From: a virus
Reading direction: 5' to 3' (one strand)
DNA length: 27,913 nucleotides
IMG/VR virus record: IMGVR_UViG_3300033153_007322
Location: 1 to 27,913 of that record
The notes under the pieces are model-generated. The model had not been told where the DNA came from and ran no database searches. It saw only the letters and a program-made list of their open reading frames with translations. Shown here piece by piece: positions 1 through 27,913 of this stretch. Each line of letters opens with the position of its first letter. Positions within the stretch are counted from its first letter, which is position 1. The position numbers and the translations under genes were made by a program.

Positions 1-129
1 TTTCAAAACGCGACCGGATCGGTTTATACGCAATATTGGTTTAATGCAAAAAGATTTCCGGAGAAAATGGCTGAAATCAAAAAGGCAAAAGGCTTTGAGA
101 TCGACGGCGAATTTATAGAATTAAGATAA
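1..129 (+). CDS. 3' end of an upstream phage structural gene (partial)
   Basis: The first frame is open from base 1 and ends in TAA at 127-129, giving 42 C-terminal residues ending in EFIELR. The start lies outside the window. Position immediately before a head-tail connector suggests a capsid-module protein, possibly the major capsid protein, but nothing in the fragment identifies a family. Its stop abuts the strong Shine-Dalgarno sequence of the next gene. Confidence 0.7.
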   Translation, partial: FQNATGSVYTQYWFNAKRFPEKMAEIKKAKGFEIDGEFIELR

Positions 130-130
130 A

Positions 131-139
131 AAGGGAGGT
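131..139 (+). promoter_or_regulatory. Strong Shine-Dalgarno site that decides an ATT start
   Basis: AAGGGAGGT sits six bases upstream of an in-frame ATT at 145. The first in-frame ATG (184) is about 45 bases away and has no SD of its own, so this site argues for initiation at 145 (or the adjacent ATC at 142, which is too close to the SD). Confidence 0.7.
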
Positions 140-144
140 CTATC

Positions 145-633
145 ATTTCAACTTTTTGCACGACAACTAGCTTAGACGTTTTAATGGTAGACACGACTTT
201 TAATACTGCGACAACGGCTCTTTGTAGCTCTTTAATTATAGACGCAGAAAACGAAATCAGAAAACGACTATCAAAGCGTTACGACGTTTCGGCGGACGCA
301 TTTCAAACCTCAACTAGTACGCCGCCTATGGTTACTACGTTGTGTGAATGGCTTACTATGGGCTATATGTATGAAAATTTAAGTAGAGGCGGAACCGAAG
401 CATTCGGGCGAGCCGATCGTTTCTTGAAAAAGGCTAACGACAACATAGACGATATTTTAAACTTTAAAGCTAATATATTAAATACTACAGGCTCGACAAT
501 TGCCGAAGGTAGCGAGTCGTTACCTATGTATTCTAATTCGGATGACTACTCTAGCACGTTCGACGAGGACGATCCGTTAAAATGGACAGTCGATAAAGAT
601 AAATTGGACGATATTTCAGACGATAGGGAATAG
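145..633 (+). CDS. Head-tail connector protein (DUF1320/gp36-like), apparent ATT start
   Basis: The protein is about 162 aa and resembles small head-tail joining proteins that form a connector ring under the portal. The N-terminal pattern, a short Cys-Thr-Thr segment followed by LIIDAENEIRKRLSKRYDVS, is typical of the DUF1320 type. That N-terminal segment lies upstream of the first ATG (184), and the only start with a well-placed SD is ATT at 145, so I extend the gene 13 codons upstream. The C-terminus is acidic (many D/E). It lies in the usual place between capsid genes and a gpG/gp10-like gene, two bases before the next ATG. Family assignment is by pattern recognition; the start is inferred from the SD. 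Confidence 0.68.
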   Translation: MSTFCTTTSLDVLMVDTTFNTATTALCSSLIIDAENEIRKRLSKRYDVSADAFQTSTSTPPMVTTLCEWLTMGYMYENLSRGGTEAFGRADRFLKKANDNIDDILNFKANILNTTGSTIAEGSESLPMYSNSDDYSSTFDEDDPLKWTVDKDKLDDISDDRE

Positions 634-635
634 TA

Positions 636-1115
636 ATGAGTGAAACGGGAATTACTTTTAAGAACAAAGAAGTAATGGAGTTTTTCGGTAGAATAGCAAA
701 AAATAACGACGACATAGAACAAAGAACTACAGACTATTGGTCATCTATAACCGCACCGGCTATGCGTAGCGTTTTACATCACTTTTCACATCAAATGGGG
801 CCGGACGGTAAATGGCAGGATTGGTCTCAAGTTTACGCGGATCACATGGCAAGCGTAGGCAAATCAGGGAATAAAATTTTGACTGATACGGGACGCTTGC
901 GTCAATCGTTGCAAATGGCGGATACATCTAGTCGAATAAAAAGGGGCGAGTTATTATTTAATCCGGCTCAATCAGACGACGGAAAACCATACGCCTATAA
1001 TCACGACACGGGTTCGGGCGGACAGAAACAAAGGAAATTTATGTGGCTAGGTAAGCCGACAATGAACGTTATCGCTAATATTACGGCCGCCTACTTACTC
1101 GGAGGGCTTGAATAA
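636..1115 (+). CDS. Tail completion / virion morphogenesis protein (gpG or HK97 gp10-like)
   Basis: The protein has 159 aa. The middle carries LTDTGRLRQSLQ (about residue 80) and then a segment around YAYNHDTGSG followed by RKFMWLGKP. This matches the layout of Mu gpG/HK97 gp10-type proteins: a 'tdtGrLr.S' strand, a 'YA..h..G' strand and a final 'pR.flgl' strand. Members help join head and tail. It begins two bases after the previous stop, and its TAA overlaps the next ATG by one base, so the genes are probably translationally coupled. Confidence 0.65.
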   Translation: MSETGITFKNKEVMEFFGRIAKNNDDIEQRTTDYWSSITAPAMRSVLHHFSHQMGPDGKWQDWSQVYADHMASVGKSGNKILTDTGRLRQSLQMADTSSRIKRGELLFNPAQSDDGKPYAYNHDTGSGGQKQRKFMWLGKPTMNVIANITAAYLLGGLE

Positions 1116-2719
1116 TGGCTATTACTTTTGCATGGCGGTCGGATACATCAACCGTTTCGGCTAGATACGGGGAAAACATAGACGGGCACGCAACAAACGC
1201 AATGTCGTATATGTCTTTAGCGGGAGCGTTGGGCGGTAGCGTTTACCAAGCTGATAACACTATCGGCGCGTTGTCGTTTAGTGCTTATAAGAATTTCGGC
1301 GATGCAAGCGGCGGGGCTTTTTCTATTTTAGTAAGATACGCGCCTACATTCGTTTCAGTTCCGGCGAGCGAAGTAGCATTGTTAAATTTCGGTCTTGGAG
1401 TTTCGGAAATAAACGGGGCTTGCGCTATTTTCCAAAGAACGAGCGGTCAAATAATCAATAGATTGTACAAAGATAATGCAGCACTACTAGTTAACACTGG
1501 GCCGACTTGGACTTCGACCGCTAATGTTTTTTATGACTATTTAATAACAGGTCATGGCGACGACGCCTCCGGACGGTATAATATTATAATGAATGGTGTT
1601 ACTCAGTCGGGTTCTAATTTATTAAATTGGCTACCTGGCTTTGATATGAAGACTTTAAAAAGTATAAATCTAGGCGGGCTTGCTACCGCTAGGAAATGTC
1701 AATATTCCTTTAACGAGTTAGTAATTTGGAACGAAATAATAGATCCAACAAATATAACTTTAGTTCACGCCGGAACGGGCGTCACATCGACGGCTCAAAC
1801 TCTAAACGGATCGTCTCGTACTGGTTGGGTTGACGTTGCGCCCGTAGAAAAATCGGATTGGACTTCATTAACTGCGGCGCAAATTGTAAGCGGCAACGAT
1901 CAAATACAGGCCGGACTAACTCAATCGGGTTCGGCCGTAGCCGAAACATGGTCAACCATAACGGCGGACCAAATCAAAAGCGGAGTCGAACAAATACAGA
2001 ATTCGAGTACAATAACAGGGACTTACCTTTGGAATACAATCGCGGCGTCTGATATTAAATCAGGAGTCGAAACTATTCAAAATTCCGCGACTATTACAGG
2101 GACTTATCTTTGGTCGTCACTCGCAGCGTCTAATATTCTAAATGGAGTTAATCAAATTCAAGATAGTATTACTATTACAGGCTCTTTAGTAGCTCCGGCG
2201 GCGGCGGCGGGAACTGCAACCGCTTTAGACATTCCGAATATTAAAGAACAAGTTCGCTGGATCTTAGACACTAATAACACAACGACTTCGAGCGTTTTAA
2301 ACCTATCGGCGTCTATGTCTAAACAAGTTCAAGTAGTACAAAAGGTTAATCCGCAAAAGCTTAGTACGCAAGCGACCTTATTTCCGGCGGTAACTGTATT
2401 TACTAAAAGTAAATCTATGAAATCTGCTACAATAGCTAGAAATCAAGTGAACGGTAAACGCGAGGCTAAACTAACCCTAACGGTTGTCGGAATGGTTTGG
2501 AACCAAAATTTCAGTGCTGATATAAATAGCGATCCGGCCGACCAAGATTTAGAATACTTAATGGAAAACATAGAGCGCATTTTAAGGTCTTACCACGACT
2601 TAGGCTCTAACGTAACATGGCAAATCCCGACCGATGTGGTTTATCATACCGCAGCGTTTGACGAACAATCCCATTTCCGTGTAGGATTTTTGGACATAGA
2701 GATAACAGTATTCTACTAG
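1115..2719 (+). CDS. LamG-like / repeat / tail-terminator-like fusion protein
   Basis: This 534-aa protein has three visible parts. Residues about 1-225 look like a concanavalin A/LamG beta-sandwich: Gly/Ser-rich strands, a 'YNIIMNG' strand, and a closing strand with FNELVIWNE that is typical of LamG in phage proteins. Residues about 249-360 hold four copies of a 27-30 aa unit (W..(I/L).A..I..G...IQ.S..ITG). Residues about 370-534 resemble a tail-terminator (lambda gpU/gp10-neighbour) domain: IKEQVRWIL helix, 'FPAVTVF', then LEYLMENIERILRS and a final strand ending EITVFY. The slot before the tail tube fits a tail terminator. Such a protein would carry an outward-facing adhesin at the tail/neck junction. 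LamG and terminator calls are fold-level inferences. Confidence 0.6.
   Translation: MAITFAWRSDTSTVSARYGENIDGHATNAMSYMSLAGALGGSVYQADNTIGALSFSAYKNFGDASGGAFSILVRYAPTFVSVPASEVALLNFGLGVSEINGACAIFQRTSGQIINRLYKDNAALLVNTGPTWTSTANVFYDYLITGHGDDASGRYNIIMNGVTQSGSNLLNWLPGFDMKTLKSINLGGLATARKCQYSFNELVIWNEIIDPTNITLVHAGTGVTSTAQTLNGSSRTGWVDVAPVEKSDWTSLTAAQIVSGNDQIQAGLTQSGSAVAETWSTITADQIKSGVEQIQNSSTITGTYLWNTIAASDIKSGVETIQNSATITGTYLWSSLAASNILNGVNQIQDSITITGSLVAPAAAAGTATALDIPNIKEQVRWILDTNNTTTSSVLNLSASMSKQVQVVQKVNPQKLSTQATLFPAVTVFTKSKSMKSATIARNQVNGKREAKLTLTVVGMVWNQNFSADINSDPADQDLEYLMENIERILRSYHDLGSNVTWQIPTDVVYHTAAFDEQSHFRVGFLDIEITVFY
1859..2191 (+). repeat. Four in-frame repeats of 81-90 bp encoding W..IxAxxIxxGxxxIQxSxxITG units
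   Basis: Trp codons that open each unit lie at 1859, 1949, 2030 and 2111, so the spacings are 90, 81 and 81 bp. Units 2-4 share the IQNS..ITGTY ending almost exactly at protein level but differ more in DNA, which suggests old duplications under selection. They link the LamG-like and terminator-like parts of the protein. Confidence 0.8.
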
Positions 2720-2728
2720 GGGGAATAA

Positions 2729-3724
2729 ATGGCGGTTGACAAAAATTCTATAATCCAACAATCAAATGCAGCTTACAATCAATGGAAAAAGCCGTGGAGA
2801 AAACACGCTAAAGAAATTTCAAGGCTTGCCCCGCATACTCCATTAAACGAGTTTGCTAATATCGGAGTAGGCAAGGCTTGTTTAGTAGTAGCGAATGGTT
2901 ATTCCTTTGAACAAAACATAGAAGTAATAAAAGCGAATAAAGATAATGTAGACATATTATGTTGCGATAAAACGTTAGGTCATTTACTTGATAATGGCAT
3001 AACGCCTACCTACTGTATGGTTTGCGACTCGCAAGTCGACTACGAAAAGTATATGAAACCGTGGGCGGATCAATTACAGGATACTATTATGTTTGCGAAT
3101 GTTTGCGCGAATACTGAATGGTCATTTAATGGCAATTGGAAGAATAAAGTTTACTTTGTTAATAAAGACGCAATTCAATCAGAAAAAGAGTTTTGCGAAT
3201 TAAGTCAATGCGGGAATGTAATTCCGGCCGCGACCAATGTCTCTAACGCTATGGTCGTCCTATTAACTCAAAGTGACAACATGGGACGACGAAATCATTT
3301 TGGCTATGACAAAATATTAACTATTGGATTTGACTACTCTTGGACTTTAGACGGGAATTATTACGCATTCGACAAAAATGCAAATGGTAAGGCTAACTAT
3401 ATGAGGCACGTCTATTGCCTAAATAAAGCCGGCAATCATGCTTATACGTCCGGAAATCTACTGTTTTCGGCTCAATGGCTAGAAAAATACATTGCCAATT
3501 TCAAACTACCCGTGGTCCAATGTTCAGACGAAACATTGCTAGGTTGTGCTTATAGTGGTAAACTTGAAAAACAAATGAAATACAACTATAAAACAACGGA
3601 TCGTTCTATTGTTAAAAATGACATTAATAAAAGAGCTAAATTGTTAAACGAAGTGAGATTGATTGAACAAAGAATAAATAAAATAGGCGTAGACCATCAC
3701 GAAAATTTTATTAAAACAATTTAA
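2729..3724 (+). CDS. MptE/Maf-like protein (DUF115, 6-hydroxymethylpterin pyrophosphokinase-like fold)
   Basis: The 331-aa protein carries the DUF115 core. GKACLVVANGYSFEQNI (about 49-64) is the nucleotide-binding-like loop, followed by ILCCDKTLGHLL (about 76-87) and GITPTYCMVCDSQ (about 90-102). This core is shared by archaeal MptE pyrophosphokinases and by Maf proteins, which attach nonulosonic acids to flagellin. It is shorter than most Maf proteins and lacks their flanking regions. It has a good SD (AGGGGGAATAA) and sits between the terminator-like gene and the tail tube, so it is co-expressed with the virion genes. A role in modifying a tail protein is possible but inferred; a nucleotide-handling role is the alternative. 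Confidence 0.7.
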   Translation: MAVDKNSIIQQSNAAYNQWKKPWRKHAKEISRLAPHTPLNEFANIGVGKACLVVANGYSFEQNIEVIKANKDNVDILCCDKTLGHLLDNGITPTYCMVCDSQVDYEKYMKPWADQLQDTIMFANVCANTEWSFNGNWKNKVYFVNKDAIQSEKEFCELSQCGNVIPAATNVSNAMVVLLTQSDNMGRRNHFGYDKILTIGFDYSWTLDGNYYAFDKNANGKANYMRHVYCLNKAGNHAYTSGNLLFSAQWLEKYIANFKLPVVQCSDETLLGCAYSGKLEKQMKYNYKTTDRSIVKNDINKRAKLLNEVRLIEQRINKIGVDHHENFIKTI

Positions 3725-3736
3725 AGGGGAATTAAT

Positions 3737-4771
3737 ATGAGTGTAGGCGACGGCGAAATAAAAACCGCATTAAGTTACATAGCATTTGGTCGCGAGTCGA
3801 CTTTTAAGACATATAACACGGCGGCGGCCGGACTTGATGTTTTATCGAGTGCTTTTAAAACGACAAAAGAAAATAAAATATTAGAGGAAATTACTACTAC
3901 TAGAACGTACGCAAAACGTATTAGTACGAGTAAGAAAATCGAGGGATCTATTGAGGCTTACGCCTACGCGGAGTCAACGGCTCTAGCTTACCTTTTGCAA
4001 AACGCATTTGGCGGAACTATTACGACTTCGGTTGTATCTGCGGCGGTTGCATTTACTCACGAATTCGCAGTAGGCAATTTCGATCAAGCTAATAGCTCTT
4101 TATGTATTAATCATAGAAAAGGCGACTCCGGTTCGGCTTACGTTTTTGAATACAACGGCGTTCGAATAAATGAATTTTCGATTGTATCTGAAATTGACGA
4201 AGCTTTAAAAATGAATGTCGGGGCTATCGTTGTCGACTCTACTCAAACGTCTAACGATGTTGCGAGCGTACTATCTACGGCGGACTACCAACCTTTGAGT
4301 TTTGTTAACGGTCGAATTAGTATTGAAACTTCGGCGGCCGCAATTACTACTACTTCATATTGGCACGTTCAATCAATGGAGTTAGGTTTGGCGAATTCGT
4401 TAAAAGGCGACGCAGAATCGGGACGAATTGGTTCCGATGTTTTAGACGTTTTACCGGCGGGAATAGCTAGTTTTAGTTTAAATGTTACAATGCGCTTTAA
4501 TACCTTAACGGCTTACAACGCAATGATAAACGAAACGCAATTGGCCGGAGCCTTTGAATTTTTAGGCGACACTTTAACCGGAGCGACTACTAGACGCGGA
4601 TTAAAATTTGATGCGCCTAAATTATACATCGCAGACGGCGGCGACCCAGAAGTAAGCGGGCCGGACGGAATATTAACAAGCGAAGTTGTTTTCCACGTTC
4701 TACGAGACGAGTCGAGCGCGGGCGGTTACGCATTAAAAGCGGAATTAACTAACGATGTTTCAAGTTATTAA
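3737..4771 (+). CDS. Major tail tube protein
   Basis: The protein is 344 aa. The N-terminus, an early YIAFGRESTFKTY followed by KITTTR-like and IEGSIEAYAYAE segments, is the classic layout of siphovirus tail tube subunits, with beta-rich composition and a long low-charge C-terminal half. Subunits stack as hexamers around the tape measure. It has an AAGGGG SD and lies directly before the frameshifted chaperone and tape measure genes, the universal order in this module. The 3' end overlaps the next ATG by 17 bases and is followed after 13 bases by a strong stem-loop, which could shape the relative expression of this abundant protein and the genes after it. Confidence 0.8.
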   Translation: MSVGDGEIKTALSYIAFGRESTFKTYNTAAAGLDVLSSAFKTTKENKILEEITTTRTYAKRISTSKKIEGSIEAYAYAESTALAYLLQNAFGGTITTSVVSAAVAFTHEFAVGNFDQANSSLCINHRKGDSGSAYVFEYNGVRINEFSIVSEIDEALKMNVGAIVVDSTQTSNDVASVLSTADYQPLSFVNGRISIETSAAAITTTSYWHVQSMELGLANSLKGDAESGRIGSDVLDVLPAGIASFSLNVTMRFNTLTAYNAMINETQLAGAFEFLGDTLTGATTRRGLKFDAPKLYIADGGDPEVSGPDGILTSEVVFHVLRDESSAGGYALKAELTNDVSSY

Positions 4772-5144
4772 TATTTTTTCTAAGCGTTCTTTGTCCGATC
4801 ATTTATATCAGACAAAGAACGTTAAAATTGACGGGGTTCTATTTAAGATTAAAAAAATAGATCCCTTAAATTATTTGGACGGCTCTAAAGCTATGCAAGC
4901 GTCCTATGCTGAATATGAGTTAACTAAAGCCAATATGAATAATGCAGAAAAAGACGTTAAAAAAATAAAGAAATATTTAATCGACGTTTTTATGTCTGCG
5001 GTTGTTAAACCTAAACTAACTAGGAAAAACGACGACGGGAGCGATCAAATATTAGTCGACGATTTGTTTAACGATTGGTCATTAGTTGAAAAACTCCACG
5101 ACGAGATAATGTCATTTACCTACGGTAAAAAAAAAACTCAATAA
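4755..5144 (+). CDS. Tail assembly chaperone, short form (gpG analogue)
   Basis: The protein has 129 aa with a short beta-strand start (NVKIDGVLFKIKKIDPLNYLDG) and then a charged helical stretch, like other siphovirus tail assembly chaperones that bind the tape measure before tube polymerisation. The frame ends TAA just after a run of ten A (5127-5136). The ATG at 4755 lies inside the tail tube gene and has only a poor SD; a TTG at 4791 is the only other standard in-frame start candidate nearby and falls inside the 4785-4821 stem. Function is inferred from position, the slippery run and the downstream open frame. Confidence 0.72.
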   Translation: MFQVINIFSKRSLSDHLYQTKNVKIDGVLFKIKKIDPLNYLDGSKAMQASYAEYELTKANMNNAEKDVKKIKKYLIDVFMSAVVKPKLTRKNDDGSDQILVDDLFNDWSLVEKLHDEIMSFTYGKKKTQ

Positions 5145-5320
5145 AATACCTAACTAGATCAAAACTTGAACAATTAGACAACGTTTGCAAAAGATACGGT
5201 CAAACGCCTAGTTCTTTTTTAAAACAAGGTATTTCCGATTTTCAGTTTAATTTGTTAGTATATAGCTACGGCGTTTCTAAGGAAAATAAGGAAAACGCGA
5301 AAAGAAAAGGAAGTCGATAA
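4755..5320 (+). CDS. Tail assembly chaperone, long form made by -1 frameshift (gpGT analogue)
   Basis: If ribosomes slip back one base on the A-run, reading continues from 5135 as N-S-I-K-Y-L-T-R-S-K-L and stays open for 61 codons to TAA at 5318-5320, one base before the tape measure ATG at 5321. The fusion would be about 188 aa. The extension has no start or SD of its own and fills the whole gap to the tape measure gene. This is the arrangement of lambda G/GT and many siphoviruses. The open frame and slippery site are seen directly; frameshifting itself is inferred. Confidence 0.82.
4785..4821 (+). other. Strong stem-loop just after the tail tube gene
   Basis: CGTTCTTTGTC at 4785-4795 pairs perfectly with GACAAAGAACG at 4811-4821, an 11-bp stem with a 15-base loop. 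It starts 13 bases after the tail tube stop and lies inside the first codons of the chaperone frame. No T-run follows, so it is not a classic terminator. It may protect the tail-tube mRNA 3' end or lower translation of the chaperone. Confidence 0.7.
5127..5137 (+). promoter_or_regulatory. Programmed -1 frameshift site (A10 run)
   Basis: Ten consecutive A are read in the short-form frame as GGT AAA AAA AAA ACT. The heptamer A AAA AAA at 5129-5135 fits the X XXY YYZ rule, and the zero-frame stop follows at 5142. I see no obvious strong downstream stem. Confidence 0.8.
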
Positions 5321-7240
5321 ATGGCAAAATCCGAAGCAACGCTGATTATCAAGGTAAAGAATTTAGCGACCAAACCCATAAAGGGAATAAAGTCCGGAAT
5401 ATTAGGATTGAACGACGCAGTTAAAAGAGCGTCTACTAAAATGTCTAGTTTCGGCAAAAACTTAAAAAAGAATATAGCAGACCGTTTCGTTATTACTGCG
5501 GGCGATATTGTAGGCGCATTAAAATCTATAGGCGCGGCGATTGTAAATTTCGCTAAAACTGCGTCGGAATTTAAAGCCGTAGAAATGGCGTTTCAAAATT
5601 TAGCCGCTTCGCAAGGGCAAGACGCCGACAAAATGTTAGCTAAAATGCGCGAACTATCTTTAGGGACCGTTTCCGATTTACAACTTATGAAGTCTGCCAA
5701 CCAAGCGTTATTATTAGGTCTACCCGTTGAGCGTTTCGGCGATATGTTAACCATTGCACGTTCGGCAAGTAAAGCGACCGGCGAGTCAATGGAATTTATG
5801 TTAAATTCTATAGTAACTGGTTTAGGTCGTGGCTCTAAACTTGTACTAGATAACTTAGGGATCGTTTTTAAACTTGAGGACGCTTACCAGGAGTACGCGG
5901 ATACCCTAGGAATCACAACCGCAGAAATGACCGAAGCGCAAAAGAAACAAGCCTTTTTGAATAAGGCTTTAGCTACCGGAGTAGAGAACGCAAAAGCGGC
6001 GGGAAAAAACCAAGTCGATCTAAAAGACAGAATGGATCAAGCAAACGCGTCTTTTGAGAACGCGTCTGTTATCTTAGGCGACTTACTACTCCCAGCCTTT
6101 AAAGAGACATTGAGAGTCACGGCCGAAGTAACAAACGGATTTATTACATGGGCAACGACTAATAAAAAGACAATACAGACTTTTTTATTATGGGCTAAAG
6201 ACGGATTTTTAAACTTTGTTGATAGTATGGAGGACTTAGCCGCGAAAATGGGCGTTATTGCCGCCGGCCTTACTATCGCAGTAACCGAAGCTTTTAAACT
6301 AAATGGGAAAAAAGCAGTTCAAACGATAGCAAATACCGCCGTCGAGATAGCTAGAATAGACACCGAAACTAAGCAAAAAATATTAGATCGTGAAAAAGCG
6401 ACATTCGATAAATTAAATTCTATGGGCGACGAACAGGGCGAGTTAGAATTAAAAAGACAGCAATCTATAATACAGAAAAAAGCCGAGGCCGCGCTAGCTG
6501 AAAAGGAAGCGCAAGACACACTAGCCGAAGAAAAGGCAATGCTAGACTTTGAAAAATCAGAGTTAGAGCTAGAAAAATTAGGAATAGACGAGGACGCAAA
6601 ATTACAGCTACTAATTAAATCTTTAGACAAACAGTTAACTACTGAAAAAGACCATACTGCGCGAATGGCTTTAATGAAGAAAAAAGCCGACACACTGGCT
6701 TTAATAACTGAAAATAAAAAGAACGCGTTACGGGTTGAGAGTCAAAAGGGAACTTTTGATACTATCGCAACGTTAGCAAATTCAAATAATAAAACTTTAG
6801 CGTCAATAGGTAAGGCCGCATTGATAGCTCAAAAAGCAATCGCGATTAAAGACATAGCAATACAAACGCCAAAGGCAATTAGCAAAACTATGTCGGCATT
6901 CCCCGCGCCTTTTAACTTCGCACTCGCGGCGGGCGTTGGCGTTGCAATGGCGGCGCAAGCTGCAAACGTGGCGGGCGTTCAATTAGCCGAGGGCGGTATA
7001 GTTCCGGCTAGTACGGGCGGGACATTAGCGACAATAGGCGAGGGCGGACGAGACGAGGCCGTAATCCCTTTAGACGAGGGAGGCGGCGGCGGTATTGGCT
7101 CTACTGTTAACATAACAGTAAACGGTGGGTTACTAGGCGACGAGGCAAGCGCAAAAGAATTTGCCGAGGCCGTAGACGCCGAATTATTTAAACTTAGACA
7201 GGGCAACGAGTCGGTGTCATTTGACGAGGGAGTTGTATAA
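5321..7240 (+). CDS. Tail tape measure protein
   Basis: The protein is 639 aa, mostly helical. The N-terminal third contains a typical tape-measure core (FAKTASEFKAVEMAFQNLA, then MKSANQALLLGLPVERFGDM and LDNLGIVFKLEDAY). The middle is a highly charged helical stretch (about 335-475), then a hydrophobic Ala-rich segment near 530, and the usual LAEGGIVPASTGG / GEGGRDEAVIPLDEGG Gly-rich C-terminus. It sets tail length; the common estimate of about 1.5 angstrom per residue would give a tail near 95 nm. It has an AAAGGAAGTC SD that lies within the end of the frameshift extension. Two minus-strand open frames opposite it are shadows. Confidence 0.9.
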   Translation: MAKSEATLIIKVKNLATKPIKGIKSGILGLNDAVKRASTKMSSFGKNLKKNIADRFVITAGDIVGALKSIGAAIVNFAKTASEFKAVEMAFQNLAASQGQDADKMLAKMRELSLGTVSDLQLMKSANQALLLGLPVERFGDMLTIARSASKATGESMEFMLNSIVTGLGRGSKLVLDNLGIVFKLEDAYQEYADTLGITTAEMTEAQKKQAFLNKALATGVENAKAAGKNQVDLKDRMDQANASFENASVILGDLLLPAFKETLRVTAEVTNGFITWATTNKKTIQTFLLWAKDGFLNFVDSMEDLAAKMGVIAAGLTIAVTEAFKLNGKKAVQTIANTAVEIARIDTETKQKILDREKATFDKLNSMGDEQGELELKRQQSIIQKKAEAALAEKEAQDTLAEEKAMLDFEKSELELEKLGIDEDAKLQLLIKSLDKQLTTEKDHTARMALMKKKADTLALITENKKNALRVESQKGTFDTIATLANSNNKTLASIGKAALIAQKAIAIKDIAIQTPKAISKTMSAFPAPFNFALAAGVGVAMAAQAANVAGVQLAEGGIVPASTGGTLATIGEGGRDEAVIPLDEGGGGGIGSTVNITVNGGLLGDEASAKEFAEAVDAELFKLRQGNESVSFDEGVV

Positions 7241-8017
7241 ATGGAGTTTTTAGTTTCTAATTACATAAACACGACGACGGCCGTTTCGGTAAACAACGGG
7301 ACGTTGACCGTCGACAATCTTTTTAAAAGGGATAAGACTTTTCAGTATGTAAGCGAGGGCGACAATAGCGACTCGACTATTAGCTCTTTAACTATTAATT
7401 TCGACTCTACTCAAAGCGTTTCTAGGTTAGCTTTATTAGAAATGAACGCTAAATCATTTAATATATTTTACGACGGAGTAACGGCTAATACATTTGCAAT
7501 AACATCAACGAGCGCAACGACGACTAGTCAATGGACTACTAATAGTGAAACGTCAATGTATTTAAAAACGGCGGCGGTCGATTGTACTTCGGTTACATTT
7601 GATTTTAAAACTACTCAAACGGCCGCGTCTGAAAAAGCAATTGGTTATTTAGCTATTTCAACGCCGCATATCGTATTCCCTAGAGTTCCAACATCTAAGA
7701 ATTGGAAACCAAAGTTTAACCCAAAGGAAGTCGTTCATAGACTATCAGACGGCGGGGTTCGCGTTCATACTATAAAGACAAAGTTTAGTACAAAAATAAA
7801 ATTCAAATATATAGAGGCATCTTTTAGGGATAGCTTAGAGACTGTTTGGTCTCTTAATAATTCTTTTATGTTTACAGCTTTTGGAACGTCTACGTCATGG
7901 GACGAAATTTTTTACGAGGTTGTTTGGTCTGGTAAATTTGATTTTTACGAATATACTCAAGACAGTAAGACGGAAAATTTTAGCGGATCAATTTCACTTA
8001 ACGAGGTATCGGACTAA
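7241..8017 (+). CDS. Distal tail (Dit-like) / baseplate protein
   Basis: This 258-aa beta-rich protein follows the tape measure directly (ATG one base after its stop). Residues about 45-135 look like a discoidin-like beta-sandwich (Ser/Thr-rich strands, then ISTPHIVFPRVPT), and the C-terminal part includes TKFSTKIKFKYIEASFRD and FYEVVWSGKFDFYEY. Position and beta composition suggest the ring between the tail tube and hub. No hallmark motif fixes the family, so the functional name rests mainly on gene order. Its TAA overlaps the next ATG. Confidence 0.55.
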   Translation: MEFLVSNYINTTTAVSVNNGTLTVDNLFKRDKTFQYVSEGDNSDSTISSLTINFDSTQSVSRLALLEMNAKSFNIFYDGVTANTFAITSTSATTTSQWTTNSETSMYLKTAAVDCTSVTFDFKTTQTAASEKAIGYLAISTPHIVFPRVPTSKNWKPKFNPKEVVHRLSDGGVRVHTIKTKFSTKIKFKYIEASFRDSLETVWSLNNSFMFTAFGTSTSWDEIFYEVVWSGKFDFYEYTQDSKTENFSGSISLNEVSD

Positions 8018-9864
8018 TGTCATTAGAGGACGAGATAAAGAACAATAAATCCAAAGTCTTTAGACGAGCGTTTATTAAGAGACGTTTAGTATCTACAGGA
8101 TTATTCGAGACCGACTGGCAAGAAATAACAAAAGACGTTGGAAAATGGGGAACGGTAACGCAGAAAATCGACTCTGAAAAACAAGGCCGAATAAGATTTA
8201 GTTCGACTAATTTAACAATGATTAACGACGACGGACTTTATAATCCGGCCGAAAACGAGGCCTCGCTATGGTTTGGATATGCCTCACAACAAAGGACTTT
8301 GTTTAAAATCGAGGCCGGCTTTATACATCAAACGCAAGGCGCAGACGGCATTTGGACAAATACCGAATTCCCTTCTAGTAATTCAGAAGTTTATACGGGA
8401 GTTTTACAGGGCGATATAAATGTAAATACTAGAAACGAAATGAACTTTAGTATTAAACCATTAACTCAAATTTTGCGAGACTATCCGGCTAAAGATTTGT
8501 CCGGATTTACGTCAACCGGAGTTACGGCTAGTGAATTTATGGGGATGATAAGAGACCATACCGACGGATCTAGTAACTTAATTTTTAGACCATTTTTTAA
8601 AGATACAACTACCGGCTTTAATATTCAAACAACTACAGTTACTTATGCAAATTTAGATAGTGCCGGCTCAAGTGATATAATAGACAAAAGCGTCTGGCAA
8701 GTAGTCGAAAAGCTAGCGGAGTCGGAAAATTATTTAGCTTATGTAAGTGCGGACGGAACATTTAATTTTATTGATCGTGACAATATCGCGTCGGCGACAA
8801 CGTATAATTTTAATGGGGTTGGTTCGTCCGATCGTACTTATGGAATACAGATAAAAGATATTTCCTTTTTCGGGTTTAGACAAAGCAAATATTATTCTAG
8901 AGTTAGTTTGAAACATGGTAGCACGGACACGACAACAAGCTTTGAGACGGTAGAGGCCGAATTTAAGGTAGCGGGCGAAAACGCGCCTTGGAATTTTGGA
9001 CATAAAACTTTTTCAATGGAAAATACATGGCTATCTGCAACGGGCGCGGCTTTAATAGCTCAGGATATTTTTGACAATGTTTCTAGCAAGAAGAACGAAC
9101 TAAACTTTAACTCTAGTTTTGTTCCGCATATTACAATTACTGATCGTTTGTCTATTTCTTATGACTCTAATCCGGTTAATGCTTTAAGTCTTTGGGATCA
9201 AAACGTATGGGTTGGGTTATCCGCTGCGGTTAGCCAAAGCATAGAACAAACAACGGAGGCGGGGAATACTGGTTTATTAACTTCAACTTATCAGGCACAA
9301 AGCTTTTTAGCTCCTTCGGGCGGCATGACAATAAACGAAGTTATTTTTAAAATGTATGCCTTAACCGCAACGACTGGGAATTTAACGGCTCAAGTTTGGG
9401 ATACTTCTTTGACGGGCGGGATTTATAAGCCAAAGTCTTTATTGGCGACTTCGGATAATTTTGATGTTAGCACATTAGTAGGTGACTCCTCCGGTAGCTC
9501 TATAGAAGAAACAATAACTTTTGGAACCGCTTACACTTTAACGGCATCAACTAATTACGCGATAGTGTTAAACTCTAGTGGTCTGTCTGGGGATTTTGTT
9601 TATGTTAGAAAAGTGCAAACTAACCCTTACGCCGACGGGCGATTATGGTCTAGCATAGATTTAACTCCTTCCGGCTGGAATAGTAATTCATTAAACGATT
9701 TATACTTTAAATTCATAGAGACAGAATTAAGGGAAACGGACGGCCTTATTTGGGACGATAATTCGGGGAATGCTATATATTTATTAAATGACGAATACAA
9801 ACCACTATCTATTAAAGTAAATTTAGATAAACTAGAGACTACTATTTTTTCGAGGGAGATTTAA
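8017..9864 (+). CDS. Tail hub protein with an inserted carbohydrate-binding-like domain
   Basis: The 615-aa protein starts like siphovirus hub proteins (VFRRAFIKRRLVSTG, then TDWQEITKDVGKWGTV), with a middle containing VVEKLAESENYLAYVSADGTFNFIDR typical of Tal/hub-like folds. Near residue 425-570 lies FLAPSGGMTINEVIFKMY followed by NLTAQVWDTS and KSLLATSDNF. This pattern resembles 'choice-of-anchor'/CBM-like beta-sandwiches that report on GNLTVSIY-type strands, and suggests a receptor-facing insertion near the tail tip. The end (YKPLSIKVNLDKLETTIFSREI) looks like the hub core resuming. Hub role comes from position; the insertion is fold-level inference. Confidence 0.58.
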   Translation: MSLEDEIKNNKSKVFRRAFIKRRLVSTGLFETDWQEITKDVGKWGTVTQKIDSEKQGRIRFSSTNLTMINDDGLYNPAENEASLWFGYASQQRTLFKIEAGFIHQTQGADGIWTNTEFPSSNSEVYTGVLQGDINVNTRNEMNFSIKPLTQILRDYPAKDLSGFTSTGVTASEFMGMIRDHTDGSSNLIFRPFFKDTTTGFNIQTTTVTYANLDSAGSSDIIDKSVWQVVEKLAESENYLAYVSADGTFNFIDRDNIASATTYNFNGVGSSDRTYGIQIKDISFFGFRQSKYYSRVSLKHGSTDTTTSFETVEAEFKVAGENAPWNFGHKTFSMENTWLSATGAALIAQDIFDNVSSKKNELNFNSSFVPHITITDRLSISYDSNPVNALSLWDQNVWVGLSAAVSQSIEQTTEAGNTGLLTSTYQAQSFLAPSGGMTINEVIFKMYALTATTGNLTAQVWDTSLTGGIYKPKSLLATSDNFDVSTLVGDSSGSSIEETITFGTAYTLTASTNYAIVLNSSGLSGDFVYVRKVQTNPYADGRLWSSIDLTPSGWNSNSLNDLYFKFIETELRETDGLIWDDNSGNAIYLLNDEYKPLSIKVNLDKLETTIFSREI

Positions 9865-10668
9865 ATGCCAAGTTCAAATACGATAACCGCCTTTTATGAT
9901 TTTGTTGCAGGGACGAAGGCTAGGTCATCACAGGTAAACAATAATTTTGACGTTTTAAGGGGACATAGGCTCCCCATGAGCACGGACACGGCAACGGCTA
10001 GTGACTCGACCCATAATCTAGGTAGCGATGGCCATCGTTGGCTCAATGGTTTTATAGATAGTTTAAATATGTCGGGCGCGACTTCTACAACAGATTTTAA
10101 AATAGTTCCGTCAACTGCTAATACTTTAGGTTCGGTCGATCTTATGTTCGGGGCTACAACAATTACGACATTAACTCCAGGAGGTTTTAGTGGAAAATCT
10201 ATCAGACCTAGACCCTTCACGGCGTCTAGCTCAGATCCTTCGGAGGGGGGAGTTTTTAGGAGCTTGTTTGCAACTGTCGGAACTACTGGAGGGGCACAAA
10301 CTATAACGGCAGGGAGAATAACCCTAAACGGCAATGGCGTATTTAGAGTTGGTTTTTACAATCCTATATCGGGATCTCCTTCTAGTAAAAGACTCTGGAG
10401 AGCCCAAGGAAAAGGGACGAGTCATTATGTTATGTTAAAAACGGGCTCTACTACGACCAGCATGACTATCTCAACTTATCTTAATTTAGATGGGACAGAC
10501 ACAACAACGGCATCAAGAACATGGCCTCTAACTTCTTTAGAGTTTAATGTTTTTGGTTTAGCTAATGGGGAAACTGTTTTCGAGATTGCATCAACCTCCA
10601 CAGCGGGGGGAACGGTTGGTCTTATAAATGTAAATCAAACCTGCGGCGTTTACGCTTACGAAATTTAA
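9865..10668 (+). CDS. Tail fibre / receptor-binding protein
   Basis: The 267-aa protein begins with FYDFVAGTKARSSQVNNNFD, a common anchor segment of short tail fibres. It then has LGSDGHRWLNGFIDSLNMSG, the 'LGs..hrW...y...l..sG' shaft motif of fibre proteins, and ends in a Gly/Ser/Thr-rich beta domain. It begins immediately after the hub stop and has an SD (CGAGGGAGA). It is the last structural gene of the module, followed by the candidate promoter of the accessory cassette. Receptor binding is inferred. Confidence 0.65.
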   Translation: MPSSNTITAFYDFVAGTKARSSQVNNNFDVLRGHRLPMSTDTATASDSTHNLGSDGHRWLNGFIDSLNMSGATSTTDFKIVPSTANTLGSVDLMFGATTITTLTPGGFSGKSIRPRPFTASSSDPSEGGVFRSLFATVGTTGGAQTITAGRITLNGNGVFRVGFYNPISGSPSSKRLWRAQGKGTSHYVMLKTGSTTTSMTISTYLNLDGTDTTTASRTWPLTSLEFNVFGLANGETVFEIASTSTAGGTVGLINVNQTCGVYAYEI

Positions 10669-10681
10669 TTTTTTTAACACA

Positions 10682-10727
10682 TTGACAAAAGATCCCTTTA
10701 TGTCCAGATTTAGGACATGGGGATCTT
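10682..10727 (+). promoter_or_regulatory. Candidate promoter and start-codon-masking inverted repeat before the radical SAM gene
   Basis: A consensus -35, TTGACA, lies at 10682-10687. A poor -10 (CAGATT) follows at 10705 with a 17-base spacer. Overlapping it, AAGATCCC (10689-10696) pairs with GGGATCTT (10719-10726), and ATGTCC (10700-10705) pairs with GGACAT (10713-10718). This forms a long stem with a small asymmetry. The ATG of the next gene (10717) is inside the right arm. It could be an operator or an RNA hairpin that hides the start; no T-run follows, so a terminator is unlikely. Confidence 0.5.
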
Positions 10728-11679
10728 ATACAATTACTACCGATTAAAATACAGATACGGACATTTACTTAATCTAAAAAAGCCGGTGGACATTAGTTTA
10801 GAATTAGCCTCAAATTGCAATATGGCTTGTAATTATTGTTACCATTCGGATATTAAGTCACTCCCCTTTGATCGAAAAATAATGAGTTTAGCGACCGCGT
10901 CCGACATAATAACAGACGCCGCAATTCTAGGTGTTAACTCTATTAAATTCAATTGGCGCGGGGAGGGGACATTAAACCCGCACTATTATAAAATTACAGG
11001 CCTTGCCAAAGATTTAGCGCATGGCTCAACGTTTATAGATCGTATTACAAATTCAAATTTTAAAATTAGCCCCCGTCGTCGGGACGAAGTATTCGAGGGC
11101 CTTGCTAACCTTACCAAAGTAAAAGTTTCTTATGACTCGTTCAATCCGGACGTGTTCGCAAAACAGAGATCCGGCGGCGACCATAAATTAACGACTGAAA
11201 ATATAGATTTATTTTACAATCATAAGTCTAGAATTAAATCCGAAACTCAATTAGTCATTCAAGCGGTTAGGACTAATTTAAACAAAGACGAGGACATAGA
11301 ATTTCTAGCAAAAAAGCGTTGGCCCGAAGCTGAAATATCAATTAGAGATATGGTAACGGGTAGAGTAAACACCGAAAAATCAGACGATTTAGAGGCGGTT
11401 AAACGTGACTTAAAAAATAGAATACCATGTAAACAAGCCTTTGTTCGATTGATTTACAATTACGACGGGTTGGCAATGCCTTGTTGTCCGAACATAGACG
11501 AGTCGTTGAATATTGGGCACTCCAAAAGAAATGACATATATCATATTTTTAACGGAATAAGAGCTAGGACATTGAGAGGGGCTTTAAAAGCTGGACACGC
11601 ATTTAATAATTACGACGCTTGCAAAAATTGTTCAAGCTTCGAGTCGTATCGCGGATATAAAGCACCTTGGAATAGTTAA
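10717..11679 (+). CDS. Radical SAM protein with SPASM-like C-terminus
   Basis: The 320-aa protein has the [4Fe-4S] cluster motif C34-x3-C38-x2-C41 (SNCNMACNYC), aligned as in radical SAM enzymes that reduce S-adenosylmethionine to a radical. After the barrel, Cys clusters include one in IPCKQAF, a pair in MPCCPN, and C302/C305 in DACKNCSS, consistent with a SPASM/twitch auxiliary cluster. Members act on peptides, sugars or cofactors; the substrate is not visible. The start codon lies inside an inverted repeat with only a very close GGA as SD, so translation may be regulated or leaderless. It opens the enzyme cassette. Confidence 0.8.
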   Translation: MGILYNYYRLKYRYGHLLNLKKPVDISLELASNCNMACNYCYHSDIKSLPFDRKIMSLATASDIITDAAILGVNSIKFNWRGEGTLNPHYYKITGLAKDLAHGSTFIDRITNSNFKISPRRRDEVFEGLANLTKVKVSYDSFNPDVFAKQRSGGDHKLTTENIDLFYNHKSRIKSETQLVIQAVRTNLNKDEDIEFLAKKRWPEAEISIRDMVTGRVNTEKSDDLEAVKRDLKNRIPCKQAFVRLIYNYDGLAMPCCPNIDESLNIGHSKRNDIYHIFNGIRARTLRGALKAGHAFNNYDACKNCSSFESYRGYKAPWNS

Positions 11680-11694
11680 TCATTAGGGGGAGTT

Positions 11695-11928
11695 ATGGGA
11701 AGAGTATTAATTAAAGGAACCGAAATTTTTTGTCCCAGTTGCAAACATCACATAGCTACTGTAAAAAATGACATTTTATCGGGGGAAATTTTAAAAATAA
11801 GTAGCTTCGATTTTAAAGACAAAGAGCCATTAACTAGATCTAAACTGGTTTGTTCGCAATGTTCAACGAGCTACGCGGATAATAAAAGCGGATTTATTAG
11901 GATACACACAAAGGACGGTTGGAAATGA
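11695..11928 (+). CDS. Small zinc-ribbon protein
   Basis: The 77-aa protein has two CxxC pairs (C13/C16 in FCPSCK and C53/C56 in VCSQCS) that would bind one zinc. It has a good SD (TAGGGGGAG). It resembles Com-like/rubredoxin-like small phage zinc proteins in size and motif only; a partner or adaptor role for the neighbouring enzymes is possible. Its TGA overlaps the next ATG at 11925. Confidence 0.65.
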   Translation: MGRVLIKGTEIFCPSCKHHIATVKNDILSGEILKISSFDFKDKEPLTRSKLVCSQCSTSYADNKSGFIRIHTKDGWK

Positions 11929-12125
11929 AAACGGGAATAATAGTTTGTACTAGAATGCAATCGAGTCGCATTCCAAATAAATGCGCTAGAGATATTAACG
12001 GCAAATCTTTACTTGAACATTTACATACTAGATTATTAAAAACGGGAATAAATGTAACCTACGCTTACCCCTGGATTGATTTAGCGGAATACCAAGAAAT
12101 ACCAAGAATTATTTTATTCATTTGA
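11925..12125 (+). pseudogene. N-terminal fragment of an SpsF-like cytidylyltransferase (frameshifted)
   Basis: The start is MKTGIIVCTRMQSSRIPNKC, matching the SpsF/KdsB/NeuA-type nucleotidyltransferase signature (IIxARxxSxRlPgK), which activates sugar acids or amino sugars with CTP. The frame then goes off register at a 10-bp tandem duplication (12088-12107) and stops at 12123. Removing one copy joins it without a stop to the next open frame, restoring LAEYQELFYSFEKTG and a protein of about 440 aa. The ATG at 11925 overlaps the previous stop; an upstream ATG at 11919 is less likely. Intact function needs both pieces in one frame. Confidence 0.8.
12088..12107 (+). repeat. 10-bp tandem duplication causing a frameshift
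   Basis: AATACCAAGA occurs twice head to tail (12088-12097 and 12098-12107). Ten is not a multiple of three, so the second copy shifts the frame and produces the stop at 12123. Deleting one copy makes 11925-13260 one open frame. Confidence 0.92.
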
Positions 12126-12177
12126 AAAAACAGGATTTACAACTTTTGCAGGTTGGGACGACGATCCGTTACATAGA

Positions 12178-13260
12178 ATGTATAAGGCGGCAAAAGATCA
12201 AGGCCTTGATACTATCATAAGAGTCGTTCACGATAAAATTTTCGTCGACGACGTACAAGTAAAGTACGCCCTGAATAAATTCGAGGAAATGAAATTAGAT
12301 TATATGTATAGCTCTACCTTTACAGACGGAACGGCGTTCGAGATTATATCATTTAAAGCGTTAGAGGCCGCCGCTCAAAAGTTTAAAAACGTAGAACATA
12401 TAACTTATGCAATAAAAGCAGTTACCGATAATTCTTACGATATGAATTGGAAGGGCTTATTTGTTAAAGACGCGAGACTATTAGTTGATTTTCCGGAGGA
12501 CTTAGATTTAATGACAACTATTTTCGCGTGTCTTGGGAATGATTGTTCACAAATGGACGTTTATAAATTTTTACACGAAAATCCGTGGGCTAAAAAATTA
12601 AACAAACTCCCTAAAGTAACTATTTACACTTGCGGATTTAATGCAGAAAATTGGATTAACGAAGCTATGAATAGTGTCATTTCTCAACGTAATTTTATAG
12701 AGGACTTTGAGTATATACTAGTAGACGATTGTTCGAGCGACAAAACGGCTTTATTAATGTCTCAAGTCGCGGCGTCATTCCCTAATGTAAGATATATTAG
12801 AAACACTAATAATTTAGGTCTGGCTAGTAGCTCAAACATTGCACTATCAAAAGCTAGAGGAAAACATATTATTCGCTTAGATGCGGACGATCGGTTCGTC
12901 GGGAATAACTGCATTGAAACAATGCTAGAGGAAATAGAGAAACAAAAACTCGACGCTTTATATCCTAATTACTACGACGGCAATCATAAAGTTATCGGGC
13001 TAGGCGCGGTAGAACATCACCCGGCGGGCACCTTGTTTAAAACATTGGCTTTAAATCATATTAGATTTAGAGACGGCCTAAGACATTTCGACGGTAAAGA
13101 TTTATATTTAAGAGCTAAAGAATTATTAAAAATTGGTTATTTAAATAGACCTATATTTTTCTATAGACACCACGTCACTAGTCTTAGTAAAAACAACCTA
13201 GAAGAACGCGCACTAATAAAGGAAAAAATGGAAAATAACATAGAGGAGTTTACTTTATGA
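12178..13260 (+). CDS. C-terminal part of SpsF-like cytidylyltransferase fused to a GT2 glycosyltransferase
   Basis: This frame (360 aa from the first available ATG) continues the SpsF-like domain: IRVVHDKIFVDD at 14-25, then GTAFEIISFKALEAA and VEHITYAI, up to about 135. From about 145 follows a GT-A family 2 glycosyltransferase: KVTIYTCGFNAENWINEAMNS, DDCSSD (183-188), NNLGLASSSNIALSKARG and the metal-binding DADD (235-238). A fused transferase could hand over the activated sugar made by its own N-terminal half. There is no SD at 12178, and the in-frame codons upstream lack any start back to a TAG at 12082, so this is really the downstream half of a broken gene. The GT2 half could still fold if initiated here. 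Confidence 0.75.
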   Translation: MYKAAKDQGLDTIIRVVHDKIFVDDVQVKYALNKFEEMKLDYMYSSTFTDGTAFEIISFKALEAAAQKFKNVEHITYAIKAVTDNSYDMNWKGLFVKDARLLVDFPEDLDLMTTIFACLGNDCSQMDVYKFLHENPWAKKLNKLPKVTIYTCGFNAENWINEAMNSVISQRNFIEDFEYILVDDCSSDKTALLMSQVAASFPNVRYIRNTNNLGLASSSNIALSKARGKHIIRLDADDRFVGNNCIETMLEEIEKQKLDALYPNYYDGNHKVIGLGAVEHHPAGTLFKTLALNHIRFRDGLRHFDGKDLYLRAKELLKIGYLNRPIFFYRHHVTSLSKNNLEERALIKEKMENNIEEFTL

Positions 13261-13595
13261 CCTCAATGGAAATAGACGTTTTAAAATTATATGCCGGAAC
13301 TATTAAAGGGTTCGAGGACAATCTAGCTTGGAACCGTTGGTTAAGTATTTGTTTATCAGGGGAGAAAATCGGCGAGCTAATGAACGTTAGAAAAGGCATT
13401 CAAATGGGAATGTCTGCGGCTCAAAAAAAAGGTCTGGTTACGGAGTCACTAGCCGTAACATTTGCACGTTGGACAAACTCAATAGACAGGACTGTCAAAA
13501 AAATTATACGAAAAAGAGAGGGGAAATTAAACCACGGCGACAAAAAGATATTGGACAATGACATAGAAAAGTTTTTTAAAAGGGAGTCGTATTAG
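13257..13595 (+). CDS. Hypothetical protein, basic, helical
   Basis: The 112-aa product is mainly helical and basic, with AWNRWLSICLSGEKIGELMN and a Lys/Arg-rich C-terminal third (VKKIIRKREGKL). Its ATG overlaps the previous TGA (ATGA), and its TAG overlaps the following GTG, so it is locked into the cassette operon. I do not recognise the family. A helper or adaptor for the transferases is possible but unsupported. Confidence 0.6.
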   Translation: MTSMEIDVLKLYAGTIKGFEDNLAWNRWLSICLSGEKIGELMNVRKGIQMGMSAAQKKGLVTESLAVTFARWTNSIDRTVKKIIRKREGKLNHGDKKILDNDIEKFFKRESY

Positions 13596-14398
13596 TGAAA
13601 TTTAAAAGAACATTCGGACCGAAAATAAACTATCCATTGGTTGAAAAATATAAACACCCTAATAATAATTTTACAATAATAACGGGTAGTTGTTTTTGCG
13701 AATCTAAAGAGCTAGTTTGGTCTATGGCGAAACAAGCCGACGAAATGGGCGCGACTCATTTGCGGAGCGGAGTTTATCGCGCCGGAACTTTTCCGCCTAA
13801 AGAAATGGGTTTTATTGACGAAAAATTATTATTAGCGCACAGAGAGTCGGCGCATTTTTACGGATTAAAAAATATTATGGATATTTTAGACTATTCCGAC
13901 GAGTCAATGGATTTATTCAACAAATACGCCGATTGTTTTCAGGTGGGCGCACGCGCAATGCAATCATACGCTTTATTAAAAAAGGTAGCCGGTTATGGTA
14001 AACCTGTATTCTTAAAAAGGCACGTCGGATGCACCGTGGACGAATGGTTAGGCGCGGCGGAATATCTTTTAAAATACGGTTGTAAAGAATTATATTTAAT
14101 AGAGCGCGGATCGTCTACGTTTCATAATGACGTTCGTTGGACGCCTTGTTTGCACGTCATACCGTCTGTAAAATCTATTTGTAAAATACCTGTAATAATA
14201 GACGCTTCGCACTCTACAGGCCGTAGAGACTTAATAGAACCGATTACTCTAGCCGGAGTAGCTGCCGGAGCCAAAGGACTACTCGTTGAAATTCACGACG
14301 AGCCGGACAAAAGCTTGTCAGATAGTGAACAAGCTATTTATCCTAGTGACTTACAAAACATTTTAAACAAAGCTAAAAAAATAAGGGAGATAATATGA
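13595..14398 (+). CDS. DAHP synthase-like aldolase (type I-beta/NeuB superfamily)
   Basis: The 267-aa GTG-start protein matches class I beta DAHP synthases, which condense phosphoenolpyruvate with an aldose phosphate to give a 2-keto-3-deoxy sugar acid. Expected metal ligands are all present: Cys33 (ITGSCFCES), His206 (IIDASH), Glu232 (LLVEIH) and Asp243 (SLSDSEQ). PEP-binding residues also persist: Arg120 in VGAR, Lys141-Arg142 in FLKR, Arg171 in IERG. However the aldose-binding loop, usually KPRTSP, reads RAGTFP (62-67). An altered acceptor is therefore likely, and a role in making an unusual ulosonic acid rather than aromatic amino acids is plausible. Starts overlap neighbours on both sides. 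An SD (AAAAGGGAGT) sits ahead of the GTG. Confidence 0.82.
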   Translation: MKFKRTFGPKINYPLVEKYKHPNNNFTIITGSCFCESKELVWSMAKQADEMGATHLRSGVYRAGTFPPKEMGFIDEKLLLAHRESAHFYGLKNIMDILDYSDESMDLFNKYADCFQVGARAMQSYALLKKVAGYGKPVFLKRHVGCTVDEWLGAAEYLLKYGCKELYLIERGSSTFHNDVRWTPCLHVIPSVKSICKIPVIIDASHSTGRRDLIEPITLAGVAAGAKGLLVEIHDEPDKSLSDSEQAIYPSDLQNILNKAKKIREII

Positions 14399-15717
14399 AA
14401 AAAGAAGATTGCGCGTGTCCGGTATGTGATACCGTAGGGAAATGGAAAAACGTAGACCAATACAGAAAAAAAGCCGAAGGAATGCACCTTTGCGAACATT
14501 GCGGAATGGTTTTTTATCCTGAAAAATATATGTCAGAAACGGAGGCTAAAGCATATTATGAAAACGACTATCGTAAACCGCCAAATTGGGGAAATCTTAC
14601 AACGGGACTTCGCAAGGTAGAAATGCACCGACATTTTTTAAATGATTTAATGACTAAATGGAAAACCGATAAAAACGACGCTCCGGTTGTGTCTGATATT
14701 GGCGCGGCTTATGGTCTGTTTTTGAATTGGGTTAAAAGTCATTTCCCAGACGCAGACGTTAGCGGGACAGAGTTCGCAAAAGCGTATCGTAGAAACGCAT
14801 ATCACGAATTCGGAATAGAGCTAACAAAAGATTTTGATATGACTAAAAAGTACGATTTAATCGCTAGCTTTAAAGTCGCCGAACATCAATTGGACGTTAA
14901 AAAACGTTTGAGGGAATATGTAGAATGTTTAAAACCAGACGGGTTAATGTATATTTCGGTCCCTACTTGGTTTGATAAAATGACAAACTTCGGTTTAGAC
15001 GGATTTGATTTAGAGTATTACTATCACCCCGACCATATTAACGTTTGGACAAAAACACTATTTGAAACCGTACTTAAAAAAGTAGGATTAGAAATAGTAA
15101 AATTCGACGATGTTATGTATGACGAAACATATCTTTGTAAACGTAACGACTCTTTAATAGAGGCATTTCCTTTATACGAGGACGCCAAAGACATAGAACA
15201 AAGATTAGCTAACATTCAAAAAGCAGACAAAGCCTATGAGACTAGAGACTTCGAAGCTGCGATAAAATATTTTCCTAATTTCTTTGAGGCGCATCAAGCT
15301 AGATACGAAATAACAAGAAAAAAACCGCATGAAGGGCAAGAAGTAGAGCCTTTAAAATACATCGAGGAAAACTATTTAAAGCCTTGTTTTGACGCTTGCG
15401 GCGACTCTTTGAACGCTCTTAGATTTGCTACTGATATTTATATGCGCTATGACGATTTTGCCGAAGCGATTAAATACATCGAGCAATCTTTAAAAGTTAG
15501 ACCGAATAACGGCTCTTTTTTAATGGCTTTGTCGCATTGTTATAGACAATTGGCTTTAAGGACAAAAGACACTAAACAAAAACTTGATCTATTAACCCAA
15601 GCTAGGGACGTGTCAAAATACATTAGAGACGTTGATATTCAATCAAAGGTCGAGTCGACTAATTGGATTTATCAAACCAATAGCGAGCTACCGACGCCTA
15701 ACGAATTAGGGACTTGA
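14395..15717 (+). CDS. SAM-dependent methyltransferase with N-terminal zinc site and TPR-like tail
   Basis: The 440-aa protein opens with a zinc-binding pair of CxxC motifs (C8/C11 in CPVC and C33/C36 in CEHC), like C-methyltransferases of deoxysugar pathways. The Rossmann core follows: motif I at VVSDIGAAYGLFL (98-110) and a post-motif segment near PDGLMYISVP (181-190). Residues about 265-430 form repeated helices (YFPNFFEAHQARYEI, then KYIEQSLKVRPNNGS and FLMALSHCYRQLA) resembling tetratricopeptide repeats, so the tail may bind a partner. ATG overlaps the previous TGA (ATGA). Its substrate is unknown; a sugar intermediate or the product of the cassette is the natural guess. Confidence 0.75.
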   Translation: MKKEDCACPVCDTVGKWKNVDQYRKKAEGMHLCEHCGMVFYPEKYMSETEAKAYYENDYRKPPNWGNLTTGLRKVEMHRHFLNDLMTKWKTDKNDAPVVSDIGAAYGLFLNWVKSHFPDADVSGTEFAKAYRRNAYHEFGIELTKDFDMTKKYDLIASFKVAEHQLDVKKRLREYVECLKPDGLMYISVPTWFDKMTNFGLDGFDLEYYYHPDHINVWTKTLFETVLKKVGLEIVKFDDVMYDETYLCKRNDSLIEAFPLYEDAKDIEQRLANIQKADKAYETRDFEAAIKYFPNFFEAHQARYEITRKKPHEGQEVEPLKYIEENYLKPCFDACGDSLNALRFATDIYMRYDDFAEAIKYIEQSLKVRPNNGSFLMALSHCYRQLALRTKDTKQKLDLLTQARDVSKYIRDVDIQSKVESTNWIYQTNSELPTPNELGT

Positions 15718-15750
15718 TAAATAATTAATTTGCAGTAAAATATTTACTGC
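15714..15750 (+). promoter_or_regulatory. Candidate lysis-cassette promoter with a palindrome over the -10
   Basis: TTGATA at 15714-15719 and TAAAAT at 15736-15741 (spacer 16) form a plausible sigma-70-type promoter. GCAGTAAA (15732-15739) and TTTACTGC (15743-15750) form a perfect 8-bp inverted repeat with a 3-base centre that covers the -10 and start region, as an operator would. The methyltransferase gene ends here and the next gene starts 21 bases downstream. Confidence 0.5.
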
Positions 15751-15770
15751 TTAACAAAGGGGAATTAAAA

Positions 15771-15995
15771 ATGGATAAAGAATTAAAAGCGGGCGAAATT
15801 GGAGCCGAAGCAAAATATGTAATTGAAATTGTAGGTAGTGATGCCAAAATCTCAGTTGATTATGCCGGCAAACAAGCCAGCGGCGGGGCTTATGTTCAAG
15901 TAGGAATAGTTGAATTATTAAGAGCGGCGGCGGCTAAAACAGAAAACAAAGTCGACGACAATTTAGTTGAAATGGTTGCATTGGCTTTAGGCTAA
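15771..15995 (+). CDS. Small hypothetical protein, first gene of lysis cassette
   Basis: The 74-aa acidic product (LKAGEIGAEAKYVIEIVG, then SGGAYVQVGIVELLRAAAAK) has no clear transmembrane segment and no family I recognise. It has a strong SD (AAAGGGGAATT). TAA overlaps the next ATG, so it is coupled to the small membrane protein gene that follows. Its place before the lysis genes hints at a regulator or holin partner, but that is only position. Confidence 0.6.
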   Translation: MDKELKAGEIGAEAKYVIEIVGSDAKISVDYAGKQASGGAYVQVGIVELLRAAAAKTENKVDDNLVEMVALALG

Positions 15996-16210
15996 TGCCT
16001 CCGTGGTTAATAGTAGCTTTAAAAAAGGTAGGTAGCTGGTTGCTGCCTATTTTTTTATCTGAAATAAAAGATTGGATAGCTAAAAAAAACGCAATTAGGA
16101 AACAAAAGAAAAAAAACAAAGCTGCAACAAAGGCGTTAAAAGATGCGAAAACAGAAAAAGAATTCGACGATGCCGTTGAGGAATTGGCTAGGCGTACTAA
16201 TAAGTCTTAG
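15995..16210 (+). CDS. Small membrane-anchored lysis protein (holin or inner-membrane spanin-like)
   Basis: The 71-aa protein has one hydrophobic N-terminal segment (WLIVALKKVGSWLLPIFLSEI) and then a very basic, helical, charged tail (KKNAIRKQKKKNKAATKALKD, EFDDAVEELARR). This is the layout of small inner-membrane spanins (one TM then coiled coil), though a pinholin or holin is an alternative. The following lipoprotein gene starts inside it in another frame, as in Rz/Rz1 pairs. The segment is too short to decide. Confidence 0.55.
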   Translation: MPPWLIVALKKVGSWLLPIFLSEIKDWIAKKNAIRKQKKKNKAATKALKDAKTEKEFDDAVEELARRTNKS

Positions 16211-16442
16211 TATTGGTTGTACCATAAGTGCCCCACGGCCGGAGGTCTGCGCGCACGATCTAGAACGCGGAAATTTTAGTTGTTATGACACCGAAGAAAA
16301 CGAACGACGTAGGCTAGAGTATGAAGAAACTAATAAGTATATTTGCATATCTCCGGACGACTATAACGAAATTCTGGACTTCATTGACGAAATCACGGGA
16401 GACGCTAGAGGACTTAGATCCGAAGGTCTTGAGAGTGAGTAG
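16143..16442 (+). CDS. Predicted outer-membrane lipoprotein, o-spanin-like (Rz1 analogue)
   Basis: The 99-aa protein starts within the upstream gene in a different frame. It has a basic n-region (MRKQKKNST), a hydrophobic core (NWLGVLISLSIG) and a Cys suitable for lipid attachment. Mature residues include PRPEVCAHD and YICISPDDYNEILDFID, a Cys/Asp-rich pattern often seen beside phage endolysins. An SD-like AAAGGCG lies about 7 bases before ATG 16143; a second start at 16170 shortens the n-region. The lipobox (LSIGC) is imperfect. It overlaps the endolysin start, so expression is likely coupled. Confidence 0.55.
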   Translation: MRKQKKNSTMPLRNWLGVLISLSIGCTISAPRPEVCAHDLERGNFSCYDTEENERRRLEYEETNKYICISPDDYNEILDFIDEITGDARGLRSEGLESE

Positions 16443-17025
16443 GGAAAAACTCTGTATTATTATCGGTCATTCCGATAACAACTCCGGCGCAAGTATGATA
16501 CCGCCATTTGAGTATATTCAAGAGTATGAATTTAACACGGTATTAGCCGGAATAATAAGCGCAATAGCCCTTGATAGGGCGATAAAATGTAAAGTGATAT
16601 TGAGGGACGGTTTTTCAATTGCCGAGGCGTACGCCGAAGCTTTGGAGTCGAACGCGACCGCTATTGTAGAGCTACACTTTAATTCATTTTCTCAAGACAA
16701 AGTAAAAGGCACCGAAACACTCTACGGAAATATATCCGGCTCTTTTGATTTGGCTAATAATATTCACGAAGAAATCTGCGTTGTATTAGGACGAACTTTA
16801 AACGGCGGCGGAAATCGTGGTGTAAGGAAAAAAGAATTAGCAGACAGGGGAGGACGTAACGTTAATAACGGGACCGAAATCCCTAGCATATTAATAGAGC
16901 CTTTTTTTGGGTCAAATAGGGTTGATTGCGACTTAGGATTAAGGAATATTAATGAAATAGCCGAAGCGATATTAGTCGGATTTTTAACCTTTACCTATGA
17001 CGAAATCGGTCGACCTATGCACTAA
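16435..17025 (+). CDS. Endolysin: N-acetylmuramoyl-L-alanine amidase (Amidase_3-like)
   Basis: The 196-aa protein (from GTG 16435) contains the Amidase_3 set of zinc ligands and catalytic residues. It has the first His in IIIGHSDNNSGAS, a Glu in IQEYEFN, the second His in AIVELHFNSF and the catalytic Glu in SILIEPFFGSN. It cleaves the lactoyl-alanine bond of peptidoglycan to release progeny. I choose GTG 16435, which has an AAGG SD 8 bases upstream and gives a normal family length. An ATG at 16321 in the same frame would add 38 residues, but that stretch overlaps the lipoprotein gene, whose codons look native there. No signal peptide is visible, so export would use the holin. Confidence 0.78.
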   Translation: MSREKLCIIIGHSDNNSGASMIPPFEYIQEYEFNTVLAGIISAIALDRAIKCKVILRDGFSIAEAYAEALESNATAIVELHFNSFSQDKVKGTETLYGNISGSFDLANNIHEEICVVLGRTLNGGGNRGVRKKELADRGGRNVNNGTEIPSILIEPFFGSNRVDCDLGLRNINEIAEAILVGFLTFTYDEIGRPMH

Positions 17026-17030
17026 AAAAA

Positions 17031-17066
17031 TGGAGCGGCACCTATTAGGTCGGTTAGGCCCGCCGC
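17031..17066 (-). terminator. Candidate terminator at a convergent junction
   Basis: Between the endolysin (plus) and the dehydrogenase (minus) lies GCGGC (17035-17039) paired with GCCGC (17062-17066). A palindrome ACCTATTAGGT (17040-17050) and a small CGG/CCG arm lie inside, making a multi-branched hairpin. On the minus strand it is followed by TCCATTTTTTT, fitting an intrinsic terminator for the dehydrogenase transcript; on the plus strand it is followed only by ATTTTCCCC, so it may be weaker in that direction. Confidence 0.5.
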
Positions 17067-17094
17067 GATTTTCCCCGTTAATTAATCGGTTATC

Positions 17095-17889
17095 CTAGCT
17101 TATATCCTTATCACCTCTATAAAACCTATTCAAACAATAAATATCTTTAAAAAAAGCAACGCTAGCGTCGTCCATTGTATAGCCTATCATTGCCTCCATA
17201 TTTACAGGGAAACAAGTTCCGCCGTAACCTTTTCGCCCGTCCGGACCTGGCACTATAGTATGTTCACGATTTATAAAGCCAGTCGCAAAAGATAATTCCC
17301 TAACCGTGTCGAAATTTATATTCTTCTTTTTGCATAAGTTATTAATAATATTAAAATACGTTACCTTCATTGCGCCAAAGCAGTTGTGAGTATATTTAGC
17401 CATTTCGCACTCCATATTATAATGGATAGAAATATCTTTATGGTCTTTAAATATCTGAAATAATTTAACCTTTACGTCGTCTTTAGATTTAGACAACGTT
17501 CCGTTCGGAACGCCGACAACTACGTCTTGATGGTTAAAATCATATTGAGCGCGACGAGCGGTTAAAAACTCCGGCATATAACAGACCGTTTGATCAAACT
17601 CTTTTGTCAATTCGTCGCAAGTCCCTGGCAGTACGCTAGACCTAATTATTATTAGAGCGTCCCTACTACATCTATTTATTGCATCTTTAATTATTGATAA
17701 ATCTTGTTTGAATGATTTGTTGTCAACCGGAACCGCTATAAATACGACAGGGCAACCTTTTATGTCGTCTCTATATTCGAGACGCGGATCGTAAAGCCGC
17801 ATTTTCATATCAGTATTTTCTAAAATCCAATGTCGTAATGTTTCGCCGACGCACCCTAAGCCAATTAGACCAATATTATTAACGTCCAT
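17095..17889 (-). CDS. Nucleotide-sugar dehydrogenase (UDP-glucose dehydrogenase family), short form
   Basis: The 264-aa protein has the NAD-binding GLIGLGCVGE (7-16), RSSVLPGT (83-90), PEFLTARRAQYDF (106-118), HNCFGAMKVTYFN (168-180; catalytic Lys/Asn region) and GGTCFP with the active-site Cys226. These are the core of UDP-glucose and related 6-dehydrogenases, which oxidise C6 of a nucleotide sugar to a uronate. Full-length members are about 390-450 aa; here the C-terminal nucleotide-sugar-binding domain is missing and the frame ends normally at a stop, so it may be a compact phage form or a truncated remnant. It has a strong SD (GGGAGGTATTT). It lies opposite to the rest of the cassette. 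Confidence 0.8.
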   Translation of the reverse strand: MDVNNIGLIGLGCVGETLRHWILENTDMKMRLYDPRLEYRDDIKGCPVVFIAVPVDNKSFKQDLSIIKDAINRCSRDALIIIRSSVLPGTCDELTKEFDQTVCYMPEFLTARRAQYDFNHQDVVVGVPNGTLSKSKDDVKVKLFQIFKDHKDISIHYNMECEMAKYTHNCFGAMKVTYFNIINNLCKKKNINFDTVRELSFATGFINREHTIVPGPDGRKGYGGTCFPVNMEAMIGYTMDDASVAFFKDIYCLNRFYRGDKDIS

Positions 17890-17960
17890 AAATACCTCCC
17901 GTTTGAAAATCTAACTTAAAATTAAATAGACCTATAGTCAAATAGTGTTAATATTATTTA
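17890..17960. promoter_or_regulatory. Divergent intergenic region between dehydrogenase and nuclease genes
   Basis: Both genes start outward from this AT-rich 71 bp. On the minus strand TTGACT (17936-17941) precedes a possible TAAGTT (-10) with a 17-base spacer, then the SD GGGAGGT. On the plus strand TATAGT (17933-17938) is a possible -10, but the ATG at 17961 has no SD; the transcript may be leaderless or very short-leadered. Calls are weak. Confidence 0.35.
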
Positions 17961-18491
17961 ATGGGGAAAAAAGAAACATTAGAGGCATTAGATAGCTTTT
18001 CAGCAAGGGACGCTAAAAAATACGCGCCTAAAAAACAAAAAGCCAGAAGTAAAAAGCCGGAATTATTAGTAGAAAAAGACGTAGTTAAATGGGCTAAAAA
18101 AAACGGCGTTGAAATATACAAAACAGACGCCGCCGGCGAATACAGCCCCAAAGCTGATATGTATTTAAAGGACGCCGATTTAATAGCCGGACATAGCGAC
18201 TACTCCGGAGACTGTAAACAAGCCCTAGGATGCGCTGTATATATAGAATGTAAAGCAAAAGACCGTCGGTGTAATACGTCTTTTTCTCAGTATAACTTTT
18301 TAAAGAATAAAATAAATAGAGGTTGTTTTGCGGTAGTCGTCGACTCGGCGGAAAAATTAGATTTTTATTTTTATCATTGGCTATCTTTACGGGATTCTTT
18401 TAAACCTGTAAAGGCTCAAGAATATCTAATGGGAATTTTACCAAAAAGTAAAAAGGTTAAGTTAAGAGAGTCCGAGGAATTTGATTTATAA
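17961..18491 (+). CDS. VRR-NUC-type nuclease (PD-(D/E)xK), possible Holliday-junction resolvase-like
   Basis: The 176-aa protein has a basic N-terminus (Lys-rich 18-33), then DADLIAG (71-77) with the catalytic Asp, CAVYIECKAKD (91-101) with E96-x-K98, and SFSQYNFL with Gln110. The order D...ExK...Q and the closing GCFAVVVDSAEKL match the VRR-NUC fold, often found in phage recombination or resolution enzymes. No SD is visible at the ATG. It converges with a minus-strand gene by a 6-base overlap at its stop. Confidence 0.75.
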   Translation: MGKKETLEALDSFSARDAKKYAPKKQKARSKKPELLVEKDVVKWAKKNGVEIYKTDAAGEYSPKADMYLKDADLIAGHSDYSGDCKQALGCAVYIECKAKDRRCNTSFSQYNFLKNKINRGCFAVVVDSAEKLDFYFYHWLSLRDSFKPVKAQEYLMGILPKSKKVKLRESEEFDL

Positions 18492-18737
18492 CCCATCCAA
18501 ATCCTCACCTACAAAATAGGTAGGCTGACCTACCTTATCATCGGTTAAGCCGATATTAAAGCTTAACCTATGCTGCTTAAAATACCTGTTCAATCGCTCA
18601 ATCTCAAAGTGCTGAGATTTAGTTATCTTGCGTTCTCTGGCTAGGTCCATTTGGCAGAGAGTTAGTGGTGCCATGAAGAGCGACAAGATAAGATTTTTTG
18701 GTGCGCTATAGGGAAATAAGTTCAATTTAATCTCCAC
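18486..18737 (-). CDS. Hypothetical small protein
   Basis: The 83-aa open frame starts at GTG, six bases after the previous stop, with no clear SD. It has a hydrophobic stretch (NLILSLFMAPLTLCQ) and then basic/helical sequence (DLARERKITKSQHFEIERLNRYFKQH). Codon use and lower CpG content resemble the neighbouring small genes, not the phage backbone. Its 3' third contains the hairpin cluster at 18518-18568. I cannot assign a function, and the start is uncertain. Confidence 0.4.
   Translation of the reverse strand: MEIKLNLFPYSAPKNLILSLFMAPLTLCQMDLARERKITKSQHFEIERLNRYFKQHRLSFNIGLTDDKVGQPTYFVGEDLDGL
18518..18568. other. Cluster of overlapping stem-loops at the convergent end
   Basis: AGGTAGG (18518-18524) pairs with CCTACCT (18529-18535) around CTGA. 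Downstream, GGTTAAGC and GCTTAACC form a second perfect 8-bp inverted repeat (about 18543-18568), and ATCGG/CCGAT offers an alternative 5-bp stem. Placed just past the VRR-NUC stop and near the end of the minus-strand block, these could be a bidirectional terminator or mRNA end-protecting structure. T-runs are weak. Confidence 0.45.
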
Positions 18738-18742
18738 ATTTG

Positions 18743-18970
18743 TTAATTAGTTTTGCTCTTTAGTGTATCTAATTCATAAAGTAGCTGATCGACCATTGCA
18801 TGAGCTTGATCGGCACTATCTCGTTGCCATTTATAAGCTTCATAATCTATAACGTGAAACTTATTATCATTAGGCTCAAGTAAGTCGAGCATTTGGTGTT
18901 CATTAGTACAAACCCTGTCTGGCAATGCACATCTATTTATTAGTATCCAAAATTCTCTGTAATTATCCAT
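18743..18970 (-). CDS. Hypothetical small acidic protein
   Basis: The 75-aa protein (MDNYREFWILINRCALPDRV, later DSADQAHAMVDQLLYELD) is acidic with a C-terminal helix. A clear SD (GAAGGTACT) precedes ATG, in a leader that is nearly identical to that of the gene starting at 20126. No family recognised; small acidic proteins from such clusters often counter host defences or act as regulators, but this is only analogy. Confidence 0.6.
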   Translation of the reverse strand: MDNYREFWILINRCALPDRVCTNEHQMLDLLEPNDNKFHVIDYEAYKWQRDSADQAHAMVDQLLYELDTLKSKTN

Positions 18971-18995
18971 AGTACCTTCTGTTAAAGACTTTTGG
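18968..18995 (-). repeat. Leader repeat A, copy 1 (AACAGAAGGTACTATG)
   Basis: The 28-bp stretch covering the start codon, SD and upstream bases matches 20124-20151 at 24 of 28 positions, including 19 contiguous bases. Confidence 0.7.
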
Positions 18996-19008
18996 TAAAG
19001 CCAGTAAA

Positions 19009-19203
19009 TTATACTTCTCCAATATAAGTCTTTTTAAATTTCACACTATGTGTTGACTCATAGTCTTTTAAAGACTCCCAATGCGTTTTCCAATAATAAT
19101 CATCTACTGGGTAATGCTCCATAGAAACTACGCCAAAGTTTTTAATCTCAAAAACTAAATCACATATTTTTTTATGTTGGTAACAGTAAATTTTGCACCT
19201 CAT
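19009..19203 (-). CDS. Hypothetical small Cys-containing protein
   Basis: The 64-aa protein starts at ATG 19203 with SD AAAGGACC; a GTG at 19230 in frame would add nine residues but lacks an SD. It begins MRCKIYCYQHKKICDLVFEI, with three cysteines in the first 14 residues and a Tyr-rich middle (PVDDYYWKTHW). No family recognised. Its leader contains TTAACATTAA, shared with two other genes in this block. Confidence 0.55.
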   Translation of the reverse strand: MRCKIYCYQHKKICDLVFEIKNFGVVSMEHYPVDDYYWKTHWESLKDYESTHSVKFKKTYIGEV

Positions 19204-19233
19204 ATCTGGTCCTTTAATGTTAATTTTCACGAA

Positions 19234-19386
19234 CTACTTAATTATCTTATTACCACAATAAGGGCATTTCTTATCCTTTAAGACTTTTGCTAAGGCAGCT
19301 TCAAATATTTCAGTAGTTGATAGACCTAACTCTTTTGCTCTGGCTAATAATATTGGGTCAATTCGAAATGATTTATTTGGCTTCAT
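19234..19386 (-). CDS. Small ribbon-helix-helix protein with C-terminal zinc knuckle
   Basis: The 50-aa product reads KSFRIDPILLARAKELGLST near its N-terminus, then TEIFEAALAKVLKD: a beta strand followed by two helices, as in CopG/Arc-type ribbon-helix-helix repressors and antitoxins. It ends with CPYCGNKI, a single CxxC that could bind metal or pair across a dimer. It lacks its own strong SD and starts within the end of the upstream 51-aa gene, so the two are co-translated. A repressor acting on the repeat-rich promoter at 19553-19580 is the obvious hypothesis. Confidence 0.65.
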   Translation of the reverse strand: MKPNKSFRIDPILLARAKELGLSTTEIFEAALAKVLKDKKCPYCGNKIIK

Positions 19387-19528
19387 TTTGCACTTTTTTA
19401 GCTAGCTTTAATGCATCCTTCATATCAAAAAGAATTTGCATTTCATCCTTAAAATAAGGATTAACAGACCTGTTTTCCTTTAAAAGTCTTTTTTCTAGTT
19501 TATCAATATTTGATTTTAATTTTAGCAC
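19373..19528 (-). CDS. Small helical protein upstream of the RHH gene
   Basis: The 51-aa product begins at GTG with an ideal SD (AAGGAGACTTAA). It is Lys-rich and helical (LKLKSNIDKLEKRLLKENRS, FDMKDALKLAKKVQNEAK). It overlaps the RHH gene by 14 bases in another frame. A toxin/antitoxin or co-regulator pair is possible; size and charge alone cannot decide. Confidence 0.6.
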   Translation of the reverse strand: MLKLKSNIDKLEKRLLKENRSVNPYFKDEMQILFDMKDALKLAKKVQNEAK

Positions 19529-19552
19529 TTAAGTCTCCTTGGTATATAACTA

Positions 19553-19580
19553 GTATTACATAATGTATTACATAAGTCAA
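19553..19580 (-). promoter_or_regulatory. Candidate autoregulated promoter with tandem 12-bp operator repeats
   Basis: On the minus strand TTGACT (19580-19575) is followed by TATGTAATAC twice with a 12-base period (19574-19565 and 19562-19553). The second copy falls where a -10 would lie (TAATAC, 16-base spacer). ATGTATTACAT and TACATAATGTA are overlapping palindromes within it. Tandem short sites over a promoter upstream of an RHH gene fit autorepression. Confidence 0.55.
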
Positions 19581-19631
19581 GGATTAATTTAGATTGTATC
19601 ATTTTGAGCCGCCTATGGTGTTAATTTCACG

Positions 19632-19826
19632 CTACCAACCCTGGTGTTCTTCTAAACTGTCTAATTCTTCCCTTGTGATTTTGGTTTTCTTTATGACAAA
19701 AGATTCTCCAAACTCCATATTTGCAATATCATCAAAAAAGTTTTTCAATTCGTATCCTTCGACAACTATTGGATTACCATATCCCTGTGGGTTCCCTAAA
19801 AATACTGTTATCTCTTCTTTTTCCAT
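19632..19826 (-). CDS. Hypothetical small acidic protein
   Basis: The 64-aa protein starts at ATG 19826 with SD AAAGGGATTGA: MEKEEITVFLGNPQGYGNPI, later FGESFVIKKTKITREELDSL. It is acidic. The same frame is open up to an ATG at 19928 (98 aa), but that start has no SD, and the added 34 residues are less typical; I prefer 19826. No family recognised. Confidence 0.58.
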   Translation of the reverse strand: MEKEEITVFLGNPQGYGNPIVVEGYELKNFFDDIANMEFGESFVIKKTKITREELDSLEEHQGW

Positions 19827-19946
19827 TTCAATCCCTTTGTTAAAATGAGGCGACTCACTTATAAATTCAAACTCGGCCAATGGTGTCCCATGAATTGAGT
19901 TCAAGTTGCTTAATGTCGGTCGCCTCATAAATTCGCTTAATGTTAA

Positions 19947-20126
19947 CTATACGTCATCAAGTAACGTAACCTGTTCAACTTCCTCAAAACTCCACTCTAT
20001 AATTTCATCGCTATTTTCCACAAGGTCGAACCACTTAGCTTTTTCTTTCGCAGCCTTTAAGTCTTTAGCTTCTATTGTGGCAGCTACTCGACCTGTAATT
20101 GTGTATAAAACTTCGTATTTTTTCAT
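19947..20126 (-). CDS. Small protein, ferredoxin-like beta-alpha-beta pattern
   Basis: The 59-aa product reads MKKYEVLYTITGRVAATIEA, then KDLKAAKEKAKWFDLVENSD and an acidic strand EIIEWSFEEVEQVTLLDDV. The beta-alpha-beta order resembles small DpnD/PcfM-like phage proteins. SD GAAGGTACT is within repeat leader A. It sits opposite a longer plus-strand open frame, which I regard as the shadow because the minus frame has the SD and sensible composition. Confidence 0.65.
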   Translation of the reverse strand: MKKYEVLYTITGRVAATIEAKDLKAAKEKAKWFDLVENSDEIIEWSFEEVEQVTLLDDV

Positions 20127-20151
20127 AGTACCTTCTGTTAAAATAGTTTGG
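20124..20151 (-). repeat. Leader repeat A, copy 2
   Basis: Near-identical (24/28) to 18968-18995, covering the start codon, SD and bases upstream; shows a duplicated 5' leader for two unrelated small genes. Confidence 0.7.
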
Positions 20152-20245
20152 TTAACTGCATGAATAGTTCATAGAGTATAAACACGCCAAAAATACCGCT
20201 AAAAATAAGCATGGCAAAAACTAAAACAGTGCCGATTAAATCCAT
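20138..20245 (-). CDS. Very small membrane protein
   Basis: The 35-aa product, MDLIGTVLVFAMLIFSGIFG then VFILYELFMQLTKLF, is a single hydrophobic helix. ATG is 3 bases after the previous TGA, so translation is probably coupled (weak GGA as SD). It could be a small membrane regulator or superinfection-exclusion peptide; no direct evidence. Confidence 0.45.
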   Translation of the reverse strand: MDLIGTVLVFAMLIFSGIFGVFILYELFMQLTKLF

Positions 20246-20249
20246 TATT

Positions 20250-20435
20250 TCATCCAAGAGTATTCTCACTCTCGAACCTTACAAGAATTTTCTCTCTAAA
20301 AATATCAGCTTCACTCGTTAAGAGACTGGTTCTATATTCGTCAGTCTCTCCACTGTTTTGTAATTGGTACAATAGCTGATGTAAATAATTAGCAGCTTCT
20401 AGTATTTCTTTTTGCTTTATTTCTAAATCACTCAT
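20250..20435 (-). CDS. Hypothetical small helical acidic protein
   Basis: The 61-aa product starts at ATG 20435 with a perfect SD (GGAGGTAAA): MSDLEIKQKEILEAANYLHQ. It is helical and acidic, possibly coiled coil. A longer in-frame reading from 20483 overlaps the previous gene and lacks an SD, so I trim it. No family recognised. Confidence 0.6.
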   Translation of the reverse strand: MSDLEIKQKEILEAANYLHQLLYQLQNSGETDEYRTSLLTSEADIFREKILVRFESENTLG

Positions 20436-20466
20436 TTTACCTCCGAAAGGTTCTGTTAAAAACTGG

Positions 20467-20691
20467 CTATAAGTCAGCCACAAGCAAACTTATGTTTGAT
20501 TCTATTAAAAATATTTCAACTATTTGGATAGTACCAGAGTGTTCACTAATTGGTGACTCTGTAATATCTACAATATCTCTGCACATTACTAATTTAGTAG
20601 ATACTTCTTTTGCGTTGCCGTATTTGTAATTTACTCTATATAAATTAGACCCAGCGTAAGTATCAAATTGTAATTTCTTTTTATCGCTCAT
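20467..20691 (-). CDS. Hypothetical small protein
   Basis: The 74-aa product (SDKKKLQFDTYAGSNLYRVN, then MCRDIVDITESPISEHSGTI) starts with SD AAGGAGATAAA. It appears beta-rich. No family recognised. The leader holds TTCGCTTAATGTTAA on the plus strand, repeated at 19932-19946. Confidence 0.6.
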   Translation of the reverse strand: MSDKKKLQFDTYAGSNLYRVNYKYGNAKEVSTKLVMCRDIVDITESPISEHSGTIQIVEIFLIESNISLLVADL

Positions 20692-20700
20692 TTTATCTCC

Positions 20701-20715
20701 TTCGCTTAATGTTAA
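20701..20715 (-). repeat. Leader repeat B (TTAACATTAAGCGAA)
   Basis: The 15-bp sequence is identical to 19932-19946, just upstream of the in-frame ATG at 19928; a shorter form TTAACATTAA occurs at 19214-19223 before the ATG at 19203. All are on the minus strand in front of small genes. Confidence 0.65.
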
Positions 20716-21200
20716 TTAACTTTGACGTTTAGTGAATTTAATTCCCCTACGTCCCTTAGTTTATAGTTTTCTACAACCCATAACTTTTCTACAAATTGCG
20801 GTCTTTTAAATATGTTTTCTTCGGTCATAACTTCATATCCGTAAAGCCAACCCATTAGCTTAAATTTTAAATTTCCTAAACTCATAACGTGAATAAAGGG
20901 CCGGTCCTTTTTTACTGCGTCTCTTTGATTTAAAATAAGCCGTCCCCTTTTTTGGTTCGTTGATCTAACCTCAAAGCCGCCGGCGTCGGGGCTATGTCTT
21001 TTGTCTAATTTAAACCCACGCCATTTTAAACCGAAAAATTTATTAACTGCGTACTCGGCCGCGCCTCCTATTTGGTAAGCCTTTAAATTATTTATGCTTA
21101 CATTATAACCGCCGTTACCGACGACCCCTAATTCTTTAACCGCTCTTATTGACTCGTTAATAACGGTCAACGCTTCGGCCTCGTCTAGAGTAACTATCAT
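20712..21200 (-). CDS. Predicted PD-(D/E)xK-type nuclease-like phage protein
   Basis: The 162-aa product has an early Glu in GGAAEYAVNKFFG (45-57), then SPDAGGFEVRSTN (70-82) with D72 and E77-V-R79, and RGRLILNQRD (86-95) with a later FIHVMSLG strand. The spacing E...D...ExR resembles restriction-like nuclease folds, although the usual Lys is replaced by Arg. A DNA-processing or defence-related function is inferred. Composition (GAC, CpG-rich) matches the phage backbone, so the foreign-looking block lies downstream of it. ATG overlaps the previous TGA. Confidence 0.5.
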   Translation of the reverse strand: MIVTLDEAEALTVINESIRAVKELGVVGNGGYNVSINNLKAYQIGGAAEYAVNKFFGLKWRGFKLDKRHSPDAGGFEVRSTNQKRGRLILNQRDAVKKDRPFIHVMSLGNLKFKLMGWLYGYEVMTEENIFKRPQFVEKLWVVENYKLRDVGELNSLNVKVN

Positions 21201-21373
21201 TTTTTTACTACCTCTAGTTCGTTTAATATAAATTGTAAATGAATATATGCCTCTGGTATCCTATGTTTTTCTAGCAGACCTTTAGCTTTTAATAACGCTT
21301 TTCGCATCTTTTTATTCTGGTTAAATAAAATTACGTTTCTAGTTGTTAAATCATTCATTAGATGTTTTTCCAT
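21197..21373 (-). CDS. Small helical protein
   Basis: The 58-aa product begins MEKHLMNDLTTRNVILFNQN and has a basic helix, KKMRKALLKAKGLLEKHR. The start overlaps the previous TAA (TAATG), and its TGA overlaps the next ATG, so it is part of a coupled chain. No family recognised. Confidence 0.55.
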   Translation of the reverse strand: MEKHLMNDLTTRNVILFNQNKKMRKALLKAKGLLEKHRIPEAYIHLQFILNELEVVKK

Positions 21374-21579
21374 TAGTTTTCTAATTCATTCCATAATGGA
21401 ATTAAAAAAAATAAAGCCATAAATAAAATTAGCCCATTAAATACTGACTTAGCCTCTAAAACGTTTTTTAATGATTCTATATGAGGATAAAAGTCGCCGA
21501 CTACCGCATAGCTAAAGGCCCAAATAATATTACTAATAGTAAGTCCGGCTAATATTTTTAAATATGTTGATCTTTTCAT
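21373..21579 (-). CDS. Small membrane protein with two hydrophobic segments
   Basis: The 68-aa product (from ATG 21579, SD AAGGAAT) has hydrophobic segments YLKILAGLTISNIIWAFSYA and NGLILFMALFFLIPLW. It starts within the end of the upstream gene (AATGA). It could affect the host envelope or superinfection exclusion; no family recognised. An ATG four residues upstream (21588) directly abuts the SD and is less likely. Confidence 0.6.
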   Translation of the reverse strand: MKRSTYLKILAGLTISNIIWAFSYAVVGDFYPHIESLKNVLEAKSVFNGLILFMALFFLIPLWNELEN

Positions 21580-21725
21580 TTTAAACATTCCTTTTTAACG
21601 TTTTGATCTATTCTAAAATCTATAATTTCAAAGTGAGTTTTAACTCCTAGATATGCTAACATCGCAACAAAAATTCCCATACATAGCCACATAAAATAAG
21701 GCATTATCTTTTCTATTTGATCCAT
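21576..21725 (-). CDS. Very small membrane protein
   Basis: The 49-aa product MDQIEKIMPYFMWLCMGIFV, then AMLAYLGVKTHFEIIDFRID, has one transmembrane helix. ATG lies inside the end of the preceding gene in another frame; overlaps of 4-13 bases on both sides show a compact operon. Function unknown. Confidence 0.5.
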   Translation of the reverse strand: MDQIEKIMPYFMWLCMGIFVAMLAYLGVKTHFEIIDFRIDQNVKKECLK

Positions 21726-21892
21726 ATAACATTGCCTAAACCTTCTATATGCTTAGGAAAACAGTAAACCCTAGCGTTAATTCGGTCCGAAATTAATTCC
21801 CTTTTCGCGTCTACGCACGCGGTCCTATTTTCAAACTCCACGCTTAGATTATCTAAGTTTGGATTTAAAAATATTATTAATAGTATTGTCAT
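21713..21892 (-). CDS. Small protein with hydrophobic N-terminus and two cysteines
   Basis: The 59-aa product begins MTILLIIFLNPNLDNLSVEF, a short hydrophobic stretch that could be a weak signal or anchor, followed by TACVDAKRELISDR and RVYCFPKH, with two Cys. SD AGGGAGAAA is good. The C-domain could be periplasmic with a disulfide; this is speculative. Confidence 0.55.
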   Translation of the reverse strand: MTILLIIFLNPNLDNLSVEFENRTACVDAKRELISDRINARVYCFPKHIEGLGNVIWIK

Positions 21893-21902
21893 GTTTTCTC
21901 CC

Positions 21903-22163
21903 TTATTTTTTAAATTCCCAGTAATTCCCTAACCTATCAACATATCGAACAGTTTTTTGTAAGACTAATTCGCTCTTATCTTTAGCCTCTAAATAATATT
22001 CTAAACTCTTTGATATAACTTCGTCATTTTCAAACCGTCGTTTCCAAGTATGTATTAATTCTATTAATATTTTCTCGGCCTCGTTTTCTAACCCGTATTG
22101 GGCTAATCTAGCGGTTAGTGTTCTTCTCAACTCAAAGTATTTTTCTTTTGATAATACATTCAT
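21903..22163 (-). CDS. Hypothetical helical protein
   Basis: The 86-aa product (MNVLSKEKYFELRRTLTARL, then AEKILIELIHTWKRRFENDE) is helical with mixed charge. Start follows the previous TGA directly (TGAATG) with no clear SD, so coupling is likely. No family recognised. Confidence 0.58.
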   Translation of the reverse strand: MNVLSKEKYFELRRTLTARLAQYGLENEAEKILIELIHTWKRRFENDEVISKSLEYYLEAKDKSELVLQKTVRYVDRLGNYWEFKK

Positions 22164-22321
22164 TTAACATCTATTTTAGCCTCTAATATGTCTGATTTGA
22201 TAATTCCGCCTATGAAGGAAAAGCAGCCAGAAAACCACATTGTAAATGCAAAAATCATTGTAGCTAATAACATTACTTCAAAAATACTCGGCTCTTTAGG
22301 TTTTCCGTGATTAGCCTTCAT
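22160..22321 (-). CDS. Very small membrane protein
   Basis: The 53-aa product has a polar start (MKANHGKPKEPSIFEVM) and a hydrophobic helix LLATMIFAFTMWFSGCFSFI, then a polar tail. It has a GGGGAAA SD. It is one of four tiny hydrophobic proteins in this block. Function unknown. Confidence 0.52.
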   Translation of the reverse strand: MKANHGKPKEPSIFEVMLLATMIFAFTMWFSGCFSFIGGIIKSDILEAKIDVK

Positions 22322-22571
22322 TATGTTTCCCCTTTAAATACGCCCAACATTTTTTATAATGGTCTTCTAACATTTCCTTAATTTCTCGGCTATGCTTATA
22401 GTCCGCAGCTTTTTGTTTTTCTAATTCCTTAAAAGTAGGCTTTGGACGTTCGGGAATAGGGCCGTCGAACATATATTCCCACGGCTCCGCATCCGGTCTC
22501 ATAGGGACTAGTTCGTCGTCTACGAATTCCCCGTTAACTAATAAATGTTCCCGTTTAAAAAATTGAGTCAT
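22311..22571 (-). CDS. Hypothetical charged protein
   Basis: The 86-aa product (MTQFFKREHLLVNGEFVDDE, then Pro-rich PIPERPKPTFKELEKQKAAD and a basic tail) starts one base after the SSB-like gene stop, so is coupled to it. The mixture of helical and Pro-rich segments does not identify a family. It may be a replication or recombination accessory, judged only by place. Confidence 0.58.
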   Translation of the reverse strand: MTQFFKREHLLVNGEFVDDELVPMRPDAEPWEYMFDGPIPERPKPTFKELEKQKAADYKHSREIKEMLEDHYKKCWAYLKGKHNEG

Positions 22572-23051
22572 TTAAAAAGGCAATTCTTCTTTAGCGTCCA
22601 TCACAGGAGGTTTAGCCGTCGGCGCATGGTTAACCGGAGCGTCGTCCTCTAAATCAGTTTCAGTCGATGAAATTACTAAGTCGTTATAGCCGTCTTTGTT
22701 TATCTCAACTTTAACATTAAAGCCGGTGCCTACAAGTGCGCCCATTAGCTCCATAGCTTTTTGCGCCGTCTCTTGATGCGATTTACAATCAGACGCGTCT
22801 AGATCGGTTTTAATTCCCATTACGCCCATTTGCCACGGTAAGAATTTAGCCGCCGTTCCGTCTGAAAAATAAAATCTTTTCCATAAAGTTGTTTGTTTGT
22901 ATTCGCCTTTTATTACTTCAAATCTAGCGTTTACATAGGGTATGTTTCTAGGCGCGCTGCCCTCTAAGTCTACAGTCACGTCATTTAAGACAACTACATA
23001 ATCGTTCTCTGGTATTGCTTCGGTTTGTTCTCGTTCTATTTCTCCAAACAT
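22572..23051 (-). CDS. SSB-like phage protein (DUF669 type)
   Basis: The 159-aa product has a beta-rich core (NDYVVVLNDVTVDLEGSA, then NARFEVIKGEYKQTTLWKRF), an FLPWQMGVMGIKTD segment, and a disordered acidic tail ending in KEELPF. That acidic, Phe-ending tip is like SSB tails that recruit partners. The family (DUF669) is found beside RecA-like or annealing proteins in many phages. Its neighbour is the Sak4-like ATPase, consistent with a paired recombination function on single-stranded DNA. SD AAAGGAAAC. Confidence 0.7.
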   Translation of the reverse strand: MFGEIEREQTEAIPENDYVVVLNDVTVDLEGSAPRNIPYVNARFEVIKGEYKQTTLWKRFYFSDGTAAKFLPWQMGVMGIKTDLDASDCKSHQETAQKAMELMGALVGTGFNVKVEINKDGYNDLVISSTETDLEDDAPVNHAPTAKPPVMDAKEELPF

Positions 23052-23063
23052 TTTTGTTTCCTT

Positions 23064-23087
23064 TTGTTATATTGTTATATTGTTATT
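23064..23087 (-). repeat. Three tandem 8-bp units between Sak4-like and SSB-like genes
   Basis: TTGTTATA, TTGTTATA, TTGTTATT occupy 23064-23071, 23072-23079 and 23080-23087. They span the stop of the ATPase gene and the leader of the SSB gene; copy-number change could alter the spacing upstream of the SSB SD. Confidence 0.6.
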
Positions 23088-23766
23088 TTAAATTATTCCA
23101 GTCCCTTAAAAGTTTTCCCGTCTCCGGTGTAATTACAAACGGCTCAACTCCATTAAATAAGTTAGTCCTATCCTTTGAAACCGTAACCGTATGATTTATT
23201 TCTATGTCAAAATTTACAGACAAATCATACTCGAAACCGTCGCGTTGAATTTCTTTTAAACCCATTTTCGTAACGGTCATTTTTCCGCTAGCGTCTTTTT
23301 CCATTGAGTAGTCTTGTTTTCGTCTCATACAGCAAATTATATTTATAGGGCTTTGTAAAATCTTATTAACAAACGCGTCGTGCATCGGGTTAACTTTTCG
23401 CCAATTAGTAAAGCTATTCCCTGGCATTTTTCCGTGAATATCTAGTACGCCGCCGGAGCCGTCCCATTCGTGCGAAGTGCTATCAATAATTATACATTCA
23501 AAACCTTGTTCTATAATATAGTCAATTGCTTTTACATATCTAGACGGGGCGAACGGCGGGGCAAAAGTTAAAACCGAGTAGTCGCCTAAATCACTATACA
23601 GATCCGCGCTCTGATTTTCAGTATCTAAAATGCAGACTTTATCGAGCGAACCCATTAGTCCGTGCGCTAAAAGAATTGCGCCGTATGTTTTTCCGCTACC
23701 CGAAGGTCCGGACATTCCTATTTTTAAAGGTATGTTGTGTCTCTTTGCTTTTCTAATTATTGACAT
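23083..23766 (-). CDS. Sak4-like recombination ATPase (phage AAA_24, RecA-like)
   Basis: The 227-aa product has a Walker A GPSGSGKT (20-27), a sensor-like segment ILDTENQSADLY (46-57), and a Walker B ECIIIDS (90-96) followed by a catalytic-like STSHEWDG. Later ICCMRRKQDYSM and KDRTNLFNG are typical of the phage nucleotide-binding/AAA_24 group that includes Sak4, which anneals or pairs single strands with its SSB. It is first in the minus operon. The leader AAAGGCGGTCAAAAA before ATG matches leaders at 26.6-27.1 kb on the other strand. Confidence 0.78.
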   Translation of the reverse strand: MSIIRKAKRHNIPLKIGMSGPSGSGKTYGAILLAHGLMGSLDKVCILDTENQSADLYSDLGDYSVLTFAPPFAPSRYVKAIDYIIEQGFECIIIDSTSHEWDGSGGVLDIHGKMPGNSFTNWRKVNPMHDAFVNKILQSPINIICCMRRKQDYSMEKDASGKMTVTKMGLKEIQRDGFEYDLSVNFDIEINHTVTVSKDRTNLFNGVEPFVITPETGKLLRDWNNLK

Positions 23767-23796
23767 TTTTTGACCGCCTTTTTTTTGTTGTGCCCT

Positions 23797-23825
23797 AAAT
23801 TAGTACATAGGAAATATTAATGCAA
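23797..23825 (-). promoter_or_regulatory. Candidate promoter of the minus-strand early operon
   Basis: On the minus strand TTGCAT (23825-23820) and TAATTT (23802-23797) have a 17-base spacer, about 30 bases before the Sak4-like start. The -10 is poor. It lies downstream of a terminator-like stem, so transcription from further upstream may be blocked there. Confidence 0.38.
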
Positions 23826-23846
23826 GTTATTTTTTAAATAAAAAAA

Positions 23847-23895
23847 AGCCTAGTAAAATCAAATGATTTGGCGGTCAAAAGAAAATTACTAGGCT
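23847..23895 (-). terminator. Terminator-like stem in the divergent intergenic region
   Basis: AGCCTAGTAA (23847-23856) pairs perfectly with TTACTAGGCT (23886-23895). On the minus strand the stem is followed by TTTTTTTATTT, as an intrinsic terminator. Inside the loop AAATCA/TGATTT forms a small second hairpin, and GGCGGTCAAAA at 23870-23880 matches the leaders of four genes. Being upstream of the Sak4-like gene it may be an attenuator or insulate the two divergent units. The rest of 23767-24036 is AT-rich and holds a TAACGA/TCGTTA hairpin near 23909-23929, but no gene. Confidence 0.6.
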
Positions 23896-24036
23896 AAAGG
23901 ACTAATTAATAACGAGAAGATATTTCGTTAGTCTTGAGGTTATTTATCAACTACTTTTTATTTTATGTAAAGGCTTTTATTTTCTCGGAGTTTGTTTTAA
24001 GGTTTTAATTCATTTCAAAATAAAAGGGGAGATATT

Positions 24037-26208
24037 TTGGCAAATACGCATAGCTATATTACTTACGCAGAAAAATTAGTAGAAAAAGGCTTACTAGTAA
24101 CGCCGGTTGAAAACAAAAGACCGATGTTTAAAGACTGGCAAATTACAGACGGCGACGAAGTATTAGAAAAGAAATCACTATGGAAAAAAGCCAATGGTTT
24201 AGGTTTAATCATGGGCAAAACCTCCGGAGTTATTTGTCTAGATATAGATATACTAGAGACAACCGAACGACTAAAAGAAGTTAGAACCGACTTAGAAAAA
24301 TTACTCCCGCCGATTTATTGCGGGCTATCCGGCAACCCTAAAAAGCCGGTCGCTAGACTATTTAAGTACAACGGGGAGCGATCAGAAAAATTCAAATTCA
24401 TAGACGCCGAATTATTATGCGAGGGCAATCAAAAAGTTATTCCTCCGTCAATACACCCAGACACTAAAGAGCCTTACACATGGGTTAATAAATCTTTATA
24501 CGACATAGACGTAGACGATTTACCGGACTTGCCGGAAAATATTTTAAACTATTTAAGAGATACAAACGAGGAATTTAGATATTCTACAGAGGCAAAAGGT
24601 AAATCCGTAGAGTTAACCAGTGAAAAGGGACGCTGTAAACATGGTTTTCATAATTTAATATCCGCGCGTTGTTTAAGGTTATTTCATCAAGGCTATCAAT
24701 TTGAGGACTTAGTAAGCGAGGCATTAAGATACGATAAAGAAGTAAACAAAGACGAGGACGACGTTTTATATTTTCTATGTCCTTCTAGAAAAGAATTTAG
24801 ATCAAAAAATAAAATGATAAACGCGACTAGGTTTGTAGCTGAAATTATTTTTAGAAATGTAAATAAAAGATATGATACTAATAATTTTTTTAAAGAAGAA
24901 TTAGCGAATGGATTTACTTACGACGACGGTAAAAGAATTTTTAGACAACATATTTCGCTTTACAATTACTTAAAAATTAAATCAGACGTTTGGTATATTC
25001 CGGAAATGAAGTCGTTTCAAGTTTTTGACGGCAAGAAATACGACATTGAGCCGGAGGACTATATTAAACGCTTCGCTCAAAAGCATTTTAAAAAGCCGTC
25101 GTGTACTTCGATCGGGGACAAATCAACATTTCTGGACTACGCCAAAAACGAACAACAAGCCAAAGCGCGAGACTTTACGCTAAAAGACACCGGCCTAGTT
25201 AATTTAAAAAATGGCGTCCTAGACGTTAAAGCAAATAAATTAATGAAACATAACAAAAAACATCGAATGCCTTACTTAATCGACGTGCCATATATATGTG
25301 GCAACGACGCACCTATCTGGGAAACGTTATTAGATTTAATTACATTGAGTCGTCCGCACATGGCTTTAGCTATTGAGGAATTTATAGGCTATGCGATTTC
25401 AGGTTGTGACTACAAAGTATTCAATAAGCTTTTAATATTAGACGGAGGCGGATCTAATGGTAAGTCTACCCTAATTAGAATTATTCAACATCTACTAGGC
25501 GAGGAAAACACATCAAGCGTTAGTCTAGAGTCGATTAATACGGAGCGTTTCGCCGGATTTCATTTAGTCAATAAGCTAATCAACTTTTGCGCCGAAGAAC
25601 CTCGCGAAGCTTTTTCCAATACCGGAGCCATTAAAAAGCTTACCGGCGGCGACTCTATTATGGTCGAGGAAAAACATAAGGGCGCATTTCAATATCATAA
25701 TTTATCTAAATTAATAATCAGTTATAATAAGATGCCATTTTTTCCGGATGACTCTTTAGGTATGAGACGCCGCATTATTTTAATACCATGCGATCAAAAC
25801 TTTGAAGACAGACCGGATCTAAAGATTAAAGACGTTGAGGCTCGTATATATCGCGCAGAATTGCCTCAAATTCTTTTTAGGTGTTTAAGTGCCTATCAAG
25901 ATGTTTTAAAGCGTGGGGAGTTTACGGCGGTCGTTGAGGGGGACGCCAAAGTCGATCAAATGGTCCTCGACTCTAATCCAATTCTAGAATTTATAAAAGA
26001 GCGAATAACTTTAACTAATAACGAATTTGATTTCGTTAAATTTTCTAAAATACATGCCAGCTTCGAGGACTTCGCCGGAACTAAAACGAAAATAGGTAAG
26101 ATAAAATTGAACAAAGAACTCAAAAGGGAGTTATCGAAGAATAACGCAGTAAGCTACAAGAAAACGGACGGTTGGGGATATCATGGGATCGTTCTAGATT
26201 CGATCTGA
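24037..26208 (+). CDS. Primase-polymerase / SF3 helicase (D5-like replication protein)
   Basis: The 723-aa protein starts at TTG with a good SD (AAAAGGGGAG). Residues about 9-180 resemble the bifunctional primase/polymerase domain: YAEKLVEKGLLVTPVENKRP, VICLDIDILE with acidic residues, and VIPPSIHPDT. Residues about 420-600 are a superfamily 3 helicase: Walker A GGGSNGKST (470-478), FCAEEPREAF (Walker B-like), KKLTGGDSIMVEEK and ISYNKMPFFPDDS, with an arginine finger region RRRIILIPC. It likely synthesises primers and unwinds the phage origin, which may lie directly downstream. It is the first gene of the plus-strand early block. Confidence 0.85.
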   Translation: MANTHSYITYAEKLVEKGLLVTPVENKRPMFKDWQITDGDEVLEKKSLWKKANGLGLIMGKTSGVICLDIDILETTERLKEVRTDLEKLLPPIYCGLSGNPKKPVARLFKYNGERSEKFKFIDAELLCEGNQKVIPPSIHPDTKEPYTWVNKSLYDIDVDDLPDLPENILNYLRDTNEEFRYSTEAKGKSVELTSEKGRCKHGFHNLISARCLRLFHQGYQFEDLVSEALRYDKEVNKDEDDVLYFLCPSRKEFRSKNKMINATRFVAEIIFRNVNKRYDTNNFFKEELANGFTYDDGKRIFRQHISLYNYLKIKSDVWYIPEMKSFQVFDGKKYDIEPEDYIKRFAQKHFKKPSCTSIGDKSTFLDYAKNEQQAKARDFTLKDTGLVNLKNGVLDVKANKLMKHNKKHRMPYLIDVPYICGNDAPIWETLLDLITLSRPHMALAIEEFIGYAISGCDYKVFNKLLILDGGGSNGKSTLIRIIQHLLGEENTSSVSLESINTERFAGFHLVNKLINFCAEEPREAFSNTGAIKKLTGGDSIMVEEKHKGAFQYHNLSKLIISYNKMPFFPDDSLGMRRRIILIPCDQNFEDRPDLKIKDVEARIYRAELPQILFRCLSAYQDVLKRGEFTAVVEGDAKVDQMVLDSNPILEFIKERITLTNNEFDFVKFSKIHASFEDFAGTKTKIGKIKLNKELKRELSKNNAVSYKKTDGWGYHGIVLDSI

Positions 26209-26460
26209 CCTAGTTTGGGGAAAAACTAGGAAAAGTAGGGAAAAACTAGGAACTTGTAACTCTATAGTATTACTATACTTTTCTTGTTTTTCCTAGTTTT
26301 ACTAGAAATAGTAGTAACAAGTATAAGGAAATAAATAAAAATATCGTAGAAAAAAAAGTAAAATGGACCCCATTCTAGGAATAGGGAAAAAAGCGGGAAT
26401 TCCTTAATGATATTACACACTTAGTCAATTCCTAGTTTTTTCCTAGTTCCCTACTTTATT
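26209..26460. repeat. Repeat-rich region, candidate replication origin
   Basis: GGGAAAAACTAGGAA occurs at 26218-26232 and 26238-26252 (20-base period). Inverted forms lie at 26287-26300, 26429-26443 (one mismatch) and 26440-26451 (shorter), and a partial forward copy at 26373-26391. TATAGTATTACTATA (26263-26277) is a perfect 7-1-7 palindrome. No gene is seen. Iteron-like sites directly downstream of a helicase-primase gene suit an origin or a regulatory hub. Confidence 0.6.
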
Positions 26461-26479
26461 TTCTTGAAATCTTTACGCA

Positions 26480-26508
26480 TTGCGACAATGGTTCGATATG
26501 TGTATAAA
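26480..26508 (+). promoter_or_regulatory. Candidate promoter for the downstream small-gene operon
   Basis: TTGCGA (26480-26485) and TATAAA (26503-26508) with a 17-base spacer resemble a sigma-70 promoter, about 85 bases before the gene at 26596. Between them and the gene, 26544-26582 is also AT-rich with a CTATATATATAG palindrome that may hold a second start site. Confidence 0.5.
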
Positions 26509-26595
26509 TAATGAATGAATTTTACATTTTTGTTACTTTAGGCTTGCTATTATTGTAATACTATGTCATACTATATATATAGAAAAGGCGGTCAA

Positions 26596-26928
26596 ATGAA
26601 CATACTTAAACCAAGAAATAAATTTGAAAAAGGTCTAGAAACAATGGGCTATAAAGTAGTAAGCGTTAGAACTAGTCAAAACGTTAAAAGATTTAACGGA
26701 AATTCTTATTATACGGCTAGTCAATCGTTTGTTGTTTATACGGTAGTAGACAAAAACGATAAATTTATTATGAAAAATTGTATTTATAGAAAAGATATTA
26801 AAGACACATTTAATCTTTGGCTTGATGCAGAGTCGCAAAGAATTATTTGCGAAATAAAAAATTCAAATAACGAGGACATAATCGAGGCAATGGAATTGGA
26901 TTTTAATAAAGGCGGTCAATATGGGTGA
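26596..26928 (+). CDS. Hypothetical small early protein
   Basis: The 110-aa product reads MNILKPRNKFEKGLETMGYK, then NSYYTASQSFVVYTVVDKND and an acidic-ended helix. It is beta-alpha-beta in feel but no family recognised. I start at ATG 26596 because AAAGGCGGTCAA sits just before it; a longer in-frame start at 26563 has none. Its end contains the SD leader of the next gene. Confidence 0.6.
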   Translation: MNILKPRNKFEKGLETMGYKVVSVRTSQNVKRFNGNSYYTASQSFVVYTVVDKNDKFIMKNCIYRKDIKDTFNLWLDAESQRIICEIKNSNNEDIIEAMELDFNKGGQYG

Positions 26929-27145
26929 ACCCAAATTAAAAAGATTTATGCGAGTAAGTAAAAAATTAAGATTTCAATGTTCAAAAACTACAGACATTAA
27001 AAGACTTAAAACTTTACAAAAAAGAATTGAAATTTGCATCAAAGTTATGCACCTAAGCAATATTAATAGCGGATTAGAGGACAAAAATAGCGTTCCAAAT
27101 ATTCCAAGTCTACAGGATTTAATTAACTATAAAGGCGGTAAATAA
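26921..27145 (+). CDS. Small basic protein
   Basis: The 74-aa product (MGEPKLKRFMRVSKKLRFQC, then DIKRLKTLQKRIEICIKVMH) is rich in Lys/Arg and helical, possibly nucleic-acid binding. It overlaps the end of the previous gene and has the AAAGGCGGTCAAT leader. No family recognised. Confidence 0.55.
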   Translation: MGEPKLKRFMRVSKKLRFQCSKTTDIKRLKTLQKRIEICIKVMHLSNINSGLEDKNSVPNIPSLQDLINYKGGK

Positions 27146-27429
27146 TGAAATTCCTAATCCTAATTATTAGTCTATATGGACTAAATGCTAACGCTATTGA
27201 AAACGATAAAAAATTACATCTAACATCAACTATGTTTATTTCCGGACTTGGAACCGCCGCCGTTAAAGCAAGCGGGAAAACTAAAACGCAATCTATACTT
27301 ACGGGAATTGTTCTCGCTAATATGGTCGGCTATGCTAAAGAGTCAACGGACGTTTATGTCGATAAAGAAGACTTGAAATATAATTTAATAGGTTCAATCA
27401 TTGGATCGTTTACAGTCTGGGAGTTTTAA
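27145..27429 (+). CDS. Exported YfiM/DUF2279-like small protein
   Basis: The 94-aa product has a signal peptide (MKFLILIISLYGLNANA, likely cut after Ala17). The mature part begins ENDKKLHLTSTMF, with hydrophobic helices and a later YAKESTDVY and DLKYNLIGSIIGS. The DKxxH, KE..D and D..N..G pattern resembles the DUF2279/YfiM group of small periplasmic or membrane proteins of unknown role. Leader AAAGGCGGTAAATA matches the group leader. It may act in the envelope early in infection. Confidence 0.58.
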   Translation: MKFLILIISLYGLNANAIENDKKLHLTSTMFISGLGTAAVKASGKTKTQSILTGIVLANMVGYAKESTDVYVDKEDLKYNLIGSIIGSFTVWEF

Positions 27430-27644
27430 TGAAATGGCTAAAAGGCACGCTTGTTGAACATAAACCTAGCGGTAAAGTAGGAATTGTAAATAGATACGAA
27501 GTCTATACAGACAAATTAGTAGTCGTCGTAATGAATAAACAAGGCAAACGTAGACACGCCCTTTATAGTGCCTCTAGCTGTAAAGAAACTACCTACGAGA
27601 AATGGGCTGAATTTATAAGGGATAAAATAAAATATGAAGTTTGA
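27429..27644 (+). CDS. Hypothetical small beta-rich protein
   Basis: The 71-aa product (MKWLKGTLVEHKPSGKVGIV, then YEVYTDKLVVVVMNKQGKRR) has SH3-like short strands. ATG overlaps the previous TAA (TAATG); SD GGGAGT. No family recognised. Confidence 0.58.
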   Translation: MKWLKGTLVEHKPSGKVGIVNRYEVYTDKLVVVVMNKQGKRRHALYSASSCKETTYEKWAEFIRDKIKYEV

Positions 27645-27867
27645 TCGGATTAAATTTTGGTATCATTGCTCGTTTTCAGGAGAAACTAAAAATATCGTTT
27701 GGTTTTATTGCGACGAAGGTCATCCAGGGGAGGGAGATTGGACCGGACCTTTTAAGTCGTTTACTCAATGTAAAAACGACGCGGTTGCATTCCATAAACA
27801 AGATATAGAGTCATCTAGACGGGCGATAAAATCAGTTAATAATATTAAGTATAGCGAGGTAAAATGA
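27634..27867 (+). CDS. Hypothetical small aromatic-rich protein
   Basis: The 77-aa product (MKFDRIKFWYHCSFSGETKN, then WFYCDEGHPGEGDWTGPFKS) is rich in Trp, Phe and Tyr with three cysteines. It overlaps the previous gene by 11 bases; an AAGGGA lies 13 bases upstream of the ATG. No family recognised. Confidence 0.55.
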   Translation: MKFDRIKFWYHCSFSGETKNIVWFYCDEGHPGEGDWTGPFKSFTQCKNDAVAFHKQDIESSRRAIKSVNNIKYSEVK

Positions 27868-27913
27868 AACATAGAAAAAATTATTCATTTAGAATAAAAG
27901 AAGAACTAATTAA
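27864..27913 (+). CDS. 5' end of a further small gene (partial)
   Basis: ATG at 27864 overlaps the previous TGA and has SD GAGGT. The visible residues, MKHRKNYSFRIKEELI, resemble the first strand of a ribbon-helix-helix protein, but 16 residues are not enough to be sure. The gene runs off the window. Confidence 0.45.
   Translation, partial: MKHRKNYSFRIKEELI

Follow-up and report, generated by a model that had tools for sequence, protein, structure and literature searches.

A putative antisense small RNA of a phage with a terminator loop complementary to a leader motif shared by several genes

To our knowledge, most antisense RNAs known from phages have either a single phage gene or host genes as targets. 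Among the closest counterparts of the locus described here are c4 RNA (phages P1 and P7) and sar RNA (phage P22), antisense RNAs that block ribosome binding to a phage mRNA at its ribosome-binding site and whose complementary stretches are thought to lie in loops (PMC12197685). In a 27.9-kb stretch of viral DNA (IMG/VR record IMGVR_UViG_3300033153_007322, positions 1 to 27,913; hereafter the window) we find a candidate that resembles them insofar as a phage-encoded antisense RNA would face a phage ribosome-binding site. In that source's account, however, c4 and sar control the single gene ant, which codes for an antirepressor, whereas a loop of the window type fits four to six leaders on both strands of a replication module; unlike c4 and sar as presented there, the window RNA would also carry its seed in the terminator loop. 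It appears to address the ATPase, the primase and small genes rather than the ant or antirepressor mRNA by which a c4-type RNA is recognised. VpdS of phage VP882 and PreS of phage lambda are phage-encoded trans-acting sRNAs tied to phage replication (PMC12197685); as described there, both depend on Hfq, PreS acting on host dnaN and VpdS on host and phage RNAs, and the account given of them reports neither a fixed ATPase-primase location nor a common leader motif.

Related designs are known from bacteria and plasmids. The csRNAs of the Streptococcus CiaRH regulon have two stem-loops, carry sequence complementary to the Shine-Dalgarno (SD) and start codon regions and possibly address several mRNAs (PMC3091779), but they are bacterial with the seed between the stem-loops, whereas the window RNA would be phage-borne, with its seed in loops, and directed at a non-canonical leader motif. 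In the LhrC sRNAs of Listeria monocytogenes a hairpin loop and the terminator loop both base-pair with the target's SD region (compensatory mutations; PMC4132741), yet these bacterial RNAs use one CU-rich UCCC motif at all sites, while the window RNA has two unlike loops for different targets. Antisense RNAs of plasmid replication (CopA, RNAII of pMV158) are short, expose a recognition loop and limit translation of replication genes (PMC4485353), and UUGA in the window seed conforms to YUNR, the U-turn motif given for loops of this kind (PMC4485353). CopA and RNAII, however, are cis-encoded and have one target, whereas the window RNA would be trans-encoded and have several.

A leader motif and its complement in a terminator loop

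The motif AAAGGCGGTCAA, or a variant ending in GTAAA, stands directly 5' of four start codons in the window (Table 1). The initial annotation had placed it there and in a hairpin loop, and all of these coordinates are confirmed, well above chance. Counted over the whole window, as that annotation had suggested, AAAGGCGGT occurs five times, four of them directly 5' of a start codon (expected share near starts, 1.5%; binomial p ~2e-7, with the seed picked post hoc), and the 9-mer GGCGGTCAA four times, in three leaders and one hairpin loop and nowhere else. Since just 4 of the 43 leaders carry the motif and the others have ordinary purine-rich SDs (e.g. AAAGGGGA or AAGGGA) or no SD, the idea of a phage-specific initiation signal finds no support; the annotation was correct, however, in taking the element for a common site of translational control, more than an SD, and in tying it to the terminator-like stem.

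What had been missed is the orientation of the loop copy. Viewed on the plus strand, GGCGGTCAAAA does lie at 23870-23880 within the stem GCCTAGTAA/TTACTAGGC, but the T-run is on the minus strand and the plus-strand side has none; therefore the terminated RNA has in its loop the motif's reverse complement rather than a further copy. The minus-strand fold of 23836-23900 reaches -15.3 kcal/mol (z -5.2, as good in 0 of 200 shuffles), that of 23836-23895 a z of -5.4, and no minus-strand protein gene that would need a terminator lies upstream of the hairpin in the window. The CCGCC part of the seed is unpaired in the predicted fold, whereas its UGA part is paired in a weak 3-bp inner stem, which counts against it.

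The candidate RNA occupies the gap between the divergent ATPase and primase genes and contains no ORF of at least 40 aa. Its presumed 5' end is the one that the promoter-like site, and nothing else, would set; this site agrees with the consensus at 9 of 12 positions and lacks the final -10 T, so that a consensus scan does not list it. The U8 tail is compatible with Hfq dependence, nothing more. In Rfam the window has no match above the gathering cut-off; the L246 hairpin gave a sub-threshold match to ncS54 (21.8 vs 43 bits).

Table 1. Features of the ATPase-primase region and neighbouring genes
Feature	Position	Strand	Description
AAA_24 / Sak4-like (RecA-fold) ATPase, phrog_1366	23083-23766	-	PHROG E 3e-76; Pfam PF13479 E 6e-12
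Target site AAAGGCGGTCAA	23770-23781	-	5' of ATPase gene (start 23766)
Candidate small RNA gene, ~100 nt	~23936-23838	-	5' stem-loop and intrinsic terminator hairpin
T8 tract	23840-23847	-	First T of run also paired in stem
Terminator hairpin	23847-23895	-	Stem AGCCUAGUAA / UUACUAGGCU, weak inner stem, 8-nt apical loop ACCGCCAA
Seed in terminator loop, 5'-UUUUGACCGCC-3'	23870-23880	-	Antisense of leaders
Loop 1 (5' hairpin), 5'-CGAAAUAUCUUCUC-3'	23912-23925	-	Complementary to primase start site
Promoter-like site	23971-23943	-	TTTACA (23971-23966), 17-nt spacer, GATAAA (23948-23943); predicted from sequence
Target site GGGGAGATATTTTG	24026-24039	+	Spans SD and TTG start of primase
Prim-Pol / D5-like primase-helicase	24037-26208	+	PF09250 E 6e-14, DUF5906 E 4e-21, D5_N E 2e-9
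Target site AAAGGCGGTCAA	26584-26595	+	5' of gene 26596
Target gene, 110 aa	26596-26928	+	No family match
Target site AAAGGCGGTCAA	26908-26919	+	5' of gene 26921; inside preceding gene
Target gene, 74 aa	26921-27145	+	No family match
Weaker target site AAAGGCGGTAAA	27131-27142	+	5' of gene 27145; 6-bp core, -12.6 kcal/mol
Likely target gene, 94 aa	27145-27429	+	Signal-peptide-like N terminus; weak DUF2279-like similarity

The seed is a perfect 11-bp complement of the ATPase leader, the longest match among all 43 leaders, and a 9-bp complement of the 26596 and 26921 leaders. By predicted duplex energy the terminator loop (loop 2) pairs most strongly with the 26596 site (-20.5 to -21.0 kcal/mol), and the 26921 site follows with -17.8 kcal/mol. 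When the four best loop-leader duplexes are summed, 1 of 400 shuffled loops attains the window total. The best single duplex energy is matched by shuffled loops in 6-8 of 400 cases, and pyrimidine-rich loops pair somewhat with SDs in any case. Loop 1, in turn, can form an uninterrupted duplex of 14 pairs (3 G-U) with the primase site, its best partner among the 43 leaders, at an energy which shuffled loops reach in 3 of 300 cases with any leader and in 16 of 1000 with the primase leader; by itself this match is only moderately significant. Ranking duplexes of the whole RNA proved too noisy to use, and G-U-tolerant mismatches were dropped as proof of antisense pairing (A-to-G changes improve an SD too).

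Relatives with the same layout and another seed

Single-protein scans of IMG/VR with the ATPase or the primase returned no relatives, and blastn of the region against phages gave no match. Profile scans with the ATPase found mostly Bacteroidota phages and prophages with other leaders and serve as background only. L170 was picked out by a common primase together with VRR-NUC, and a VRR-NUC alignment then yielded L396-L399. In two of these relatives, L170/G001 and L396/G002 (ATPases 44-45% identical), a terminator hairpin lies directly upstream of the ATPase gene and on its strand, as in the window, and the loop is antisense to four and six leaders, respectively, with ATPase and primase always among them. 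In all three phages the hairpin combines an outer stem of 10-13 bp with a short inner one and ends in an apical loop of 6-10 nt. Both relatives have a UUCCAAC-type seed and the leader motif GTTGGRAG, vs GGCGGTCAA in the window; the seed differs and still matches, therefore loop and leaders have changed together.

The L170/G001 loop CCUUCUUUCCAAC is antisense to the leaders of the ATPase, the primase, a small ORF and a lipoprotein-like gene; GTTGGAAAG occurs four times in 34 kb, in three leaders and the loop, and in the shuffling test on summed duplexes 1 of 400 loops did as well (0 of 400 for L396/G002). In the latter phage the loop CUACUUCCAACAAAGU pairs with the ATPase (13 nt, 1 G-U) and primase (13 nt, 2 G-U) leaders, the 22949 leader (12 bp) and three further ones. 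GTTGGAAG occurs there five times (four leaders and the loop) and GTTGGRRG eight times, six of these in leaders; the T-run begins a few nt past the main stem, and a terminator finder with strict rules missed this hairpin. No such loop-leader match was seen in the VRR-NUC gene carriers L397/G003 and L398/G004: in L397 a large hairpin precedes the AAA gene, but its leaders offer no set that fits, and the gap beside the ATPase of L398 is without such a hairpin.

Screening 292 sources without prior seeds for an 8-mer common to at least three leaders, with its complement in a separate terminator loop, let only the window phage, L170/G001 and L396/G002 pass. Nine of its 12 hits were these three phages, listed under several ids. 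L009, L064 and L320 made up the rest and were rejected on inspection, since their hairpins sit opposite one of the very leaders concerned (for L320, apparently). A scan for the same seed before a terminator gave 27 hits, none with the stem, and the exact seed appears private to the window phage. The exact leader motif in IMG/VR was uninformative: among the matches listed there was one per contig, and about as many are estimated to arise by chance.

Weighing an RNA against other readings

We consider it likely, on the strength of these sequence comparisons, that an antisense small RNA encoded by the phage binds the leader motif and represses several genes. The initial annotation had thought of a translational repressor; a repressor does fit, but the terminator hairpin itself is favoured over an RNA-binding protein because its loop is antisense as transcribed and because two relatives keep this antisense relation while using another sequence. 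Binding of the motif by a protein akin to T4 RegA or an RNA coat protein, with the hairpin copy as its own operator or a decoy, is thus unlikely, even if the motif shows more conservation than an SD requires and overlies start sites: in all three phages the terminated transcript's loop is the complement of the motif and not a copy, and the motif differs between phages with homologous ATPases, the loop changing along, a joint change for which a protein site would have no need. Plain SD variants, common by chance or through recent duplication and matched by coincidence in the loop, are highly improbable and already contradicted by the comparison. AAAGG alone is usable as an SD and AAGGCGGT matches the anti-SD at all positions but one; against this, similarity among the motif leaders ends at the motif itself, therefore they do not stem from duplication, and the restriction to leaders and terminator loop recurs with another sequence in two relatives while being missing from the other sequences screened.

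All three phages have the hairpin immediately 5' of the ATPase gene and on its strand, and in the window its longest pairing is with the ATPase leader, which would suit a cis attenuator, i.e. a terminator in a regulated ATPase leader whose loop, on read-through, pairs with the ATPase SD ~90 nt downstream. As the sole explanation we find this very unlikely, since it leaves unexplained why the site recurs ahead of three to five other genes, on the opposite strand or kilobases off, and since a strong promoter-like TTGACA..ATAATG separates terminator and ATPase in L170; cis attenuation could, however, operate on top of a trans role. Hardly any credence can be given to DNA operators for a transcription regulator, the hairpin copy being chance or an extra operator. 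Although two of the sites (the 23766 and 26596 leaders) are close to AT-rich promoter-like sequences, those at 26908 and 27131 lie inside an operon at a fixed distance to start codons, the sites contain no palindrome and their spacing is constant relative to the ATG, not to promoters.

A possible RNA-based regulon

For the antisense RNA that we prefer, the seed is complementary to translation starts of several genes encoded elsewhere and co-varies with its targets in two relatives, both being traits looked for in a trans-acting sRNA; as regards a transcript of its own, there is a U8 terminator hairpin with a strong fold and a promoter-like site that resembles the consensus only weakly. We infer that an RNA of ~100 nt, ~23936-23840, would be made on the minus strand from the ATPase-primase gap and end in the intrinsic terminator, whose loop would present UUUUGACCGCC as an 'anti-SD' seed. 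Loop-to-linear pairing over 9-11 bp would then mask the ribosome-binding sites of the ATPase gene and of genes 26596 and 26921, that of 27145 more weakly, and so repress their translation, and the second loop AAUAUCUUC would probably repress the primase likewise. A single RNA may in this way jointly set the translation, and presumably its timing, of the replication/recombination module and a few neighbour genes.

More tentatively, and less likely than not, these phages may form a lineage in which a 'master' anti-SD RNA between ATPase and primase coordinates the translation of an entire early/replication regulon, its code word (loop and all leaders) being rewritten between phages, perhaps against cross-silencing by co-infecting relatives in a kind of RNA-based incompatibility or immunity. 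If an RNA is made whose terminator loop matches four to six of a phage's own start sites and changes together with them, phages would run multi-gene translational regulons by RNA. The co-variation makes seed-target pairs predictable from sequence, and an 8-mer common to several leaders and otherwise present only as the complement in a terminator loop offers a rule by which to search other phages.

A shared leader and an antisense terminator loop

The leader that the initial annotation saw before four start codons on both strands is borne out (AAAGGCGGTCAA three times, AAAGGCGGTAAA once; see table). Within the 27,913 bases of the window - a virus record and likely a fragment - four of the five copies of the 9-mer AAAGGCGGT lie no more than 6 nt from a start codon, and GGCGGTCAA occurs four times, in three leaders and in the loop of a stem at 23848-23894. 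A phage-specific initiation signal, as had been suggested, does not fit these data: the remaining window leaders have ordinary purine SDs or none, so the motif is local and shared rather than general. Two further shared-leader sets occur in the minus-strand region, TTAACAGAAGGTACT directly before the ATG of small genes starting at 18970 and 20126 (-), and TTAACATTAAGCGAA at starts 19928 and 20691.

The copy noticed in the terminator-like stem is indeed present, though not in the same sense: T8 follows the stem (AGCCTAGTAA/TTACTAGGCT) on the minus strand only, and the loop of the minus-strand RNA carries UUUUGACCGCC, which is the leader motif in reverse complement. This RNA folds far better than shuffled sequences (z -5.2 to -5.4). 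Upstream of the terminator, the window has no protein gene on the minus strand, and the gap that contains it lacks any ORF of 40 aa; the terminated transcript would thus be explained most simply by a short RNA gene. A start at the promoter-like site (see table) would, we infer, yield a transcript of about 100 nt that comprises a 5' stem-loop followed by the terminator hairpin.

Features of the window and of two relatives
Feature	Position	Strand	Remark
AAAGGCGGTCAA	before ATG of 23083-23766 (Sak4-like ATPase)	minus	
AAAGGCGGTCAA	before ATG of 26596 and 26921	plus	
AAAGGCGGTAAA	before ATG of 27145	plus	
Promoter-like TTTACA-17-GATAAA	23971-23943	minus	putative, read from sequence
Radical SAM domain protein	10717-11679		between tail genes and glycan block
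GtrB-like glycosyltransferase, methyltransferase-like and UDP-glucose dehydrogenase-like proteins	within 12178-17889		
Phospho-2-dehydro-3-deoxyheptonate aldolase-like protein	within 12178-17889		perhaps KDO-8-P synthase
Lipoprotein-like protein	L403 17084-17917 (G002)		beside VRR-NUC, under antisense leader
Lipoprotein-like protein	L402 9479-10201 (G001 29479)		beside VRR-NUC, under antisense leader

Predicted pairing in the window

The terminator loop forms 11 perfect base pairs with the ATPase leader and 9 with each of the 26596 and 26921 leaders. Their predicted duplex energies (-19.7, -20.5 and -17.8 kcal/mol, respectively) are the top three among 43 leaders, with the 27145 leader fifth, and the four-best energy sum was matched by one of 400 dinucleotide-shuffled loops. 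The reverse-complement loop, which has the orientation of a same-sense decoy, pairs poorly with the leaders. The 5' loop CGAAAUAUCUUCUC is predicted to pair over 14 nt (3 G-U) with the SD and TTG start of the divergent primase gene, the best match among 43 leaders; shuffled 5' loops equalled this in 3 of 300 cases with any leader and in 16 of 1000 with the primase leader, and we regard this pairing as plausible, if less firm than that of the terminator loop.

Immediately downstream of the primase (26209-26460), direct and inverted repeats cluster around GGGAAAAACTAGGAA / TTCCTAGTTTTTTCC; the region includes a long foldable stretch (z -3.1) and is reminiscent of an origin of replication or of iterons. 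Elsewhere, a cell-surface-type gene block surrounds an endolysin (12178-17889).

Recurrence with a different seed in related phages

ATPase profile scans found L170, part of the 34-kb phage contig G001, which also has the primase and a VRR-NUC nuclease in common with the window; VRR-NUC alignment added L396 (contig G002, 34.7 kb; identity to the window 45% for the ATPase, about 24% for the primase) and three others. G001 and G002 each have a small operon that ends in a terminator hairpin, which lies just ahead of the ATPase gene and on the same strand as it. In G001 the loop sequence CCUUCUUUCCAACA can pair in antisense with four leaders, those of the primase (13 nt, 2 G-U), the ATPase (12 nt, 1 G-U), the operon's first small ORF and the lipoprotein-like gene 29479, and GTTGGAAAG occurs four times in this record, in three leaders and the loop. 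The G002 loop CUACUUCCAACAAAGU is antisense to the ATPase and primase leaders (13 nt each), to that of 22949 (12 bp, no G-U) and to those of 17084, 20195 and 23761. Four of the five copies of GTTGGAAG lie in leaders and the fifth in the loop, and six of eight GTTGGRRG occurrences are leaders. Shuffled loops matched the four-leader energy sum in 1 of 400 cases for G001 and in 0 of 400 for G002. The lipoprotein-like genes 29479 (G001) and 17084 (G002) are homologous (E 3e-8), and one of the pair has a sub-threshold transglutaminase-core match. L170 also has a second non-coding stretch of about 150 nt ending in a terminator (4763-4925, +; closing stem GGATAGG/CCTATCC), which lies between its antisense hairpin and the putative promoter of the ATPase and whose fold is no better than shuffles (z -0.7).

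The seeds, i.e. the loop stretches antisense to the leaders, are unrelated in sequence (GACCGCC in the window versus UUCCAAC in G001 and G002), yet in each of the three phages the loop matches its own leader set, and the three hairpins are built alike, with a long outer stem leading to a short inner one and an apical loop of 6-10 nt. A seed-free screen of 292 sequences for any 8-mer that recurs in three or more leaders and has its complement in a terminator loop returned the window phage, G001 and G002, as nine ids; three other matches were rejected after inspection. We found no matching loop-leader set in the VRR-NUC relatives G003 and G004, so not every member of the group has the antisense feature. 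L397 (G003) has a large branched hairpin with a T-run upstream of an AAA-like gene (11838-11935, -; z -3.4), placed like the antisense terminators but with no matching leaders. Gene starts were hand-called in the window and scripted simply in the relatives, and binomial p-values for motif counts refer to seeds picked after inspection; independent support comes from the shuffled loops, the seed-free screens and the recurrence in relatives. At the level of sequence, these analyses demonstrate the sites, the hairpin, its orientation, the complementarity and its co-variation across three phages.

Proposed mechanism and role

Most likely, the RNA loops base-pair with SD/start regions and block ribosome binding, the RNA presumably being transcribed as its own unit and acting in trans on the leaders. 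A block of this kind has been shown for LhrC (PMC4132741), proposed for csRNAs (PMC3091779) and described for c4 RNA (PMC12197685). The hairpin-ending operon of G001 and G002 would limit itself, since the shared leader site also precedes its first gene. Other predicted targets are small genes or encode proteins of secreted or lipoprotein-like type. Because Sak4/RecA-like ATPase and Prim-Pol primase are predicted targets in all three phages, the amount of the replication-recombination module would be governed by the RNA, which may act as a late shut-off, control copy number or operate during quiescence.
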